From positions 1-64,000 of the forward strand of contig JAQBPO010000006.1 of the NCBI GenBank assembly GCA_028287465.1: DNA of 64,000 bases. The letters are read 5' to 3'. The stretch's first letter is position 1, and each line of letters opens with the position of its first letter. The translations under genes and the position numbers were made by a program. A model generated the notes under the pieces. That model did not search any database, was not told where the DNA came from, and saw only the letters and a list, made by a program, of their open reading frames with translations. Positions 1 to 64,000 of this stretch are shown here, piece by piece. The stretch comes from Fibrobacterota bacterium (GTDB lineage: Bacteria; Fibrobacterota; Fibrobacteria; UBA11236).

Positions 1-934
1 CCAGGTACAGGCACCGTTCCCCGCGCCTGCAGGTGGCGTCCGCGAAGAAGTTGGCGATGCTGGACTTGCCGCTGCCCGCCGTGCCCGAGACCAGGATGCT
101 GCTGCCCCGGTAGAATCCCTTGCCCTCCATCATCACGTCCAAGCGCGGGATGCCGGTGGAAATCCTCTCCTTGGAGGCCGGATGGTCCAGGCTCAGGGAG
201 GATATCGGGAGCACGGAAATGCCCCCCTCATCGATCAGGAACGGGTATTCATTGGTGCCGTGCACGGAGCCGCGGTATTTCACCACGCGCAGGCGACGGG
301 TGGAAATCTGGTCGATGATGCGGTGGTCAAGCATGATGACGCAGTCGGAAACGTATTCCTCCAGGCCTTGCCGGGTCAGGGCCCCGTCCCCGCGTTCCGC
401 CGTGATGACCGTGGTCAGGTCGCGATCCTTGAGCCAGCGGAAAAGCCGCCGGATTTCCTGCCGCAACATGGCATGGTTGTCGAAAGTGCCGAAGAGGGCT
501 TCGAGCGTATCGATGGAAACGCGCTTGGCCCCGATGGTTTCGACGCAGGATTGAAGGACGAGGAACAGGCCTTCCAGGTCGTACGCTCCGGCCACCGCAA
601 TATCGCTTTTGTCGATATGGATATACTCGACGATGAGCTTTCCCTGGTCCTCAAGGTCCTTCAGGTTGAATCCCAGGGAGGCCACGTTCTTGGCCAGGTC
701 CTCGGGGCTCTCCTCGAAGGCGATGAAGACCCCGGGCTCGCCGTAATCCAGGATCCCGCGCACCAGGAATTCCATGGAGAACATGGTCTTGCCGCATCCT
801 GCAGTGCCGCAAACCAGGGTGGGCCGGCCCTTGGGAAGGCCTCCCGCCGTGATTTCGTCCAGGCCTTCGATTCCGGTAGGGGCTTTTTCCAAATGGGTTG
901 CAGGTGGACTCATGGTGACCGATGGACTGGACAT
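1..934 (-). CDS. kaiC: KaiC-family RecA-like ATPase (3' end cut by the window)
   Basis: This reading frame runs off the left edge, so only about the first 311 residues are visible. It has two RecA-like P-loops, GTAGCGKT (Lys49) and GTAGSGKS (Lys290), which mark the double-domain architecture of KaiC. The FEESPEDL segment after the first P-loop matches the KaiC catalytic-glutamate region. The ATG start is supported by AAGGAG seven bases upstream. KaiC is the clock ATPase/autokinase in cyanobacteria; homologues outside cyanobacteria are linked to stress or signalling. The CII phosphorylation sites lie outside the window, and no kaiA or kaiB is visible, so a clock function is not implied. The family call is secure and the physiological role is unknown. 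Confidence 0.9.
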   Translation of the reverse strand, partial: MSSPSVTMSPPATHLEKAPTGIEGLDEITAGGLPKGRPTLVCGTAGCGKTMFSMEFLVRGILDYGEPGVFIAFEESPEDLAKNVASLGFNLKDLEDQGKLIVEYIHIDKSDIAVAGAYDLEGLFLVLQSCVETIGAKRVSIDTLEALFGTFDNHAMLRQEIRRLFRWLKDRDLTTVITAERGDGALTRQGLEEYVSDCVIMLDHRIIDQISTRRLRVVKYRGSVHGTNEYPFLIDEGGISVLPISSLSLDHPASKERISTGIPRLDVMMEGKGFYRGSSILVSGTAGSGKSSIANFFADATCRRGERCLYL

Positions 935-1150
935 CGCTTCTCCTTGATTTGAACCGAGGGGGTCGGCCGCCGACGCCCGGTTTTTTCTGTCTGGTACCCG
1001 GGCTTTCAATTGGCATTTTCCCGGAATTCGAGGAAAAAAAATAAATAAAACCACGCGTAAATTCACGCGGCCGCCGCTTTTGGAAACCCAAGGCCGAGAG
1101 ACCGCATTTCAGGATCTTTCCGGTTTTTTTGGAGCCTAATCGGGAACGGG

Positions 1151-1174
1151 AAAACTCCCCTCGAAGGTGGGGAG
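1151..1174 (-). terminator. Probable Rho-independent terminator after the sterol desaturase gene
   Basis: Read on the minus strand, CTCCCC and GGGGAG form a 6-bp stem with an 8-base loop, followed by TTTT. It lies 21 bases beyond the stop of the minus-strand sterol-desaturase-type gene. The remaining spacer up to the KaiC start (935-1150) holds an A/T-rich stretch that may carry the kaiC promoter. Confidence 0.5.
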
Positions 1175-1195
1175 CCGGGACAGCGAGAGGTCGAT

Positions 1196-1981
1196 CTACA
1201 CCCTCCGGAAAGGGCTGAGCATCACGGTCCTGAACCGATGCGCATCCTCCTCCTCGAATCCATCGATTCCGTACCGTACATCGCGGACTTCCTTCGGGGT
1301 CCGGTAGGTTCCGAAAAGCCGGTCCCAAAGCGGAAAGACATCCGCGAAATTGGAGTCCGTCTCGCTCCGTACCGAACTGTGGTGCATCCGATGGTAGCCC
1401 GGCGAGGAAATGAAGATGCGCGCGAACCGATCGAAGCGCGGGTTCCAGCGGACGTTGGCATGTTGGCTGAAAAGCAGCGGGAGGCTCAGGGTGAAGTACA
1501 CCGCCGCGGACAGCACGGGCACTCCAAGTACCGCCAGGACCAAGGCCTGGACCGGGAACTGCAGGACCAGATCCAGGGGATGGAACCGCAGGGAGGTGGT
1601 GACGTCCGGTGTGGGATCGTTATGATGGACGCGGTGCAGCCGCCAAATCCAGGGAACCCGGTGCCAGGCCCGGTGTAAGAAGTAACCGGCAAGGTCGATC
1701 AAGGGAATCCCAAGGGCGATCTTCGCGTAGGCGGGGATGGGCAGGTTTCGGACAAGGCCGAATCGATGCGTTTCCGCCCAATCCATGGTTAAGGCGCTGA
1801 AAAGGCCGGTCAAGGCGAAAATGGAAAAGGACGAAAGGGCGAGAACCAAACCCCGGCGGAAATGCCTGCCTCGACCCGGCACCGCCTGCACGTTCGCCGC
1901 AAAGGTTTCCAGGACGCCGAACAGGATGATGAACGCGACGATGAGGATGGGCTGGATATCGTTCAGGGTCTTGGCCAGCAT
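1196..1981 (-). CDS. Sterol desaturase / fatty acid hydroxylase family membrane protein
   Basis: The 261-residue protein belongs to the membrane di-iron hydroxylase family (PF04116). Metal-binding histidine clusters are visible in order: HRAWH, then HRVHH, and HRMHH nearer the C-terminus. Hydrophobic segments near residues 10-30, 45-65, 85-105 and 150-170 fit an integral membrane enzyme. Family members hydroxylate or desaturate lipid substrates with O2; the substrate here cannot be told. Its ATG lies two bases after the stop of the SRPBCC gene, so the two are almost certainly co-transcribed and translationally coupled. The protein may modify a membrane lipid while its partner binds a hydrophobic ligand, which is inference. 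Confidence 0.87.
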   Translation of the reverse strand: MLAKTLNDIQPILIVAFIILFGVLETFAANVQAVPGRGRHFRRGLVLALSSFSIFALTGLFSALTMDWAETHRFGLVRNLPIPAYAKIALGIPLIDLAGYFLHRAWHRVPWIWRLHRVHHNDPTPDVTTSLRFHPLDLVLQFPVQALVLAVLGVPVLSAAVYFTLSLPLLFSQHANVRWNPRFDRFARIFISSPGYHRMHHSSVRSETDSNFADVFPLWDRLFGTYRTPKEVRDVRYGIDGFEEEDAHRFRTVMLSPFRRV

Positions 1982-1983
1982 GG

Positions 1984-2538
1984 TTACTCCACGCTTTTCT
2001 TGAGGGTTTCCAGGGACTGGGCAAGATGCGCGCGCGAATCGGCGGCATTCTTGGCGATCAAAGCGGGCTTTTCGTCCGAATAGGCGTCCACCAGGGAGAC
2101 CATGGTACCTTTGCCCGAAGGCGACAGCTTCAGGGTGAAATGGCAGACATAACCGCCATGTTCCGGCTCCCAGGCATAGCGGATTTCACGGTCGGCCTTG
2201 GCATGGGTCACGATGAGCATCCCTTGATCTCCGCCTATCCTGCCGGCCAGTTTGGCGCCCGGAGTCCCAAGGGCGTCATCTCCCTTGGCGTCTTCGAAAC
2301 CGATCATCCGGACCAGGATCTCCTTGCGGATCACCTGGCTCCAGACCTTGCTCGGTTCGGCCGCCAATTCGGCCTTTACTTCGACGGCCACAAGGGTCGT
2401 TTGCGCGTATTCCCTTGGGGGACCGGCTTTTTCGGAAGCGATGTCCGTGGCCGCTGAGGCATATGGAGCGCCCAGGGAGACGCCCAAGGCCAGAGCGAGG
2501 ATGGAAGGGGAAGCGGAGAGGAGGTTTGAGGATTTCAT
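1984..2538 (-). CDS. Secreted SRPBCC (START-like) family protein
   Basis: I place the start at an internal ATG with AAAGGA upstream, giving 184 residues that begin with a clear signal peptide (hydrophobic core ILALALGVSLG, cleavage near ASA). A longer in-frame start at 2796 would add a non-signal-like extension and run into the upstream gene. The mature part reads like the SRPBCC/polyketide-cyclase fold, a hydrophobic ligand-binding cavity: alternating strands, WSQVIRKEI near the beginning and a C-terminal amphipathic helix (HLAQSLETLKKSV). Expected location is the periplasm. It directly precedes the sterol-desaturase gene and follows the SARP regulator by 65 bases, all on one strand. Ligand unknown. 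Confidence 0.75.
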   Translation of the reverse strand: MKSSNLLSASPSILALALGVSLGAPYASAATDIASEKAGPPREYAQTTLVAVEVKAELAAEPSKVWSQVIRKEILVRMIGFEDAKGDDALGTPGAKLAGRIGGDQGMLIVTHAKADREIRYAWEPEHGGYVCHFTLKLSPSGKGTMVSLVDAYSDEKPALIAKNAADSRAHLAQSLETLKKSVE

Positions 2539-2603
2539 GGCGGGTCCTTTCAATGGGTTTCGGGAAGGGACGGCCGCTTGCCGGCGTCCCTCTTCCATCG
2601 AAG

Positions 2604-5600
2604 TTAGGACCCAGGCGTTGTAACCCTCGTTTGACCCGGCGTTGGAATCTCCAAACCCAATTCCATGGCCGTCCGGAATACGGCATCCACGGCCCTTTTG
2701 GCCATTTTCTTGGGAACGGCCAGATCGGGAAGGATAGGCTGGATCAGGGCCCGGGCCCCATCCGTGTTCCCGGATTCCTGCTCGAAACGGGCCCACTTGA
2801 CCCGCACCAAGGCGGTTTCAGTCGGCCGGGGCAGCCTTTCCATTTTGTCCAGGGCCTCTTTGAGCACGGCCTTGACCGCATCCGGCCTCGACCCTCTCTC
2901 CAGGTCACACCAGAACAGGGAGGCATAGGCGAAATAGGTTTTGGCGTCCGCCTTCCGAAGCGCTTCCAGGCCATCCTCGCAGGCCTTTTCCAGGCCCGAT
3001 TCCCCCAGATTGCGGCGCGCGAAGGCGTCCAGGACGCCATAGTAGGCTTTCTCTCCCCCCTCGGGAATCCTGGCATGCCACTCCCGTATACGGTGCAATA
3101 CTTCCAGGGCTTCGGAAGGGCAATCTTCCAGGAGCAGATCGGTCGAAATGATCATTCCCGAATAGCAAATCCCCCAAAAGTCCTTCCGCTCCAGACAGAG
3201 GCCCAGGAGTTCCTTCCAGATCCGCTGCAACCCATTGAGGTCGCCCGCATGCCGCGCCATCATGAATTCGCAGACCATAACGTGGTATTGCCGGACGTTC
3301 AGCAGCCTGCAAATCCCCGATGCTTCCCGGACCATGCCTTCCGCCTTCGGAAAATCCTGATCGGTCATCAGGAAACAGGAAGCCAAATCGGCCAGGTATT
3401 CCGCTTTCTCGATCGTTGGGGCTTCGGCCTGCATGGCGACGGATCGGGTCGCGGCCTCCCCCATCTCCTTCCATTGCCCGATCATGTAGAATGAACCCGC
3501 CAGGCACGCGAGGGCGAAGGTGAGCAACTGTTTGTCAGGATGGGCCTGCGCCTCGCGTACCATGCCGCGCGCGATCGAAACGTAGTCCCCGGCCAGGCCC
3601 AGGACCTGTTCCGCCGACATGAGGTTACGCAAGATGCCGAGGCGGAGGGCCAGGGTATCCCCCGTCGACTTTCCGGCGGCCTCGAATGCCCGTTTTGACA
3701 ATTCCACCGTTTCCTGGTTGGCGAACATGAAAAACGCCCTCTCGGCCGCGGCGGCGTAATCGCGCACCGCTCCGTCCCAATCCTCGCCCAGATAGGCATG
3801 CCTGGCCCGTTCCGCGATTTCCATATCGCCGAAAAACTCGCGCATGACCGAAGCGATATGACGATGGATGAGGCGGAGCCGCGGCGCCGAAATCCGCGTA
3901 TAGGCCGCTTGGCGGAACAATTCATGCCGGAACGCGAATTCCGGAGCGCCGGCGGTTCCGGAGTCGGAACCCATGGACGAACCTCCATCCGAAGCGACGA
4001 TCATCCCCGCTTTCTCAAGGTCCCCGACGCATGCGACCAGCTGCGCCGGCGAGGTCCCGCAGACGCGCGCCAGCAGATCCAGGTGCAGATTGCGATCCAG
4101 GGCCGCGAGCCAGGGAAGCAAGGTCTGGGCCGGGGCCGACAGCTTCTCCATTTGCGAATCGATGACGCTTTCCAGGCTGCCTCCGGCCTCGCCCCCGGTC
4201 TTGGCCAGTTCGAGGGCGAATAGGGGATTGCCCGCGCTTTTGCGGATCACGGCTTCGCGCCCGGAATCGTCCAAGGTCCCGGCCAGGAGCTTTCGCAAGT
4301 CATCGCTCGACAGCGCTTCCAAGCGGATTTCCTCCATCATGGATTCCCTCAGCAGGCCCGTGCGGAAGGCGCGCACCGGCCCGTCTTCCAGGTCCCGGTC
4401 CCGTGCTGCCGCCAGGAAAGCCGCGGGAACCCGGCGCCGCAGGCAATAGGATAGCAGGGCGAAGGAGGCGGCATCCATCCACTGGATATCGTCGAACAGG
4501 AAAACCTGCCGCCCCGGGATCGCGAGTTCCGCGAGCGCGGCCGCGAAACGCTCGAAGAACCCATTCGGATCCGATCCGGTTTCGACGACGGCATCCCTCG
4601 AACCCGCGAACAGATCCAGAATCGGGTCCCCGGCCAGAGCGTCGCGCCAAGGGCCATAAACGCGGTTGGACTCGCTGCGGTGGGAGGCTCCGTAACTCAC
4701 GCGATACCCCTTTCCCTCCAGCGATCGCATGCAAGAGGTCAGCAGCCGCGTTTTCCCCATCCCCGGCTCCCCGCGGATGAGGAGAAGTCCGCCGGCGGCC
4801 GGACCGGAAGGCCCGCTCCCGGCATGGTCCAGAAGCCTCCGCAATTCCCCTTCGCGCCCCACCATGGGAGGCAAGGCGCGGGATTCCGCGGAGGGGCCGT
4901 CCGCGGGAACGGGTCCGGGCGCGTAGCCCCGCGGAGGTTGCGCGTTTTTCGCCGGAACACTCCGTCGGAGAGCTTCCATGGCCGGGCCGGGCGAGCCCCC
5001 TTCCCGCTTACGGAGCGCGTCGAACCTGCGATATTGCTCCAAGGCTTCCGCGGTCCTCCCCAAACCAAGGAAGGACTTCATCACCGCCATATGCGCGCCT
5101 TCGGATTCCGGCATCGCAACCACCCAGGCCTGGGCGGCGGGCAGGGCCTGCCCGGGTTCCGGCTCCAACAGGGCGGCCAGGGCTGCATGGGCCTTTTCGG
5201 CTAGGGCCCGGTATTTCTCGCGCTGCGCCAGGCGCCAGGATTGGAAAGCCAGGCATTCGGAAAGCTCCAGGCCTTCCAGGAACGAACCGCCGGACAGCGC
5301 CACGGCTTCCCGCGCCATCCATACCCGATTCTCCCGGGTTGTTGGACCCGCGGGGTCGTTAAGGCCAGCGACCGCCGATTCCAATCGTCCGGTATCCGAT
5401 AAGGTACCTTCGCCATTGAAGGCGATGCGATCGCCCTCCGCCCTTATGCGCGTGAGACCCGGTTCGTCGACCAGGGAACGGAGTTTGGTCAGGCTCCAGC
5501 GAAGCGCCGCCTTGGGATCGCCGGCCGTATCCCAGAGCATCTCGCATAGATGTTCCCGGGAAAGGGATTTCCCGGCGGAGATGAGATAGGCGAGGAGGGC

Positions 5601-5684
5601 ACGTGCCTGCCTGGATTTGGGTAGGTCCAAGGGGAGGCCGTGGCGGGATACCGTGAACGTGCCCAATAGGCGTATTTCCAGCAT
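2604..5684 (-). CDS. SARP/BTAD-type transcriptional regulator with AAA ATPase and TPR-like region
   Basis: This 1026-residue cytoplasmic protein starts with a winged-helix Trans_reg_C domain (about 1-95: MLEIRLLGTFTVSRHG, then SLTKLRSLV) followed by a bacterial transcriptional activation domain (about 100-245). An AAA/NB-ARC-like ATPase follows, with Walker A GEPGMGKT (Lys311) and a Walker B-like VFLFDDIQWMD. The remaining 500 residues are helical and repeat-like, as expected for TPR sensor regions of large SARP/MalT-like activators. Such proteins are best known from actinomycete secondary metabolism. The gene lies just upstream of the SRPBCC/desaturase pair on the same strand, which may be its target. 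The inducer cannot be inferred. Confidence 0.85.
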   Translation of the reverse strand: MLEIRLLGTFTVSRHGLPLDLPKSRQARALLAYLISAGKSLSREHLCEMLWDTAGDPKAALRWSLTKLRSLVDEPGLTRIRAEGDRIAFNGEGTLSDTGRLESAVAGLNDPAGPTTRENRVWMAREAVALSGGSFLEGLELSECLAFQSWRLAQREKYRALAEKAHAALAALLEPEPGQALPAAQAWVVAMPESEGAHMAVMKSFLGLGRTAEALEQYRRFDALRKREGGSPGPAMEALRRSVPAKNAQPPRGYAPGPVPADGPSAESRALPPMVGREGELRRLLDHAGSGPSGPAAGGLLLIRGEPGMGKTRLLTSCMRSLEGKGYRVSYGASHRSESNRVYGPWRDALAGDPILDLFAGSRDAVVETGSDPNGFFERFAAALAELAIPGRQVFLFDDIQWMDAASFALLSYCLRRRVPAAFLAAARDRDLEDGPVRAFRTGLLRESMMEEIRLEALSSDDLRKLLAGTLDDSGREAVIRKSAGNPLFALELAKTGGEAGGSLESVIDSQMEKLSAPAQTLLPWLAALDRNLHLDLLARVCGTSPAQLVACVGDLEKAGMIVASDGGSSMGSDSGTAGAPEFAFRHELFRQAAYTRISAPRLRLIHRHIASVMREFFGDMEIAERARHAYLGEDWDGAVRDYAAAAERAFFMFANQETVELSKRAFEAAGKSTGDTLALRLGILRNLMSAEQVLGLAGDYVSIARGMVREAQAHPDKQLLTFALACLAGSFYMIGQWKEMGEAATRSVAMQAEAPTIEKAEYLADLASCFLMTDQDFPKAEGMVREASGICRLLNVRQYHVMVCEFMMARHAGDLNGLQRIWKELLGLCLERKDFWGICYSGMIISTDLLLEDCPSEALEVLHRIREWHARIPEGGEKAYYGVLDAFARRNLGESGLEKACEDGLEALRKADAKTYFAYASLFWCDLERGSRPDAVKAVLKEALDKMERLPRPTETALVRVKWARFEQESGNTDGARALIQPILPDLAVPKKMAKRAVDAVFRTAMELGLEIPTPGQTRVTTPGS

Positions 5685-5828
5685 ATTCCCAGAAATCTAT
5701 CTAATGGCCCCCTAAAATTGGTCCAAGGAAGGAAAAGTCTTGCGTCGGGCCGCTCAGAAATTGATTCCATAGGGGGAATGCGCAATCTCTGCGCGATTCC
5801 GTTTCCACTTTCCCCAGAGGCCGACGAC

Positions 5829-5972
5829 ATGAACGTTCAAATCTCCCTGCAACCCCTTTTGGCGCTTATCGCTGGAATCCTGATCCTGCTCATCCCCAAG
5901 TTGCTCAATTACATCGTCGCCATCTACCTGATCATCATAGGCTTGGTCGGGTTGTTCGGGTTGCACCTGTAA
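5829..5972 (+). CDS. DUF3096 family small membrane protein
   Basis: A 47-residue protein with the compact pattern of the DUF3096 family: ISLQPLLALIAGILILL followed by IPKLLNYIVAIYLIIIGL. It is almost entirely hydrophobic and should form one or two transmembrane helices. I prefer the ATG at 5829 (preceded by AGAGG) over an upstream in-frame ATG at 5718, because family members begin at about this point and the extra residues look non-coding. No function is established for this family. It faces away from the SARP gene, and a strong terminator follows 12 bases after the stop. Confidence 0.85.
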   Translation: MNVQISLQPLLALIAGILILLIPKLLNYIVAIYLIIIGLVGLFGLHL

Positions 5973-5984
5973 CCCGGGCCGGGG

Positions 5985-6019
5985 AAAAAAAGGGGCGGGA
6001 ACCCTCCCGCCCCGCTTTT
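5985..6019. terminator. Bidirectional Rho-independent terminator
   Basis: A perfect 9-bp stem (GGGGCGGGA at 5992-6000, TCCCGCCCC at 6005-6013) with a 4-base loop is flanked by seven A residues on the left and GCTTTT on the right. It can terminate both the plus-strand DUF3096 gene and the minus-strand M6 protease gene, whose stop codon touches the hairpin. Confidence 0.85.
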
Positions 6020-8502
6020 CATCGGCAGGTTTCCGCCGGTTCCCAGGCATTCTCCCAGGCCCAGCCTTGGCCGGGCGCATAGGGTCCGCCGATGGCGCAC
6101 CAACCGCCCACGGTACAGGAATATTTCCGTCCGCCGTTCACTACCGCATCCCCCGTGCGATAGGCCTTCCCATCCACGTAATCGGGAACTCCGGCGCAAG
6201 GATCGGCCTCGATGACCTGATTGTACACGGCCAGCACCACGGCGGCGCTGTTCAGGAGCACCCTGGTGGGATTGGCGCGGGCATTCTCGACGGTAACGTG
6301 CCCGAAGGTCGTGATCCAATGATCGAATTCGAAACCCGGGAAGGGATGGGCGGCGATATCCACCCAGGTCCCGGCGGGGTGATCCCCGGTCCCCTCGTAG
6401 GTTCCGGGACCGTTCTCGCCCTGCACGGTCAGATGATGCAGAAGCAGTCCCGGAACGAATTCGACTTCGATGAGGTGATCGTCGTCGATATCATGCAAGG
6501 TATAGGAGGCCACGGACCCGACGGAAACGCCGTCGATGCGGACGTCCTGGATGATGTAGCCCGCATGGGGGAAGAAGTTGAAGGTCTGGGTGCGGCCGGT
6601 GGTGACCACCAGGGGGCCCTGCGGCTCGAAGGAGCCGTTGATCGCCCCTTCCCCGCCCCGCAGGACCGAGCAGGCCCCGCTCAGGCTCCCGGTTCCCTGG
6701 TAGGGCGTCTGCCAGCTCCAGCCCAGCCACCAAGGGGAAGCGCTGGTCAGGGTCACGGCATAAGCGCTCCCGTCCGCGTCCAGGAAAAGCCGATCGCCCG
6801 GTTGGGGCACGGTTCCGAAATTCCCGCCCTGGGTGGGCATGGCGCCTTCGGCTCCATGGGGCAGGTTGCAGGGCGCGGGCAAGGGAATGACCTGGCCCTG
6901 GGTGCCCGCAACGGTCCGGATGGTATGGCTTTCGAGAGCGGGCCATGCGCCCATTTCGAAACTGATGAAGCCGTCGGGGCCGGGTTCCGCGGTGATGCCG
7001 GTCAGGTGCAAGTGGGATTCATCGCCGCTCCACCAGCGCGAGTTGGGCAGGGTTCCGTCATGGAAGACCGTGCGGGTCCCGGCATGGAAGAAGAAATCCT
7101 GGTTGTCCTCGCCATGGCCGGCCTCGAGGTTGAACAGGCCATTGCTCTGCTCCAGGGACACCTTGTAATGGTTCTCCTCGGTCATGGCCTCGCGGTCATT
7201 GTTCCATACGTCCCGATCCACGTGCCAGATCGCGAGGCCTCCGTGATCCTGGGGCCAATGCCGGGACCGGGTGGGACGCGCGTCCACCAGGAAATATTCT
7301 TCGGGCCTGGTCGGATGCCGGAACCTGTAGATGCGGTTCTGATTGGCGCCCAGGGTGAATCGGACTCCGGAGGGAGCGGCGGTGATATCGACGACCTCGT
7401 CCCAACCGGCCCAATAGCGCAGGGCCGCATCGGGCCTCTGGGGCGCCGCCCAGTTGTCGAAGCCCATGATGCTGTAAGGACCCACGCCCACGCCGCCGCC
7501 GTCCGGATCGTACAGGTCCGGCCATCCCATGAGCATATGGCCGTTCTCATGGCAGATGGTCCCGACGTAGGGGTAATCGACCATCAGTCCCGTGATCTGG
7601 TGGCGCGAGAAGAATACCCCGTCCGCATGGAAATCGCCGTTCTCCAACACGCCGGTATGGGGCCAAAGGGCCCCGTTCACGCCGTCGAACCCCCCGGCGT
7701 AAAGCACGTTGAGGGCCCGGATCTGCCCATCGGCATCCACGGTGAATCGGCTGAAGTCCATGCCCCGGGCATCCAGGTAGGCCAGGACCTCGCGGATCAG
7801 GTCATGCATGGCCGGGAGGTCCTCGTAATGGGCACGGGGATGCGGGGCCCGATACCAGTACGGCATCACCACGTTCTTGTATTGCAACTTGCCGCCGGAT
7901 ACCTCCGCGTAATACTCGTACACGGTGTTCTCGACTCCGGGGCGGGAATACCCGGCCCCGTTCATCAGGGTATCCACCAGGGCCGCGGAATGGTTCGCCG
8001 GGACGTCCGGGAAATCGATCAGCAAGGTCAGTCCCAGGATGGATCCGGTATAACCGCCGTTTACATTGCCGGCGGAAGGCCGGGAGAAAAGGGATCGCAG
8101 GGATCGTTTGGGCCCGGGTGGCAGGACCAGGCCCCGTTCCCGGCGGGTCCACCCGCGGGTCCGGATTTCCTTGACCTTTTCCGCGGGCACTTCGATACCC
8201 AGGGACCCGGCCTTTTTTTCCCGGCTAAGGCCAGGTGCGTAATGGATGCCGCGGCTCTCCAATCCCGAACCGTCCTTGTCCAGGCGGGCCAGGTCGTACC
8301 ACCCGCTCCTGGGATCCTTGACGATGGCGCAGCCTTCCGGGCCCGTGATCCGGGAAAAGAATTCATCCCCGGTTACGGTAACCGGGATGAGGCTCCCGTC
8401 AGGTTGGCGGACCCGCTCTTGCCGGGCTTGGACGAAGCTGGCGTGCAGGGGACGAATCAGCGAAGCGATCAAAAGCAGGAATCCAAAGACCTTGCGCATC
8501 AT
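6019..8502 (-). CDS. Secreted M6 family metalloprotease with beta-repeat region and C-terminal chitin-binding-like domain
   Basis: The 827-residue protein begins with a signal peptide (VFGFLLLIASLIRPLHA). The M6 catalytic region carries the zinc motif HENGH (His318, Glu319, His322), followed by MGWPDLYD and a Met-turn-like SIMGFDNW, as in immune inhibitor A-type peptidases. About residues 590-760 contain two beta-rich repeats resembling InlB B-repeat/bacterial repeat modules. The last 60 residues have paired cysteines and aromatics (AYRTGDAVV, RKYSCTVGGWC, WENAWEPAETC) like CBM5/12 chitin-binding modules. No T9SS-type tail is seen. It lies in the same minus-strand block as a chitinase, which suggests attack on protein-chitin composites (inference). 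Confidence 0.88.
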   Translation of the reverse strand: MMRKVFGFLLLIASLIRPLHASFVQARQERVRQPDGSLIPVTVTGDEFFSRITGPEGCAIVKDPRSGWYDLARLDKDGSGLESRGIHYAPGLSREKKAGSLGIEVPAEKVKEIRTRGWTRRERGLVLPPGPKRSLRSLFSRPSAGNVNGGYTGSILGLTLLIDFPDVPANHSAALVDTLMNGAGYSRPGVENTVYEYYAEVSGGKLQYKNVVMPYWYRAPHPRAHYEDLPAMHDLIREVLAYLDARGMDFSRFTVDADGQIRALNVLYAGGFDGVNGALWPHTGVLENGDFHADGVFFSRHQITGLMVDYPYVGTICHENGHMLMGWPDLYDPDGGGVGVGPYSIMGFDNWAAPQRPDAALRYWAGWDEVVDITAAPSGVRFTLGANQNRIYRFRHPTRPEEYFLVDARPTRSRHWPQDHGGLAIWHVDRDVWNNDREAMTEENHYKVSLEQSNGLFNLEAGHGEDNQDFFFHAGTRTVFHDGTLPNSRWWSGDESHLHLTGITAEPGPDGFISFEMGAWPALESHTIRTVAGTQGQVIPLPAPCNLPHGAEGAMPTQGGNFGTVPQPGDRLFLDADGSAYAVTLTSASPWWLGWSWQTPYQGTGSLSGACSVLRGGEGAINGSFEPQGPLVVTTGRTQTFNFFPHAGYIIQDVRIDGVSVGSVASYTLHDIDDDHLIEVEFVPGLLLHHLTVQGENGPGTYEGTGDHPAGTWVDIAAHPFPGFEFDHWITTFGHVTVENARANPTRVLLNSAAVVLAVYNQVIEADPCAGVPDYVDGKAYRTGDAVVNGGRKYSCTVGGWCAIGGPYAPGQGWAWENAWEPAETCR

Positions 8503-8667
8503 GTGGCGGCTCTCCCTTTGTGGAGCGCCGAAGGTATCCGTTTACGGGACGCGTTGCAAGTTGCGCCGTGCGCGAGGCCGTCTTTAGGGAAGCCCTATAT
8601 CCGGAATTAGGGATTCGCGCGAAGACGGCGACCGGGAAACCTCCGGGGCCCAGGGAATCCCGCGGCC

Positions 8668-10386
8668 TCAGGGAACCGGAGCGAAAAGCAGGCGCGGCCC
8701 TTTTGCGCCGGCGCCGGCATCCTTCGCCCTGGTCCCGAGCAGATCGAACCATGGACCCGACATCCCAAAACGATCGTACCGGGCCATGGACCGTTTCGGC
8801 TTCGCGGCGGGCCTCCGGATGGCGACGGGTGCCGCGGCGCCGAATCCCTGCCCGGTCCTCAGGTAATTCCCGCGGCCGGTGGGCCAGGCGGGTCGGGAAT
8901 CCCCCGCGCTCGCGACGGTCCATACCTGCACGCCGCCCTTGCCTGCGCCGGTCACGTCCTTCAGGCTGATGATGATGTCGAGTTTATGATCGCCGTCCAC
9001 GTCCGCCAGGGTGGGCGCGCCCATGGCGCCGCGATTGCTCAGGGTCGCTTTGCGCTGCATCCTACCGGCCGCGTCCAGGATGGTGAGGTGGGATACGTTC
9101 TGCTCGACGCTATAGGTGGTGAACACGATTTCCGGGCTGCCGTCCTTGTTCAGATCCCCGATGACCGCTTCGGAAGCCATGATCCACGGCTCCCCGTTCG
9201 CGTCATAGGTGTATTTCCACAGTTCGACCCCGTCCGGGGAAAAGCCGCGTATGGTACCGTCGTTCGAAGGCACCACGATTTCCGGCCGCGCATCGCCGGT
9301 CAGGTTGGCTACCGCGGGGGCTGGAGTGGTTTCGACCAGGTTGTTGTAGGAGCCCTGGAAGATGGGCGCATCGGAGCAGAGCGGCTTCTCGAAACCCTTG
9401 GCCCGGGTCATGTCGGGATGCAGGACCCATAGGCAGTTTCCGTACCCGGCCGTATCCCCGGCCTTTTCATGGTTGGAATAGAGGATCACCTCCGGCTTGC
9501 CGTCACCGTCCACATCGGCGAATACGGGAGGCGAGTTCGTGAATTCGTCCCTATCCTTGCCGTCCTCGCCGGACCCCTGTTGCGCCAAGGCCAGGTCATG
9601 GAACATGGGGATGCTGGAAGCCCAGGGTCCCGCCTTCGAAAAGGCGGAATCGGCCGCGAAGGGTTGCCCGTCCCCGTGCATGATGCCGATATAGGCCATA
9701 TCGTAGCTGGAAACCACCTCCGGTTTGCCGTCCCCGTCCAGATCGGCCGCGCCGATGTTCTGGTTGTAGCCGCCGTATTCATTGCATTTGTCGCAGCCCT
9801 TGGATTGCGGCCAACCTTTCACGGCGGCCCCGGCCAGGGTGAAGGCCATGGTAACGGGCCCGCTACCGGTCTTGACCGCCAGGATTTCGAATTGCCCGTC
9901 CTTGTCCAGATCCGCGGCGGCCAGCGAGCGGATCTCCCCCGCCGGCCCCGGAAAGGCCTGCGGCCAGCCGGGCATCAGCTTGCCCTGATCGTCGTAAACG
10001 GCGACCTTGTTCCCGTAGGCGATGGCGATTTCGCCCTTGCCCTTTCCGTCGAAATCGCCCACGACGGGACCGGCGTATTGCCTGTCCCCGCCATGGACCT
10101 CATCCAGGGTGCCGTTGGAACCGACGGCGGCGCGCCAGGCCAGGGAGTCCTTCGAGTTCCATACGTAGAGGACGCTATGGCGCGCGGCGATGATCTCATT
10201 GGCGCCGTCGCCGTCCAGATCATACACGACCGGGGAGCCGAACCAGCTTTCATCCCAACTCGCGGGCAAGGTTGTTTTCAGGACCGGGAGGGAAACGCCT
10301 TCGGCTCCGGATAGGCCCGGCATGGCCCATAGGCAAAGGGAGGCGAAAATGAAGGCGTTTCTTCTGGGCGTCGGTGCTTTTTTCAT
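8668..10386 (-). CDS. Secreted FG-GAP/VCBS repeat (integrin alpha-like beta-propeller) protein
   Basis: A 572-residue secreted protein with an N-terminal signal peptide (hydrophobic run ending at GLSGAEG). It contains repeated FG-GAP blades, each with an Asp-rich calcium loop such as DLDGDGANEI, DFDGKGKGEI, DLDKDGQFEI, DLDGDGKPEV, DVDGDGKPEV, DLNKDGSPEI and DVDGDHKLDI. This predicts a calcium-binding beta-propeller of about seven blades. Such propellers usually mediate binding to surfaces or polymers and have no catalysis of their own. The C-terminal 60 residues are basic and low-complexity and match nothing I recognise. It starts 42 bases after the chitinase stop codon, so the two are probably one transcript. 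Confidence 0.85.
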   Translation of the reverse strand: MKKAPTPRRNAFIFASLCLWAMPGLSGAEGVSLPVLKTTLPASWDESWFGSPVVYDLDGDGANEIIAARHSVLYVWNSKDSLAWRAAVGSNGTLDEVHGGDRQYAGPVVGDFDGKGKGEIAIAYGNKVAVYDDQGKLMPGWPQAFPGPAGEIRSLAAADLDKDGQFEILAVKTGSGPVTMAFTLAGAAVKGWPQSKGCDKCNEYGGYNQNIGAADLDGDGKPEVVSSYDMAYIGIMHGDGQPFAADSAFSKAGPWASSIPMFHDLALAQQGSGEDGKDRDEFTNSPPVFADVDGDGKPEVILYSNHEKAGDTAGYGNCLWVLHPDMTRAKGFEKPLCSDAPIFQGSYNNLVETTPAPAVANLTGDARPEIVVPSNDGTIRGFSPDGVELWKYTYDANGEPWIMASEAVIGDLNKDGSPEIVFTTYSVEQNVSHLTILDAAGRMQRKATLSNRGAMGAPTLADVDGDHKLDIIISLKDVTGAGKGGVQVWTVASAGDSRPAWPTGRGNYLRTGQGFGAAAPVAIRRPAAKPKRSMARYDRFGMSGPWFDLLGTRAKDAGAGAKGPRLLFAPVP

Positions 10387-10428
10387 ATCCAGAAATAAGT
10401 GTCCGACGGCCCGCAGGGAAAGGATTTT

Positions 10429-11982
10429 CTAAGGGATGAGCAGCTTCCCTTGCGCGAGGGAGCCGTCCGCATAGCGGATTTCCATCAGAAACAGACCGGT
10501 CTCGAGGTAAGTCGTCCCCAGGTCGAGTTCCAGACCGCTCCCGTTCCCCGCCGGGATTCCCCAGGCCCGCACGGTTCGGCCCCTGGAATCCCGCAAGGAG
10601 GCCCGCACGGGTATGCCGCCCGGCCTGCCTCCGGACAAGGCGATCTTCCCATCTCCGATCCAATCGGACCGCAACGGTTTGCCCATGGCCGAAACCCGGG
10701 TTTCCGCCTTGATCGACGAGGACGGGGATCCGCCTCCCGCCCCGAAGCCCGCATGCAGGGCATCCAGCAAGGGCGTGCTGCCGTTCTCCATCACGTCCCC
10801 GGTGATTTCCCAGATGATGACGCCGCGCGCCTTCTTCTCCTTGACGTACGCGGCCTTCAACGCCACGCTCTGCGGGTCATCATAGGAGATCATGGAATTG
10901 TTGGCCTGGTCCACGGCATAGGGAACCTGCGATTTAGCGTCCCAGAACCGCTGATAGGTCCCTCCGGCCATCGCCTTCACGATATTGTAATACATGGGCG
11001 TGCCCTCGTCCGCCGAGAAGGTCGAACCGTCCGATCCCTGATGGGGACCGAACAAGGCGGTTCCCTTGAACGTCCGCCCGTAGAACCCGACGCCCACGTT
11101 GATCTTGTCCGAAGGGATTCCGTAGGTCTCATGGTAGAGGCGGTAGGCCGCGTCCAGGCTGAAGGCGGGATCGCCCTGGGCCTGGGAATACAAGGGCGAA
11201 TTGTGACCCGTCACGGGATCCCAGGCGCCGAAGAAATCGTAGGTCATCACGTTGCAGAAGGACAGGATGCCGGCCACCTTGGCCATCTCGATTTCCGCCA
11301 CCCGGGCAGGTGCCGCCGGCATGGCCGCGGAAAGCAGGTACGGTTTGCCCGTCACCCTTTCATGGGCGTCCAGGTTGGCGCGGATGGCTTGCAGCAGGAG
11401 GGTGAAGTTCACCTTGTCGGCAGGCGTACCCTTATGCTCGGCGTATCCGGGGTATTCCCAATCGATATCGATCCCGTCGAAGCCGTAATCCACTATGGCC
11501 TTGACGCAGGCCGAAGCGAAGTTCGCGCGCAAGCCGGCATCCGCGGCGATGGAGGGAAACAGGTCGGACAGGGTCCAACCCCCGATGGAGACCATCACCT
11601 TGACGCCCTTCTGGTGCGCGAGGTCGATGAGGGAGGTATTCGGCTTATACCCGTTGGTATTCCAATCCATGTCCCCCTTCAGGATATTGTCGTCCGCCCA
11701 GGAATCCGTGCCGCTCAGGGATCCGTCCGCATTGGGCTTGAAGAAGGCGAAATTGATGATGGTCAGCTTTTCGTAGGGAATGGTCGCGGGACGCACCTTA
11801 TGTTCCCGGTCATACCACTGCCAGGAAGGGTAATAGCCGATGACCTCGTGGGATTCGGATTTGGAGGGCATGGCGAATGCGGCGAGGGCCGCGAGGAGGA
11901 TGGCCGATCCCCCAAGGCGCTTTGCGACCGGTTTCTCGGCCAAGCGCATGGTCGTTGCGGAGCGTGCGATCGCATCCTTCAT
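10429..11982 (-). CDS. GH18 chitinase with T9SS-like C-terminal domain
   Basis: The catalytic motif DGIDIDWEYP is intact, with the acid Glu176 counted from the chosen start. Flanking GH18 features include VMVSIGGWT (substrate strand), MTYDFFGAWD and GVIIWEITGD. The N-terminus carries a long signal peptide (ILLAALAAFAM). I chose the ATG at 11982 because GGGGGA lies four bases upstream; an ATG at 11994 and another at residue 12 are alternatives. The last 75 residues (RGRTVRAWGIPAG, LETGLFLMEIRYADG, KLLIP) look like a T9SS type A sorting domain. The enzyme should hydrolyse beta-1,4-GlcNAc chains outside the cell. First gene of the chitinase/FG-GAP unit. Confidence 0.92.
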   Translation of the reverse strand: MKDAIARSATTMRLAEKPVAKRLGGSAILLAALAAFAMPSKSESHEVIGYYPSWQWYDREHKVRPATIPYEKLTIINFAFFKPNADGSLSGTDSWADDNILKGDMDWNTNGYKPNTSLIDLAHQKGVKVMVSIGGWTLSDLFPSIAADAGLRANFASACVKAIVDYGFDGIDIDWEYPGYAEHKGTPADKVNFTLLLQAIRANLDAHERVTGKPYLLSAAMPAAPARVAEIEMAKVAGILSFCNVMTYDFFGAWDPVTGHNSPLYSQAQGDPAFSLDAAYRLYHETYGIPSDKINVGVGFYGRTFKGTALFGPHQGSDGSTFSADEGTPMYYNIVKAMAGGTYQRFWDAKSQVPYAVDQANNSMISYDDPQSVALKAAYVKEKKARGVIIWEITGDVMENGSTPLLDALHAGFGAGGGSPSSSIKAETRVSAMGKPLRSDWIGDGKIALSGGRPGGIPVRASLRDSRGRTVRAWGIPAGNGSGLELDLGTTYLETGLFLMEIRYADGSLAQGKLLIP

Positions 11983-12159
11983 CGAATCCCCCATGTTGAA
12001 GTCCGCGCCCGGCCAACCCCCGGCGGCGCTTATCCATCATATCGCGGGGAACCGGGTGTAACCGGTCAAAAGGGATTAAAGTGTTGAAACGTTCTTCCCC
12101 ACAAGCAACGTCAGGAACCCAAACTTTCCAAGGGGGTAACGCGCAAATGACGCGTTTAC

Positions 12160-12180
12160 GCCGGAACCGTCAGTTCCGGC
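12160..12180 (-). other. Perfect stem-loop spanning a stop codon
   Basis: GCCGGAAC and GTTCCGGC (8 bp, 5-base loop) enclose the TGA of the zinc-ribbon gene. There is no U-tract after it on the minus strand, so it is at best a weak terminator or an mRNA 3'-end stabiliser. Confidence 0.3.
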
Positions 12181-12550
12181 CGGGAGGGGCCGCGGTGATG
12201 CGCTTGAAGAGGTCGCCGATGGACGTCTCCTTGAAGTCCCGGTACTCGCCCGCGTCGAAGAAGACCCCATGGCCCGCGGAACAGATCTCGAAATGGATAT
12301 GCGGTTGCGATTTGTCGGCGCTCCGATCCATGATGCCGCCGCATTCCGGGCAGGGGACGTTGACGGCGGTGTTGAAATCCCGGCCGATCTCCTCGGAGCC
12401 GATATCGATCAACTCCGAGCCCTTCACCTTCCGCAGCAGCTTATGCTCGCCTTCGCGGAACCAGATTCCCTGGCACTGCAGGCAGCGGTCCACACGCATG
12501 TTCTCGAGGGTGGCGAATTCCATTTCCGATTTGCATTTGGGGCATTCCAT
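12170..12550 (-). CDS. TFIIB-type zinc-ribbon domain protein
   Basis: The 126-residue protein opens with MECPKCKSEM followed by VDRCLQCQGIWF, the four-cysteine zinc ribbon of the zf-TFIIB family (PF13453). A second CPECGG motif near residue 66 and a conserved SAGHGVFFDAGEY segment suggest a duplicated, partly degenerate ribbon. No signal peptide or membrane segment is present, so it should be cytoplasmic. Such proteins are widespread and uncharacterised. It is transcribed in the same direction as the next gene upstream (12630-13739), with an 79-base spacer. Confidence 0.8.
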   Translation of the reverse strand: MECPKCKSEMEFATLENMRVDRCLQCQGIWFREGEHKLLRKVKGSELIDIGSEEIGRDFNTAVNVPCPECGGIMDRSADKSQPHIHFEICSAGHGVFFDAGEYRDFKETSIGDLFKRITAAPPGRN

Positions 12551-12629
12551 CCATCGAAACGTAGGAATTATCCGATTGGTCAGAGGGGGATTTGCAGCCG
12601 GAGCGCCAAGGCCGTGGTCCGCGCGGCCC

Positions 12630-13739
12630 TCAGGTTCCCAATTTGTACGCCAAGGTGATCTCGAGGTTCAGCACCACCAGATCCCCCATATTGGCGCATT
12701 GCAGGAACCGATCGTCCTTATGGAATCGCTGCAATCCCAGTTTCAGCTCCTGGGTCTTTTCGGGCAGGGAAAGCTCTCCGAACCGCATGGCTTCGGTAAG
12801 CATGACCACCTGGTTCTTGGCGAAGTTCAACCTTCTGGCGATAAGGGTCCGCTCTTCCAACTGGTATTGGCGGATCGTCTGGGGGTTCAGGATCTGGCCG
12901 CATAAATCGACCACCTTCTTGTTGTCCGGGAAGAAGTGCGGGAGGTAGGCCTGGATCTTCCCTTCGTAACTCTGCTGATCGAAATCGATCGCCCTCACCC
13001 GGTATTGCTCGTCCTCGAAATCGGGGGTGATATCGATTACGTAGTTGTAGGCCCGCATGTCCCCCAGCAGCCGGGCGACGCACCGTTCATTGAACTTCAC
13101 GAATTCCTTGGCGATGCGGACCTTGTTGGTGGATGGGCGGTCCAGGATTTCGCCCAGGAAGATGTCGCCCGGGATGCCCGCGATATGCTCTTCGATAAGG
13201 GTGTTCTCGCAGACAAGGTAATTGATCCGGTTGGGAGATAGGATGTCTTCCAGCTCCAGGCCGTAGATGCGCGACGCATCGGCCTTTTTCACGTAGAAGT
13301 GATCGTAGTTGTCGTTGTACAGGTTCACGATGCGCACCCGGAACGGGTTCGAGTTACCGAAAGTGCAGAAATCCACCCGCTCCACGTAAAGGTGATCGGT
13401 AATGGCCACGTCGCCGGCCGCCTTCAATTGCGAGTAGATCTGGGTCAGGCCCTTATGGATTTCCTCTTCCTCGCTATGGCTATACATGCAGGTCGCCCAC
13501 AGCGTGTCCTTTTCATTCTTGTCCAGCAACGGGATCGCTTCCGTATAGCGCAGCAAATCCTCATAGCGGACCGGCAGATCCCTCGTGCGGGTATAATGAT
13601 TCAAATATTCCAGCAACGGTTCGCTGATCGGGAAAAGCTTTTTCTTCTTCGAAATCAATTTCATGTTCATCCATCCGGATTGTTCGGGAAGGGATTGGGA
13701 TTGATCCAGATTATCGCCTTTTACCGGGATAAAGGGCAT
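12630..13739 (-). CDS. Conserved protein of unknown function with a kinase-like GD-N-DFD pattern
   Basis: I do not recognise a named family with certainty. The 369-residue, soluble-looking protein resembles uncharacterised proteins I recall from Bacteroidetes. A segment near residues 225-265 reads LLGDMRAYNYVIDITPDFE then AIDFDQQSYEGK. The spacing of GD, Asn and DFD is reminiscent of a phosphotransferase/kinase-like active site, but no Gly-rich loop is obvious. The start is uncertain: the ATG at 13739 has no ribosome-binding site, and ATGs at about residues 24 and 26 (MNMKLISKKKKLF) are plausible because the first 23 residues look unlike the rest. It faces away from the small gene at 14064. 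Confidence 0.6.
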   Translation of the reverse strand: MPFIPVKGDNLDQSQSLPEQSGWMNMKLISKKKKLFPISEPLLEYLNHYTRTRDLPVRYEDLLRYTEAIPLLDKNEKDTLWATCMYSHSEEEEIHKGLTQIYSQLKAAGDVAITDHLYVERVDFCTFGNSNPFRVRIVNLYNDNYDHFYVKKADASRIYGLELEDILSPNRINYLVCENTLIEEHIAGIPGDIFLGEILDRPSTNKVRIAKEFVKFNERCVARLLGDMRAYNYVIDITPDFEDEQYRVRAIDFDQQSYEGKIQAYLPHFFPDNKKVVDLCGQILNPQTIRQYQLEERTLIARRLNFAKNQVVMLTEAMRFGELSLPEKTQELKLGLQRFHKDDRFLQCANMGDLVVLNLEITLAYKLGT

Positions 13740-14063
13740 GATTAATGGGATCGATGGCGTCGCATCGGGATAAACTACTTTTTTCCGCGCTCCTTGAATC
13801 CGGAGGGACCGTCCCTTACCCGGCCCTCGGCGGATACGGGTGAGGGCCGGGCGGTTTTCGAAGCTTGGGGACGCCCATCGGATTTGGCGTTTCCACTATT
13901 CCGGGATGTTTCCGCCTAAATTTCCCCCAAACCCCTTTCAATCCGGCCGATTGGCCCTGAATGGCCTTCAGGCGCGGAGTTTTTTTCCGGACGCTTCGCG
14001 GATCGGCGGGCAGGAATCCCCCCTGACCCCCTAGATTGGAATCAGGTAAGCAGGGGGAACGGC
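13740..14063. other. Divergent intergenic region with a 10-bp inverted repeat
   Basis: These 324 bases separate two divergently transcribed genes and presumably hold both promoters. CCCGGCCCTC (13819-13828) and GAGGGCCGGG (13842-13851) form a perfect 10-bp stem, followed on the plus strand by CGGTTTT. That is terminator-like, yet no annotated plus-strand gene precedes it. No convincing ORF is seen here. Confidence 0.4.
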
Positions 14064-14360
14064 ATGCCGATATACGAATCGACCGACAACGGATTCAGGG
14101 AGGTAACGCATTTGTTACCCTCGGAATCGCCAACGCAACCGGGGGCGAAAGCGGATTTCGCTTCGCTGACGGGCATCGTGGATGAAGGGAGGGCCGTAAG
14201 CGCCCGGTGGGAACGGGAAAGGATGCCGGTGGAGTTCGAATCGCCGGCCCATCCCATCAGCGCGCGGATCGCGGAGTCATTCCGCTCGAAAATCATCCGC
14301 CTGTTCCAGGCCGAGGATGCGCCCGCGGATCAAAAACCCCAACCTGGCGCGTTCCACTAG
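14064..14360 (+). CDS. Small hypothetical protein
   Basis: A 98-residue frame with a good ribosome-binding site (GGGGGA seven bases before the ATG). The product is hydrophilic, has no signal peptide or membrane segment, and shows one predicted amphipathic helix (SARIAESFRSKIIRLFQAE). I recognise no family. It ends 35 bases before the first TIGR02147 regulator on the same strand and may be co-transcribed with it. An antisense frame overlaps it, but that one lacks a ribosome-binding site and family features. Its reality rests on the RBS and position only. Confidence 0.5.
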   Translation: MPIYESTDNGFREVTHLLPSESPTQPGAKADFASLTGIVDEGRAVSARWERERMPVEFESPAHPISARIAESFRSKIIRLFQAEDAPADQKPQPGAFH

Positions 14361-14395
14361 GGATTGCGCGACCCATGGCCCAGGCGTAACATAGG

Positions 14396-15259
14396 ATGGC
14401 AATGGAACGGTTCGAGGCTCCCCGCCCTTTCGCGTACTTCGGGTACCGCGACTACCTCCGCGATACTTTCGAGCATCGCAGGAAAACCGATCCCGGATTC
14501 TCCCATAGGAGGTTCCTGGCGGCGGCGGGCATTCCCGGTTCTGGTTACCTGGTCAAGGTGCTGAAGGCCAGCCTCAGGCTGAACCGGAAATACGTCCCGA
14601 ATTTCTGCGCCGCGCTCGGGCTCAGCGGACGCGAGCAGCAATATTTCGAGAAGCTCGTCGAATTCGGGAACGAAAAACGGCATGAGCCGAAGCAGGCGCT
14701 CCTCAAGGATCTGCTGCGCCTCCGCGCCGCGAACCCGGAACTCTCCCTCAGCGACAAGCGCCTGAAGTTCTTCAAGCGGTGGTACTATCCCGTGGTCCGC
14801 GAAGTCATTTCCCTGACGCGGTTCCGCGGGGACTTCAACGCCCTGGCGCGCATGGTCGTCCCTCCCATCACGGCCGTGCAGGCCGAGAACGCGGTGAAGT
14901 TCCTGTCCAAGAACGGTTTCATAGCCTTGGAGAAGGAGGGCCATTATTCGCTCACCGAGGCCTTCATCACCTCCGGGGACCTGGTGAACTCGACCATGCT
15001 GGATCAGTACCATCGGGCCAACCTGGCCCTCAATTGCGAAGCCCTGGACTTGGTCCCGCCGGACCTGCGCAGCGCGTCTTCGCTCACCTTGACCCTGTCC
15101 GAAGCGAACTTCGAGCGCATACGCAGGGAGATCCGGGATTTCCGGGCCCATCTGATGGCGATCTCCAATGAGGATCCCAATCCGGAACGCGTCTTCCATA
15201 TCGGATTCATCGCCTTATCGCGTTCACGGAAAAAGAAGGATGGGACCGATGCGATCTGA
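14396..15259 (+). CDS. TIGR02147 family protein (Fibrobacter-type putative regulator), copy 1
   Basis: The 287-residue protein matches the TIGR02147 family. The N-terminal region has YFGYRDYLRDTFEHRRK followed by a helix-turn-helix-like segment (FSHRRFLAAAGIPGSGYLVKVL). The middle part contains the family signature FFKRWYYPVVREV and ALARMVVPPIT with a second winged-helix-like stretch (AVKFLSKNGFIALEKEG). The C-terminus includes the conserved IRREIRDFRAHLMAISNED and VFHIGFIALS. The family is abundant in Fibrobacter and is assumed to be transcriptional regulation, without experimental proof known to me. It overlaps the downstream lipoprotein gene by 11 bases, so the two are translationally coupled. 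Confidence 0.88.
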   Translation: MAMERFEAPRPFAYFGYRDYLRDTFEHRRKTDPGFSHRRFLAAAGIPGSGYLVKVLKASLRLNRKYVPNFCAALGLSGREQQYFEKLVEFGNEKRHEPKQALLKDLLRLRAANPELSLSDKRLKFFKRWYYPVVREVISLTRFRGDFNALARMVVPPITAVQAENAVKFLSKNGFIALEKEGHYSLTEAFITSGDLVNSTMLDQYHRANLALNCEALDLVPPDLRSASSLTLTLSEANFERIRREIRDFRAHLMAISNEDPNPERVFHIGFIALSRSRKKKDGTDAI

Positions 15260-16517
15260 TCGAACCCGCGGAACCGCCGCACGGAAACGGCACCCCTACC
15301 GGACCGCAACCACCCTGCTCTTGTATCTAGCCGCCATCCTATGGCTCACCGCCTGCATCGGCGAAGGACCCTCTTCCCCGACGGAACCCGTCGCCGGCGG
15401 ATCCGGCAGCGAAGCCGGGGACGCCTACGGCCGGGTGAGAAGCATCGGATCCGAACGGAACGAAGCCGGCGCCAAGGTGCTCCTGTACCGGACCGCGGAC
15501 TCCCTCTACGGACATCCATCCTGGATCGCCTCCGCGAGCGCGGATTCCGTAGGCGGATACCGGATCCACGCCCTCCCCGCCGGGACCTATGATCTGGAGA
15601 TCCGGGGACGGGCCGGCGAAAGCGTACTGTATCGCCGGGGCTTGGTCCATTCCGGGAAGGCCGATTCCGATTTCGGGACCGACACCCTGTCCCAGTCGGC
15701 CAGGTTCAAGGGCCGCGTTCCGGGATTGGCCGACAGCACCATCCTCTGGTTGGCGGGGACCCCTTATTCCGCCCGGCCCGATTCCCTCGGCGCCTTCCGA
15801 TTCGACAGCCTGCCGAAAGGCCCGTTCGTCGTGGTCTCGGAGCGCGTATCCGCGGGAGTGGTCACGCATGCGACCCTCATGGTCGTCACCCTCCAACCCG
15901 GCGACTCGACGATTTACGTCCCCCCCTCGGATACGTCGACCCAGCCGCCGATCGATACCGTGCCCAAGCCCAGTTCCTATGGGCTGCTGCTTGAGGATTT
16001 CGAAGACGGGAACGCCACGAACCTGTTCCCGGGAATAGGTCCCGGCGTCGGGGCCTGGTCCTCGGAAACCATGGGAGTCGGCGCGACCATCGTCCCTTCC
16101 ACCGAGAACCTGTCCGGAGGCATCACCTCCGCGGGCGCGTATCGCGGGAAGAGCATGATGATCACCTACGCCTTGCCGCTCGGATACGGCCCCAAGGACT
16201 GGATCCGCACCGTGATGGATATGAGCGGTGCGCCCGCGGATCTGGGCAAGGCCGATACCTTGTCCCTGTTCGCGAAGGGCAGCGGCAGGATCCACGTGGA
16301 GATATTCTGGAAGGACGGCACGGGCTGGCTATCGGCCTGGACCGCTATGGATCTTTCGCCGGATTGGAAGGAATACCGGTTCCCGACCAGGAATGCGGGA
16401 ATCACGGATAAGGGATTGAAGACCATCCTGCGGGTGCAGATCGGGGGCTATAACGGCACCGGATTCTGGATGGACGATATCCGGTTGCGCGGGACCGGGA
16501 TTGGCGCCGTCCCCTGA
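15249..16517 (+). CDS. Lipoprotein with carboxypeptidase-regulatory-like domains and a C-terminal CBM/CIA30-like domain
   Basis: The start at 15249 is chosen because AAGGA lies eight bases upstream; it overlaps the regulator's end. The 422-residue product has a basic N-terminus, a hydrophobic segment and a lipobox LTAC, so it should be a lipid-anchored envelope protein. Residues about 45-200 look like two beta-sandwich carboxypeptidase regulatory-like modules (GGYRIHALPAGTYDLEIRG; GAFRFDSLPKGPFVVV). After a Ser/Thr/Pro linker, residues about 245-415 begin LLLEDFEDGNATN and end WMDDIRLRG, a jelly-roll pattern seen in CBM11/CIA30-type carbohydrate-binding domains. The ligand is probably a glycan (inference). 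Confidence 0.75.
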   Translation: MRSDRTRGTAARKRHPYRTATTLLLYLAAILWLTACIGEGPSSPTEPVAGGSGSEAGDAYGRVRSIGSERNEAGAKVLLYRTADSLYGHPSWIASASADSVGGYRIHALPAGTYDLEIRGRAGESVLYRRGLVHSGKADSDFGTDTLSQSARFKGRVPGLADSTILWLAGTPYSARPDSLGAFRFDSLPKGPFVVVSERVSAGVVTHATLMVVTLQPGDSTIYVPPSDTSTQPPIDTVPKPSSYGLLLEDFEDGNATNLFPGIGPGVGAWSSETMGVGATIVPSTENLSGGITSAGAYRGKSMMITYALPLGYGPKDWIRTVMDMSGAPADLGKADTLSLFAKGSGRIHVEIFWKDGTGWLSAWTAMDLSPDWKEYRFPTRNAGITDKGLKTILRVQIGGYNGTGFWMDDIRLRGTGIGAVP

Positions 16518-16634
16518 TCGGAAATCCGGAACGCCCTTGCACGGGACCCCGGGGAACCTCGCTCCGCCAACCCGGATCGAATAGGGCCGAATCGGTCAAG
16601 CTGCCGGTGGGCCTTCCCCTGGGCGATCAGGCCG

Positions 16635-17087
16635 TCATTCGGAAATGACGGGCGCGAAGGTCTCCTTGTACTCCAGGATTTCCTCCGCGATATTCACCGC
16701 TTCGGTTTCGGAGAGGACCTTCGCGGCCATGGGGAAAATATCCCGTTCCTCTTCCTTCACGTGGTGCTCGATATTCTCGTAGAGTACCTTGAACTTGGCG
16801 GTCCAGGCTTCGGTCCCCTTATCCTCGGCCTCGAGTTCCTTCAATAAGGTTTTGGCGACGTTATGCTCCTCGAAGGCTTCCATGGATTTCGCATGGGTCG
16901 TCTTTTCCGGCAGGATTTCCGGGTAGAAGAACTTCTCTTCGGCGGCCATGTGCACGGAGAGTTCCAGGTTGAGTTCCGCGAAAAGCCGTTCCCGCTCCTT
17001 CACTTCCTTTTCCGACAAATCCTTTATGGCCTCAAACATGCCCTTGGCCTTTTCGTGGTCTGCTATCAATAATCCGTAAACATTCAT
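16635..17087 (-). CDS. Hemerythrin HHE domain protein
   Basis: This 150-residue protein is a four-helix hemerythrin-like bundle. Metal-ligand histidine and glutamate motifs are visible: IADHEKAK, LSVHMAAEEKFFYPE, FEEHNVAK and IEHHVKEEERDIFP. These would bind a di-iron centre for O2, NO or iron handling in the cytoplasm. The ATG at 17087 (MNVYG) is preceded by CAGGAG at good spacing; an ATG six residues upstream lacks one. It stands alone, convergent with the lipoprotein gene on its left. The family call is secure and the biological role open. Confidence 0.88.
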   Translation of the reverse strand: MNVYGLLIADHEKAKGMFEAIKDLSEKEVKERERLFAELNLELSVHMAAEEKFFYPEILPEKTTHAKSMEAFEEHNVAKTLLKELEAEDKGTEAWTAKFKVLYENIEHHVKEEERDIFPMAAKVLSETEAVNIAEEILEYKETFAPVISE

Positions 17088-17478
17088 GGAGACTCCTGGT
17101 TTCAATCGGAGTTACGTTTCGCGGGCCCCAGGTGCAAACCATTCCAGGATCCGGGGATGATAAAGGTGAGGGTCTCCCCCATTCCTGAGCGGATCTCCAT
17201 TAATGGATTTTGCGATAGGCCGCAGGGAGACTGGGGCCTATCCACCCCGCCCTCCTAACCCGGGGTATTGAAACGGCTTGGGGTCTTCTTTGGGCCCGCA
17301 TCCCGGGCGCATGGGGTGGGCCCACCCCAATACCTCGATTGCGAAACCCGGGGAAGGTGGTCTTTTCCACCCTGCCTGCGCGCCGCCGGGTTTGGCTCCG
17401 CTCTTGCTCAAGGATAGACCGGGTCGGGTTCCGGAGGTTCCGGAACCGGAGCCATTCCATTCTTCGAAAGGGATAAGC

Positions 17479-17862
17479 GTGAAATCTCTCAAATCGATTC
17501 TCGGTCTCAGCCTGGCCTTGGCCTCCGGCGCTCTTATCGGTTGCGTCCCTTCCGGGGACGGAACCATGGGGAGTTCCTCCGATGCCGCCTTGCGCACCCA
17601 GGGAACCGCTCCCGACAGCGGTAGCGGCGGCGTAGGCAAGGTGACGATTTGCCATCTCCCCCCGGGCAATCCGGCCAATGCCCATACCCTCTCCGTAGGA
17701 GCTCCGGCGGTCCGGGCCCATCTCGCCCATGGCGATTACCTCGGCGCCTGCGCCGATAAGCCGCCCGTGGACGATCCTCCCGTCGATAATCCCCCCGTGG
17801 ACAATCCGCCTTCGGATGATCCTCCCGTTGGCGATCCCTCGGGATCCCAAAGCGCGTCTTAA
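17479..17862 (+). CDS. Small lipoprotein with a conserved CHLPPGNP-type motif and Pro/Asp-rich repeat tail
   Basis: The GTG start has GAAAGGGA upstream and yields 127 residues: a short basic start, hydrophobic helix and lipobox LIGC. The central segment, KVTICHLPPGNPANAHTLSV continuing to HLAHGDYLGAC, is a short two-cysteine motif that I recall from the ends of many secreted bacterial proteins but that has no assigned function. The C-terminal 40 residues are five imperfect copies of a PPVD(D/N) unit, visible at DNA level as 15-base repeats at about 17760-17840; this looks like a flexible spacer. A longer in-frame ATG start at 17278 would bury the lipoprotein signal and is rejected. Confidence 0.7.
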   Translation: MKSLKSILGLSLALASGALIGCVPSGDGTMGSSSDAALRTQGTAPDSGSGGVGKVTICHLPPGNPANAHTLSVGAPAVRAHLAHGDYLGACADKPPVDDPPVDNPPVDNPPSDDPPVGDPSGSQSAS

Positions 17863-17893
17863 TCCCCGGCTTTCCGGAACCCCAAAACCAGGC

Positions 17894-17919
17894 AAAAGCC
17901 GGCTCTAAAGCCGGCTTTT
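17894..17919 (+). terminator. Rho-independent terminator after the small lipoprotein gene
   Basis: AAAAGCCGGCT and AGCCGGCTTTT form a perfect 11-bp stem with a 4-base loop (CTAA). The symmetrical A and T ends make it potentially bidirectional. Confidence 0.8.
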
Positions 17920-18228
17920 GTATTTCCCTCCCTTTTTTACCGATGCCTTGCCTGACCCGACCATGGATCCGGAGGCCGCAAGATGGGATGATCCGAAGGG
18001 AGGAAGGAAATGGGGCGTTATGGCCCCAAGCCCCGTAACCCGCGACGATTGGAGCCCTTGGGATGGATGCTGAAGCCCGAACCCGGATCCTTGGGGGGAT
18101 TCGACCCCAAGCCGTACGCCCTTCCCGAAGCGGAAACGGCCTTTCCACCCCGATTCACGAGTCCATCGGGTTGGCACCGCCATTGCTCTGATTGGTTAAA
18201 GAAACCCTTCCTTTACAAAGGATCGATC
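17920..18228. other. Non-coding spacer, probable promoter region
   Basis: This is the rest of a 366-base gap before the next signal-peptide gene. An upstream in-frame extension of that gene reaches 18010 but reads as non-coding and lacks a signal peptide. I see no clear -35/-10 pair, RNA structure or ORF here. Confidence 0.35.
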
Positions 18229-18645
18229 ATGAAAGCCCTACTCTCCGCCCTATGTTTCGGTCTGGTTCTGGGTTCGAGCGCATACGCCCAAGGCAAGCCC
18301 GTCGACCCCGCCAGCCATGACTCCACCGGGAAGGCCATTTCCGCCACCAAATATTCCGATGCCATGGGCCGCCTGCCCGCCGGCGTCGCCGAGAAGATCG
18401 CCGCCGCGCGCGAGGCCGCCAAGGCCGCCAAGGCCGATATCGATGCCATGAAGTCCCAAGGCAAAACGCCCGAGGAGATCCAGGCCATGATCACGGAAAA
18501 GAAGGCGGCCGCCCTGGCCAACCTGGAAAAGGCCCTGGACGCCCTCAACAGCCTGCCGGATGGCGCCAAGGAACGCGCCACCAAGGCCAAGGATGTCGTT
18601 GCCAAACGCCTGGAAGATCGCAAGGCGGACGCCAAGAATCCCTGA
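18229..18645 (+). CDS. Small secreted Ala/Lys-rich helical protein
   Basis: The ATG at 18229 follows AAAGGA and gives 138 residues with a textbook signal peptide (ALLSALCFGLVLGSSAYAQ). The mature chain is dominated by one long charged helix (AAREAAKAAKADIDAMKSQG and later heptad-like AALANLEKALDALNSL), probably a coiled coil or elongated bundle in the periplasm or outside. No family is recognised. The product of the next gene has the same design, so they may be distant paralogues. Codon use matches its neighbours. A terminator-like hairpin separates it from the following gene. Confidence 0.7.
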   Translation: MKALLSALCFGLVLGSSAYAQGKPVDPASHDSTGKAISATKYSDAMGRLPAGVAEKIAAAREAAKAAKADIDAMKSQGKTPEEIQAMITEKKAAALANLEKALDALNSLPDGAKERATKAKDVVAKRLEDRKADAKNP

Positions 18646-18662
18646 TGGGATCCGGGCGGGGG

Positions 18663-18689
18663 CGGCGCTCTGGGAGGGGCGCCGGTTTT
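18663..18689 (+). terminator. Possible Rho-independent terminator
   Basis: CGGCGC (18663-18668) and GCGCCG (18679-18684) form a 6-bp GC stem with a 10-base loop, followed by GTTTT. It lies 17 bases after the stop of the helical secreted protein. Confidence 0.5.
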
Positions 18690-18753
18690 CCGTCCGCCGA
18701 TCCGTCCTTATTTGATGGGCGCATCCGCCCGAAGTATTTTCTGGAGCAAGCCT

Positions 18754-19158
18754 ATGTGGAAATCACGCGTCATACCCTTCTTCATCCTGCTGGCAGGCAT
18801 GGCCGCGGCCCAGGATAAACCGGCCGGAGGCGAATCCGCATCCCAGGCCAAGGAGAAATCCGCTCCGCCATCCGCGAACCGCAAGGCCTACGATGCCTTG
18901 TATTCGGATATCCTCAAGACCCTGCCGCAGGAAGGCAGGTCGAAGGTCGATTCCGCACGCGGCCTCCCGGTGTCTGCCGCCGCTAAACCCGCGAATCCCG
19001 CCTCCGCGGAGAATGCGAAAAAAGATGCGCTCGAGAAACGCAAAAAGGAAATGGAGGCCCTGCCTCCGGAAGTCAAGGCGCGGGTTGACAAAGTCCTCTC
19101 GGACCTGGACAATAGGAGGAAGGAAAAGCAGTCGGAATTCAAGGAGCTGAGAGAATGA
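18754..19158 (+). CDS. Small secreted Lys/Glu-rich protein
   Basis: The ATG at 18754 follows TGGAG and yields 134 residues with a signal peptide (VIPFFILLAGMAAAQ). The mature part is hydrophilic: a Ser/Ala/Pro-rich linker, then a charged helical region (EKRKKEMEALPPEVKARVDKV). The LPxxV-plus-helix arrangement resembles the preceding secreted protein. No family recognised. Its stop codon overlaps the next start (ATGA at 19155-19158), so it is translationally coupled to the next secreted protein and probably belongs to the operon running to 25401. Confidence 0.68.
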   Translation: MWKSRVIPFFILLAGMAAAQDKPAGGESASQAKEKSAPPSANRKAYDALYSDILKTLPQEGRSKVDSARGLPVSAAAKPANPASAENAKKDALEKRKKEMEALPPEVKARVDKVLSDLDNRRKEKQSEFKELRE

Positions 19159-19844
19159 GATCGCGGTCTTTTTTACGTTCGCTTCTCGCCCTCTCCGCCT
19201 TTTTCACTTCCCTCGCCTCCCCCCCGACCTCCGCAACGACAATCTCGGACTCCAGCCTCGGCTACGCCATCACCCTCCCGGCCGATTGGATCCAGGTCAA
19301 GGCCAAACCGGATCAGCACTATTTCAGGGACGGCTCCCGGGTCCACCGCAGCCAGATTTCCATCCTCAAGTACTCCATCGACAAAGCCACCTATCCCACT
19401 CCGGAATCCTGGACCCAAGCGCAGTTCATCGCGTATAAGTTGAGCGTGGAGACCTCGGCCTACCCCTACGGCGCGGTTGCCTTCTACGATTCCGCTTCCG
19501 CCGTCAAACTCGGATCGGTGTGGGCCCCGGAGGCCTTTTCGGTCCTTTATCCGGCCGATGGGGACCCTACCTATTGCGAATTCATGCGCTACGGCGCGGT
19601 CGGCGAGGCGGGTTATGAAATCTACGCTATCGGGGACTCCACCGACATGGTGTCCAACGTCGACTACTACGCCGGCATCATCGCCACCCTGCAGTTCGCT
19701 CCTCCTTCCCCCATCCTGATTCCCGCCATGCGCCGGCTCCCAGGCCGCAAGGAGTCCGAAGGTTTCCGGATCTACGACCTGGCGGGAAGGCTAATCCGCA
19801 AAACCGCGGCTTCGCGGGTGCCGATTCCCTTCCGCGTCCCCTGA
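19155..19844 (+). CDS. Secreted protein of unknown function with a short T9SS-like tail
   Basis: A 229-residue product with a signal peptide (LLALSAFFTSLASPPTSA). Residues about 28-175 form a globular, beta-rich domain with the pattern SSLGYAITLPADWIQVKAK, like PsbP/DUF1795-type periplasmic domains; that similarity is weak. The last 30 residues (GFRIYDLAGRLIRK) resemble the opening strand of a T9SS type A sorting domain, but the domain stops after one or two strands, so it may be truncated. Start overlaps the previous stop by four bases. The next gene begins 35 bases downstream. Confidence 0.65.
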   Translation: MRSRSFLRSLLALSAFFTSLASPPTSATTISDSSLGYAITLPADWIQVKAKPDQHYFRDGSRVHRSQISILKYSIDKATYPTPESWTQAQFIAYKLSVETSAYPYGAVAFYDSASAVKLGSVWAPEAFSVLYPADGDPTYCEFMRYGAVGEAGYEIYAIGDSTDMVSNVDYYAGIIATLQFAPPSPILIPAMRRLPGRKESEGFRIYDLAGRLIRKTAASRVPIPFRVP

Positions 19845-19879
19845 ATCCGATCCCGTCGAGTTGTATAATTGAGCCCATC

Positions 19880-21508
19880 ATGGGTCGCACGCGTCGGAAC
19901 GCCCTAGGGGCGCTTTCCATCCTTTCCGGATTCCTGGCTTTCGGGATTCCGCCCTGCCTGGCCGAGGCCGTTGCCGAAGGCGTTGCCGCCACGGATACCG
20001 CGGGCGCCCCGGCCGGCTCGTTCCGTTCCTTTGCCGAAAAGGGAGCCCAGGCCCTGGAGGATAACCGGCCGGATACCGCCCTCGATCTGTTCATGGAGGC
20101 ACATCGCCTGGGAATGTCCAAGGACAGCCTCTACTTCTTCCTGGCGGAAGCGGCGCTCGCCCATTCCGCGTTCGATACGGCCATGGCTTTCAACCTGTCC
20201 ATCAATCCGCCTCCCGCCGGCCCGTTCCGGGAAACCATCCTGGGCCAGAGGTATCGCCTGTACCAACGAGCCGGATTGACCGGGGATGCGGTCCTGCTCG
20301 CGGATTCCCTGGCCGAAAAACCCGTTGCCCCGTCCAAACGGGATCATGAATTCAATATCCGGTTCTACTCGGGGTATTTCGGCGAGGACAACCATTCCGC
20401 CACGGAATATCCGTTCGGTACGGATCTGGGCGGATATCGGGCTTCCGGTCCCCAATTCCGGCACCGGGGCCAGCTGCTCTGGCCTCTGCTGCGATCCGGC
20501 CGGACCACCTGGAAAGGCGGACTCGAATACGATTTGAGCAAATCCTATATGAAGGACTCCCTGGACTACCGCACCGGCGTGCGTCTCAAGGCGGAGGATG
20601 TCTTCAAGGACGGCCTTTCCGTATCGGTGGGTTCGGAACTGGGCAAGGTCACCGGAACGGGCCTGGTATCGGCGTATAGGCTCGAAGCCAACTTCCTATC
20701 TTTATCCGGGATGGGAATCACCATGATCCAGGGCGTGCTCGAAACCGAATTGGACCAAGCCGGGGAAAACCGTTTCAGCGTCATCGGGGCGTCCTGCTAC
20801 CGGGACCACTCCCTGCGGGACGGATGGGGATTCAATTATTCCCTTTCCGTTTCCGGCATCCTGGTCGAACCCATCCGGTACCAGGGCGCCGAAAAGGTGA
20901 TGTATGTGGACGACGTGCTCAAGGCGAAACCGGTGCATTACCGGGACAGTAGCTTCCAGGATACCCTCCCTGCGAAAGGCATCTCGACCTACCTCCAATA
21001 CACGTCCAATACAGGGATACGGAAAACCTCGACCTACGCGCCGCAATCCTTCATGACGGTCCTTCCCTCCCTGGGGTACGGATTCCCGCTCCCCTTTTCG
21101 TGCAATGGCGAGATCGGCGGCCAAGTCGCCGTCAACATCCATCCCGAGGCCTATGCCTGGACGGAGGCCGCCCTGCCTGCGGGGTCCGGGGGCGTAACGG
21201 CCGGCTTCCGCGGATTCGCGCTCAACCAGGCCGACGGAAGGCGCTACTCGGCCCTCCTCGTCCAGGAAAACGGGGGCTTCCAGGAACGCTATGGCTCCGC
21301 GCCGGTTTCGGAGAAGAAGCGGATGCGCGTGGACAGCCAGGCAGGCGCGGAACTTTCCATCCGCCGCGCCTTCGCCGCATGGGGTTCCCTGGCGCTGAAC
21401 GGCATGGTCAAACGGAACTGGTCGACCCTGGCGGACGTGACGCCCATCTGGATACCCAGGTGGGACCTTGGCGCCTCGATGAAATGGAGCCGCGGATGGG
21501 CATGGTGA
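19880..21508 (+). CDS. Outer-membrane beta-barrel protein with N-terminal TPR region
   Basis: The 542-residue protein has a signal peptide, then two or three TPR-like helix pairs (about 45-150: AEKGAQALEDNRPDTALDLF, then DSLYFFLAEAALAHSAFDTA). Residues 160-542 alternate polar and aromatic/hydrophobic residues with frequent Gly and Tyr, typical of a transmembrane beta-barrel, and end in an aromatic residue (RGWAW) as outer-membrane proteins often do. The layout resembles the TPR-plus-barrel plan of surface lipoprotein assembly modifier (Slam)-type proteins, but sequence identity to Slam cannot be judged by eye. It overlaps the TPR lipoprotein gene and heads the kinase/activator operon. Confidence 0.72.
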   Translation: MGRTRRNALGALSILSGFLAFGIPPCLAEAVAEGVAATDTAGAPAGSFRSFAEKGAQALEDNRPDTALDLFMEAHRLGMSKDSLYFFLAEAALAHSAFDTAMAFNLSINPPPAGPFRETILGQRYRLYQRAGLTGDAVLLADSLAEKPVAPSKRDHEFNIRFYSGYFGEDNHSATEYPFGTDLGGYRASGPQFRHRGQLLWPLLRSGRTTWKGGLEYDLSKSYMKDSLDYRTGVRLKAEDVFKDGLSVSVGSELGKVTGTGLVSAYRLEANFLSLSGMGITMIQGVLETELDQAGENRFSVIGASCYRDHSLRDGWGFNYSLSVSGILVEPIRYQGAEKVMYVDDVLKAKPVHYRDSSFQDTLPAKGISTYLQYTSNTGIRKTSTYAPQSFMTVLPSLGYGFPLPFSCNGEIGGQVAVNIHPEAYAWTEAALPAGSGGVTAGFRGFALNQADGRRYSALLVQENGGFQERYGSAPVSEKKRMRVDSQAGAELSIRRAFAAWGSLALNGMVKRNWSTLADVTPIWIPRWDLGASMKWSRGWAW

Positions 21509-22212
21509 ACGGCATGGGCGGCATGGGCCCCACGGGCAATGGGAAACGGCGCGGCCTGGCCGTATTTGCCGCATATGGCGCCTTCGCGATCCTGCTCGCC
21601 GCCTGCGAGCGCACCCCCGTGGAAAAGGGCAGGATCAGCCTCAGCCTCGGGGACTACCCCATGGCCGTGCGCTTCTTCCAATCCGCGGTGGAAAAGAATC
21701 CCCAGCTTTACGATGCGCGGTTGGGCCTGGGGCAGGCCCTGCTGCAAAAGGCCTATGCGGAGGACGACAGCGCCTCCTTCCAATACGCCTTGGTGCAATT
21801 GGAGGCCTGCCGCAGCCTGGCGCCTTCCCAGGACCTCTCCGAACTCCTGACCGACGCCTACTACGAACGGGCGCGCAAGCAATTGAAGACCGGGGACACC
21901 GTTGCCGCTCTCGCCTCCCTGTCCAAGTCCATCGACCACGGTCCCAAGAACCCGCGCCCTTTGAACCTGGTGGGAATCGTGTACGGCAAACTCGGGGAGG
22001 CTGAGAAGGCGGGAGTCCTCTTCCAAAAGGCCCTTCGCATGGACAGTACGGACGCGTCCTCCCATTTCAACCTGGGGATGCTCAGTTGGCAGGCGGGGGA
22101 CGTCCGCAGCGCCCATGGGCATTGGTTCAAGGCGCTGAAGACCCTTCCCGAGGACGAGGACGTGCTCTACTGGTTCGCCTTATCGGAAAAGAAGCTGAGG
22201 GAGACGCCGTGA
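21496..22212 (+). CDS. TPR-repeat lipoprotein
   Basis: About 238 residues with a hydrophobic N-terminal segment and lipobox LAAC (ILLAACERTP). At least three TPR units follow: GRISLSLGDYPMAVRFFQSA, then ARKQLKTGDTVAALASLSKS, and GKLGEAEKAGVLFQKAL with a last LGMLSWQAGDVRSA. Several ATGs are possible (21484, 21496, 21502, 21514, 21523); 21496 is chosen for the TGGAG five bases upstream. All of these except 21514 and 21523 overlap the end of the barrel gene. The lipoprotein should sit in the periplasm, anchored to a membrane, as a protein-interaction scaffold. Its stop overlaps the kinase start. Confidence 0.8.
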   Translation: MGMVNGMGGMGPTGNGKRRGLAVFAAYGAFAILLAACERTPVEKGRISLSLGDYPMAVRFFQSAVEKNPQLYDARLGLGQALLQKAYAEDDSASFQYALVQLEACRSLAPSQDLSELLTDAYYERARKQLKTGDTVAALASLSKSIDHGPKNPRPLNLVGIVYGKLGEAEKAGVLFQKALRMDSTDASSHFNLGMLSWQAGDVRSAHGHWFKALKTLPEDEDVLYWFALSEKKLRETP

Positions 22213-23582
22213 TCCCCAGGCTGCCCAAGGGGTTCTCCCATCCCATGACGGTCGGGGAAGGTTCATTCTCCTCGGTCTACCGGGTGCGCCAGAAGATCCT
22301 GGATCGCTGGGTCGCCGTCAAGATCCTGAACGAAAAGAACGGGGAGCGCCGGCAGGAGCTTTTGACCGAGGCCCGGAACCAGGCGCAGATGTCCATATCC
22401 TGCATCCCGGCCGTATACGACGCGTTCTCCCAAGGCCAGCAGATCTTCATCGTGATGGAATGGATCAAGGGGGCCTCCCTGCACGCGATCCTGGAGAAGG
22501 GCATACCCCACCCCGCGGATCGCGCCGCCTTGGCCGCTTCGATGATCGCCGCCCTCGCGGGCCTGCACAAGCTCGGGTACGCGCACCGGGATTTCAAGCC
22601 CGCCAACATCCTCATCTCGCGGGACTCCGGCGTCTACTTGGTGGACTTCGGCTTTTCCAAGAAGGTGGGCGAAGGCGGCCAATCCATGATCGGGACCGTC
22701 AAGGGCACGCCGGCCTACATGGCCCCGGAGATATGGCAAGGCAGGCCGGAAATCGACTTCATGAAGGCGGATCTCTACGCCTTGGGAAAGGTGCTCCTGG
22801 AAGTCGCGCCCGGTCCGGATTGGGATCGCCTGATCCATTCCCTGGTCTCGGCCAACCCCGGCGACCGTCCCGCTTCCGCGGTGGAGTTATGGGATATGTT
22901 CAACGCCCATCCCATGGCCGCCCAGACACCGGACTGGAAGGCCCTGATCACCAGGGTATCTTCCGAGATACTCTCCCGGCAATTGCTCCAGGCCGCCAAG
23001 CAGCTCCTGTTCGCGAAACGCGGCGAAGAAGCCTATTGGCTCCTTGCGGAATGCCTATCCGAGGATCCGGATTCCGCCGAGGCCTTCCGCCTGCTGGACG
23101 GGTTTCCTTCCCAGGCCAGGGAAAAAGGCCGCAAACGCTGGTCCATGGCCGCGGCCGCGGCGGCCGCCTTGGCCTTAGCCTTGTCGGCGGGATTCCATTT
23201 CGGGAAACGCCTGGAAAGGGAAAGCTGGTTCCCGGCCGTGAGTCCGGAGGGCGAAGCGGCCCTGTTGCTCCTGCCTTCCCAGGGATCGGGAACCCGCACC
23301 GCACGGTCCGCGGCCCAATTCCGTGAGTTCAAGCGGACGGACGGCAGGCTTGCCGGATTATTGTTCCTGGAAGGCGCGGACGCTTGCGAAAGCCTCACCT
23401 TGGACGCCCGGACCCTGGGCCGCCCCCTCCCGTCCGAGGGCATCCCCATGGAATCCGGCGAGCATTCCCTGGCCTGCGGGAACCGGGACGGAACCCTGAT
23501 CCACCGTGAGAAAATCGACATCCTTCCCTTCCAACGCAAAATCATCCGACTCCGGAAAAACGCCCGCAAAGGGGAAGCCTGA
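22209..23582 (+). CDS. Membrane-anchored Hanks-type Ser/Thr protein kinase
   Basis: The start is the GTG at 22209 (GTGA overlap with the previous stop), supported by GAGGGAG upstream. The kinase domain (about 1-240) has GEGSFSSVYRV (P-loop), VAVKIL with Lys38, HRDFKPANI with Asp128, DFGFSKK with Asp146 and GTPAYMAPE, so all catalytic residues are present. Residues about 315-335 form a single transmembrane helix (AAAAAAALALALSAGFHFG) followed by an external domain of some 120 residues of unknown fold. It should phosphorylate Ser/Thr in cytosolic partners. The next gene encodes an FHA-like activator, a natural candidate substrate. Confidence 0.92.
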   Translation: MIPRLPKGFSHPMTVGEGSFSSVYRVRQKILDRWVAVKILNEKNGERRQELLTEARNQAQMSISCIPAVYDAFSQGQQIFIVMEWIKGASLHAILEKGIPHPADRAALAASMIAALAGLHKLGYAHRDFKPANILISRDSGVYLVDFGFSKKVGEGGQSMIGTVKGTPAYMAPEIWQGRPEIDFMKADLYALGKVLLEVAPGPDWDRLIHSLVSANPGDRPASAVELWDMFNAHPMAAQTPDWKALITRVSSEILSRQLLQAAKQLLFAKRGEEAYWLLAECLSEDPDSAEAFRLLDGFPSQAREKGRKRWSMAAAAAAALALALSAGFHFGKRLERESWFPAVSPEGEAALLLLPSQGSGTRTARSAAQFREFKRTDGRLAGLLFLEGADACESLTLDARTLGRPLPSEGIPMESGEHSLACGNRDGTLIHREKIDILPFQRKIIRLRKNARKGEA

Positions 23583-23583
23583 T

Positions 23584-25401
23584 ATGACCTCGCCGGGCTA
23601 TCCTCTCCTGCGCAATGAGTCGGACGGATCCGAAATCGCCCTGAAGGGCAGGATCTTCACCTTCGGGGGATCGCAGGATTGCGCCCTGAAGCTTGCCGGA
23701 AAGGGATTGCCCGGCATCATCGGGCATTTCCTGTTCCGCGACGGCGGATATACGGTCCAGGGCCTCTCCCCGGATCACCGGATCAAGGTGAACGGCAAGG
23801 ATACGACCGGACCCGTGGAGGTGCGCCACCAGGATCGCCTGGTCCTGGGAAACACCTCCTTCGGATTCCTGACGGGTCCCGGCGAGGCCCGCAAAACGGA
23901 ACCGGGCGGTCCCGAGGAGGCCGAAGGATCCCAGCCTCTTTCCGATTTCATCGATGCGGTTGTGCCCTTGCTCCGGGATCGGGATTCGGACGTCTTCCAT
24001 TCCCTGGTCCTTTGCGTTTCGCGGCTGCTGAAATGCGATGCGGCACGCGTGGTCGAGGAGGATCCGGAGACGGGTGCGCGGGCCACCATCGCCAGGTATC
24101 CGGCCCATTCCGGGTTGGAACGGTTTTCCGATCGCGCCATCGACTGGTCCAAGGCCGCGCCCCATGCCGTGCTCCTTCAGGATACGGATTGGGAGGAACA
24201 GAATTCCCTCAGCTCCCTGCACAAGAACGCGGTCGCCTCGGTCCTATGCGTAGCCATGCGGGAAGCGGATTCCATCATCGGGTACCTTTACATGGATCGT
24301 ATCGGCGGCATCACCCCCTTTACCGAGAAGGACCGCGCGCTTTGCGATTCCCTCGGGCGCCTCTTCGGCGAGATCCTCGCGAAGCGCAGGGCGCTGGCCC
24401 GCCAGAAAGAGGCCATAGCCCGCCTCCAAAGCGACAATCTGGGGACCGGTTCCGGCATCATCCATTCCAGCCCGGTCATGGCGAAGGTCCTGGATCTGGC
24501 CATGCGCGTGGCCCTGACCGACGCGACCGTGATCATCCGGGGGGAAACCGGGACCGGAAAAGAGGTATTGGCGCGCTTCCTGCATGCGAATTCCGCGCGG
24601 GCGGGCAGACCGTTCTTCGCCCTCAATTGCGGCGCCATTCCGGAAAACCTGATCGAATCCGAACTGTTCGGGCATGAGAAGGGCGCGTTCACGGGCGCGG
24701 ACCAGCGCAAGATCGGACTCTTCGAATCCGCGGACGGAGGCACCCTTTTCCTGGACGAGATCGGCGATCTGCCCTTGAACCTCCAGGTCAAGCTCCTGCG
24801 GGTGATCCAGGAATCCGAAATTACCAGGGTGGGGAGTCCCAAACCGATCAAGGTCAACGTGCGCATCCTTTCCGCCACCCACCGCAACCTGGCGGCCGAG
24901 GTGAAGGAAGGCCGCTTCCGGCAGGACCTTTTCTTCCGGCTTTCCGTCCTGGAGCTGGAACTGCCTCCCTTGCGGGATCGGGATCAGGATGTCCTGCTGC
25001 TTGCGGATTTCCTCCTCAAGAAATACGCCCTGCAATTCGGGCTTCCCGCGAAAACCCTTTCCGTCTCCGCTCGCAACCGACTCCTCGGCTACGGTTTCCC
25101 GGGCAATGTGCGGGAACTGGAAAACGTCGTCCAGAAGGCCATCCTGCTCTCGGATTCCCGGCAAATCAACGTCGAGGATCTGCAATTGGAACCGCATCCC
25201 GATGCCGCTGGTCGGCCGGCGGCATCCCTGAAATCCCTCAAGGAAACGCGATTCGAGGCGGAAAAGCAGGCCATCGCCGCGGCCTTGGCCAAAGCGGCCG
25301 GGAACGTCTCCCTGGCGGCGAAAATGCTGGACGTGGACCGCAAGTGGCTCATGAAGCTGATGGAAGAGGCCGGTTTGCGCGCGGACGACTACCGGAAATG
25401 A
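23584..25401 (+). CDS. Sigma54-dependent transcriptional activator with FHA-like and GAF domains
   Basis: This 605-residue protein begins one base after the kinase stop. Residues about 15-95 form an FHA-like beta sandwich (KGRIFTFGGSQDC, VNGKDTTG, LVLGNTSFGF), although the canonical Gly-Arg and Ser-x-x-His phosphothreonine contacts are altered. About 120-285 is a GAF domain. Residues 300-535 are a sigma54 AAA+ module with Walker A GETGTGKE, the sigma54-contacting GAFTGA loop and Walker B GGTLFLDEIGDL. The C-terminus is a Fis-type helix-turn-helix (GNVSLAAKMLDVDRKWLMKL). It should activate RpoN promoters, with activity set by the neighbouring kinase and a GAF ligand (inference). Confidence 0.93.
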   Translation: MTSPGYPLLRNESDGSEIALKGRIFTFGGSQDCALKLAGKGLPGIIGHFLFRDGGYTVQGLSPDHRIKVNGKDTTGPVEVRHQDRLVLGNTSFGFLTGPGEARKTEPGGPEEAEGSQPLSDFIDAVVPLLRDRDSDVFHSLVLCVSRLLKCDAARVVEEDPETGARATIARYPAHSGLERFSDRAIDWSKAAPHAVLLQDTDWEEQNSLSSLHKNAVASVLCVAMREADSIIGYLYMDRIGGITPFTEKDRALCDSLGRLFGEILAKRRALARQKEAIARLQSDNLGTGSGIIHSSPVMAKVLDLAMRVALTDATVIIRGETGTGKEVLARFLHANSARAGRPFFALNCGAIPENLIESELFGHEKGAFTGADQRKIGLFESADGGTLFLDEIGDLPLNLQVKLLRVIQESEITRVGSPKPIKVNVRILSATHRNLAAEVKEGRFRQDLFFRLSVLELELPPLRDRDQDVLLLADFLLKKYALQFGLPAKTLSVSARNRLLGYGFPGNVRELENVVQKAILLSDSRQINVEDLQLEPHPDAAGRPAASLKSLKETRFEAEKQAIAAALAKAAGNVSLAAKMLDVDRKWLMKLMEEAGLRADDYRK

Positions 25402-25411
25402 CGGGGTCCCC

Positions 25412-25425
25412 GTGATCGGGATCAC
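25412..25425. promoter_or_regulatory. CRP/FNR-like palindrome upstream of a secreted protein gene
   Basis: GTGATCGGGATCAC is a palindrome with the GTGA-N6-TCAC spacing typical of CRP/FNR family operators. It lies 57 bases before the ATG of the gene at 25482 and 10 bases after the activator stop. No CRP homologue is in the window, so this is a pattern match only. It is too short and lacks a U-tract for a terminator. Confidence 0.3.
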
Positions 25426-25481
25426 TTGCGGCCCGTCGCGAACAAGTTACCTTTCCCGCCAGACCATTCCAGGGAGTCCGC

Positions 25482-26321
25482 ATGAAAAAGACCTTGCTCC
25501 TCCTGGCCGCCCTCGGGGCCATGAACGCTTTCCCGGTTCCGACCTATTATACCTTCACCGGGAAAATCAATTTCGTCCCACAGGATCAAGGCGGCTACGC
25601 GGCCGCGCATGGGATCAGGGCCGGGAACGCGGTCACCTACGTCTTCGCAGTGGATACGGCCGTGAACGGATTCACCAAGTCCAAAGGCGCGAAGCTCACC
25701 AAGCCGGATTCCATCAATGAGGGGACCGGCTACCGCGCCGACTATTATTTCGATTCCCTGATCGCGCCCTCGCTTTTCTCCCCTGCGGTGACGGACAGCT
25801 CTTCGGGTTCCTTTTTCGGCTTCCACACCGCTTCCAAGCTGGGAGCCAACTTCCGGTATGCCGCCGCATTCCAGACCATCATCGGGGACAACAAGCATTT
25901 CACCCAGGTCATCATCAACATCGGGGACGCCACCGCGACCACCTTCCTGCCCGTAGTCGGGGCCCAGGTCACGGCCAGCGAAGCGTACTCCGATTCCTCG
26001 GCTGCGGCCTCATCCGCGTCCATGACCATGACCCTGACCGGGGTAAGCGCCACCCGGCCCGTGATCGGGATCCGGCCGACCGGGCCGATGCGCCAGGGAT
26101 GGATGCAGGCGGACCTCCGGAATGGCGCCCTTGTCCTGCGCAACCGTTCCGGCGGGCGGGCGGAAGCCTCCATCCTGGGCCTGTCCGGAAAGACCCTTCA
26201 GGCCATTTCCATGGAAGAATACGCGACCATGCCTTTGGCCGGCCTGCCCCGCGGATTATACCTCCTCAGGATGGAATCCCCGGGCCAAGGTGGACCGGTC
26301 CTGCGCGCCTTCATGCCTTGA
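25482..26321 (+). CDS. Secreted protein with T9SS-like C-terminal sorting domain
   Basis: A 279-residue product with signal peptide (KKTLLLLAALGAMNAFP). Residues 20-200 are beta-rich (YYTFTGKINFVPQD; VTYVFAVDTAVNGF) and match no family I can name; similar all-beta proteins appear among cell-surface secreted proteins. Residues about 205-279 show the T9SS type A plan: LRNGALVLRN, ASILGLSGKTLQAI, LPRGLYLLRME and a short final strand. Clear ribosome-binding site (CAGGGAG). The preceding sigma54 activator could regulate it, but I found no -24/-12 element in the 80-base gap. Confidence 0.75.
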   Translation: MKKTLLLLAALGAMNAFPVPTYYTFTGKINFVPQDQGGYAAAHGIRAGNAVTYVFAVDTAVNGFTKSKGAKLTKPDSINEGTGYRADYYFDSLIAPSLFSPAVTDSSSGSFFGFHTASKLGANFRYAAAFQTIIGDNKHFTQVIINIGDATATTFLPVVGAQVTASEAYSDSSAAASSASMTMTLTGVSATRPVIGIRPTGPMRQGWMQADLRNGALVLRNRSGGRAEASILGLSGKTLQAISMEEYATMPLAGLPRGLYLLRMESPGQGGPVLRAFMP

Positions 26322-26391
26322 TTCCGGGGCATCCTCCCCGGACATCCGAAATGGGTCGATATCGATCGCGCCGAAGCGTATTTTCCCGTCC

Positions 26392-27384
26392 ATGTCACTC
26401 CTGCGTTACGACGTCACCACTCATGATTGGGTCATCTACGCTCCCGAGAGGGCCGGCCGCCCCCGGGAGGTCCATGCGGGCGCCGTGGAAGAGTCCCAGC
26501 TTTCCGCTTGCCCTTTCTGCCCCGGCCACGAGGCCGGGACCGGGCCGGAAACCCTTTCCATTCCGGACCCGCGGCACCCGGGTCAATGGAGCGTCCGGGC
26601 CGTCCTGAACAAATTCCCGGCGCTCTCCCGGGAGTCGGCGGGGGGCCTGACCGAGAATGGGCGGCACTTCCAGGAATTCGACGGCTACGGGGCCCATGAA
26701 GTCATCATCGAATCCCCGGATCACTTCCGTACCCTGGCCATGCAACCGGCGGACCAGATCGAGCGCATCCTTTCGGTGTTGCAAATGCGATACCGTGGCC
26801 TGATGGGCGATTCCCGCCTCAGGGCGATCATCATATTCAAGAACCACAGGGCCCAGGCAGGCACTTCCCTCCGGCATCCGCATTGGCAGATCCTGGCTAC
26901 GCCCCTGGTTCCGCACCTCTTGCGGCAGAAGCATGCCATCGCCACCGATTATTTCGATCGCAACTTCAAATGCCTGCATCTGGTCCTCCTGAATGAGGAG
27001 CTTGCGGCAGGCCGGCGGATCGTGGCGAAGAACGAGGAGTTCGCCGCCTTCGTACCGTATGCCTCCTATCTTCCCTACCAAATCCGCATCATGCCCATCG
27101 CCCAACAACCCGGGTTCTCCAAGGTCTCGCCGGCCCGGATGGCCTTGCTGGCCGCATTGTTGAAGGATGTCTTCGGGAAACTCAATGCCTCGCTGGGTGA
27201 CCCGGCCTTCAACCTGTCCCTGGTCTCTCCCCCCATAAGCGACGAGGACGAGGATTATTTCCTCTGGCACATCGACATCTTCCCGAGGCTTTTCACCCAG
27301 GCCGGTTTTGAATTGGGCAGCGGCATGGCCATCAATCCGGTATTGCCGGAAACGGCCGCTGGGACCCTGCGGGGCCAAGCCTGA
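26392..27384 (+). CDS. galT: Galactose-1-phosphate uridylyltransferase
   Basis: The 330-residue enzyme belongs to the GalT branch of the HIT superfamily. The zinc motif CPFCPGHE lies near the N-terminus, and the active site HPHWQ is at residues 162-166, with His164 the expected uridylylated nucleophile; the usual fourth residue is Gly, here Trp. LNKFPAL and GAHEVIIESPDH are also typical. It exchanges UMP between UDP-glucose and galactose-1-phosphate (Leloir pathway), or acts on a related sugar phosphate. The Trp substitution resembles GalT-like UDPG/ADPG transferases, so specificity is open. No galK or galE is nearby. The ATG at 26392 has a weak ribosome-binding site. Confidence 0.88.
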   Translation: MSLLRYDVTTHDWVIYAPERAGRPREVHAGAVEESQLSACPFCPGHEAGTGPETLSIPDPRHPGQWSVRAVLNKFPALSRESAGGLTENGRHFQEFDGYGAHEVIIESPDHFRTLAMQPADQIERILSVLQMRYRGLMGDSRLRAIIIFKNHRAQAGTSLRHPHWQILATPLVPHLLRQKHAIATDYFDRNFKCLHLVLLNEELAAGRRIVAKNEEFAAFVPYASYLPYQIRIMPIAQQPGFSKVSPARMALLAALLKDVFGKLNASLGDPAFNLSLVSPPISDEDEDYFLWHIDIFPRLFTQAGFELGSGMAINPVLPETAAGTLRGQA

Positions 27385-27443
27385 GAGGGGAAGGTTTCCC
27401 CGCGGGCGCTGAGGTTGCCGAACACCCCCTCGCATGGTTTGGG

Positions 27444-28445
27444 TCATCCCTGCACGCGGAGAACCGCCGCCCCCGGAAAGGCCGAGGCTTTGAGCGCGGC
27501 CAAGGCGCCGTTGGCCCCCGCGAGCGGGAAAGGGTTGACCTGGGCGCGGATGGTTCCGCGGGCGGCCAGATCCAGGAACTCGATTACGTCCCGGCGCGTC
27601 AGGTTCGCGACGCTCCTCAAGCCCCGCTCGTGGTACAGGAGCGGGTACGGCACCATCGGCAACGGATCCATATGAACGGCATTGATGGCCACCGTGCCTC
27701 CCCGGCGCAGCCGGGACAAGGCGGCGACCGCCACCCGGCCGGAGGGCGCGAAGGTTACGGCCGCATGCAGGGGTTCCGGCGGTTCCTCGTCGATACCGCC
27801 GGCCCAGGCGGCTCCCATCGCCAAGGCCTGCCTCCGGTGGGATTCCTCCCGCGTGAAGGCGTAGACGCGGCAATCCCATCCCAAGGCGACCTGGAGGGCC
27901 AGGTGCGCCGAGGCCCCGAAGCCGAAAAGCCCCAAGGCCTGTCCAGGCTTGATCCCGGAAACCTTCAGGGAGCGGTACCCGATGACTCCGGCGCACAGCA
28001 AGGGCGCGGCTTCCATCGGCGGTAACCGTTCCGGAAGCCGGAAGGCGAAGGCCGCCCGCACGATCATGGATTCCGCGTACCCGCCGTCCGCATGCAGGCC
28101 CGTGAACCGGGCATTCTCGCAGAGGTTCTCAAGGCCGTCCCGGCAGTAGCCGCATCGCCCATCCGTGGAATGGAGCCAGGTGACCCCGGCGGTTTCCCCG
28201 ATGCGGAATCCCTCCGCGCCTTGACCCAAAGCATCCACCTCGCCGACCACCTGATGGCCCGGTATGAGGCTTGCCTTGGCGGGAGGGAGGTCGCCTTCCA
28301 CGATATGCAAATCCGTCCGGCAGACCCCGCAGGCCAGCACGCGCAGGCGTATCTCCCCAGGGCCTGGCCGCGGCTCTGGAACATCCCGCAATTCAAGGGG
28401 AAGGCATTCCGGCGGCCCGGGCCACCTGAGGACCATGGCTTTCAT
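27444..28445 (-). CDS. Zinc-dependent alcohol dehydrogenase family protein
   Basis: A 333-residue medium-chain dehydrogenase. The catalytic zinc region is ACGVCRTDLH with Cys39, and PGHQ with His64 in place of the usual GHE. The structural zinc loop reads STDGRCGYCRDGLENLC: three cysteines (98, 101, 109) remain, while Asp95 replaces the first. The coenzyme site GLFGFGASAHLALQ has a Gly-rich turn, followed by REESH, favouring NAD(P). It would oxidise an alcohol or reduce an aldehyde in the cytoplasm. The start lies three bases after the stop of the histidine kinase gene, so the two are one transcription unit. It converges on galT. Confidence 0.87.
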   Translation of the reverse strand: MKAMVLRWPGPPECLPLELRDVPEPRPGPGEIRLRVLACGVCRTDLHIVEGDLPPAKASLIPGHQVVGEVDALGQGAEGFRIGETAGVTWLHSTDGRCGYCRDGLENLCENARFTGLHADGGYAESMIVRAAFAFRLPERLPPMEAAPLLCAGVIGYRSLKVSGIKPGQALGLFGFGASAHLALQVALGWDCRVYAFTREESHRRQALAMGAAWAGGIDEEPPEPLHAAVTFAPSGRVAVAALSRLRRGGTVAINAVHMDPLPMVPYPLLYHERGLRSVANLTRRDVIEFLDLAARGTIRAQVNPFPLAGANGALAALKASAFPGAAVLRVQG

Positions 28446-28448
28446 CGG

Positions 28449-30455
28449 TCAATACGCCCGTTCCCCATCCTGCGGATGGTTCACGTAAAGGTTGGTGGGA
28501 AGATACACCTGGACGGCCGAGCCCTCTCCCGGCCTGCTCTCGACATGGATGGTCCCGCCGCATTGGTGGATGATCCCGTACGCGCTGGACAGACCGAGGC
28601 CCACCGCGAACCGGCCCATTTCCTTGGTGGAGAAGAAGGGATCGAAAAGCCGTTCCTGGATCTCCACCGGTATCCCGCGTCCCGTGTCCTGGATGGAAAC
28701 GCAATCGTATATCCCGGGCCGCACGAGCAGGCTCTCCGCCGCCGCCGGATCCGATAGGTCCTGCTTGCGGGCGGAAATGCTCAGCGAGCCTTCCTCGGCC
28801 ATGGCCTCACGCGCGTTCGCGAGGATGCTCAGGATGGCCTGTTCCAAATGGGTCGGTTCGGAGAACACCTGAGGCAGGTCCGGATCGAGTTCCAGACTCA
28901 ATTGCACCCTGTCGCCCGCGGCTTCCCTGAATCGGGGGAACCGCTCCTTGAGAAAGGATTCCAATTGGATGGGCCTCGGGACGATAGGTTGCTTTCCCGC
29001 GAAGGCGAGAAGTTTCCGCACCAGGTCGGCGGCCCGCTTTCCGCTCTGGAGGATTTCCATGAGGCCGGGACGCACGAGTAAAGGATCATCGATGCGATCC
29101 AGCAGCAGTTCTCCGTACCCGATAACCGCCGTCAGGTCATTGTTCAGCTCATGGGCGATGCCGCCCGCCAATCTGCCGATGGCTTCGAGCTTCTGGGCCT
29201 GGGCGAATCGCCTCTCCATGGCCTTGAGCCGCGCCTCGGTCCTTTTCCGCTCCGAGATATCCATGAAGGTGACGACGGCGCCAATCACCGCGCCGGTGGT
29301 GCGGACCGTGTGGATCCGGTACTCGACCGGAAACATTTGGCCGTTGGCCCGCTTGAACTCCCCTTCCCTGTGGATTTCCCTTTCCTCCTGGATCGCCGAA
29401 ACCATGACGCAGTCCCGACCTTGGCATGGGCGCCCTTCGGCGGGACCATGCGGCATGATAAGATGCAGATCGAGGCCCAATATCCCTTGCTCGTCCGGGT
29501 ATCCCAGGAGGCTTAGGCAGGAGACGTTGGCGAAGGTGCACATGGCATTCAGATCGAATCCGAAGATCCCTTCGACGGTCGAATCCAGCAAGCGCTTATA
29601 CCGCTCCTCGCTATCGAGGGCCAGATCCTCGGTGATCTTCTGGTCGGTGCGATCCCGGAGGATCTTGATGAAACCCTCCAATTCCCCTGGGCCGTTCCAA
29701 ATCGGCGTCACCAGGCCCACCCCCCAGATGCGCGAGCCGTCCTTCCTGATGTGCCACCTTTCATCCAGGGCGCGGCCTTTCTCGATGGCCGTCCGCAGCT
29801 CCCATTCCGGGACGCCGGCATCCCGGTCTTCCCTGGAAAAGAATTCCGAAGCGTGCATCCCCAGGATTTCCCGCTCCTGGTATCCCAGGATCCGGCGCAC
29901 CTGGGAATTGCTGGCGACGACGAAACCATTCGAGTCTTCCCACAGAATGGCCGTATCCTGCATGCCATCGATGGCGGCCCGATTCCGCGAATCCTGATCC
30001 TTGAGATTGGACTCCGTGATGGCGGTCGGCGGCGTTCCCCGGGGTCCAGAAGGATCGGCATCCTTCCGGAACTCCTTGGCGCGCTCCACCCAGATTTTCA
30101 CCTTGGATAGGAGGAGCTCCGAAGGCACCGGTTTTGCCAGGAAATCCACGTTACCCATGGCGAAACCGGTCGCGGCAAGGGAATCGTATCCGTCCGGCGG
30201 GGAAAGGAGCAGGATGGGCGTGGTCCGGGATTGTTCCCGATTCCTGATTTGGGCCGCGATGGAAAGCCCATCGGCATTGGGAAGCTGGATCGACAGCAGG
30301 ATCAAATCGAAGGATTGGCTGAAAAGAAGGGAAAAGGCCTGGCGGGCCGATACGGCCGTTGTCACGGAGTATTCCGCGCCGGAAAGGATGCCGACCAGGT
30401 GCTGTAGCCCTTGGGGATTTGATTCGACCACCAGGATAGAGAAGGTATCCGTCAT
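28449..30455 (-). CDS. Sensor histidine kinase with N-terminal pseudo-receiver and two PAS domains
   Basis: The ATG at 30455 follows GAGGAG and gives 668 residues. Residues 1-125 have a receiver fold, but the phospho-acceptor position in DLILLSIQLP is Ser55 instead of Asp and the acidic pair is Glu11-Ser12; Lys108 is kept. Two PAS domains follow (about 155-285 and 290-405; the first with RWHIRKDGSRIWG). The kinase core has His435 in GGIAHELNND and an ATPase domain with DTGRGIP and GLGLSSAYGI. No membrane helix, so cytoplasmic. It should autophosphorylate on His435 and pass phosphate to a separate receiver. It is translated just ahead of the alcohol dehydrogenase gene. Confidence 0.9.
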   Translation of the reverse strand: MTDTFSILVVESNPQGLQHLVGILSGAEYSVTTAVSARQAFSLLFSQSFDLILLSIQLPNADGLSIAAQIRNREQSRTTPILLLSPPDGYDSLAATGFAMGNVDFLAKPVPSELLLSKVKIWVERAKEFRKDADPSGPRGTPPTAITESNLKDQDSRNRAAIDGMQDTAILWEDSNGFVVASNSQVRRILGYQEREILGMHASEFFSREDRDAGVPEWELRTAIEKGRALDERWHIRKDGSRIWGVGLVTPIWNGPGELEGFIKILRDRTDQKITEDLALDSEERYKRLLDSTVEGIFGFDLNAMCTFANVSCLSLLGYPDEQGILGLDLHLIMPHGPAEGRPCQGRDCVMVSAIQEEREIHREGEFKRANGQMFPVEYRIHTVRTTGAVIGAVVTFMDISERKRTEARLKAMERRFAQAQKLEAIGRLAGGIAHELNNDLTAVIGYGELLLDRIDDPLLVRPGLMEILQSGKRAADLVRKLLAFAGKQPIVPRPIQLESFLKERFPRFREAAGDRVQLSLELDPDLPQVFSEPTHLEQAILSILANAREAMAEEGSLSISARKQDLSDPAAAESLLVRPGIYDCVSIQDTGRGIPVEIQERLFDPFFSTKEMGRFAVGLGLSSAYGIIHQCGGTIHVESRPGEGSAVQVYLPTNLYVNHPQDGERAY

Positions 30456-30717
30456 GGTTCTCCTCGGGAGGATATTGGGTGGGTTGCGGCCCGCGCACGG
30501 AACCGGAAGCCTTAAAAGTATCCTCCGGGATCGGCCCGGCGCAAGGACTCTCAACCGCGGGCGCGGTATTCCCACCTGAACCGCGAGGATGCCTGCTTTT
30601 TAGTTAACCCCCCGGTCCTGGATACCGTATATCCTAAGTGTGCGGCCGGTGCCCGCGGCCTTTCGCGGCCTCGAGGCATCCGGGCCCGGACGCTTTCCCC
30701 TTCAGACTGGAGGTTCC

Positions 30718-30963
30718 ATGCAATTGGAACATCACGATTTGCACCATGAATTCCCGGAACATACCGATCGGATCCACCTGCTCAAGGTATCGGACGCCCA
30801 TTTCGGAAAGTTGTTCTCCGAATACGATAGCCTGGACCATGAGGTCCGTAAGTTGGAAGAGGACGGTTCGCCCGTCGCGGATACGAAAATGGATGCAATG
30901 AAGCTGGATCGGGTGCGCCTGAAGGACCTGCTTTACGCCTACCTCATCGCTCCCGCCGTCTAG
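30718..30963 (+). CDS. YdcH (DUF465) family small protein
   Basis: The ATG at 30718 follows CTGGAGG and gives 81 residues. The pattern HHDLHHEFPEHTDRIHLLK, FGKLFSEYDSLDHEVRKLEE and LKLDRVRLKDLLYAYL-type ending fits the DUF465/YdcH family of small helical-hairpin proteins; the exact last segment here reads DRVRLKDLLYAYLI. The family is cytoplasmic and of unknown function. It is the only plus-strand gene inside the signalling island and is flanked by divergent and convergent kinase genes. An imperfect hairpin at 30982-31015 follows its stop but lacks a U-tract. Confidence 0.82.
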   Translation: MQLEHHDLHHEFPEHTDRIHLLKVSDAHFGKLFSEYDSLDHEVRKLEEDGSPVADTKMDAMKLDRVRLKDLLYAYLIAPAV

Positions 30964-31041
30964 AATCGGCCTTCGAAGTCCGGGGCCAGGCCATCCGCAC
31001 GGAAGGCTTGGCCCCAGGTCTCCCCTACCTCACATCCCCGT

Positions 31042-33063
31042 TCAGGAATTCGGGCCAACCGCGGGCATGGCCGCGATCGCTTCGTCGATCTTCGCGAGCA
31101 GGTCCAGGACCTTGAACGGCTTGTGCAGGAATACGCACTTCCTGTCGGGCATGTTCAAGGCGGACAGGGCGTCTTCGGAATAGCCGGACATGAATACGAT
31201 CGGGGCATCGGGTTTCCGGGAGAGGATTTTCCGCGCCATCGCCAGCCCGCTCATTTTGGGCATCACCACGTCCGTGACCACGATATCGATGGCTTGGGAT
31301 TGGGCTTCGAAAATCGCCAGCCCCTCTTCGCCGTCCTTGGCTTCCAGGATCCGGAAGCCGCTTTTGCGCAGGACCTCCGAAGCCAGCCTCCGGACCGTGG
31401 CTTCATCTTCCACGAGCAGGATGGTTTCCGTCCTGGTTTTGCCCGTTCCCCTGGAAGGGGCCGTCTGCTTGGTTATCAGCCTTTCCTGGGGTGGGACGGA
31501 CTCGTTTTCAACGTAGACCGGCAGGTGGATCTCGAATTCCGTTCCGGTTCCCGGCACGCTGGTCAGGGAAATGGTGCCCCCGCTCTGCTGGATGATGCCG
31601 TACCCCGTTGAAAGGCCCAGGCCGACGGAACCGGTCGCTTTGGGCTTGGTCGAGAAGAAGGGATCGAACGCATGCGCCGATGTTTCCTCATCCATCCCCT
31701 TGCCGTTGTCCTTGAAGATCACGGTAACGTAAGGTTTGACCGCGATGGTCCCGTCCGCGTCGGAAGGACCCGTAGGCTTGGCGTCCGATCCGGAAGCGTT
31801 TGCGGCGCTGGCGTTCAAGGCGGTCGCATCGCTTGCGGCGCTCGCGGCTTCGGCCGCGCCGGCTTTCGCGGCTACCTTCCGGGTGGCCGCCGAACTCTCG
31901 GTACGGATCGTGACGTCGCCGCCATCCGGCATGGCCTCTTTCGCGTTCAAGGCCAGGTTCAGGAGCACCTGTTCGATCTGTCCCTTATCGAGGTAGGTCA
32001 TTTCCAAATCCGGGTCCAGCACCGTATGCAGTTGGATATTCCCGCCCAAGGTCATCCGGAACATGCCTTCCATTTTCAGGATGATTTCGTTCAGGTTCAA
32101 AGGGACGGGCGTAATCATCTGCTTGCGGCTGAACGAAAGCAGGTCGCGCGTGAGATTCGCCGCGCGGTTGGCCGAAGCCAGCATCTCCTCGAGCCATCCC
32201 TGATGGTGGCTGTCCTCGGGAATCGAGGACGCGAGCAATTCGCAATACCCGATGATGGAGGTAAGCATGTTATTGTAATCATGCGCCACCCCGCCCGCCA
32301 GCCTGCCGATCGATTCCATCCGGTCGGCATCCTCCGCGCGCTTCCGATCGGTGGCGTCTCGAAGCACCTTGATGAAATCGGATTGGTCCTTGTCGCCTTG
32401 CACCGGCATGACCGCTCCCGATGCCCAGAAGCGGGACCCGTCCTTGCGCTGATGCCATCGCTCGTCCTCGGATTTCCCTGCGGACCGCGCTACCACCAAT
32501 TCCTTTTCCGGAACGCCGGCCTGGATGTCTTCCGGGGTGAAAATGGTCGAAAAGGGTTGCCCGAGGACCTCGCTTTCCTTGTAGCCGAAAACCCGTTCCG
32601 TGCCCTTGTTCCAACTCCGGATGAGGCCGTCCTTGTTGATCAGGAAGATGGCGTGATCCTTGAGGTTCTCCAGGACGAAATCCATTTTCCCGTCCGGGAT
32701 GCTAAGCGTCTTGGTGGCGTCCGGCTGCGCGCCTGCATCGCGGAGGATCCGGACGAACCCTACGGGCTCGCCGTCTTCCTTCAACAGCGGATAGACGACT
32801 CCGGCTCCGCGGAATCGGGTTCCGTCCTTCCGGAGATTCCATTCCTCCCCGCCACCCCTTCCGGTGGAAAGCGCGGTTTCCATTTCACGATCCGGGACCC
32901 CCTTGGCGACCGCTTCGGGCGAGAAAAGCAGGGAGGCGTTCCGTCCCTTTATCTCTTCCGGGCCGAATCCGAAAATCGCGGTTGCGCCGGAATTCCAGTT
33001 CAAAATGGCGCCAGACAGATTCGTGAGGATGATCGCGTGATCGGGGACGGTGGGAATATCCAT
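31042..33063 (-). CDS. PAS-PAS hybrid histidine kinase with C-terminal receiver
   Basis: A 673-residue soluble hybrid kinase. Two PAS domains (about 1-115 and 120-245) are clear tandem paralogues, sharing GVPxxE, RKDGxRF and IRD-type blocks. The phospho-acceptor is His261 in GGVAHDYNN. In the ATPase domain, DNGKGMD and GLGLSTGYGI are intact, but about 45 Ala/Ser/Asp-rich residues are inserted between the N-box (NLALNAKEAMPDGG) and the G1 box. The receiver (about 545-665) is complete: EDE, Asp598 in VVTDVVMP, Ser in FMSGYS and Lys in LHKPF. There is no DNA-binding output. Same strand as the next kinase upstream, separated by 173 bases. Confidence 0.92.
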   Translation of the reverse strand: MDIPTVPDHAIILTNLSGAILNWNSGATAIFGFGPEEIKGRNASLLFSPEAVAKGVPDREMETALSTGRGGGEEWNLRKDGTRFRGAGVVYPLLKEDGEPVGFVRILRDAGAQPDATKTLSIPDGKMDFVLENLKDHAIFLINKDGLIRSWNKGTERVFGYKESEVLGQPFSTIFTPEDIQAGVPEKELVVARSAGKSEDERWHQRKDGSRFWASGAVMPVQGDKDQSDFIKVLRDATDRKRAEDADRMESIGRLAGGVAHDYNNMLTSIIGYCELLASSIPEDSHHQGWLEEMLASANRAANLTRDLLSFSRKQMITPVPLNLNEIILKMEGMFRMTLGGNIQLHTVLDPDLEMTYLDKGQIEQVLLNLALNAKEAMPDGGDVTIRTESSAATRKVAAKAGAAEAASAASDATALNASAANASGSDAKPTGPSDADGTIAVKPYVTVIFKDNGKGMDEETSAHAFDPFFSTKPKATGSVGLGLSTGYGIIQQSGGTISLTSVPGTGTEFEIHLPVYVENESVPPQERLITKQTAPSRGTGKTRTETILLVEDEATVRRLASEVLRKSGFRILEAKDGEEGLAIFEAQSQAIDIVVTDVVMPKMSGLAMARKILSRKPDAPIVFMSGYSEDALSALNMPDRKCVFLHKPFKVLDLLAKIDEAIAAMPAVGPNS

Positions 33064-33236
33064 TTCAACCTTTCAAAGGTGGGGCGAATCTCCTCGAAGG
33101 GAAATGGGTCACTTTCGAGGAAAAATAGAAAAAGTACCAAAACCGGACCGGCAGGCGGTCCCGGTATCCGGCTAGTTCAATCCAATTCGCCGTATTTGTT
33201 GGGCGTTCCGGGGTCGCCGGAACCGGCGATCCTCGT

Positions 33237-34841
33237 CTATGCGGAAGCCTGGACGCGGCGCAACGGGGCTTCGGCCTTCAGGCCAATCGAAACCGCCGGG
33301 AGGAGGATCCTGAATTCCGTCCCCGCTCCGGGCGCGCTTTTGACGAAGATATGTCCATTGCTCTGCTTGATGATTCCGTATACGGTGGATAACCCCAGTC
33401 CGCTCCTTTTATTGCATCCCTTGGTCGAGAAAAAGGGTTCGAAGATCCGGGCTACCGTTTCCGGGTCCATGCCGGCACCCGTATCGGCGATGGACAGGGA
33501 TACATAATACCCGGGCCGGATCGTTTCGAAGGGCCCCGAATGATACGACTCCAATACCTGGGCACCCCCTTCATCCGGGATGTCCAGGATCCCCGTTTCC
33601 ACGGTAATGCGCCCGCCTGAATGGAGGGCATCCCGGGAATTCGCGACCAGATTCAGGATCACGGTTTCGATTTGCGCCGCGTCCACCCGGATCGGATACA
33701 GGCTTGCGTCCAGGCGAGTCTCGAATCCCAGATCGGCTCCCAGCTCTCCACGGATATCGGCCTCAAGGGACCGAATGACGCCATCCAGGTCCATGATCCG
33801 GTTCCGGAGCATCTGCCTCCGCCCGAAAGCGAGGAGGTCGCGGGTGATCTTCGTAACGCGCAACCCGGCCTTCTGGATTTCGACCATATCCCCGCGCACG
33901 GTCGAATCCGCGCTGATGGATTCGAGCACCATATCGGCGTACCCGGTAATCGCGGTAAGATGGTTGTTGAAATCATGGGCCACGCCGCCCGCCAATCTCC
34001 CGATGGCCTCCAGCTTCTCCGCATGCTTCAGGGCGTCCCTTTTTTCCTTCAAGGCCTTTTCCAGGCCCTTGCGCACCGTTATGTCCTCGACCATCCCTTC
34101 CACCTCGTCCGGATTTTCGGGTGAAATGGCCAGGGAAAGCGAAACCCAGATTTCGGTCCCGTCCCTGCGGATCATGCGCAACTCTCCCGCAAGCGCCGTT
34201 CCGTCGCGGCGGCCGGCCTCCCGCATCCGTTCCAGCGCCTCCGGGTCCCGTACCAGGGAGTCCACGGCCGGACCGGTGACCTGATCGAAAGAGTCGAACC
34301 CGAATATTTCCAGGAAAGCCGCGTTGGCGGAAATGAAGGAACCTTCCAGGTTACGGCGGTACACGCCCACCTTCAACCTCGAAAGGAGCCTCTCCATCCT
34401 GGCTCCCGAGTTGGCCGCCCGCTTACGGGCCGCATACCCCTCCACCTGGGCCCGGGCCGTGGCCGCCAGCCTGGGCAGACGGTGCAGGGCCTTTAGGACA
34501 TAATCGTCCGCGCCGGCCTTCATCGCCTCCACGGCGATTTCCTCATTGCCGGAATCCGTGAACATGATGATCGGGCAGGGATCCAGACGGGCCTTCAGCA
34601 GCGGGATGAGATCCAACCCCGTGGTCCAATTCAGGCGGAAATCCATGACTATTAAATCATACTGGGAGGCCCCCATGGCCTGTTCCAGGCTCCTTGCATC
34701 CATGACCTGCGTGGGGCGAAGGACACCGAATTCCCGGGAAAGGGTACGGAGAACCAAAAGCCTGTCATCGGCGTTATCGTCGATTACGAGGACCCTGGTG
34801 GGACGGCCACCCTGTAAAGTTTTCCGGCATTCCGCTTTCAT
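33237..34841 (-). CDS. Receiver-PAS-histidine kinase
   Basis: About 534 residues from the ATG at 34841; a TTG at 34877 would add 12 residues, and neither has a strong ribosome-binding site. An intact receiver comes first (IDDN, Asp67 in VMDFRL, Thr in MFTDSG, Lys in YVLKAL). A PAS domain covers about 150-270 (GVYRRNLEGSFISANAAFLE). The kinase core has His289 in GGVAHDFNN, N-box LNLVANSRDAL, G1 DTGAGMD and GLGLSTVYGI. This receiver-first order suggests the kinase is itself controlled by phosphotransfer from another kinase in the cluster (inference). Cytoplasmic. Confidence 0.9.
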   Translation of the reverse strand: MKAECRKTLQGGRPTRVLVIDDNADDRLLVLRTLSREFGVLRPTQVMDARSLEQAMGASQYDLIVMDFRLNWTTGLDLIPLLKARLDPCPIIMFTDSGNEEIAVEAMKAGADDYVLKALHRLPRLAATARAQVEGYAARKRAANSGARMERLLSRLKVGVYRRNLEGSFISANAAFLEIFGFDSFDQVTGPAVDSLVRDPEALERMREAGRRDGTALAGELRMIRRDGTEIWVSLSLAISPENPDEVEGMVEDITVRKGLEKALKEKRDALKHAEKLEAIGRLAGGVAHDFNNHLTAITGYADMVLESISADSTVRGDMVEIQKAGLRVTKITRDLLAFGRRQMLRNRIMDLDGVIRSLEADIRGELGADLGFETRLDASLYPIRVDAAQIETVILNLVANSRDALHSGGRITVETGILDIPDEGGAQVLESYHSGPFETIRPGYYVSLSIADTGAGMDPETVARIFEPFFSTKGCNKRSGLGLSTVYGIIKQSNGHIFVKSAPGAGTEFRILLPAVSIGLKAEAPLRRVQASA

Positions 34842-34950
34842 CGCGGTAAAATTATCCAATTGGCCGAAAATTACCAATCGGTTTCTTCGTTGATTTTATT
34901 TAAGGGTATTTAAGGATGGGGTGGGGTTTCCGTTTGGGCAGGATCTCCCG

Positions 34951-35355
34951 CTATCCTGCCCGGGAGGAAGCCTCTTCGGCCCGAGTCACCATTTCGACCA
35001 GGCTGGCCACTACAAAAGGCTTCTGGAGGAACAGGGTCGATTTGCGGTCGAGCATCTCCGCCACAACCGGTCCATTGGCGTAACCCGACATATATATCAC
35101 ATTGAGATTCGGATGCGCCGCCAAGGCCGCCTTGGCCAAATCGATCCCGTCCGTCTCCGATTCCATGACGATATCCGTTACCAAAAGGGAAGTTTCGGGA
35201 CATACTTCCAACAAGGTCCTCAATCCCTCCGCCCCGGAAGCGGCCTTGAATACCCGGTATCCCAGGTCTTTCAGGATGGCTTCGCACAGGCGTACCATCA
35301 TGGGTTGATCATCCACTACAAGCGCGGTTTTCGCCCTCGCTTCTCCAGCCGCCAT
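34951..35355 (-). CDS. Stand-alone response regulator receiver protein
   Basis: The ATG at 35355 follows AAGGA by seven bases and gives 134 residues that are nothing but a receiver: VVDDQ, Asp61 in VTDIVM, Ser in YMSGYA and Lys in LQKPF. All phosphorylation residues are present and there is no output domain, so it should be a phosphate shuttle or act by protein contact (CheY/SpoF type). It lies upstream of the 33237-34841 kinase on the same strand and is divergent from the MASE1 kinase. A longer frame to 35502 has no ribosome-binding site. Confidence 0.88.
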   Translation of the reverse strand: MAAGEARAKTALVVDDQPMMVRLCEAILKDLGYRVFKAASGAEGLRTLLEVCPETSLLVTDIVMESETDGIDLAKAALAAHPNLNVIYMSGYANGPVVAEMLDRKSTLFLQKPFVVASLVEMVTRAEEASSRAG

Positions 35356-35584
35356 CCACGGGTCCTTCGGAAAGGGGAATTCTCCTTCCCTTGCGGATAA
35401 GATAAACGGAGTGGCACGGGCTTCCAATGCAATTGTGATTGTGGTATCGGTAGGCCCGGACCACCGCCTCCGATTACGGCCTCGGCCCGGTTCCCGAGCC
35501 AAAATGTCGCCTGTCGGATTGATTCGTCACTATTGTCGCGTTTATTTTAGGCTTTCCCGTGGGTACCGCGAGTATTTTTTATAG

Positions 35585-38074
35585 ATGAAATCAACCCGGT
35601 TATCCCGGATGCGATTGCGCAACCCGCAACTCTTTCTCGTCCTGGCAACCGCTTACTTCCTGGCCGGCAGCTTCGGGTCCTCCCTGGCGACACCGGGAAA
35701 GGTCGTAAGCCTGCTCATGCCCGCGACCGGGATCGCCACCGCCGCCCTCGCATTCTACGGGTTGCGCTTCTGGCCGGCGATTTTCATCGGCTCCTTTCTC
35801 GTAAACACCTCCTACCTGGGAATCCAACCCGAAAGGCTGGCCGCATCCCTCTCCATAGCCGGCGGGAATTCCCTGGAAGCCTTGACCGCCGCATGGTTCC
35901 TCAACCGGGCCGGAGGCATGCTCGCTTACAGGGAACCGCGTAACCTCCTGAAGTTCGCCGTGCTTTCGGGAATGCTGAGCACCCTCATCAGCGCGTTCAT
36001 CGGTTCGGTCTCCCTTTACCTCGGTGGCATCGTCCGGGGGGACCGGCTGGGAATCATCGCATTCAACTGGTGGGTGGCGGATTCCATGAGCACTTGGATC
36101 CTGACCCCGCTCCTGGTCCTCGCCGCCGCGTCCTTCCCTTGGCGGCTTCCCGGCAAACGGCGTTTGGCGACCGCGGCGTTGCTGGCCATCGCGATCGCCA
36201 TGGTCTACCTGGCCGTATTCTGGAGCCTGGTACCCGGTACGGGAAGACTGTATTTGCTGGGTTTCCTGGGGATCCCCCTCCTCCTGGCGGTGGCTCTCAA
36301 CTTCGGGTCCCTTGGGGTATCCGTGGCCGTTTTCGGAGCCTCGGTCATCGCGATTTGGGGCACGATCGAATCCAGGGGTCCTTTCTCTCCCGAAAACCCG
36401 GAGCTGACCTTGCTGCTGCTCCAGCTCTACCTCGGCACCTTGTTCATGACCAAGCTCGTATTGGCTTCGGTCGTGGAGAAGCACAAGCGGGCGCAGATGG
36501 ATCTGGATTCCCGCCAGAAGAAACTGGACACCATCATCCGCTCGGTACCGGGGATCATTTTCGAATACCGGCCCCGCGAAATCCGGAGTGGCCAACCGAA
36601 TTTCATCAGCCCCTTCCTGACGACCATGTTGGGATACACCCCGGAGGAATGGAATTCACGGGAGGATTTCTGGCTGGACGTGGTCCACCCGGAGGACAGG
36701 GAAAGGGCCGCGACCGCATCCGACATCGCCTTGAAGGATGGGAAAGGGGCCATCAGCAATATCCGATGGGTCGCCAAGGACGGAAGGACGGTCTACTCGG
36801 AAATCCGGACCGTGGTCATGCGGGAAAGCGGGGAGTCCAGCATGCTCGGGGTGATCATGGATACGACCGAGAGGGTCCTTGCCGAACAGAGACTGGTTGA
36901 AACCGAAGCGAAGCTGCGTTATGCCCAGAAGATGGAAGCCGTCGGCCGCCTGGCCGGGGGGGTGGCCCACGATTTCAACAACCTGTTGACGTCCATCCTG
37001 GGTTACTGCGACCTCCTGATGGGTCAATTGGAACCGAAAGGCCCGGCGACCACCTATGCGAACGAGATCCGCCGCGCCGCCATGAGGACGGCGGACCTGA
37101 CGCGCAAACTCCTGGCCTTCAGCCGCAAGGACGTGACCCAGCCGAGACCGCTCAACCTCAACGCCCTCCTTGGGGAGATGGAACCGGAGCTGCGCGGGCT
37201 GTTGGGCGGGGGCATAAGCCTGGAACTGGCGCTGCAACCCGATCTCCATCCCGTCAGGGCGGACCGGGATCAGATGTGGCTGGTGATCCGGAACCTGGTG
37301 GAGAATGCACGCGATGCCATGCCCCATGGTGGCCGTATCGCCCTCGAAACCTCGAACACGCGAGCCGAGGACGAAGCCGATCCGGGATATTTCCTCAAGC
37401 CCGCGGCCCTGGAGTGCGTCAGCCTCACCGTGCGGGATCAGGGGACCGGCATCAAGCGGGAAGCGATGCAGCACCTCTTCGATCCGTTCTTCACCACGAA
37501 GTCCGTAACCAAGGGGTCCGGCCTCGGCTTGTCCACGGTCTACGCCGTCCTCGAGCGGAGCGGCGGCGGAATCCGGGTTTTGAGCGAGCCGGGGGCAGGT
37601 TCCGTTTTCCAGGCCTATCTGCCCAGTGCCGGCCCGGCTGTCCCGGCGGAATCCACCGATACCTATTCGAGGCCGGTCCGGGGCCGTGAATTGGGGCGGG
37701 GAAAGATCCTGATCGTGGAAAACGATCCGGGTTTCCGCAGGGTCCTTTGCGATACCCTGGAAAAGCACGACTATGCGGTTCTGGAGGCCGTCGATACGGA
37801 CTCGGCCTTGGGTTGGTCCCGGAAGGAAAAGGAGGCGATTTCCCTCCTCATCACCGACCTGGCCCTGCCCGGCAGCCAGGCCATCGGGTTGGCGGAAAGC
37901 CTTCTCAAGGCGCATCCGGGCCTTAAGGTCCTCTTCCTCGCGGAATTCGTGGCCCAAGCCAAGCTCCCCCGCTCCCTCCCCCAGGATCGGGTCCTGACCA
38001 TCGAAAAGCTGTTCACGCCCCAACGGCTTCTGGACGTGGTCGGGGATCTGACCGGAAAACCCGTGCCGGCCTGA
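35585..38074 (+). CDS. MASE1-PAS hybrid histidine kinase with C-terminal receiver
   Basis: This 829-residue kinase begins with a MASE1-type integral membrane sensor (about 15-300), with GKVVSLLMPATGIATAALAF and around eight hydrophobic segments. A PAS fold with FISPFLTTMLGYTPEEW and VHPEDRERA follows (about 320-440). The core has His462 in GGVAHDFNN, N-box RNLVENARDAM, G1 DQGTGIK and GLGLSTVYAV. The C-terminal receiver keeps Asp758 (ITDLALPG) and a Lys, but the Thr/Ser switch position reads Ala (FLAEF), which may damp its response. It is the only membrane-bound kinase of the island and thus the likely entry point for an external signal. Confidence 0.92.
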   Translation: MKSTRLSRMRLRNPQLFLVLATAYFLAGSFGSSLATPGKVVSLLMPATGIATAALAFYGLRFWPAIFIGSFLVNTSYLGIQPERLAASLSIAGGNSLEALTAAWFLNRAGGMLAYREPRNLLKFAVLSGMLSTLISAFIGSVSLYLGGIVRGDRLGIIAFNWWVADSMSTWILTPLLVLAAASFPWRLPGKRRLATAALLAIAIAMVYLAVFWSLVPGTGRLYLLGFLGIPLLLAVALNFGSLGVSVAVFGASVIAIWGTIESRGPFSPENPELTLLLLQLYLGTLFMTKLVLASVVEKHKRAQMDLDSRQKKLDTIIRSVPGIIFEYRPREIRSGQPNFISPFLTTMLGYTPEEWNSREDFWLDVVHPEDRERAATASDIALKDGKGAISNIRWVAKDGRTVYSEIRTVVMRESGESSMLGVIMDTTERVLAEQRLVETEAKLRYAQKMEAVGRLAGGVAHDFNNLLTSILGYCDLLMGQLEPKGPATTYANEIRRAAMRTADLTRKLLAFSRKDVTQPRPLNLNALLGEMEPELRGLLGGGISLELALQPDLHPVRADRDQMWLVIRNLVENARDAMPHGGRIALETSNTRAEDEADPGYFLKPAALECVSLTVRDQGTGIKREAMQHLFDPFFTTKSVTKGSGLGLSTVYAVLERSGGGIRVLSEPGAGSVFQAYLPSAGPAVPAESTDTYSRPVRGRELGRGKILIVENDPGFRRVLCDTLEKHDYAVLEAVDTDSALGWSRKEKEAISLLITDLALPGSQAIGLAESLLKAHPGLKVLFLAEFVAQAKLPRSLPQDRVLTIEKLFTPQRLLDVVGDLTGKPVPA

Positions 38075-38129
38075 ACGGGCCCGCCCGAAGAAGTGGATGC
38101 GCCCTGGGCCGGGCTCCGGGCCATGGATT

Positions 38130-39086
38130 TCAGGCTACCCCGTATGGAGCCGCCTCGACAGGGAGGCCTCCCCCGCAACTCAAGGAACCCGCCTCGATGA
38201 AAATACGCTTGATGATCGGGAAACGCAGTCTGACCTCGCTTTCCAGGCGGCCGAGGGTTTCCACCAGTTCCCCTGCCGTCGATTGGGGCGGGAATTCGAT
38301 TTTCATGTTGAGCAGGACCTGATCGGGCCCGAAGTGCATGGTGAGCAGAGGCCCGATGCACCTGATGCCCCGTTCCCGGGAAACGATCTCGCGGATTCCC
38401 TCCACCACCTCCGGCCCTGCGCTTTCACCCAAAAGCAGGGCACGGCTTTCGAAGGCCAACAAGACCGACACCCCTCCCAGGATGACCCCAATGACAAGCG
38501 ACCCGATACCGTCGAGGATGGGCATGGCCAGTCGATGCCCGAGGTAGATTCCGGAATAGGCCACGATAAGACCCAGCAGGGCCGCGGAATCCTCGGCCAG
38601 GATCACGAATACCTCGGGGTTCTTGCTCTGATGGAACGCTTTCCAAAAGCCCCTCCCGCGACGGTTGGCGGAGAACTCCTTCAAAGCGACCCGGAAGGAC
38701 AGGCCCTCGGATAGGAAGGCGAAAGCCAGCACGGCATAGTTCCAGACCGGATGCTCAAGGGGTTTGGGATGCAGCATATGGGTAATGCCTTCATAGATGG
38801 ACATGCCTCCCCCCATCGCGAACAGCAGGATGGCGATGATCAGGCTCCAGAAATAAAGCTCCATCCCGTAACCGTAAGGATGTTCGGCATCGGGAGGCCT
38901 GCGGCTCCGTTTTCTCCCCCAAAGCAGGAGCAGTTGATCCGAAGTGTCCACCAGGGAATGGATGCCTTCGGAAAGGATGGAGGAGCTCCCGGTGACCCAT
39001 GCCGCAAAGAACTTCGACGCGGCGATCGCGAGATTGGCCCCGAAGGCGAACAGGACGATCACGGTGGATGGAGCGGTCCTTCTCAT
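38130..39086 (-). CDS. Cation diffusion facilitator (CDF) family metal transporter
   Basis: A 318-residue inner-membrane protein with six hydrophobic segments and a cytoplasmic C-terminal domain (about 225-300). Transmembrane helix 2 holds the CDF signature SEGIHSLVDTSDQLLLL and helix 5 has ILAEDSAALLGL, which supply the metal-binding acidic residues. The variant with HSLVDT and EDSAA belongs to a CDF branch distinct from the YiiP HxxxD type. It should export divalent metal such as Zn, Fe or Mn against protons. It converges with the MASE1 kinase gene and diverges from GH15, with a 125-base shared promoter region. Confidence 0.9.
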   Translation of the reverse strand: MRRTAPSTVIVLFAFGANLAIAASKFFAAWVTGSSSILSEGIHSLVDTSDQLLLLWGRKRSRRPPDAEHPYGYGMELYFWSLIIAILLFAMGGGMSIYEGITHMLHPKPLEHPVWNYAVLAFAFLSEGLSFRVALKEFSANRRGRGFWKAFHQSKNPEVFVILAEDSAALLGLIVAYSGIYLGHRLAMPILDGIGSLVIGVILGGVSVLLAFESRALLLGESAGPEVVEGIREIVSRERGIRCIGPLLTMHFGPDQVLLNMKIEFPPQSTAGELVETLGRLESEVRLRFPIIKRIFIEAGSLSCGGGLPVEAAPYGVA

Positions 39087-39211
39087 GCGGGTAAATTAAA
39101 TGTTGTCGGCCCCCATGGAACAGGGATCCGGAATATTCTTGATTCTAATTAGGACCCTACCTGCAGGACCCTGCCCTGCGGCGGGCTTGGTCGATCGGGA
39201 AGGGCGCGAAG

Positions 39212-41044
39212 ATGCGGGAAGAGGGATCGGAGTACGAATACCTTCCCATCGAGGATTACGGCGTCATCGGGGATCTCTACACGGTGGCCCTGGTGGGCAG
39301 GAACGGGTCCATCGATTGGTGCTGCCTTCCCCACTTCGATTCGCCCAGCCTGTTCGCGGCCCTTCTGGACAGGCGCAAGGGCGGCCGGTGGCAAATCGCC
39401 TCGACGCATCGGGGATCGCGCAGGCAACTCTACTTTCCGGATACGAACGTGCTCATCACCCGCTTCCTGGGCGATGAAGGGGTCGGCGAGGTCATGGATT
39501 GCATGCCCGTGGAGGAAAACGTGCCCCGCCGCCAAAAGGCCGAGTACCATCAGATCGTGCGCCAGGTCAAGGCGGTGCGCGGGGCCGTAACCTTCAGGCT
39601 CCTGTGCGAACCCGCCTTCGACTACGGCAGGCAATCCCACCAGGTCCACCTTTCCGAAGGGGGTGCCGTATTCTCCACATCAGGCATGTCCGTGGGCCTG
39701 GTATCCCCCATCCCCCTTTCGCGCACCGACATGGGGGTATCCGCCGAGTTCACCTTGAAGCCCGGGGAAACCGTCAGCTTCGTCCTGCGTCAGGCGGAAA
39801 TGGCCAACGACCGGACGGTTCTCCGCAAGCCCACGGAATCCGAGCAGCTGGTGGAACCTACCATCCGTTTCTGGCAGCGCTGGCTGGCCCGTTGCGCGTA
39901 TCGCGGCCGGTGGCGGGAAACGGTGAACCGTTCCGCCTTGGCCCTGAAGCTCCTGACCTACGCCCCTACCGGAGCCATCGTGGCCGCTCCAACCTGCAGC
40001 CTGCCCGAGTTGATCGGCGGGAGCCGGAATTGGGACTACCGTTATACCTGGATCCGCGACGCCAGCTTCACCATCTATGCGTTCATGCGGATAGGCTTCA
40101 CCGAAGAGGCCGGTCATTTCATGGAGTGGCTGGAGGCGCGCCTCCGGGAGGCCAGGCCCCACGGCCGATTGCAGGTAATGTACGGGATAAACGGAGAGCA
40201 TACCCTGAACGAGGAACTGCTCACCCATCTCGAGGGCTATCGCGGATCCGGTCCGGTCCGCATCGGCAATGCCGCATCCAGGCAGATGCAACTGGATATC
40301 TACGGGGAGATGATGGATTCGGTATACCTGTTCAACAAATACGGCTCCCCGATCTCCCACGATATGTGGAACAGCCTTATCCCGATACTCGACAGGATGG
40401 CGAGCCAGTGGTCCGAGCCCGACGACGGCATCTGGGAAATGCGAACTGGACGTCAGCAGAATACGCATTCCAAGGTCATGTGCTGGGTGGCCCTGGACCG
40501 GGCCTTGCGCCTTTCCGCCAAGCGGAGCCTGCCGGTGGACCGCAACAAATGGGATGGTTTGCGCGATGAGATGTACGCCACCATCATGGAAAAGGGCTGG
40601 AACCCTGACAAGAAGAGTTTCGTGCAATGTTTCGGATCGGACAACCTCGACGCCGCCACCCTGCTCATGCCCATGATGAAATTCATCTCCCCCACCGATC
40701 CCAGGATGCTCTCGACCCTGGAGGCGATCCGATCGGAACTGGTTTCGGACAGCCTGGTGCACCGGTACCGTCCCGAAGCCGGCATCGACGGGTTGCATGG
40801 ATCGGAGGGGACTTTCAGCATGTGCACGTTCTGGCTGGTGGAATGCCTGGCGAGGGCCGGGAACGTGGAGGATGCGAGGCTGATCTTCGAGAAGGCGCTC
40901 GGTTACGCGAACCACTTGGGTCTCTATGGCGAGGAAATCGGCCGCAGCGGCGAAACCCTGGGGAATTTCCCCCAGGCCTTCACCCATTTGGGGTTGATCA
41001 GCGCGGCCTACAACCTGGATCGGGCCTTGGACGGAAGGAAGTGA
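39212..41044 (+). CDS. Glycoside hydrolase family 15 protein (glucoamylase/trehalase type)
   Basis: The 610-residue protein has the GH15 layout: N-terminal beta-sandwich (YLPIEDYGVIGDLYTVALVG, NGSIDWCCLPHFDSP) and a C-terminal (alpha/alpha)6 barrel starting near 240 (YAPTGAIVAAPTCSLPE, NWDYRYTWIRDASF). The general acid lies in PDDGIWEMR and the general base in GRSGETLGNFPQAF. No signal peptide, so it acts in the cytoplasm on trehalose, maltodextrin or glycogen-derived sugars, releasing glucose. Bacterial GH15 proteins of this type include trehalases as well as glucoamylases, and the substrate cannot be decided here. An SDR gene follows after 56 bases. Confidence 0.92.
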   Translation: MREEGSEYEYLPIEDYGVIGDLYTVALVGRNGSIDWCCLPHFDSPSLFAALLDRRKGGRWQIASTHRGSRRQLYFPDTNVLITRFLGDEGVGEVMDCMPVEENVPRRQKAEYHQIVRQVKAVRGAVTFRLLCEPAFDYGRQSHQVHLSEGGAVFSTSGMSVGLVSPIPLSRTDMGVSAEFTLKPGETVSFVLRQAEMANDRTVLRKPTESEQLVEPTIRFWQRWLARCAYRGRWRETVNRSALALKLLTYAPTGAIVAAPTCSLPELIGGSRNWDYRYTWIRDASFTIYAFMRIGFTEEAGHFMEWLEARLREARPHGRLQVMYGINGEHTLNEELLTHLEGYRGSGPVRIGNAASRQMQLDIYGEMMDSVYLFNKYGSPISHDMWNSLIPILDRMASQWSEPDDGIWEMRTGRQQNTHSKVMCWVALDRALRLSAKRSLPVDRNKWDGLRDEMYATIMEKGWNPDKKSFVQCFGSDNLDAATLLMPMMKFISPTDPRMLSTLEAIRSELVSDSLVHRYRPEAGIDGLHGSEGTFSMCTFWLVECLARAGNVEDARLIFEKALGYANHLGLYGEEIGRSGETLGNFPQAFTHLGLISAAYNLDRALDGRK

Positions 41045-41100
41045 CTCCTTGACCCCGGCCGATCCCGGGAACGGCATCGAATACACTGCGGAGGTGGAAC

Positions 41101-41883
41101 ATGGAACTCGGTCTCGCATCCAAACGCATTCTCGTCACGGGCGGGAGTTCCGGCATCGGTGAAGCCATCGTCCGCTTATTGTCGGCCGAAGGGGCGAAGG
41201 TCGGAATCAATTTCGGGCATCACCCCGGGCCCGCCGAATCCCTGGCCGCCGAAATAGGGGCCTCGGGCGGAGAAGCGATTACCATTCCCGCCGATGTCGC
41301 GGACCCGGAAGCGGTCGCCGGAATGTTCGGAAAGATGGACGGAACCTGGGGCGGCACGGATATCCTGATCAACAATGCCGGCATAGACGGCAAGCATGCC
41401 CTCGCCTGGGAGGCCGACCCGGAGGAATGGCGCAAGGTCATCGAAGTCAATCTTTTCGGCGCCTTCCATTGCGCGCGCGAAGCCCTGAAGCGGATGGTCC
41501 CGAGGGGCGAGGGAGTCATCCTGAACATCACGTCCGTCCACGAGGAAATCGCCTGGTCGGGATACAGCGCCTATTGCGCCGCCAAGGCCGGGGTCGGCAT
41601 CCTGTCCAAGACCTTGGCCCAAGAGGCGGCCCCCCACGGGATCCGCGTCCTGTCCCTTGCGCCAGGGGCCATCAAGACGCCAATCAACCGCTCGGTATGG
41701 AACGAACCGGAGGGGATGCGTGACCTGCTGGAAAAGATACCCATGAACCGCATGGGCGAAGCGGAGGAAATCGCCCGGATGGCGGCGGTCCTGGTTTCCG
41801 ATATCGGATCCTATGCGACCGGCACTACCGTTTTCGTGGACGGCGGGATGACGGACTACCCCGATTTCGCCCATGGCGGATGA
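41101..41883 (+). CDS. SDR family oxidoreductase (glucose 1-dehydrogenase-like)
   Basis: A 260-residue short-chain dehydrogenase. Coenzyme motif TGGSSGIGEA, structural NNAG, and catalytic triad Ser (ITSVHEE region), Tyr and Lys in YSAYCAAKAG are all present, and the C-terminal FVDGGMTDYP is typical of the glucose 1-dehydrogenase/FabG-like group. It would oxidise a sugar or alcohol with NAD(P). GGAGG lies eight bases upstream of the ATG. It is 56 bases after the GH15 gene on the same strand; if its substrate is glucose, the two would convert an alpha-glucoside to gluconolactone (inference). Confidence 0.9.
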   Translation: MELGLASKRILVTGGSSGIGEAIVRLLSAEGAKVGINFGHHPGPAESLAAEIGASGGEAITIPADVADPEAVAGMFGKMDGTWGGTDILINNAGIDGKHALAWEADPEEWRKVIEVNLFGAFHCAREALKRMVPRGEGVILNITSVHEEIAWSGYSAYCAAKAGVGILSKTLAQEAAPHGIRVLSLAPGAIKTPINRSVWNEPEGMRDLLEKIPMNRMGEAEEIARMAAVLVSDIGSYATGTTVFVDGGMTDYPDFAHGG

Positions 41884-41953
41884 GCTATTTACCGCGGTTC
41901 CCCACGATGGACGGTTGATAAGCCCCGCCTGAAGGGAACTATATTTCCTGTCC

Positions 41954-42610
41954 ATGGCCTTCTCCGCCCCCACCGGAACCAATTTCCGGACCGAATCCGG
42001 AATCACCATACCCTTGCTGCGGCAATCGCTGGAGGCGATCGCGGAGTTCATCAAATCCCGGGATACCTACGGCTACCTGCTCCGGTTCGACGATTGGATG
42101 CAACACGATGGAGCACTCATGCCCAAGGGGAAGCTCTCCTGGGAAGCCTTCGCCGATCGATACCAGGACGAAGCGGCCATCGCCGCCTCCATGCCCAAGC
42201 GGGACGAGGTCCGGGTGGGCATTTGCGGGCCGGGTATGGAATGGTATTTGCGCTATTTCGCCGATCCATCCGACGGCACCGCCTCCCTGGACCTCACCGT
42301 TCCTACGGAACGGGAAGATGAATTCCAGGAAGTCACGGAAGGACTCGCCCCGATAGCATGGAGCCGCTCCCCGGCAGAAGAGTATTACCGCCTCATCCGC
42401 AGCGGAGCGACCCCGGTGGGCGTCGCCAGGGCCGCAACGCGCATCGAAGCCAGAGGGCCGGATGCGCGCTTCGGGAAACTGGCGGACGACCTATCCATGG
42501 GCGGGAACTTCAGGTGGCTATCGAGCGGCAAAATAGCGATGCTCATTGTGGCGCCTTTCGTGATGTTCCTGGGATACCTCTGGATATCCTACCTGTTCGA
42601 TCGGTTATAA
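41954..42610 (+). CDS. Hypothetical protein with one C-terminal transmembrane helix
   Basis: A 218-residue product I cannot assign to a family. The first 185 residues are hydrophilic with mixed helix and strand (IPLLRQSLEAIAEFIKSRD; VGICGPGMEWYLRYFADPSD), and residues about 193-214 form a single transmembrane helix (IAMLIVAPFVMFLGYLWIS). No signal peptide, so it is probably a tail-anchored inner-membrane protein with its bulk in the cytoplasm. Ribosome-binding site weak. Codon use resembles its neighbours. It follows the SDR gene by 70 bases on the same strand. Confidence 0.65.
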   Translation: MAFSAPTGTNFRTESGITIPLLRQSLEAIAEFIKSRDTYGYLLRFDDWMQHDGALMPKGKLSWEAFADRYQDEAAIAASMPKRDEVRVGICGPGMEWYLRYFADPSDGTASLDLTVPTEREDEFQEVTEGLAPIAWSRSPAEEYYRLIRSGATPVGVARAATRIEARGPDARFGKLADDLSMGGNFRWLSSGKIAMLIVAPFVMFLGYLWISYLFDRL

Positions 42611-42779
42611 GGCCCGTACTCAAACCTTGCAATTGCCGCCGGCCGAGCATTCGGGGGACTTGGATTTTATCTTCTGATTAGGGCCTGCCCTTGCGGAATC
42701 CCTCGACCGGTTCGCCCTTTCGGACAACACGAAACCGTATAGCCGGTCGACGGTTCCCACCGCAGGCAAGGAGGTCGAA

Positions 42780-43064
42780 ATGGGCATCGGGGACTTTAAG
42801 GATAAATTGGCCGGCATGGCCGGATCCCAAGCCGGAGGATTCGGCATCGGATCGGTATTCCAGGCATTGCGGGGAATCGAATTCCCAATCGACAAAGCGT
42901 CCTTGCTGCAGAAGTTGAAGGGACGCGAAAAGGTGGAATGGGCCAAGGATCAGATGGTCGATCTGAAGCCGCATATCGAATCCATTCCGCAAGACACCTT
43001 CACAAGTCCGACGGAAGTCGCGCAAAAGGTCGGGGAGCGCGTGCATGAGGAGGTAAAGGGTTGA
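42780..43064 (+). CDS. DUF2795-like small protein
   Basis: A 94-residue protein behind a near-perfect ribosome-binding site (AAGGAGG, six bases from the ATG). Residues about 29-90 (LRGIEFPIDKASLLQKLK, then IESIPQDTFTSPTEVAQKV) match the layout of DUF2795: a short beta/helix start with FP, a helix, then a small-residue helix after D-x-F-x-S-P. The family is of unknown function and often found with stress or general-stress genes. No signal peptide or membrane segment. It converges with the secreted repeat protein at 43158. Confidence 0.7.
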   Translation: MGIGDFKDKLAGMAGSQAGGFGIGSVFQALRGIEFPIDKASLLQKLKGREKVEWAKDQMVDLKPHIESIPQDTFTSPTEVAQKVGERVHEEVKG

Positions 43065-43157
43065 GAAATGAACTCCTGCCGCAAACTATTGTAAGGCCAA
43101 CTTGGATCCTGTCAGGGATACCCGGTTAAACATGAACGGGGTGTCCCATCGACTTGC

Positions 43158-45383
43158 TTATCTTAGTAAGCCGAACACGATCGCGGCCTTTTGATTCACG
43201 ATCGGGGCCCCGCTTCCCGGTTTCTGAAAAGTCCTTAAATTCGATTTCAGGATATAGGCCCCTACTCCGGCCCTGTGACCCTTTGCGGAACGTCCAGTCC
43301 AGATGATACGGGCGCGATAGGTTCCAGGCTTGCTTTCGTCCAGCAAAGCAAGGTCCTTTTCGTTGATGATTCCGGACCCGCTCACTACAAACTCGCCCAG
43401 GGTGGAAAGGATCTGGAAATCATAATCGACCGGCCCCGGTATTTCCAGGTCGATAATAGGGCCAACGAAACGGGTTCCATCCCCAGGGGAGCAGGATCCG
43501 CATTTGCCTTCGGTGTCGCCCGAAAGAGCGTTTCCGTTCCTGTCCAAGGGGATGAATACGTAGCGCGGAGGTGATGTGGGGTCCGGGTTGGACAAGCCAT
43601 CCGGCTCGCTACGCCCGTTTTGGAACAATACCTTCACGCTGCTGGGAGCCAGGAAATTGTATTCCACGGTGACGGTATCGCTTGGATACATTCCTGCCTT
43701 GGTCGCGAAAATCTTAAGCGTTCCGCTCTGCGAGACAACCACCGAGCCACTTGCAACCGGTGCTGAGCCATTTAAGGAGAAGTAAATCGTTGCGCCGGCC
43801 GTACTGTCCGAAAGACCGACATTAAGGGGAGTTGAAAAACTGTACGGGGAGACGGCGGCAGAGCCAGGAGGGTTCGCAACCGGGGTGGCCACCTTTGGTG
43901 CGGGATTTTCCGTATATACGGCAATCATTATCGGACTGGAGATCTGATTGGATTTGGTGCCGATGGCTTCGATGATTGTGCTGGTGGAGATGGTGATGGG
44001 ACCCGTATATATCGGGCTGTTGATATCCGGCATAGTGCCGTCCAGGGTATAGTGTATGGCGGAACCGGATTCACCTGAAGTGAGAAGCACCGTGAAATCG
44101 GAATCCAAGGTATTGAATATTTTTCCGGAAGGAGTGGCGGTTGGAGGCAGCACTTGAGGGGCGGGATTTTCCGTGAATACGGCGGTTATGACCGGACTGG
44201 GGATCTGGTTGGATTTGGTGGCGATGGCCTTGATTGCCATTGTAGTGGTGACCGGGATCGGTCCCGAATAAACCGTGCTGTTGCTGTCCGGGACTCGGCC
44301 ATCGAGGGTATAGTGAATCACGGATCCCGGCTCGCCTGGTGTCAGGGTGACCGTAAAATCCGGGTCCATAGTGGTGAAAACCTTTCCCGGAGGATCGGCT
44401 AGGGGCGGCAAAGTCACCGCCATGGCGAGCTTGCTATATACCCACGAGCCTACGAAACTATGATGATCCCCCGGTTTATACGCAACCGCTTTGAGAGTGG
44501 TCGTGGCCGTGAAAGTCAATGGCCCGGTGTATACCGTGCTGTTGCTGTCCGGAGTGCTCCCGTCGATGGCATAATAGATGGTGGCTCCTGAGGTCGCATC
44601 CGTCAGGGTAACGGTTATTTTCGGTCCCACGAAACCGGTATCGAGAGGGTTGGCAATCGGCGTGGCCACCTGCTCCGTAGCCAGACTCAGTCCGGAGACC
44701 CGGAATACCACATCGTTAAGGTCGAAATCCGACATGGGATTTCCCATGTCCTCGAAAGAGAATTCCACTACGGCATTGTGGGGGGCCGGAACGCGACCCG
44801 CCGCGGAAAGGCAATGCAAGCATCCCGTATACACATTCGGATGCGCCACTTGCGTGAAATAGGCTCCCGGATTATTTATGCCGGTATATTTCGGAACGAG
44901 ATCTTCGGGCTTCAAATCGTAAGGAGCAGGATATGTTTTGGGGATGATCCGATAGGCGAAGTAGATAATATCACCCACCCTGATGTCGTGGCCGTTGGGA
45001 TAACCGGGACGCGGGCCTTGCAGATTGATGGCACGATTGCATGGGTCCACCGTGGGGCAGAGGTGCGAGTCATCTACATTGGTGAACAACGAATCCAGCT
45101 TGTTGCCATCGCGGGTATCAACGAAAAACAAGGTGCCCTGCCAGCCCGCGTCGCTGTTGGAGTTCCAGACCCGGACGGAGTCATTCGGATTGGCGCGCTC
45201 GAAGGTGTTGCCGATATACATGGGATCGGCGGCGAAGTATTTGGGGTTGCAGGGGTTTCCGAAAATGGTGCCGCAAAAAGGCACGGGAGATTGGGCCCAC
45301 GAAGAATGGGTACACAATCCCAAAGCCAGGATAGGAAGGATACGGAGAAAATTTCGGGTCACGGCCGCCATTGTCTGTTGCAT
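43158..45383 (-). CDS. Secreted protein with DUF4114-like domain and four chitobiase/hexosaminidase C-terminal-type repeats
   Basis: A 741-residue protein with a signal peptide (LRILPILALGLCTHSSWAQ). Residues about 30-235 include FSFEDMGNPMSDFDLNDVVF, a DUF4114-like Asp-rich calcium motif. Residues about 240-575 are four tandem beta-sandwich repeats of the CHB_HEX_C_1 type; three carry the hallmark (A)IHYTLDG or IYYAIDG, then PDSNSTVYTGP, and the fourth (IYFSLNGSAP) is degenerate. The end (RARIIWTGRSAKGHRAGVGAYILKSNL) is FlgD/T9SS-like. The start is uncertain between 45383 and 45371. Base use is more A/T-rich than in neighbouring genes, a possible sign of transfer. Likely a surface polysaccharide-binding or adhesive protein. 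Confidence 0.8.
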   Translation of the reverse strand: MQQTMAAVTRNFLRILPILALGLCTHSSWAQSPVPFCGTIFGNPCNPKYFAADPMYIGNTFERANPNDSVRVWNSNSDAGWQGTLFFVDTRDGNKLDSLFTNVDDSHLCPTVDPCNRAINLQGPRPGYPNGHDIRVGDIIYFAYRIIPKTYPAPYDLKPEDLVPKYTGINNPGAYFTQVAHPNVYTGCLHCLSAAGRVPAPHNAVVEFSFEDMGNPMSDFDLNDVVFRVSGLSLATEQVATPIANPLDTGFVGPKITVTLTDATSGATIYYAIDGSTPDSNSTVYTGPLTFTATTTLKAVAYKPGDHHSFVGSWVYSKLAMAVTLPPLADPPGKVFTTMDPDFTVTLTPGEPGSVIHYTLDGRVPDSNSTVYSGPIPVTTTMAIKAIATKSNQIPSPVITAVFTENPAPQVLPPTATPSGKIFNTLDSDFTVLLTSGESGSAIHYTLDGTMPDINSPIYTGPITISTSTIIEAIGTKSNQISSPIMIAVYTENPAPKVATPVANPPGSAAVSPYSFSTPLNVGLSDSTAGATIYFSLNGSAPVASGSVVVSQSGTLKIFATKAGMYPSDTVTVEYNFLAPSSVKVLFQNGRSEPDGLSNPDPTSPPRYVFIPLDRNGNALSGDTEGKCGSCSPGDGTRFVGPIIDLEIPGPVDYDFQILSTLGEFVVSGSGIINEKDLALLDESKPGTYRARIIWTGRSAKGHRAGVGAYILKSNLRTFQKPGSGAPIVNQKAAIVFGLLR

Positions 45384-45424
45384 AGTGGTGCCTGGGTTGT
45401 TGTTCCGAAGTCAAATGTACCGCA

Positions 45425-45479
45425 GCCGGAAATTCCGGCGGAACCGCCCGGGAAGATTCCGTCCTCCGGCGGAGGACGG
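45425..45479. promoter_or_regulatory. Two palindromes in a divergent promoter region
   Basis: GCCGGAA-A-TTCCGGC (45425-45439) and CCGTCCTCC-GGC-GGAGGACGG (45459-45479) lie between the secreted repeat gene (minus) and the second TIGR02147 gene (plus). They could be operators for the regulator or RNA hairpins in the 5' leader of the minus-strand gene. The same sequences do not occur just upstream of the first TIGR02147 gene. Confidence 0.35.
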
Positions 45480-45558
45480 ATATTCCCCCTCCCCTTCCCG
45501 TTCAACCCCCAAATCCCGCAATCCTGGCTGGCAGGTTGAAAAGATTGGGAGGCAAAAT

Positions 45559-45627
45559 ATGCGCTTGTCGCTAAGATTAATGACTCAAGTATGCCGATCC
45601 CCAAGCCGTCCATATTCGAATACATAA
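45559..45627 (+). CDS. Possible 22-residue leader peptide overlapping the TIGR02147 start
   Basis: GGGAGG lies six bases before an ATG that opens a 22-codon frame (MRLSLRLMTQVCRSPSRPYS then two more residues). Its stop at 45625-45627 lies 34 bases inside the TIGR02147 gene, in another frame. The regulator's own ATG at 45591 has no ribosome-binding site, so ribosomes might reach it by coupling from this frame. This could equally be chance, and no conservation data are available. Confidence 0.25.
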   Translation: MRLSLRLMTQVCRSPSRPYSNT

Positions 45628-46424
45628 ACTATCGTGAATTCCTGAAGGACTATTACCAATGGAAGAAAGGGATCACGCCCTCTTTCTCCTACACCGTATT
45701 CGCTAAAAAGGTCGGCTTCGGCGCGAAAAGCTTCCTGCCGCATGTGATCGAGGGGAAACGGGATCTATCCCGCGATTCCATCTTCCGGGTGGGCGAAGCC
45801 ATCGGTCTGGATGCCGACTCCCTTTCCTATTTCGAAGATCTGGTCGCCTTCAACCAGTGCAAGGTGCTCAAGCAGAAGGCCCACTTCTTCTCCCGCCTGG
45901 GGTCCCATAAGAAGGCAATCAAGGCCCACACCTTCCAGCTGGCTCAATTGGAATTCTTTTCCACCTGGTACCATTCCACCATCCGGGAACTCGTCACCCT
46001 CTTCGACTTCGACGAGGATTATTCCATTTTGGCGAGGATGGTGCGGCCGCGGATCACCGCCAACCAGGCGAAACAGTCGGTTAACCTGCTTCTGGAACTG
46101 GGCATGATCCGGAAAGACGGCTCCCGCTATGCGCAATCCAACCTGGCCGTGACCACTGGGGACGAAGTCCGATCGCTGGTCGTCCAAAAATACCATTCCC
46201 AGAACCTCAATCTGGCGGAAGTCGCCCTGGAAAAAACCCCGTCCATGGAACGGGACATCTCCAGCCTGGTCGTGGGCCTCTCCAAGGGCGGATTTGAAAC
46301 GGTAAAGTCCCATATCCGGAAATTCCGGAAGGAATTGATCGACATCGTGGAACGGGATGCCCGGGCCTCCCGCGTCTACCATATCGGATTCCAACTGTTC
46401 CCCACCAGCGAATCGGCCGAATAA
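45591..46424 (+). CDS. TIGR02147 family protein (Fibrobacter-type putative regulator), copy 2
   Basis: A 277-residue paralogue of the protein at 14396. Shared blocks include the opening IFEYINYREFLKDYYQWKK, the HTH-like FSYTVFAKKVGFGAKSFL, the central FFSTWYHSTIRELVTLFDF, ARMVRPRIT, and the C-terminal IRKFRKELIDIVERD and RVYHIGFQLFP. The fold appears to be two helix-turn-helix-like segments joined by a helical middle. The ATG has no ribosome-binding site. It is followed after seven bases by a lipoprotein-like gene, the same arrangement as copy 1. Expected to be a cytoplasmic regulator; target genes unknown, with the adjacent genes the first candidates. Confidence 0.88.
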   Translation: MPIPKPSIFEYINYREFLKDYYQWKKGITPSFSYTVFAKKVGFGAKSFLPHVIEGKRDLSRDSIFRVGEAIGLDADSLSYFEDLVAFNQCKVLKQKAHFFSRLGSHKKAIKAHTFQLAQLEFFSTWYHSTIRELVTLFDFDEDYSILARMVRPRITANQAKQSVNLLLELGMIRKDGSRYAQSNLAVTTGDEVRSLVVQKYHSQNLNLAEVALEKTPSMERDISSLVVGLSKGGFETVKSHIRKFRKELIDIVERDARASRVYHIGFQLFPTSESAE

Positions 46425-46431
46425 GTCATCC

Positions 46432-48081
46432 ATGCTAGCGCGACTTTTCCGGAAAACCCGCTTCACCGCCCTGCTGGCCTTGCTGGCGGCATCCGCCTGG
46501 CATTGTTCCGATCGGGTTGCCGGCGGGGCCACCGAAGCGGGTAATACCGTTACGGCGTCCCTGGAGGGTTCCGTCCTGACCTCCGACGGCATCGCGGCCG
46601 TCAACGCCAGGGTCTCCTTGCTTCCGGCAGACTTCGACCCTGGTTCCGGGGATACGCTTCCCAAACCCTGGGAAGCCTTCACCGACCGGATGGGTGAGTA
46701 CCATTTGGAAACGGCAAAGACGGGTCTCTACAACATCCTGATCGAATCGGCCAATCAGGAAGGGTTCGCCTTGATCCAGGGCATCTCCATCGACTCGCTG
46801 GACCTGGGGAAGACCATACCGATGCGGACCGCCGCCCTTTCCGATCCCGGCACCGTCACCGTGCCCGTTCCCGCGGGAAGCACCGGGGGCCATCTTTACC
46901 TGCCCGGCACGCGCACCATGGTGAACTTGGATACGGCCACGCCGATCGCCGGTCAGATCACGCTTTCAGGCGTGCCTTCGGGCCTGTTTTCCCGACTCCT
47001 CTTTGCCCGATCCGGTTTCCCGACCGTGAACCTTTTGGAACGTACCATCCAGGTTTCCCCAGGAACCGATCTGCCGCTGGACCCTTACCACGCATGGCGG
47101 TTCAAGCGCCGCATCACCATCCATCCCGCTGCCAGCGGCGCGCCTCTCAGCGCCGATCTGACCCATTTCCCATTGCTGATCCGCCTGGACTCGGGAAACT
47201 TCGACTTCAGTCAGGCACGTTCCGATGGAGCGGATCTGCGCCTCACCAAGTCGGATGGACGCACTCCGCTTCCGGTGGAAATCGAGGAATGGGATGCGGT
47301 GGGCAAGAAAGCCGCGATCTGGGTTGGGATCGATACGGTCTTCGCCGCGGACACGGCGCAAAGCCTTCGCCTGCTCACAGGAAGGGATTCAGTGGCCGGG
47401 ATTTCGGACCCGGCGTCCGTGTTCGACACCGCGGCGGGGTTCGTGGGCGCCTGGCACCTGGGCGGGAATCTTCGGGACGCTTCCGGATTCGCGAATAACG
47501 GCGTGGATTCCGGATCGCAATCCGTGCCGGGATTGATAGGCCAGGCACGCTCCTTCGACGGCCGCAACCGGCATATCGGAATCGCCGACGCCCCCAGCCT
47601 CCGTTTCGGCGCCGGGGATTTCGCCTTATCGGCCTGGTTCAAGGCGGATGCGGTCGATTCGACTCGCCAGATTTTCGCCAAGCGCGATTCGGCCTCGAAC
47701 TACGAAATGCAAATCGATGGCGGTGGAAACCTGTCCCTCCTCGTGAACTCCTACGGTCGCACCGATCGGTTTCTCGTCAGCAAGGCCCACGTACAGGCGG
47801 GTGTCTGGTACCACGCGGACCTCCTGATGGAAGGAGGAAAAGCCTCTTTCTATCTCAATGGGAACCTGGAGTCCGGTCCTCTGGTTTTCAACGAGGATGC
47901 CCGTCCGGCATCGCCTCTCTGGTTCGGCGGTGACCCTGCCGTGCCGGGCGCTGAAAATTTCAAGGGAAGCCTCGAAGAGATCGAGTTCGCCAGGTCCTCC
48001 AGAAGCGGCGAATGGGTGAGGCTCACCTACGCCACCCAGAAGGAAAATGCCGCCATTGTGGAAGTGGGTCCGGCCGAATAG
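46432..48081 (+). CDS. Envelope protein with carboxypeptidase-regulatory-like, DUF2341 and LamG domains
   Basis: A 549-residue protein with an N-terminal hydrophobic segment and Cys25 (LLALLAASAWHCSDR). The residues before the Cys (A-W-H) do not fit a canonical lipobox, so lipidation is uncertain. Residues about 40-210 resemble carboxypeptidase regulatory-like sandwiches (GEYHLETAKTGLYNILIES). DUF2341 follows (about 220-325: AWRFKRRITIHPAASG, LPVEIEEWD). The last 210 residues are a LamG/concanavalin-type domain (VGAWHLGGNLRDASGFANNG; FALSAWFKADAVDSTRQIFA), a common glycan or protein binder. It lies seven bases after its TIGR02147 partner, with no clear ribosome-binding site, suggesting coupling. 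Confidence 0.82.
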   Translation: MLARLFRKTRFTALLALLAASAWHCSDRVAGGATEAGNTVTASLEGSVLTSDGIAAVNARVSLLPADFDPGSGDTLPKPWEAFTDRMGEYHLETAKTGLYNILIESANQEGFALIQGISIDSLDLGKTIPMRTAALSDPGTVTVPVPAGSTGGHLYLPGTRTMVNLDTATPIAGQITLSGVPSGLFSRLLFARSGFPTVNLLERTIQVSPGTDLPLDPYHAWRFKRRITIHPAASGAPLSADLTHFPLLIRLDSGNFDFSQARSDGADLRLTKSDGRTPLPVEIEEWDAVGKKAAIWVGIDTVFAADTAQSLRLLTGRDSVAGISDPASVFDTAAGFVGAWHLGGNLRDASGFANNGVDSGSQSVPGLIGQARSFDGRNRHIGIADAPSLRFGAGDFALSAWFKADAVDSTRQIFAKRDSASNYEMQIDGGGNLSLLVNSYGRTDRFLVSKAHVQAGVWYHADLLMEGGKASFYLNGNLESGPLVFNEDARPASPLWFGGDPAVPGAENFKGSLEEIEFARSSRSGEWVRLTYATQKENAAIVEVGPAE

Positions 48082-48515
48082 CGACCGCTTGTCCCCACGG
48101 CTTTCCATCGCTTATCAATTTCGACTTCAGCTTGGACGCGAACTCCGGTTCCGATTCGCGTGTCGCCAAGGCCGGCGGCCAATTCCTCGCGCCTTAGATC
48201 GGCCTGGGGAATTCCAAAGGGTCTGTGCCGGGGGCGGAAATCCGGGTCAAGATGAACATCCTTGGGGTCAATGGCGATTCCGAGTGCCTGTTATGCGAAG
48301 GAGTGTACCCCGAAGTGTACCCTTTTCACGGTAGAAGGAGGTTATACAGGTAGTAAGGCCGGGGTCGCATCCAACCTCACCCGTCTGCGACTGTCCATTT
48401 CAAACGGAGTTTGCCAACTATGAGGGTGAAAGTAGCACACCCGACAGGGATCGGCCAGACTTCTACCTTCGGCACCAATCGGGCAATCCAATGATTTTAT
48501 GGGACATAATGGGCC
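48082..48515. other. Non-coding region downstream of tRNA-Pro, possible element scar
   Basis: No credible ORF is seen in these bases. GTGTACCC occurs twice 12 bases apart (about 48301-48321), followed by a run with an AGAAGGAGG-like sequence but no coding frame. The position next to the 3' end of a tRNA gene and the unusual composition would fit the remnant of an integrated element, but no integrase fragment or tRNA-end repeat was found. Confidence 0.3.
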
Positions 48516-48554
48516 AAAAAAAAGGCCCGACTTTCCTCTCGGAAAACCGGGCCT
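48516..48554 (-). terminator. Rho-independent terminator of tRNA-Pro
   Basis: On the minus strand, AGGCCCG and CGGGCCT form a 7-bp stem around an 18-base loop, followed by eight T residues. It begins seven bases after the tRNA CCA end. Confidence 0.8.
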
Positions 48555-48561
48555 CTTAAAT

Positions 48562-48638
48562 TGGTCGGGATGGCGGGATTCGAACCCACGACCACCTGAA
48601 CCCCATTCAGGTACTCTACCAGACTGAGCCACATCCCG
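48562..48638 (-). tRNA. tRNA-Pro (anticodon GGG)
   Basis: The minus strand gives a full cloverleaf: acceptor CGGGATG pairing with CATCCCG, D-arm with AGTCTGGTA, anticodon stem CCTGA/TCAGG around loop ATGGGGT (anticodon GGG), and T-arm GTGGGTTCGAATCCCGC. The 3' CCA is encoded (48562-48564). It decodes CCC and CCU. An antisense protein frame across it is spurious. Confidence 0.95.
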
Positions 48639-48686
48639 ATTCTCAAAGGCGGTCCTTTTCAGGGCTGCCCTTAAAATGGCTGGGAG

Positions 48687-48716
48687 AATCTACCTAAAAG
48701 GGGTCGATTCCGTCAA
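48687..48716 (-). promoter_or_regulatory. Predicted sigma70-type promoter of tRNA-Pro
   Basis: On the minus strand TTGACG (-35) and TAGATT (-10) are separated by 18 bases and lie about 50 bases before the tRNA 5' end. The spacing is reasonable and the hexamers are near consensus, but the housekeeping promoter of this lineage is not known to me. Confidence 0.4.
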
Positions 48717-48876
48717 TAGATCGGCATCCAGGCCCGCAAGCCTTATTTCATGGGCCTGGAAGCCGGCGCCTCTCGGATTTCCGGCCTCGGAAAATTATTT
48801 TTCGCTCCTGACATTCCCAAAAAGGGTTCCGGGCCGGATTCGGTCCGTTCTCCCTTCCACCGCAAAGGACCGCACC

Positions 48877-50547
48877 GTGAGCCAAGTCTCCATCCTCGAA
48901 AAGCACCGCAAACAATACCAGCCGAAGGTCCCCCCCTCCCTGCGCCAGGGCATCGCCAAGGTCAAGGTGGTCGAAGGCGCCGCAGCGGAACCGGCCAAGG
49001 ATCGGGACGTGATCAAGAAAAGCTTCCCCAATACCTACGGCACCCCCTTGTTATCGTTCCAGGCCGCTGAAGCAGCCGGGGGCGAGGCCAAGGCATTGCG
49101 CATCGGCGTTGTCCTGTCCGGCGGCCAGGCCCCCGGAGGGCATAATGTCATCGCCGGCCTCTTCGACAGCGTCAAGTCCATCCATCCCCAGAGCCAGATC
49201 TTCGGCTTCCTGGGCGGTCCGAGCGGCCTGGAAAAGGGCAAGTACGAGACCATCACCGCAGAGAAGATGGACGCCTACCGCAATACGGGCGGCTTCGATA
49301 TCATCGGTTCCGGCCGTACCAAGCTGGAGACCCCGGAACAGTTCGATCGCTGCATCGAAGTCATCAAGAGCCTGGATCTCAATGCCGTGGTCATCATCGG
49401 CGGGGATGATTCCAATACCAACGCCGCCATCCTGGCCGAATACCTGAAGGCCAAGGGCCTGTCCACCTCGGTGATCGGCGTGCCCAAGACCATCGACGGG
49501 GATCTCAAGAACCCGCATATCCCGGTCTCCTTCGGGTTCGACACCGCGGTCAAGACCTACAGCGAGCTCATCGGCAATATCGCCCGGGACGCCGGTTCGG
49601 CCAAGAAATACTGGCATTTCATCAAGCTGATGGGGCGCTCCGCCAGCCATATCGCCTTGGAAGCCGGCCTCCAGACCCGGGCCAACGTAATATTGATTTC
49701 CGAGGAAGTGGAGAAGCGCAACCTGAGCCTGGAGCAGATCGTGGACGATATCGCCCGGGTCATCTCCGCCCGCGCGGCCGCCGGCAAGAATTACGGAGTG
49801 GTCCTGATCCCGGAAGGCCTGATCGAGTTCATCCCGTCCTTCAAGACCTTGATCGGGCGCCTGAACGACCTTCTCGCCAAGAACGAAGAGGCCTTCGGCA
49901 AGCTGGATACCACGGACGCCAAGATCGCGGCCATGTCCGGATGGCTGGAAAGCGACGGCCCCACCGGAACCGGCCTCGCCAAGACCTTCAAGTCCCTGCC
50001 CAAGACCATCCAGCTCCAGCTGCTCCTGGACCGGGATCCCCATGGTAACGTTCAAGTTTCCCTGATCGATACGGACGCCCTGCTGGCGGAACTGGTGGGC
50101 CGCAAGCTCAAGTCCGACTCCGCCTACAAGGGCAAATTCTCGTCCCAGCGCCATTTCTTCGGCTACGAGGGCCGCGCCGCCGCACCCTCCAATTTCGACG
50201 CGGATTACTGCTATAGCCTGGGTTGCGTGGCCGCCGTCCTGGTCCGCAGCGGCCGGACCGGCTACATGGCTTCCATCCGCAATGTTTCCAAGGGCGTGGA
50301 CCAGTGGGCCGCGGGCGGCATCCCCATCACCATGATGTTCAACATGGAGCAACGCCATGGGCATTTGAAGCCCGTGATCCAGAAGGCCCTGGTCGAATTG
50401 GAAGGGCCCGCCTTCAAAGCCCTGGCCAAGAGCCGGGCCGACTGGGAGGTTCAGGATGCATTCATCTATCCCGGCCCCATCCAGTACTTCGGCCCTTCCG
50501 AAGTCTGCGATGCCATCACCAAGACCTTGGAGCTGGAACAAGGCTAG
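48877..50547 (+). CDS. pfp: Diphosphate-dependent fructose-6-phosphate 1-phosphotransferase (PPi-PFK)
   Basis: The GTG at 48877 follows AAAGGA and yields 556 residues, the length of the long (beta-type) PPi-PFK group. GVVLSGGQAPGGHNVI binds phosphate; GGDDSNTNA carries the Asp-Asp pair that favours pyrophosphate over ATP; PKTIDGDLKN has the catalytic Asp and PPi-type Lys. MGRSASHIALE and EGYEGR-like FGYEGRAAAPS complete the pattern. It reversibly phosphorylates fructose-6-P with PPi, saving ATP in glycolysis and also allowing gluconeogenesis. A long stem-loop (48728-48759) lies in the leader region. Single gene with its own terminator. Confidence 0.94.
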   Translation: MSQVSILEKHRKQYQPKVPPSLRQGIAKVKVVEGAAAEPAKDRDVIKKSFPNTYGTPLLSFQAAEAAGGEAKALRIGVVLSGGQAPGGHNVIAGLFDSVKSIHPQSQIFGFLGGPSGLEKGKYETITAEKMDAYRNTGGFDIIGSGRTKLETPEQFDRCIEVIKSLDLNAVVIIGGDDSNTNAAILAEYLKAKGLSTSVIGVPKTIDGDLKNPHIPVSFGFDTAVKTYSELIGNIARDAGSAKKYWHFIKLMGRSASHIALEAGLQTRANVILISEEVEKRNLSLEQIVDDIARVISARAAAGKNYGVVLIPEGLIEFIPSFKTLIGRLNDLLAKNEEAFGKLDTTDAKIAAMSGWLESDGPTGTGLAKTFKSLPKTIQLQLLLDRDPHGNVQVSLIDTDALLAELVGRKLKSDSAYKGKFSSQRHFFGYEGRAAAPSNFDADYCYSLGCVAAVLVRSGRTGYMASIRNVSKGVDQWAAGGIPITMMFNMEQRHGHLKPVIQKALVELEGPAFKALAKSRADWEVQDAFIYPGPIQYFGPSEVCDAITKTLELEQG

Positions 50548-50566
50548 GCTGCGGCACCTATCGTTC

Positions 50567-50597
50567 CCTCCCCGGCCACCCGGTCCGGGGAGGTTTT
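50567..50597 (+). terminator. Rho-independent terminator after the PPi-PFK gene
   Basis: CCTCCCCGG and CCGGGGAGG form a perfect 9-bp stem with a 9-base loop, followed by TTTT, 20 bases after the stop codon. Confidence 0.8.
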
Positions 50598-50835
50598 CCC
50601 CACTACTTTGACTCGAGGTTTCCCCTCCCCGCCCAACCCCCTGTTTTCACCCGATTTCCACCGGTTATCAACAACTTTTGTGAATAGACTAATGGCGAAT
50701 TTCAGGGAATTGACAGGCCAAATCAACCAAACTTCGGCAAGTTCAGCAGGTCCGGAATTCCATAAGTAAAGACAGGCTGGTCAGTTGCAATCCAACCTTC
50801 GGGTGAAACTTTTTCCAGGTTTTTAAACATGTCTG
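50598..50835. other. A/T-richer intergenic spacer before nrdR
   Basis: With the flanking terminator and promoter this makes a 332-base gap. It contains TTGACA at 50710-50715, but no -10 hexamer lies at the proper distance. No ORF, repeat or known riboswitch pattern is apparent, and no NrdR box was recognised. Confidence 0.35.
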
Positions 50836-50864
50836 TTGATTAACTGTTGGGAGTTGCATATATT
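50836..50864 (+). promoter_or_regulatory. Predicted promoter of nrdR
   Basis: TTGATT and TATATT are separated by exactly 17 bases. Transcription would begin near 50871, only about nine bases before the ATG, which agrees with the absence of a ribosome-binding site and suggests an almost leaderless mRNA. Confidence 0.45.
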
Positions 50865-50879
50865 AAACTCAATTCCTCT

Positions 50880-51338
50880 ATGAAATGTCCTTTCTGTACA
50901 TGCGAAGAAGATAAGGTGGTCGACTCCCGGTCCTCCCGGGAAGGCAAAGCCATCCGTCGTCGCCGTGAGTGCTTGAGCTGCGGACAGCGGTTCACCACCT
51001 ACGAGTACGTCGAGACCATTCCCCTGACCATAGTGAAGGCGGATGGGCGCCGGGAGCCCTACGACAGGCAGAAGATCCTGGGCGGTCTCTATACGGCCTG
51101 CAAGAAGCGTCCGGTTTCGGCCGAGACCATCGAGCAGTTGGTGGATCAGATCGAAAACACCATCCAGGGCATGACGGAAAGCGAAGTCAATTCCAAAGTC
51201 ATCGGGGAGTTGGCCATGAAGGCCTTGTTTCCGGTGGACGAAGTGGCTTATATCCGCTTCGCTTCGGTCTATCGTAAATTCAAGGAGATTAAGGAATTCC
51301 TGTCCGAAATCAGCGTCATGCAGCAGAATTACACCTGA
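50880..51338 (+). CDS. nrdR: Transcriptional repressor NrdR
   Basis: The 152-residue protein has the NrdR zinc ribbon (MKCPFCTCEEDKVVDSR, then RRECLSCGQRFTTYE) followed by an ATP-cone domain (about 50-140: VKADGRREPYDRQKI, GLYTACKKRPV, YIRFASVYRKF). NrdR senses dATP/ATP through the cone and represses ribonucleotide reductase genes. No nrd gene is in the window. I start at the ATG in front of MKCPFC; upstream in-frame sequence to 50847 lies inside the predicted promoter. Confidence 0.95.
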   Translation: MKCPFCTCEEDKVVDSRSSREGKAIRRRRECLSCGQRFTTYEYVETIPLTIVKADGRREPYDRQKILGGLYTACKKRPVSAETIEQLVDQIENTIQGMTESEVNSKVIGELAMKALFPVDEVAYIRFASVYRKFKEIKEFLSEISVMQQNYT

Positions 51339-51421
51339 TACCTTGACGCGTTTCCCGCGGTCGGCCCAGGCGGCGCGACGGCGGAATCGGCCTCGATGAA
51401 GAGGCCTCCCCTACCGGAAAC

Positions 51422-51754
51422 CTAGATTCGACCCTTCTTCGCCCCGCGGAGCAATGAATTGATCTGCTTGGGATTCAGTTCGTTCACGTCCTTCTTCTTC
51501 TTGGGAGCGCATTCCTCGCACAAGGGAACGTACTCGTTGGAAACGGAAACGGCGCCTTCGGCGCGGCCGGTTTCCATGATGGAGAACTTCAGGCAGGGAC
51601 GGATTTTCTTGCAGCGGTAGCAAGCGACGGTCTCGGGCTTGATTTCGCCTTTGACGACCTTGTCCTTGAACTTGTCCTTCTTCTGGATATCGTAGGCCTT
51701 GGCGAGGCTCTGGTTTTTCCGGAGGAATCGAGCGTGGTTTTCGTCGTCTGCCAT
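51422..51754 (-). CDS. Small protein with two CxxC pairs (putative zinc ribbon)
   Basis: The ATG at 51754 is preceded by GAGGGA and gives 110 residues. Lys-rich N-terminal helices (RFLRKNQSLAKAYDIQKKDK) lead to CYRCKK and LCEEC, two CxxC pairs about 35 residues apart that could bind one zinc ion. The basic character suggests nucleic-acid or ribosome contact (inference). No family recognised. It converges with nrdR; the 83-base gap holds only a weak hairpin. Confidence 0.7.
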   Translation of the reverse strand: MADDENHARFLRKNQSLAKAYDIQKKDKFKDKVVKGEIKPETVACYRCKKIRPCLKFSIMETGRAEGAVSVSNEYVPLCEECAPKKKKDVNELNPKQINSLLRGAKKGRI

Positions 51755-51898
51755 AGTCCCTCTTGCCGTGCGGCTGTGGTTCAAGCCTGGTTGGATATAG
51801 GAAATTTTACCGGGACTGGCTAACGCGTACCCTCTGAGAACCGCGTTATCCAGGTCTTTAAGGGCAATGCAGGACGCCTCGTCCGCGTCCTTACGCTC

Positions 51899-52492
51899 CT
51901 AGAAAGGGACCGGCGGATTGACGTCCGGCCACTCGATCAAGTGAAAAGCGTGATGGGCCATGAACAAGCGTCCCAAGGGCGTGAGCCGATTGCGATCGAG
52001 ATGGAGGGAATGCTTTTCCCCCGGACCCTGACGGTGCTCGCCATAGAACCACTCCGCCTTGCTTTCCAGATCGATCAGGCTCACGCGCGGACCGGAAAGG
52101 TCCCGCATCTGCCGATTGAGGGCATGGCATCGTTCGCGCTCGGCCTCATCGACCAGGAAGCTGGAAACCGTGGACAACAGGCGGATTTTCGCCTGGGTCT
52201 TCTGCAGGATGAGGGTGACCACCCCACCGGCGATATGGGCGATTTCATCCGGCGTCCTTGCGGCCGCCAGGTCGGTATAGCCGAGACCCAGGACCACGAG
52301 TTCAGGCGCCTTGCCGATCACGTGCAAGGCCGTGTCCTTGGCGACGTCCTGCCAAATCGTGGTCTCGCCCCCGTAAACGGAGGTGGAAACGTCGGCGCGG
52401 GGATGATGCAGGAAGATGTGGTTGGAGAGGAGTTCGGCGAAACCGGAAGGTCCGGCCAGGATTCCATCGCCCCAAAAGATGATTTTCTTCAC
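51899..52492 (-). CDS. SGNH/GDSL-hydrolase-like protein lacking catalytic residues
   Basis: A 197-residue protein with a GTG start. The flavodoxin-like SGNH fold is suggested by an N-terminal KKIIFWGDGILAG (block I), VVLGLGYTDL (block III position) and DRNRLTPLG near the C-terminus (block V). The nucleophile of the usual GDS is Gly10, the Asn of GxND is replaced by Thr, and the block V His position reads Arg, so classical esterase activity is not expected. No signal peptide. It begins 22 bases after the CAU tRNA on the same strand and may share its transcript. A binding or scaffold role is possible. Confidence 0.65.
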   Translation of the reverse strand: MKKIIFWGDGILAGPSGFAELLSNHIFLHHPRADVSTSVYGGETTIWQDVAKDTALHVIGKAPELVVLGLGYTDLAAARTPDEIAHIAGGVVTLILQKTQAKIRLLSTVSSFLVDEAERERCHALNRQMRDLSGPRVSLIDLESKAEWFYGEHRQGPGEKHSLHLDRNRLTPLGRLFMAHHAFHLIEWPDVNPPVPF

Positions 52493-52514
52493 GGCTGCCG
52501 TCCGGGGGTTTAAG

Positions 52515-52588
52515 TGGGCCCACTCCGGCTTGAACGGAGGACCAAGCGATTATGAGTCGCGTGCTCTAACCAACTGAGCTATGGGCCC
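52515..52588 (-). tRNA. tRNA with CAU anticodon (Met, or Ile2 if lysidine-modified)
   Basis: On the minus strand the acceptor GGGCCCA pairs with TGGGCCC, the D-arm is GCTCAGTTGGTTAGAGC, the anticodon loop is CTCATAA (CAT), and the T-arm is CTCCGTTCAAGCCGGAG. CCA is not encoded, unlike tRNA-Pro. The first acceptor pair is Watson-Crick, so it is not an initiator. A TATAAC element lies 14 bases upstream. Confidence 0.9.
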
Positions 52589-52769
52589 TAGTCCCTGAAA
52601 GTTATAAAAAAGGCTGAAAAATGAGCACAAAACCCGGCCATCTTACGTTATTTTTGTTCATTATGAAATTGGCGGGGCAGCGGGCAGGGAATGGGCTCGT
52701 GAACCAGTGGGCCATTTTTCCACGTCTCGTTTTCCACCTCACGACGTTAGCTCAAGCAAAAGGATGAAC

Positions 52770-53777
52770 ATGAACATGACCAAGGTGACGCTTTGCGCCG
52801 GTCTCAGCCTGGCTTTCCTCCTCACCGGCTGTCGGTCACGCCAGGAAGCTTCCGGGGATAAGTACCGCAAGGCCGGCGACCCCCTGCATGCCCTGATGCA
52901 GTATGAAGAGGCCCTTAAGCGCGGCAAGCTCTCCAAGGAGTTCTGGCAGAACTACACCACCGTCAACATCGCCGCGATGGACATGCGCGCCAAGGAAGAT
53001 CCTACCGCGGAATTCCTGGACATCCTCAAGGATACGGTCGCAAGCCTGCTCACCCAGCACCCCGACCCCACCAACCAGGCCAACTTCGCCGCGGCCCTGC
53101 AGCGGATCGCCACGGCCCGCATCAAGCTGGGCACTCCGGAATCCATGGAAGGCGGTTTCCGCTTCCTCCAGGCCGCGGAAAAGGCCGGCGCCCCGGGCGG
53201 TTCCGCCGCCGCCAAGCAGCAGATCGTCGCGACCCAGCTCAAGGCCATCGAGAGCGACTTCAAGGAAGCGGCCACCAATCCTACGGCCGGCATCGTCGCC
53301 GATTACAAGCTGAACAAGCTGGCCCTGATGATCGGCGGGGAAACCCCGGAAATGTCGGCCCTCTGGTCCAAGGTCCGCAAGCTGAACCTGAACACCTACC
53401 TCATGTACGATAACGATGACGTGGCGCAGGAACTGGGCGAACGCCCGGATGCCCGCATCAACAAGTACGGCATCCTGCTCGGAATCGTGAAGTACGAACC
53501 CGGTTCCGCCGCCACCAAGATCCAGGTCAAGGCCTGGAACGGCTCTTCCGGACCCATCAAGTACGTCGGCGACAATTTCACCCTGGTGGACTCGGAAGGC
53601 AAGGAATACAAGCCCAGCGCCAAAATCGGCGGCTTCGCCAAGACGGATAAGGACATGATCGGCAAGACCGAAGAGTCCAAGACCGGCGGCCTGACCTTCA
53701 ACCATCCGGCCGGCACCAAGCCCGCCTATCTCGAGTTCAAGTCGACCTCGGGCGTAACCCGCAAGTACCTGCCCTGA
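52770..53777 (+). CDS. Lipoprotein of unknown function
   Basis: About 335 residues from the ATG at 52770 (AAGGA five bases upstream; ATGs at 52764 and 52776 are alternatives). The signal ends in the lipobox LTGC (LAFLLTGCRSRQ). The first half is helical and TPR-like (KYRKAGDPLHALMQYEEALK); the second half (about 220-335) is beta-rich with a telokin/DUF4352-like feel (ITKIQVKAWNGSSGPIK-type strands, here AATKIQVKAWNGSSGPIKY, and NFTLVDSEGKEYKP). It should be anchored to an envelope membrane. A strong terminator follows. No further assignment. Confidence 0.75.
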   Translation: MNMTKVTLCAGLSLAFLLTGCRSRQEASGDKYRKAGDPLHALMQYEEALKRGKLSKEFWQNYTTVNIAAMDMRAKEDPTAEFLDILKDTVASLLTQHPDPTNQANFAAALQRIATARIKLGTPESMEGGFRFLQAAEKAGAPGGSAAAKQQIVATQLKAIESDFKEAATNPTAGIVADYKLNKLALMIGGETPEMSALWSKVRKLNLNTYLMYDNDDVAQELGERPDARINKYGILLGIVKYEPGSAATKIQVKAWNGSSGPIKYVGDNFTLVDSEGKEYKPSAKIGGFAKTDKDMIGKTEESKTGGLTFNHPAGTKPAYLEFKSTSGVTRKYLP

Positions 53778-53852
53778 CCCATCGGGGGCGGCCCCGATGA
53801 AGGAGCATTTGGCACCTGGCCTCGGCCGGGTCCGATGGATGGAAAGTATGAA

Positions 53853-53880
53853 GCGACCGGATCCCCTCCGGTCGCTTTTC
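53853..53880 (+). terminator. Rho-independent terminator after the lipoprotein gene
   Basis: GCGACCGGA and TCCGGTCGC form a perfect 9-bp stem with a 5-base loop, followed by TTTTC and more T residues. It lies 76 bases after the stop. Confidence 0.85.
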
Positions 53881-53933
53881 TTTTAAGATCCCTTTTGATT
53901 ACCCGGTCGCCACCCATTCGGGGTTGCGTCGGC

Positions 53934-56900
53934 CTACCTCGAAATCACAAGGATGTTCCGCTTGGAACTTAGAGTCCGATACCCAGGCCTGGAATCCTTC
54001 TCCAGTCCGCCTTGACGAGCGGTGACCTGGTAGAAATACACTCCGTTGGCCTGGGAGTTGCCCCATGCATCCCGACCGTCCCAGCCGGTTTCCCCGGAAC
54101 GGGCTTTTTCCAGGATCTTGACCAAGCGGCCGCTCTGGTTGAAGACCCTTATCTCGAACTCGACGCGCTCCACGGACGCGGTTGGATCGGCGAAGTCCAC
54201 GGAGCGGGCGGGAAGCACGGTCGAGAAGAAGAAGGTGGTGCCGCTGCGCTTCATGGGATTGGGCGCATTATGGGCGGAAACCGTGTTCAGGGAACTGTCC
54301 ATGGTCAGGTCCATGCGCAAAGTGCGCTGGGAGACGTTCCCGTACCCATCGCTGGCCGATACCTTGAGGAGGCGGGGACCCGGCGGAATGGCGGAAGCCT
54401 CCAGGGGGAACCGGTAGATCTTGCGATTGAGCTCATCGACGCCGGCATGGGGATGGAAGGCGTCCATCACCCCGGGGATCTCCAACATGGTGCCCTCATC
54501 GGGCCCGATCGAGGTGAGGACCCCGCCCGTGGAATCCTCGACCTGGATCTCCAGGCAATAGGGCAACGATAGTTTCACCCGCTCGGGGAAATCAATCCCG
54601 CCGGTCTCCTTCTTCTCGCATCCGGTGATGAGGATGCGCGGTCCCTTCCCGTCCAGGTCCTTGGCGCAGGCGCCGTCGGAAACGCCCTGGATGAGAAGTC
54701 CGCTCTTGGCCGCCATGCCTTCCCGCTCCTCGGAGGCGTCCCAGGCGAAGGCGGTGATGCGGGCGTTGGTGTCCCCGAAGGAGATTTGCTTGGGGATGAA
54801 GTATTCGGCGGTGAATCGGTGGTCCTTGTACGGGAATGTCCGTTCGAACAGGATATTGCCGCGGCTCTCGGCGAATTGGGTATCCATAAGCGCGCCTTTA
54901 AAGGGCGGCGGCCAGGATTTCCGGGAAGATTGCGCCAGGATTTTCAGGTTCACGAAACCGGAACCGCTCCCGCCTTCGACCTTGCCTTCGATGACGCTGC
55001 AGTCGAGGGCCATAAGGGTATCCGGGGTACGCGAAAAGACGACGCCCAACTGAGGTTTGCGGGCCAACAGCACGGGCTCGCCCAACAGATTGTAACGCGA
55101 ATCGTTATGATTGTATTCTTCGTAGTCATTGCTGTTCTTGGCCTCCCTTAATGCATCCCCGATCGTAGAGGAGGTCCCTAGGTCGGCCGAACCGACCGTC
55201 GCTGAAGGAGGAAACGCCCGCTTGAAGAACGAGATTGCCAGGTCGCGATTGGGCACCGGATAGGATTCCCGGGTCGCCGAAACCGCCGCGATGGCCCCCC
55301 GGTCCCTGGCCATGACCAGGCGGTCGCTCATGCCGTCCTGCTTGAGGCTCTCGAAACGCCCCACCGTGCAAGCGAAGGAGCAGATGAGCGGATATCGGCC
55401 CTTATTGTCTATCCGCGCGATCGCATCATTGGTCTGGAGGAGGACTTCGTCCGCCCATTGGCTGTTCGAGCCATGGCCGACATAGGTCACCGCCAGGCTA
55501 CCCTGGTTGATCAGGGAAAGCAGGTCCAGGTTGGCCTCCGGTTTGTGGAAGGCGGGGTTATGCGGGTAGTCCAGCAGGTAGACGTTATCCGCCATGACTC
55601 CGGGTTCGTTACGGAGGATGGCTTGGGCGATTTTGTCCGTATAGGTCGTATGCCCCGTACTGATACCGTCCAGATTGTTCGTCAGGCCGAACTGGGTGCC
55701 GTCGTCGGCCGCGAAGGTCATGCGGCCCCGCCACGCCCCGGCCTTGGCCGGGTCCTCGTATTCGGCCACCTTGGCGAGGTAGTCACGGGCCTCTTGAGGG
55801 GACCGCGCCGGTAACCTGCCGATGGACAATTCCATGATGGCGTTATCCTTCACTTCCTCTCCGGGATCGAGAAGGCCGTAGAAGTCGTCCGAGGCCAGAC
55901 CCACACCATCCCCGCCCTCGGTCAGGAATTCGTACGGAGGGATATGGTTCGGGGGAGGATTCCGCATTTGCGAGGCGGCGATATTGCGGTAGTCGAAATT
56001 GCCGCTCCCCAACAGGAGCACGTATTTGAGGGGATTGCCGCCCGCGCCCTTTCCGCCCCAGGACAGGTAGGCCCAGCGCAGGAAATCCCGGATGGCCGGG
56101 GGCGACATCCTACCGCCGGAGAACTGGCGGTAGATATCCTCGGCGAAGGCCACTTCGGTCCTGACGCGGAGGGCACGCTTGGGGTCGTTCCGGTAATTCT
56201 TGAGCGCGGCGGCCTGGTCCGCGAGGGCGCGCGGCGCGATGATCAGGTATTCCGGTTCCCTGCCATCGCCGGTTTCCAGATTTCGCAGGCCTTTGCCGCC
56301 GGCCGAAGGCGTTTCCGGCTCCAGGGCGCCCTGGGCCAGGACCGAGGCGGTGCGGTATACCAGGTACCGCGTGCCCATACCCGTTGAATCTTCCGCGCCC
56401 AGGCTGTCCGTGAAGCTCCCCTCGGCGTCCAACACCATTTTCCGGATGGCGGCGCCATTCTCCACGCGAAGGCAAATGGCCCCCTGCCCGTTCTCAACCT
56501 TGTACGAAGCCATCCTCCCGTAGACCTCGGGAAAGATCCATAAGGGCGCCGAAGCGAGCGAGAGGTGGCGGCGGTACGCTACGGTATATCCCTCGAAGCG
56601 CCGATCTCCCCCGCCCCACCGGACCGAATCGATGCGCAGGCGCCGGTCGGAAGGCAGGGGCGCCGTCGTAACGTACCAGCTACCCCGGCCATCGGCCCGG
56701 CCGATAGGCTCCATGCGGCCCGAAGAGCCCGCCAGGCGGATCCGGAAATCGTCGTCGGTGCGGTTGGGATACGCGTCCATGCCGATGAAAAGGGAATCCC
56801 CGGGCGCGCCCAAGGCATCCTTCAGGAAATCGGTCTCGGGATCGGAGATTTGCCCGGCGCTCAACATAATTGGCCTGGCGCCCTGGGAGCAGGTCCCGCT

Positions 56901-58175
56901 CCAAAGCCAGAACCAAAGGAAACCCGTGGCGGAATCCGTCGTCTCGCGCTCACAGGCCAGAGTCATCGCTTCCCTTTCCGCCCGCAGGTAGTGGTAGGCG
57001 GAGGTGAGACGGGGCGGGACGGGAGCCGGTCCCGGAGTCGCCGGGGACGGGGATTCCAGTCGCTTCCCCGGAGCCCCACCGGATGCGGAGTAATCCAGGT
57101 AATAGAAATTCTCGAAGGAATAGGGATCGGTGCTGAAGCGCCATCGGATGGGACCGGCATCCGCCGGCAACCGCTTCCAGATGCCCGTGCCATGGCCATA
57201 GAAGTAAAGGGTGTCCCCGTCGTCGAAAATGTTGTTCGCGCTGCGTTCCCGGATTTCCACGGGGATTTCCGCCAGGGTGCCGGAAACCGCGTCCGGCCCC
57301 ACCGCGCGGGCCAGGGTATCCTGGGGCCCCGCGAACAATCGCAGGTTCCCGAGCCGGACCCCGTTAATGCCGGGAGCGATCCGGACCGCATCCGAGAATG
57401 CGAGTCCATAGACTTTGTCCTCATCCATGTTGCCCGGCGTCTTGTCGCCGATGCGGATGCGGATGAGATTTTCACCCAGCATCGGGGCGGAGGAACCGGC
57501 GGCACCGCCTCGCTTAGGCGATTTCCGCATGGATGCGGCGCTTCCGGTTCCTCCCAGATAAGCCCCTCCCACCGGATTCGCCACCTCGGCGCGGAAGGAT
57601 CCTTGCAAGCCTTCGCTGGAGGGCCGGGGGGCAGCGTCCGGAAAACCCACCGTAACGCGGAGGCGCTTCAACAAGGTCAGGGTCATCCCCGCTTCCGACC
57701 AGAGGGCGAGGGGAACCTTGACATTGCGCACGCGCGCGCCCCTCAGGAAACGGACTGGTCCTACCTGGGCCTCAAGGACCGCGGCCTTGGCGAACAGGTC
57801 TTCGTCCCGGCGGTATTCCAGGCGATCGGGCGAGAGCGGGACGGGCACGGGTCCAATCCCCTCCGGCACCTTACGGGTTTCGGATTCAAGGATTTCCACG
57901 GTCAGGCGGGGCTCGGCCGCGCCGCTCAATACATTGAAGGAAAAGACGGGAAGGTCGGGAGCTCCAGGCGCGGAACCGTTGCAGTCTCCACAGGTCACGC
58001 GCATCCGGGCAAGCGCTGGGCCTTCCGGTTGGCCCAAGGGAACCAAGGATGCGGCCGGAGTGATGATTTCCATCCGCAGCAAGCCGGGCCCGTCTTCCAA
58101 TACGCGTTGCATCCCCGCCTGGGCCAAGGCGGACAGGCAGAAGACCAAGGTTGCGATACATCCGTAGCGGTTCAT
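53934..58175 (-). CDS. PorU/gingipain-like C25 family peptidase, copy 2
   Basis: A 1413-residue secreted protein with signal peptide (IATLVFCLSALAQAG). The C25 domain (about 660-1010) has the catalytic dyad His901 in TYVGHGSNSQW and Cys936 in FACTVGRFES, 35 residues apart as in gingipains, plus the family strand LLLGSGNFDYRNI. The long N-terminal part is beta-rich, as in PorU, the T9SS sortase that removes C-terminal signals and attaches cargo to anionic LPS. The end (FNQSGRLVKILEK, DGRDAWGNSQANGVYFYQV) is a FlgD/T9SS-like domain. No clear ribosome-binding site. It lies 221 bases after its paralogue. Sortase versus general protease cannot be decided. Confidence 0.85.
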   Translation of the reverse strand: MNRYGCIATLVFCLSALAQAGMQRVLEDGPGLLRMEIITPAASLVPLGQPEGPALARMRVTCGDCNGSAPGAPDLPVFSFNVLSGAAEPRLTVEILESETRKVPEGIGPVPVPLSPDRLEYRRDEDLFAKAAVLEAQVGPVRFLRGARVRNVKVPLALWSEAGMTLTLLKRLRVTVGFPDAAPRPSSEGLQGSFRAEVANPVGGAYLGGTGSAASMRKSPKRGGAAGSSAPMLGENLIRIRIGDKTPGNMDEDKVYGLAFSDAVRIAPGINGVRLGNLRLFAGPQDTLARAVGPDAVSGTLAEIPVEIRERSANNIFDDGDTLYFYGHGTGIWKRLPADAGPIRWRFSTDPYSFENFYYLDYSASGGAPGKRLESPSPATPGPAPVPPRLTSAYHYLRAEREAMTLACERETTDSATGFLWFWLWSGTCSQGARPIMLSAGQISDPETDFLKDALGAPGDSLFIGMDAYPNRTDDDFRIRLAGSSGRMEPIGRADGRGSWYVTTAPLPSDRRLRIDSVRWGGGDRRFEGYTVAYRRHLSLASAPLWIFPEVYGRMASYKVENGQGAICLRVENGAAIRKMVLDAEGSFTDSLGAEDSTGMGTRYLVYRTASVLAQGALEPETPSAGGKGLRNLETGDGREPEYLIIAPRALADQAAALKNYRNDPKRALRVRTEVAFAEDIYRQFSGGRMSPPAIRDFLRWAYLSWGGKGAGGNPLKYVLLLGSGNFDYRNIAASQMRNPPPNHIPPYEFLTEGGDGVGLASDDFYGLLDPGEEVKDNAIMELSIGRLPARSPQEARDYLAKVAEYEDPAKAGAWRGRMTFAADDGTQFGLTNNLDGISTGHTTYTDKIAQAILRNEPGVMADNVYLLDYPHNPAFHKPEANLDLLSLINQGSLAVTYVGHGSNSQWADEVLLQTNDAIARIDNKGRYPLICSFACTVGRFESLKQDGMSDRLVMARDRGAIAAVSATRESYPVPNRDLAISFFKRAFPPSATVGSADLGTSSTIGDALREAKNSNDYEEYNHNDSRYNLLGEPVLLARKPQLGVVFSRTPDTLMALDCSVIEGKVEGGSGSGFVNLKILAQSSRKSWPPPFKGALMDTQFAESRGNILFERTFPYKDHRFTAEYFIPKQISFGDTNARITAFAWDASEEREGMAAKSGLLIQGVSDGACAKDLDGKGPRILITGCEKKETGGIDFPERVKLSLPYCLEIQVEDSTGGVLTSIGPDEGTMLEIPGVMDAFHPHAGVDELNRKIYRFPLEASAIPPGPRLLKVSASDGYGNVSQRTLRMDLTMDSSLNTVSAHNAPNPMKRSGTTFFFSTVLPARSVDFADPTASVERVEFEIRVFNQSGRLVKILEKARSGETGWDGRDAWGNSQANGVYFYQVTARQGGLEKDSRPGYRTLSSKRNILVISR

Positions 58176-58396
58176 CGTTTTTTTTCGGCGCGTTCAGAAG
58201 ATGAATACCAAGGTGCGGGCGCAAGGTCACGTGCGGATTACCCCCCGAGAGCGGTTTATTTCCGGTTCGGGCTTTTTGAGGGACGTGACGAAGGCATGAA
58301 GGGAAGGATCGCCACCTACGGTAACGGCGGCAACCGAGGCAAGGGCCCTTACGGCGGGACTGGAAGGTCGAGGTTTGGCCGCGGGGGAACCGCGGA

Positions 58397-61300
58397 TCAG
58401 CGGGAGATGATGAGGGTGTTCCGCTTGGAACTAATCGTGCGGTAATCCGGTTTCGCGCCCGCGTCCAATTGGAGCTGGCGCGCGGTCACCTTGTAGAAGT
58501 ATACACCGTTTGCCAAGAGGTTCCCGAAATGGTCGCGTCCGTCCCAGGAGGTGGAACCGGAGGCGGCCTTCTCGAAGACGCGCACCAGGTTGCCGCTCTG
58601 GTTGAATACCTTCACCTCGAATTCCAGCCGGTCCTTGCCCGCATTGGGATCCCCGAATTCGAGATCGGCCGAGGGGATGATGGTCGAGAAATAGAAGGTG
58701 GTCCCGTTCCGCTTCATCGGGTTGGGTACGTTGCGGGCGAGCACGGTATTGAGGGAGCTGTCCACGGTCAGGTCCATCTGCACCTGGCGCAGGCTGAAGT
58801 TCCCGAACCCGTCGCGGGCGGATACCTTAAGGAGGTGCGAGCCGGGCCGGACGGTTTTCTTGTCCAGGGAGAACTGGTAGGATTTCTTGTAGAGTTCGTC
58901 GATGCCGGGCTGGGGATGGAAGGGATCCATGACTCCCGGGATTTCCACCGTGGTGCCCTCGTCCGGGCCCGCGGCCGAAAGGACCCCTCCCAGGGAATCC
59001 TCCACCAGGATCTGCAGGCAATACGGAAGCGAAAGCTTGACCCGGTCCGGGAAGTCCAATTCCCCGGTCTCCTTCTTCTCGCAGCCGGTGATGCGGATGC
59101 GCGGGCCCTTGCCGTCCGGATCGCTGGCGCAGGCGCTTTGGGAAGTGCCCTCGATCCTGAGACCCTGCTTCGCCGTGGTTCCTTCCATCTCCACGGAGTC
59201 GTCCCAGGCGAAGACCAGCACCTGGGCGTTGGTATCGTTGAAGGAGATCTGCTTGGGGATGAAATAATCCGTGGAAAAGGCCCGGTCCTTGTACGGAAAG
59301 GTGCGTTCGAAAAGGATGTTCCCGCGCTTCTCCACTTCCTGGGCGGTCATGCCGGAGCCCAGGTTGTAGACCTTCCGGGTCGAGCCGGCCACTATCTTGA
59401 CGTTGACCTTGCCGGTCCCGGAGCCGCCCTCGATCCGTCCCTTGATGAAATCGCAATCCAGGGCCTTGATGGTGTCCATCACCTGGGTCAAGGCGATGCC
59501 CAGCTGGGGCTTGCGCAGCAGGAGAACGGGTTCACCGAGCAATTGGTACTTGAGATCGTTCAGGTTGTCGATATTGGTCGCGCTGCCGTTCTTGGCCTCG
59601 CGCAAGGCCTCGCCGGCCGCGACCACGAGATTGGAGGAGTCCGGCGGGAAGGCCAAGGCGTAGAAGGCGTTGGCCAGGGCGATGTTGGGAGCGGGAAAGG
59701 ATTCCCGGGTCGCGGAGATGGCGCCGATGGCCCCGATGGACTTCTGCTTCACGAATTGTTCGCTCATGCCCTCGCTCGTCAGGCTTTCGAAACGGCCCAC
59801 CGTGCACGAAAAGGCGTTCACCATGGGCGTTCGGCCTTCGTTGCGCATCCGCGAGATCGCGTCGTTGGTCTGCAGCAACACCTCGTCCGCCCACTGGTTG
59901 GACGCGCCGTGCCCCACGTAGTTGATCATCAGGGCGCCGCGGTTGATGAAGGTCAGCAGGTCCTGGGCCGCTTCCGGCTTGTGGTACGCCGAATTCAGGG
60001 GATAGTCCAGGAGGTAAACCTTGTCCACGGTGGTGCCCTTCTCGTTGCCCGAGATCAGCCTGCCCATATCGTCCGAATCCGTGGTATGCCCGCGCGAAAT
60101 GGGATCGATGTCCCCGGGGGCCCCGCGCTGGATATTATCGTCCGCGGCCATCACCACCCGGCTGCGCCACTCTCCGCCCAGGGCGGGGTTCTCATAGTCG
60201 GCGATCTTTTTCAGGTAGTCCGCCGCTTCCTGGGCGGTCTGCACGGGAATGCGGCCCAAGGCCACATCCAGCATCCCGCCGGTATACCCGAAGTCCCCCG
60301 CGTCCAGCATGGCGTAGAAATCGTCCGAAGCCACCTCCTCGCGTCCCCCGTCCACGATGAATTCATAGGGCGGGATCAGGTTGGGGGGGGCGTTCTTGAG
60401 CAGGTTGGCTTTGATGTCGCGGTAGTCGTAATTCCCGTCCCCGAAGAAGGCCACGTACTTGAGGGTATAGGGCGTGGCGCTTCCTCCCCAACCGTTATAG
60501 GCGTACCGCAGGAAATCCCGGATTGCCGTGGGAGACATGCGACCGCCCGAATATTGCCGGTAGATATCCTCGACCGTAACCACTTCGGTCCGCACCCGGA
60601 GGGCGCGCGCTTTGGCATTCCGGTAGTCGCGCAGGGCGAGGGCCTGTTGCAAGAGGGGGCGTGCCGTTACGATGAGGTATTCCGGATTGGTGCCGTCCCC
60701 GGTCCCCAGGTTCCGCAAGGCCGTCCCGGTGGCGGGAAGCCCATCCGCCGCCAGATTGTCGGCGGCGAGGGGCGCCGGCTTACGGTATAGGTAGTATTTG
60801 GCGTCGGCGCCCTGGGGAAGGCTGTCCGTGAAGATGCCCTGGGCGTCCAAGGTCATCATGCGCGTGGCGACTCCATCCTCGATGCGCAGGCACCGGATCC
60901 CCTCCCCGCCCTTGACCTGATAGGAAACGGCCTTGCCGTTCGCGGGAGGGAAAATCCATAAAGGCTCCCCGTTGAAAACGTGGTTTCGCCGGTAACATAC
61001 GGTATACCCTTCGAAGCGCATCTCGCGGCCGCGCCAGGCCAGGTTGTCCAACTGGAAGGCCGGCGGGGTCTTCAGGGGACCGGCCCAGACGTACCAGGTC
61101 CCGGGTGATCCCGTATTGCGATAGAGGGCGAGCGAGTCCCCGTTCCCGCCGTAGAAGGGGGTGAAGACGCTGTCCGAATGGGAAGCATAGGTGTAGAGGC
61201 CCAGGAAAAGGGAATCGTCCGCGCCTGTCTGGACCAGGTCGGGCAGGGTCGCGGTCTCCTCCGAGAACAGATTCGATCTCGTCAGGGTGACTTCCGTATC

Positions 61301-62635
61301 CGCGTAGGTATTGCAACGGCCCTTCCAATGCCAGAACCAATCGAAACCGGTCTCCTCGTCCTTGTGGTTCGAAGGATCGCATCCCGCGGTCTCCAATTCC
61401 TTTTCGGCGCGCAGGTACGCGTAGGAATCCTTCAAAGGCGCTCCGACGGGCGCGGACGCGGATTCCGCCAACCGCATTCCCGAAGGGGCTCCCGGCCGGG
61501 CCGAATAATCCAGGTAGTAGAAGTTCTCGTAGGAATAAGGATCGGCCGAGAACTCGAACCTTATCCGCGCGGTCGCGGCGGAGAGGCGCTTCCAGACGCT
61601 GGTTCCGTGCCCGAAGAAATAGATCGAGTCCTTCTCGTCGAAGGTCCCGTCGTTGAGCTTGTCCACCACCTCGATTGGGACCTCCCGCAAGGTGCCGGAA
61701 GCCACCACGCCGGAATCCATGTGCCTGCGCAAGGTATCATTGATGCCTGCGTACAGGCGGAGGTTCCCGATCTTGACGCCGTCCAGTTGGCCGGCCATGC
61801 CGGAAATGCGGGAGAGATCCGAAAAGGAGAGGCCGTAGACGCGATCCTCGTCGAAACCCTCTACCTGGTTGTCTCCGATGCGGATCTTGATAAACCGGGA
61901 TCCCAGGGAGTCGCGGGCCAGGCTTGCGGCCCCGGCCTTTCCGAGGGCCTGGGCGCGGGAGCGGATCGACCCGGAGCGTTGGGTAGGCGAAGGGAACGCG
62001 AAAAGGTAGGCGCCGCCCACGGGATTCCTGACCGCTTTGCCGATGCCGGGTTCCAGCCGCGTGGCGGCCGGTCGGGCCTGCACCCCGGAGAAGTCCACCT
62101 GCACCTGCATCCGTTTGATGAGGGTAAGGGTCCGGGTCTTCTCGGACCAGAGGGCCAAGGGAACCTCCACCCCGCGAACGGGGGCGCCTCTCAGGAACCG
62201 GATTCCGAAGTGGCGCGCGGCGAGGCCGGCGGCCTGGGCATAGAGTCCCGCATCGGGAAGGTATTCCGCCGTATTCGGCGTGGGGTTCTTGGGATAAGGG
62301 GCGATTCCCTCCGGAACGTTGCGGGTTTCGGACTCGAGGATCCGGAAGGTCACGGTCGGAGGGGTGGGGCCGCCCAATACGTCAAAGCGGTAGACGGGGA
62401 GATCCGGAGAGCCGGGCCGGCCCGAGACATGGCAACCCGGACAGGCGACCTGCATCCCCGGAGCCACGCCCACCGGACGCACGGTCTGGCCGGGGACATT
62501 GAGCTCAAGGACCATGCGGCCTGGAACATCCTCAAGGACCTTTTCCGTGAGGCCCTTGGTGAAGGCGGGAAACGCGGACAGCAAGGTCAGCGATAAGGGG
62601 AGCCATGATCCGATCCGCTTGCCGATGCCTGCCAT
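58397..62635 (-). CDS. PorU/gingipain-like C25 family peptidase, copy 1
   Basis: The ATG at 62635 follows GGAGA and gives 1412 residues; a longer frame to 62707 lacks a ribosome-binding site and a usable signal. It is a full-length paralogue of the next gene: shared blocks include RVYGLSFSD, KIGNLRLYAG, FYYLDYSA, FFGDGNYDYRDI and GRIEGGSGTGKVNVK-type strands (here KGRIEGGSGTGKVNVKI). The catalytic dyad is His909 in NYVGHGASNQW and Cys944 in FSCTVGRFES. The C-terminus (FNQSGNLVRVFEK, DGRDHFGNLLANGVYFYKV) is FlgD/T9SS-like. Likely cell-surface or outer membrane. Which copy is the true PorU sortase is unknown. Confidence 0.85.
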   Translation of the reverse strand: MAGIGKRIGSWLPLSLTLLSAFPAFTKGLTEKVLEDVPGRMVLELNVPGQTVRPVGVAPGMQVACPGCHVSGRPGSPDLPVYRFDVLGGPTPPTVTFRILESETRNVPEGIAPYPKNPTPNTAEYLPDAGLYAQAAGLAARHFGIRFLRGAPVRGVEVPLALWSEKTRTLTLIKRMQVQVDFSGVQARPAATRLEPGIGKAVRNPVGGAYLFAFPSPTQRSGSIRSRAQALGKAGAASLARDSLGSRFIKIRIGDNQVEGFDEDRVYGLSFSDLSRISGMAGQLDGVKIGNLRLYAGINDTLRRHMDSGVVASGTLREVPIEVVDKLNDGTFDEKDSIYFFGHGTSVWKRLSAATARIRFEFSADPYSYENFYYLDYSARPGAPSGMRLAESASAPVGAPLKDSYAYLRAEKELETAGCDPSNHKDEETGFDWFWHWKGRCNTYADTEVTLTRSNLFSEETATLPDLVQTGADDSLFLGLYTYASHSDSVFTPFYGGNGDSLALYRNTGSPGTWYVWAGPLKTPPAFQLDNLAWRGREMRFEGYTVCYRRNHVFNGEPLWIFPPANGKAVSYQVKGGEGIRCLRIEDGVATRMMTLDAQGIFTDSLPQGADAKYYLYRKPAPLAADNLAADGLPATGTALRNLGTGDGTNPEYLIVTARPLLQQALALRDYRNAKARALRVRTEVVTVEDIYRQYSGGRMSPTAIRDFLRYAYNGWGGSATPYTLKYVAFFGDGNYDYRDIKANLLKNAPPNLIPPYEFIVDGGREEVASDDFYAMLDAGDFGYTGGMLDVALGRIPVQTAQEAADYLKKIADYENPALGGEWRSRVVMAADDNIQRGAPGDIDPISRGHTTDSDDMGRLISGNEKGTTVDKVYLLDYPLNSAYHKPEAAQDLLTFINRGALMINYVGHGASNQWADEVLLQTNDAISRMRNEGRTPMVNAFSCTVGRFESLTSEGMSEQFVKQKSIGAIGAISATRESFPAPNIALANAFYALAFPPDSSNLVVAAGEALREAKNGSATNIDNLNDLKYQLLGEPVLLLRKPQLGIALTQVMDTIKALDCDFIKGRIEGGSGTGKVNVKIVAGSTRKVYNLGSGMTAQEVEKRGNILFERTFPYKDRAFSTDYFIPKQISFNDTNAQVLVFAWDDSVEMEGTTAKQGLRIEGTSQSACASDPDGKGPRIRITGCEKKETGELDFPDRVKLSLPYCLQILVEDSLGGVLSAAGPDEGTTVEIPGVMDPFHPQPGIDELYKKSYQFSLDKKTVRPGSHLLKVSARDGFGNFSLRQVQMDLTVDSSLNTVLARNVPNPMKRNGTTFYFSTIIPSADLEFGDPNAGKDRLEFEVKVFNQSGNLVRVFEKAASGSTSWDGRDHFGNLLANGVYFYKVTARQLQLDAGAKPDYRTISSKRNTLIISR

Positions 62636-62795
62636 GTGTCTCCGCCGGCATCGTTGCCGATTGCAATATGGGTCCGAAATGGCGTATAGACCCGGCAAGG
62701 CGTACACGCCCGAAAGGCGAAAATCCGTCCAATATACTTACAAAGTAGGCGGGGCCGGGAAAAGCGGGACTACGGGATCTTGAGGCGGAAAGCCC

Positions 62796-63710
62796 CTACT
62801 TCCACATGAAAAACGTACCCTGGCGGACCGAGGGCAGCCACTCCTGGGCCGCCTGGGCCAGGGAACCCAGGGGCGTTTCCGTTTTGGAGTCGAAAAGGGT
62901 CTCCAGCCGGGACTTGCTGGGCGGTTCCTTGACCACGATGGGTTCGCCTTCGAGCTTCGCCAGGCCCACCAGATAGCTTTCTGCTTCACGGTACCCGCCC
63001 AGGGTATCGACCAGGCCGTAATCCCTCGCCTGCTTGCCCGTCATGACCCGGCCGTCCGCTATCTTCAGCAGTTCGGACTTCTCGATCTTGCGGCTGGACA
63101 GGATATCGTCGATGAACTGGCCGTAGGTATTGTCGATGACGGATTGCAGGTAACGGATCTCGTCCGGGGACGGCGGACGGGAGAAATTGCCCACGTCCTT
63201 GAGCGCGCCGCTCTTCACGGTGTTCATCTTGACCCCCAACTTTTCCAACAGCTTTCCCGCTTCGGGGAACTGCAGGATCACCCCAATGCTCCCGGTCAGG
63301 GTGCCGGGATTGGCGAAAATGCGATCGCCGGCGAGCGAAATGTAGTAGCCGCCGGAAGCGGCCAGGTTGCCTTGGCTCACGACGATGGGCAGGCCCTTGG
63401 CCTTGAGCGCCCTGAGACCGGAGAAGATTTCCTGGGAGGCACCCACGGCGCCGCCGGGGGAATCGATGCGGAGCAGGACGCCTTTGCAGCTCTTGTCCTC
63501 GGAGATGCGGTGGATGCTTTCCATGTACCGGTCCGAGCCCATGATGGCCCCTTCCAGCTTGAGTTCGGTGATATGGGCGCGGCTTTCCTTGAGGCCGATG
63601 GCTCCTTGGGACATGTGGGAGAACATGCTCGCGACCGAACCCAGGAAGAAGAAGAAGGAGATGACCGCCAGAACGGACATTACGGCCATGATCTTGGCGA
63701 ATCGGGTCAT
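62796..63710 (-). CDS. sppA: Signal peptide peptidase SppA
   Basis: A 304-residue single-domain SppA (S49) with an N-terminal transmembrane helix (AVMSVLAVISFFFFLGSVA). The catalytic Ser is in NLAASGGYYISLAGD and the Lys general base in VKSGALKDVG, with LRIDSPGGAVGASQEI as the oxyanion-side motif. It degrades leftover signal peptides at the inner membrane. AGGAG lies seven bases upstream of the ATG, and the start is 22 bases after the LysM gene stop, so the two are co-transcribed. Its neighbours downstream are the two large secreted peptidases. Confidence 0.93.
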   Translation of the reverse strand: MTRFAKIMAVMSVLAVISFFFFLGSVASMFSHMSQGAIGLKESRAHITELKLEGAIMGSDRYMESIHRISEDKSCKGVLLRIDSPGGAVGASQEIFSGLRALKAKGLPIVVSQGNLAASGGYYISLAGDRIFANPGTLTGSIGVILQFPEAGKLLEKLGVKMNTVKSGALKDVGNFSRPPSPDEIRYLQSVIDNTYGQFIDDILSSRKIEKSELLKIADGRVMTGKQARDYGLVDTLGGYREAESYLVGLAKLEGEPIVVKEPPSKSRLETLFDSKTETPLGSLAQAAQEWLPSVRQGTFFMWK

Positions 63711-63732
63711 TGGAATCTCCTGTTGGGAACGG

Positions 63733-64000
63733 TTATTTGACGCGGATCCGGGTGCCGGTCATGAGGACGGACGGCAATCTGCCGTTCAATTCCTTCAGCT
63801 TCTGCACCGTAGTGCGGTACTTGACGGAGATGTCCCAAAGACTGTCGCCGGCCTTGACCACGTAGTAGAGCTTCTCATCCTTGGCGGCCTTTTCCTTCGG
63901 CGCCGGGGAGGAGATGAATCCCGCCGAGGCGACGGGCGGCATCTTGGCGGCCCGGGTTTCCTTTTCCGTCGTCGGAGCATCCTCGTCGTCACCCTCGGAG
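63733..64000 (-). CDS. LysM domain protein (5' end cut by the window)
   Basis: The frame is open to the right edge, so only the last 88 residues are visible. An acidic, Lys/Ala-rich linker leads to a C-terminal LysM domain (YYVVKAGDSLWDISVKYR, TVQKLKELNG, LMTGTRIRV) ending at the stop. LysM binds peptidoglycan or chitin GlcNAc. The N-terminal part, including any signal peptide or enzyme domain, lies outside. It is in an operon with sppA. Confidence 0.85.
   Translation of the reverse strand, partial: SEGDDEDAPTTEKETRAAKMPPVASAGFISSPAPKEKAAKDEKLYYVVKAGDSLWDISVKYRTTVQKLKELNGRLPSVLMTGTRIRVK

Follow-up and report, generated by a model that had tools for sequence, protein, structure and literature searches.

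With the chaperone-coactivators of type III secretion, and likewise with FlgM, the activity of a transcription factor depends on a secreted protein having left the cytoplasm. In the RRNPPA systems, the ligand of a helix-turn-helix (HTH) regulator is part of an exported peptide that is encoded alongside it (PMC9765709). The TIGR02147/DUF4423 family of regulators, on the other hand, is without a described function in the literature searched: TIGR02147 (Fsuc_second) is not mentioned there, and DUF4423 appears in one passing mention, as the annotation of the predation-induced Bdellovibrio protein Bd3700, in a paper that describes neither a lipoprotein partner nor a tag (PMC12546842). We could not find any described system with the pairing, the tag, the sensor domain or the mode of gene control considered below. 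In the Fibrobacterota, the first Fibrobacter succinogenes genome paper reported few regulators near cellulases and left the control of cellulases open (PMC3079729), and on cellulose the S85 envelope has been seen to contain altered amounts of lipoproteins with CarboxypepD_reg domains (PMC6851124).

The window analyzed here is a stretch of 64,000 nucleotides of a Fibrobacterota genome (contig JAQBPO010000006.1, positions 1 to 64,000), and all coordinates refer to it. It holds two regulator-lipoprotein pairs, the first of which (pair 1) belongs to a set of about 50 in the genome and comprises the following features.

14396..15259, + strand: pair-1 regulator of the TIGR02147/DUF4423 family, 285-287 aa, starting at ATG 14396 or at the in-frame ATG 14402
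15249..15259, + strand: overlap of regulator stop and lipoprotein start, 11 bases, by direct reading
15249..16517, + strand: pair-1 partner, predicted lipoprotein of 422 aa (overlapping ORF, signal peptide, lipobox, CarboxypepD_reg)
15249..15356, + strand: signal peptide and lipobox LTAC, with the predicted lipidated Cys36 at codon 15354-15356, by direct reading
15390..15431, + strand: post-lipobox tag VAGGSGSEAGDAYG, residues 48-61, from the tag model
15429..15623, + strand: CarboxypepD_reg domain, residues 61-125 (PF13620, 34.2 bits, cut-off 32.3)
15984..16493, + strand: fast-evolving C-terminal domain without a Pfam family, common to other Fibrobacterota lipoproteins and, weakly, to a GH5 cellulase

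In profile searches the regulator reaches 222 bits for TIGR02147 and 93 bits for DUF4423, where the cut-offs are 50 and 30, and its partner is a predicted lipoprotein by virtue of a signal peptide with the lipobox cysteine LTAC (Cys36). An earlier note on this DNA had described a TIGR02147 regulator overlapping a lipoprotein gene by 11 bases and had assigned to the lipoprotein carboxypeptidase-regulatory-like modules and a CIA30/CBM11-like domain. The overlap is exact, with ORFs at 14396-15259 and 15249-16517, and one such module is there, above its cut-off, at residues 61-125. The CIA30/CBM11 identity of the C-terminus was not confirmed: this domain had no Pfam match at E<=1, eight relatives had none either, and a 16-sequence profile found no relative in the PDB. 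Domains related to it do occur in other Fibrobacterota proteins, and since a weakly related one sits in a GH5 cellulase, carbohydrate binding by the pair-1 C-terminus is plausible. The pair has an orthologue in a second genome of the same genus (L330 in genome G090), with identities of 73% for the regulator, 40% for the lipoprotein and 30% for the distal domain; the stretch PVAGG-GSEAGDAYG of the partner, which includes the tag core AGGSGSEAGDAYG, is retained there except for one residue. Downstream of pair 1, at 16635-17105 on the minus strand, lies a gene for a hemerythrin HHE protein, nearest to the PA2171 ribosome-binding persister family at 86 bits, under the cut-off of 190.

The second pair of the window has the same order of genes.

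45591..46424, + strand: pair-2 regulator of the TIGR02147/DUF4423 family (265 bits for TIGR02147, cut-off 50; 118 bits for DUF4423, cut-off 30)
46432..48081, + strand: pair-2 partner, predicted lipoprotein with Cys25 at 46504-46506 and a C-terminus of DUF2341 and Laminin_G_3
46516..46548, + strand: pair-2 tag VAGGATEAGNT (core AGGATEAGNT), from the tag model

The recurrence of the arrangement at 45.6-48.1 kb, proposed in the earlier note, therefore stands as regards a regulator followed by a lipoprotein with a different C-terminus (DUF2341 and Laminin_G_3), and fails as regards the overlap: with the best lipoprotein start, 46432, the two genes are separated by a 7-base gap. A divergent gene at 43158-45383 on the minus strand encodes a 741-aa secreted protein with four chitobiase/beta-hexosaminidase C-terminal (CHB_HEX_C_1) repeats, and between its start at 45383 and the pair-2 regulator lies a perfect palindrome with 11-bp arms, TCCGTCCTCCGGCGGAGGACGGA (45458-45480), a candidate operator. 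Two tRNA genes, at 48565-48638 and 52515-52588 on the minus strand (Rfam, 63 bits each), are all that an Rfam scan of the window returned.

The genome as a whole (5.82 Mb in 100 contigs) contains 53 TIGR02147 matches, of which 52 could be assessed for a downstream neighbour. All these loci were taken with their flanks, genes were delimited with a codon-usage caller and the downstream neighbour was inspected. A start bearing a lipobox lies behind 49 of the 52 TIGR02147 genes, as against 38 of 354 other genes in the same regions (odds ratio 136, p = 2e-35), and such a start overlaps the preceding gene in 38/52 versus 8/354 cases. Roughly 30 of the approximately 68 PF13620 genes in the genome sit directly behind a TIGR02147 gene. 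Among partners, CarboxypepD_reg is found in 32/48 here and in 45/67 in other genomes, LamG in 20/48 and DUF2341 in 19/48 here, the remainder being scattered; the C-termini are diverse, comprising LamG, Kelch, LRR, nucleoside hydrolase or nothing recognisable. The enrichment of lipoproteins that the earlier note anticipated downstream of TIGR02147 genes is thus borne out by a wide margin, in this genome and across the phylum.

TIGR02147 is present in 91 of the 101 Fibrobacterota genomes sampled. Over many families and several phyla, a lipoprotein start follows the regulator at 236 of 255 loci (217 by a strict and 19 by a relaxed lipobox rule), and overlaps it at 184 of those 236, the overlap being one of four bases in 111 of the 184. 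A further Fibrobacterota set gave 44/53 lipoproteins by the strict rule, with most of the others combining a relaxed lipobox and the tag. Pairs are also found outside the phylum, in Bdellovibrionales, Halobacteriovoraceae, Bacteriovorax and genomes labelled Deltaproteobacteria (Bdellovibrionota-type), where the strict rule identifies 14 of 20 newly sampled neighbours as lipoproteins, a tag-like sequence occurs in several further neighbours that are secreted proteins, and some partners are small (81-222 aa) and still carry the tag. Many partners have an Arg directly before the lipobox Cys (e.g. LVRC, LFRC; partners L042, L121, L152, L156, L159, L160, L166, L168, L174, L200, L220, L225, L236 and L255); many of these come from Chitinispirillaceae/Chitinivibrionales-type genomes and would be missed by canonical lipobox rules. 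No TIGR02147 match occurs in ten small Fibrobacterota genomes of 2.0-2.9 Mb (genera g13 and g17: G003, G010, G014, G018, G032, G036, G044, G062, G064 and G080), which provide a natural presence/absence contrast. Taken together, each TIGR02147 gene is best explained as forming one co-translated two-gene system with the lipoprotein gene that follows it.

What the partners have in common is a short tag behind the lipidated cysteine. Its motif is G-[GT]-[GTS]-[TS]-[ED]-T-[GET]-N-[GPTA], or in shorter form G-[GT]-x-[TS]-[ED]-T-[GET]-N, with an information content of 13.2 bits versus 5.6 in shuffled sequences; it is found in 91% of 221 distinct partners, starting at a median of 8 residues past the Cys, and beyond partner residue 110 it is matched at 5 of 65,246 positions. 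Glycan binding had to be rejected as the unifying feature, since the C-termini vary and the small partners from outside the phylum are tagged all the same; of the repeated module of one regulator and one surface binder put forward in the earlier note, it is the phylum-wide one-to-one pairing that holds, not the glycan binder as common denominator. When the whole genome was searched with the tag profile at E<0.05, the matches were the TIGR02147 partners, one clear copy without a regulator on contig C7 and two marginal ones (contigs C44 and C73). By this profile the tag is nearly confined to regulator-linked lipoproteins in this genome. The clear exception (L327, at about 61.4-62.9 kb of contig C7) is a tagged lipoprotein with the sequence LAGATSETTSG that resembles the partner of the pair at 45.5 kb of contig C10. 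Over 74 independent related pairs, the tag is the most conserved segment at 81% identity, compared with 69% for the regulator, 29% for the linker between Cys and tag, 27% for the signal peptide, 38% for the 90 residues after the tag and 36% for the distal part. Four partners carry a second or third copy, most clearly L231 with two (STDTDN and TTETDN) and L393 with three (GGSEVGNPDP twice and GGGAEAGNP once).

AlphaFold modelled the pair-1 regulator from 70 sequences with a pLDDT of 90.9 and a pTM of 0.73, as a chain that begins with a five-helix HTH, continues with a winged-helix-like middle and ends in two long helices. The following segments can be placed on it.

14444..14671, + strand: predicted N-terminal helix-turn-helix bundle, residues 15-90, XRE/HigA-like, with five helices in the model
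14783..14953, + strand: predicted winged-helix-like segment of DUF4423, residues 128-184, with helices at 128-139, 145-151 and 158-170 and strands at 174-176 and 182-184 in the model
14951..15175, + strand: putative tag-binding surface of DUF4423, residues 184-258 (with 123/124/130/134 upstream), from couplings

Foldseek aligns the HTH bundle with HigA antitoxins over some 75-87 columns at a probability of 0.97-0.98, but with E of about 0.6, and its sequence matches to C.BclI and HigA are weak (E 0.56-1.1). The winged-helix segment has a weak sequence match to the MarR-type ZitR (E 0.11), and a MarR-type protein is also the best PDB match for the middle of the model. As none of the Foldseek matches has E<0.2 and none spans the whole chain, the architecture lacks a close solved relative.

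The regulator and the tag of its partner have changed together. In distantly related pairs, the distance between tags correlates with that between regulators (r 0.32); for the 90 residues after the tag (0.08) and for the signal peptide (-0.04) there is no such relation. Within the regulator the correlation comes from DUF4423 (r 0.33-0.35; partial r 0.33) and hardly from the HTH (partial r 0.05), and in sliding windows it peaks at residues 201-260. Mean-field direct coupling analysis (mfDCA) of 267 regulator-partner pairs, with an effective number of 154-193, placed 11 tag columns in 36 of the 40 strongest regulator-partner couplings and the 24 columns after the tag in none of the 40. The best regulator-tag coupling, with a z of 15.9, is on a par with the strongest internal contacts of the regulator, in which one of 37,128 pairs scores higher. 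Of the 35 couplings with z>4, 28 join residues 181-260 to the tag and two join the HTH to it. In 25 runs in which the tag was simulated on the regulator tree with matched rates, the maximum z was 6.9 and at most two pairs exceeded 5, the observed values being 12.7 and 11. Couplings 252-2 and 248-4 (regulator residue, tag position) were recovered every time when the data were split in halves by sequence cluster, and 225-7 in 5 of 6 splits. Finally, after training restricted to regulators with less than 42% identity to those of this genome, a model ranked the cognate tag at a mean percentile of 0.74, versus 0.51 for HTH columns.

These couplings are also ordered in space. Along residues 184-200 the best-coupled tag position rises broadly in order from 1 to 8 (184 with 1, through to 200 with 8), and along helix 245-258 the order is reversed, each helical turn corresponding to about two tag residues (258-0, 255-2, 252-2, 248-4, 245-6). 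The odd tag positions 1 and 3 are coupled to regulator residues 134 and 123/124/130, and regulator residues that share a coupled tag position show mutual couplings as well (204-227, 134-184, 188-252). Such an order is the one that an extended strand lying in a groove would give. At the residue level, a tag Glu accompanies Arg248 in 93 of 99 weighted cases, and a tag Asp accompanies Arg or Lys. The alignments thus establish a specific co-variation of tag residues with the C-terminal domain of the regulator (residues 123-258), to which recombination linkage could add, because, within the regulator gene, it is the 3' end that lies nearest to the tag on the DNA.

From these data we propose that the regulator, which should be cytoplasmic because it combines a predicted DNA-binding architecture with the lack of a signal peptide, would act as a DNA-binding protein through an XRE-like helix-turn-helix and a winged helix, and that its DUF4423 domain would bind its own partner's tag in extended form: the tag strand would run along residues 184-200 and 223-231 and face helix 245-258, and Arg or Lys248 would pair with the tag Glu or Asp. 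Direct recognition of the partner's own tag is, on this evidence, likely. An AlphaFold model of a natural regulator-partner read-through (L254, with TAG read as Gln), run without a paired alignment, left the tag disordered (pLDDT 44-47) and undocked, which weighs mildly against binding. Since the two partners end in different compartments, some route between them has to be assumed, be it the precursor or a re-imported peptide; for the same reason the tag would most likely be read while the precursor, a product of the overlapping gene, is still unexported. The regulator would in this way sense the departure of the lipoprotein from the cytoplasm and adjust transcription of the cassette according to its export, and the distal domains of the lipoprotein would constitute an exchangeable, fast-evolving business end at the cell surface. 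We assign a probability of about 0.55 to tag recognition by DUF4423 and sensing of the precursor or its export jointly. As to the DNA target, inverted repeats upstream of the regulators were not clearly enriched (excess 0.33, s.e. 0.19), a search for a promoter-like site gave no match, and the upstream DNA of two pair-1 orthologues revealed no obvious common element.

Three other accounts of these data deserve consideration. The co-variation would fit equally well if a peptide with the tag were released from the exported lipoprotein by cleavage, re-entered the cell and bound the regulator like a pheromone, so that cells monitor their own or others' surface lipoproteins. This would work as in RRNPPA systems (PMC9765709), and the tandem tags of four partners (clearest in L231 and L393) would suit it; yet the flanks of the tag (the linker, 29% identical, and the residues that follow the tag) lack the conservation expected of a shared processing site, and the lipidated N-terminus adjoins the tag, and we hold this account to be unlikely, if still worth keeping in view. 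The pair might instead form an ordinary autoregulated operon in which the regulator never touches the lipoprotein, the tag serves as a sorting or surface-export signal and the co-variation reflects shared descent and gene linkage. Tight linkage and inheritance as a cassette are clear, DUF4423 adjoins the tag in the DNA, and the tag occupies the position that sorting signals have in other phyla. A general sorting signal of the LES type, carried by many lipoproteins regardless of their neighbours, was nevertheless rejected as the sole explanation, since the tag profile finds nearly only regulator partners and nearly all other lipoproteins of the genome lack the tag. The couplings, moreover, exceed the tree-matched simulation, the HTH columns of the same ancestry and the signal peptide lying between DUF4423 and the tag show almost none, and an ordered coupling geometry would not be expected, all of which makes a plain operon rather improbable.

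The predicted HigA-like fold of the HTH, the regulator gene coming first, the overlapping reading frames and the partner binding postulated for the C-terminal domain would also suit an antitoxin- or chaperone-like pair, in which the regulator mainly protects the cell from the precursor, or delivers it, and DNA binding merely autoregulates the complex, as in HigA-type systems. Pfam tallies reveal no known toxin domain among the partners, PADLOC gave no match to defence-system models, and the genome contains one partner copy without a regulator, so that we regard such a pair as very unlikely. Should recognition of the precursor by DUF4423 be correct, it would provide a function for a large regulator family, with about 50 copies here, and for the matching lipoproteins, and it would make DUF4423 a peptide-recognition domain with a readable specificity code, the predictions of which are testable by one peptide-binding assay. 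It would also bear on the open question of control in cellulose degradation. More generally, and tentatively, DUF4423 may represent a new sensor domain that reads an N-terminal prelipoprotein tag by strand addition, in dozens of insulated, export-measuring circuits of one regulator and one lipoprotein in the Fibrobacterota.

The resemblance to known systems is one of outline. As in the RRNPPA regulators (PrgX, Rgg, PlcR), a predicted N-terminal HTH is combined with a C-terminal domain that probably binds a short segment of a co-encoded exported polypeptide, in many paralogous pairs. RRNPPA proteins bind their peptide, which oligopeptide permease brings back into the cell, through 5-9 TPR or TPR-like repeats, whereas the regulators analyzed here have no TPR family match, the pair-1 model shows a winged helix and long helices and no TPR superhelix, and no RRNPPA structure is among the Foldseek matches listed for the pair-1 regulator; the ligand segment, furthermore, lies at the N-terminus of a large lipoprotein, and the hosts belong to Gram-negative phyla. 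With type II toxin-antitoxin systems of the HigBA kind, the pairs share a leading regulator gene, overlapping genes and, by prediction, an XRE-like DNA-binding fold, and they differ in that the partner is a predicted exported lipoprotein with adhesion-type domains and not an RNase. The proposed tie between export and transcription is akin to that of the type III chaperone-coactivators and FlgM, but there is no homology to them, the route is that of Sec and lipoproteins, and each substrate would have one private regulator, some 50 times over in a single genome.
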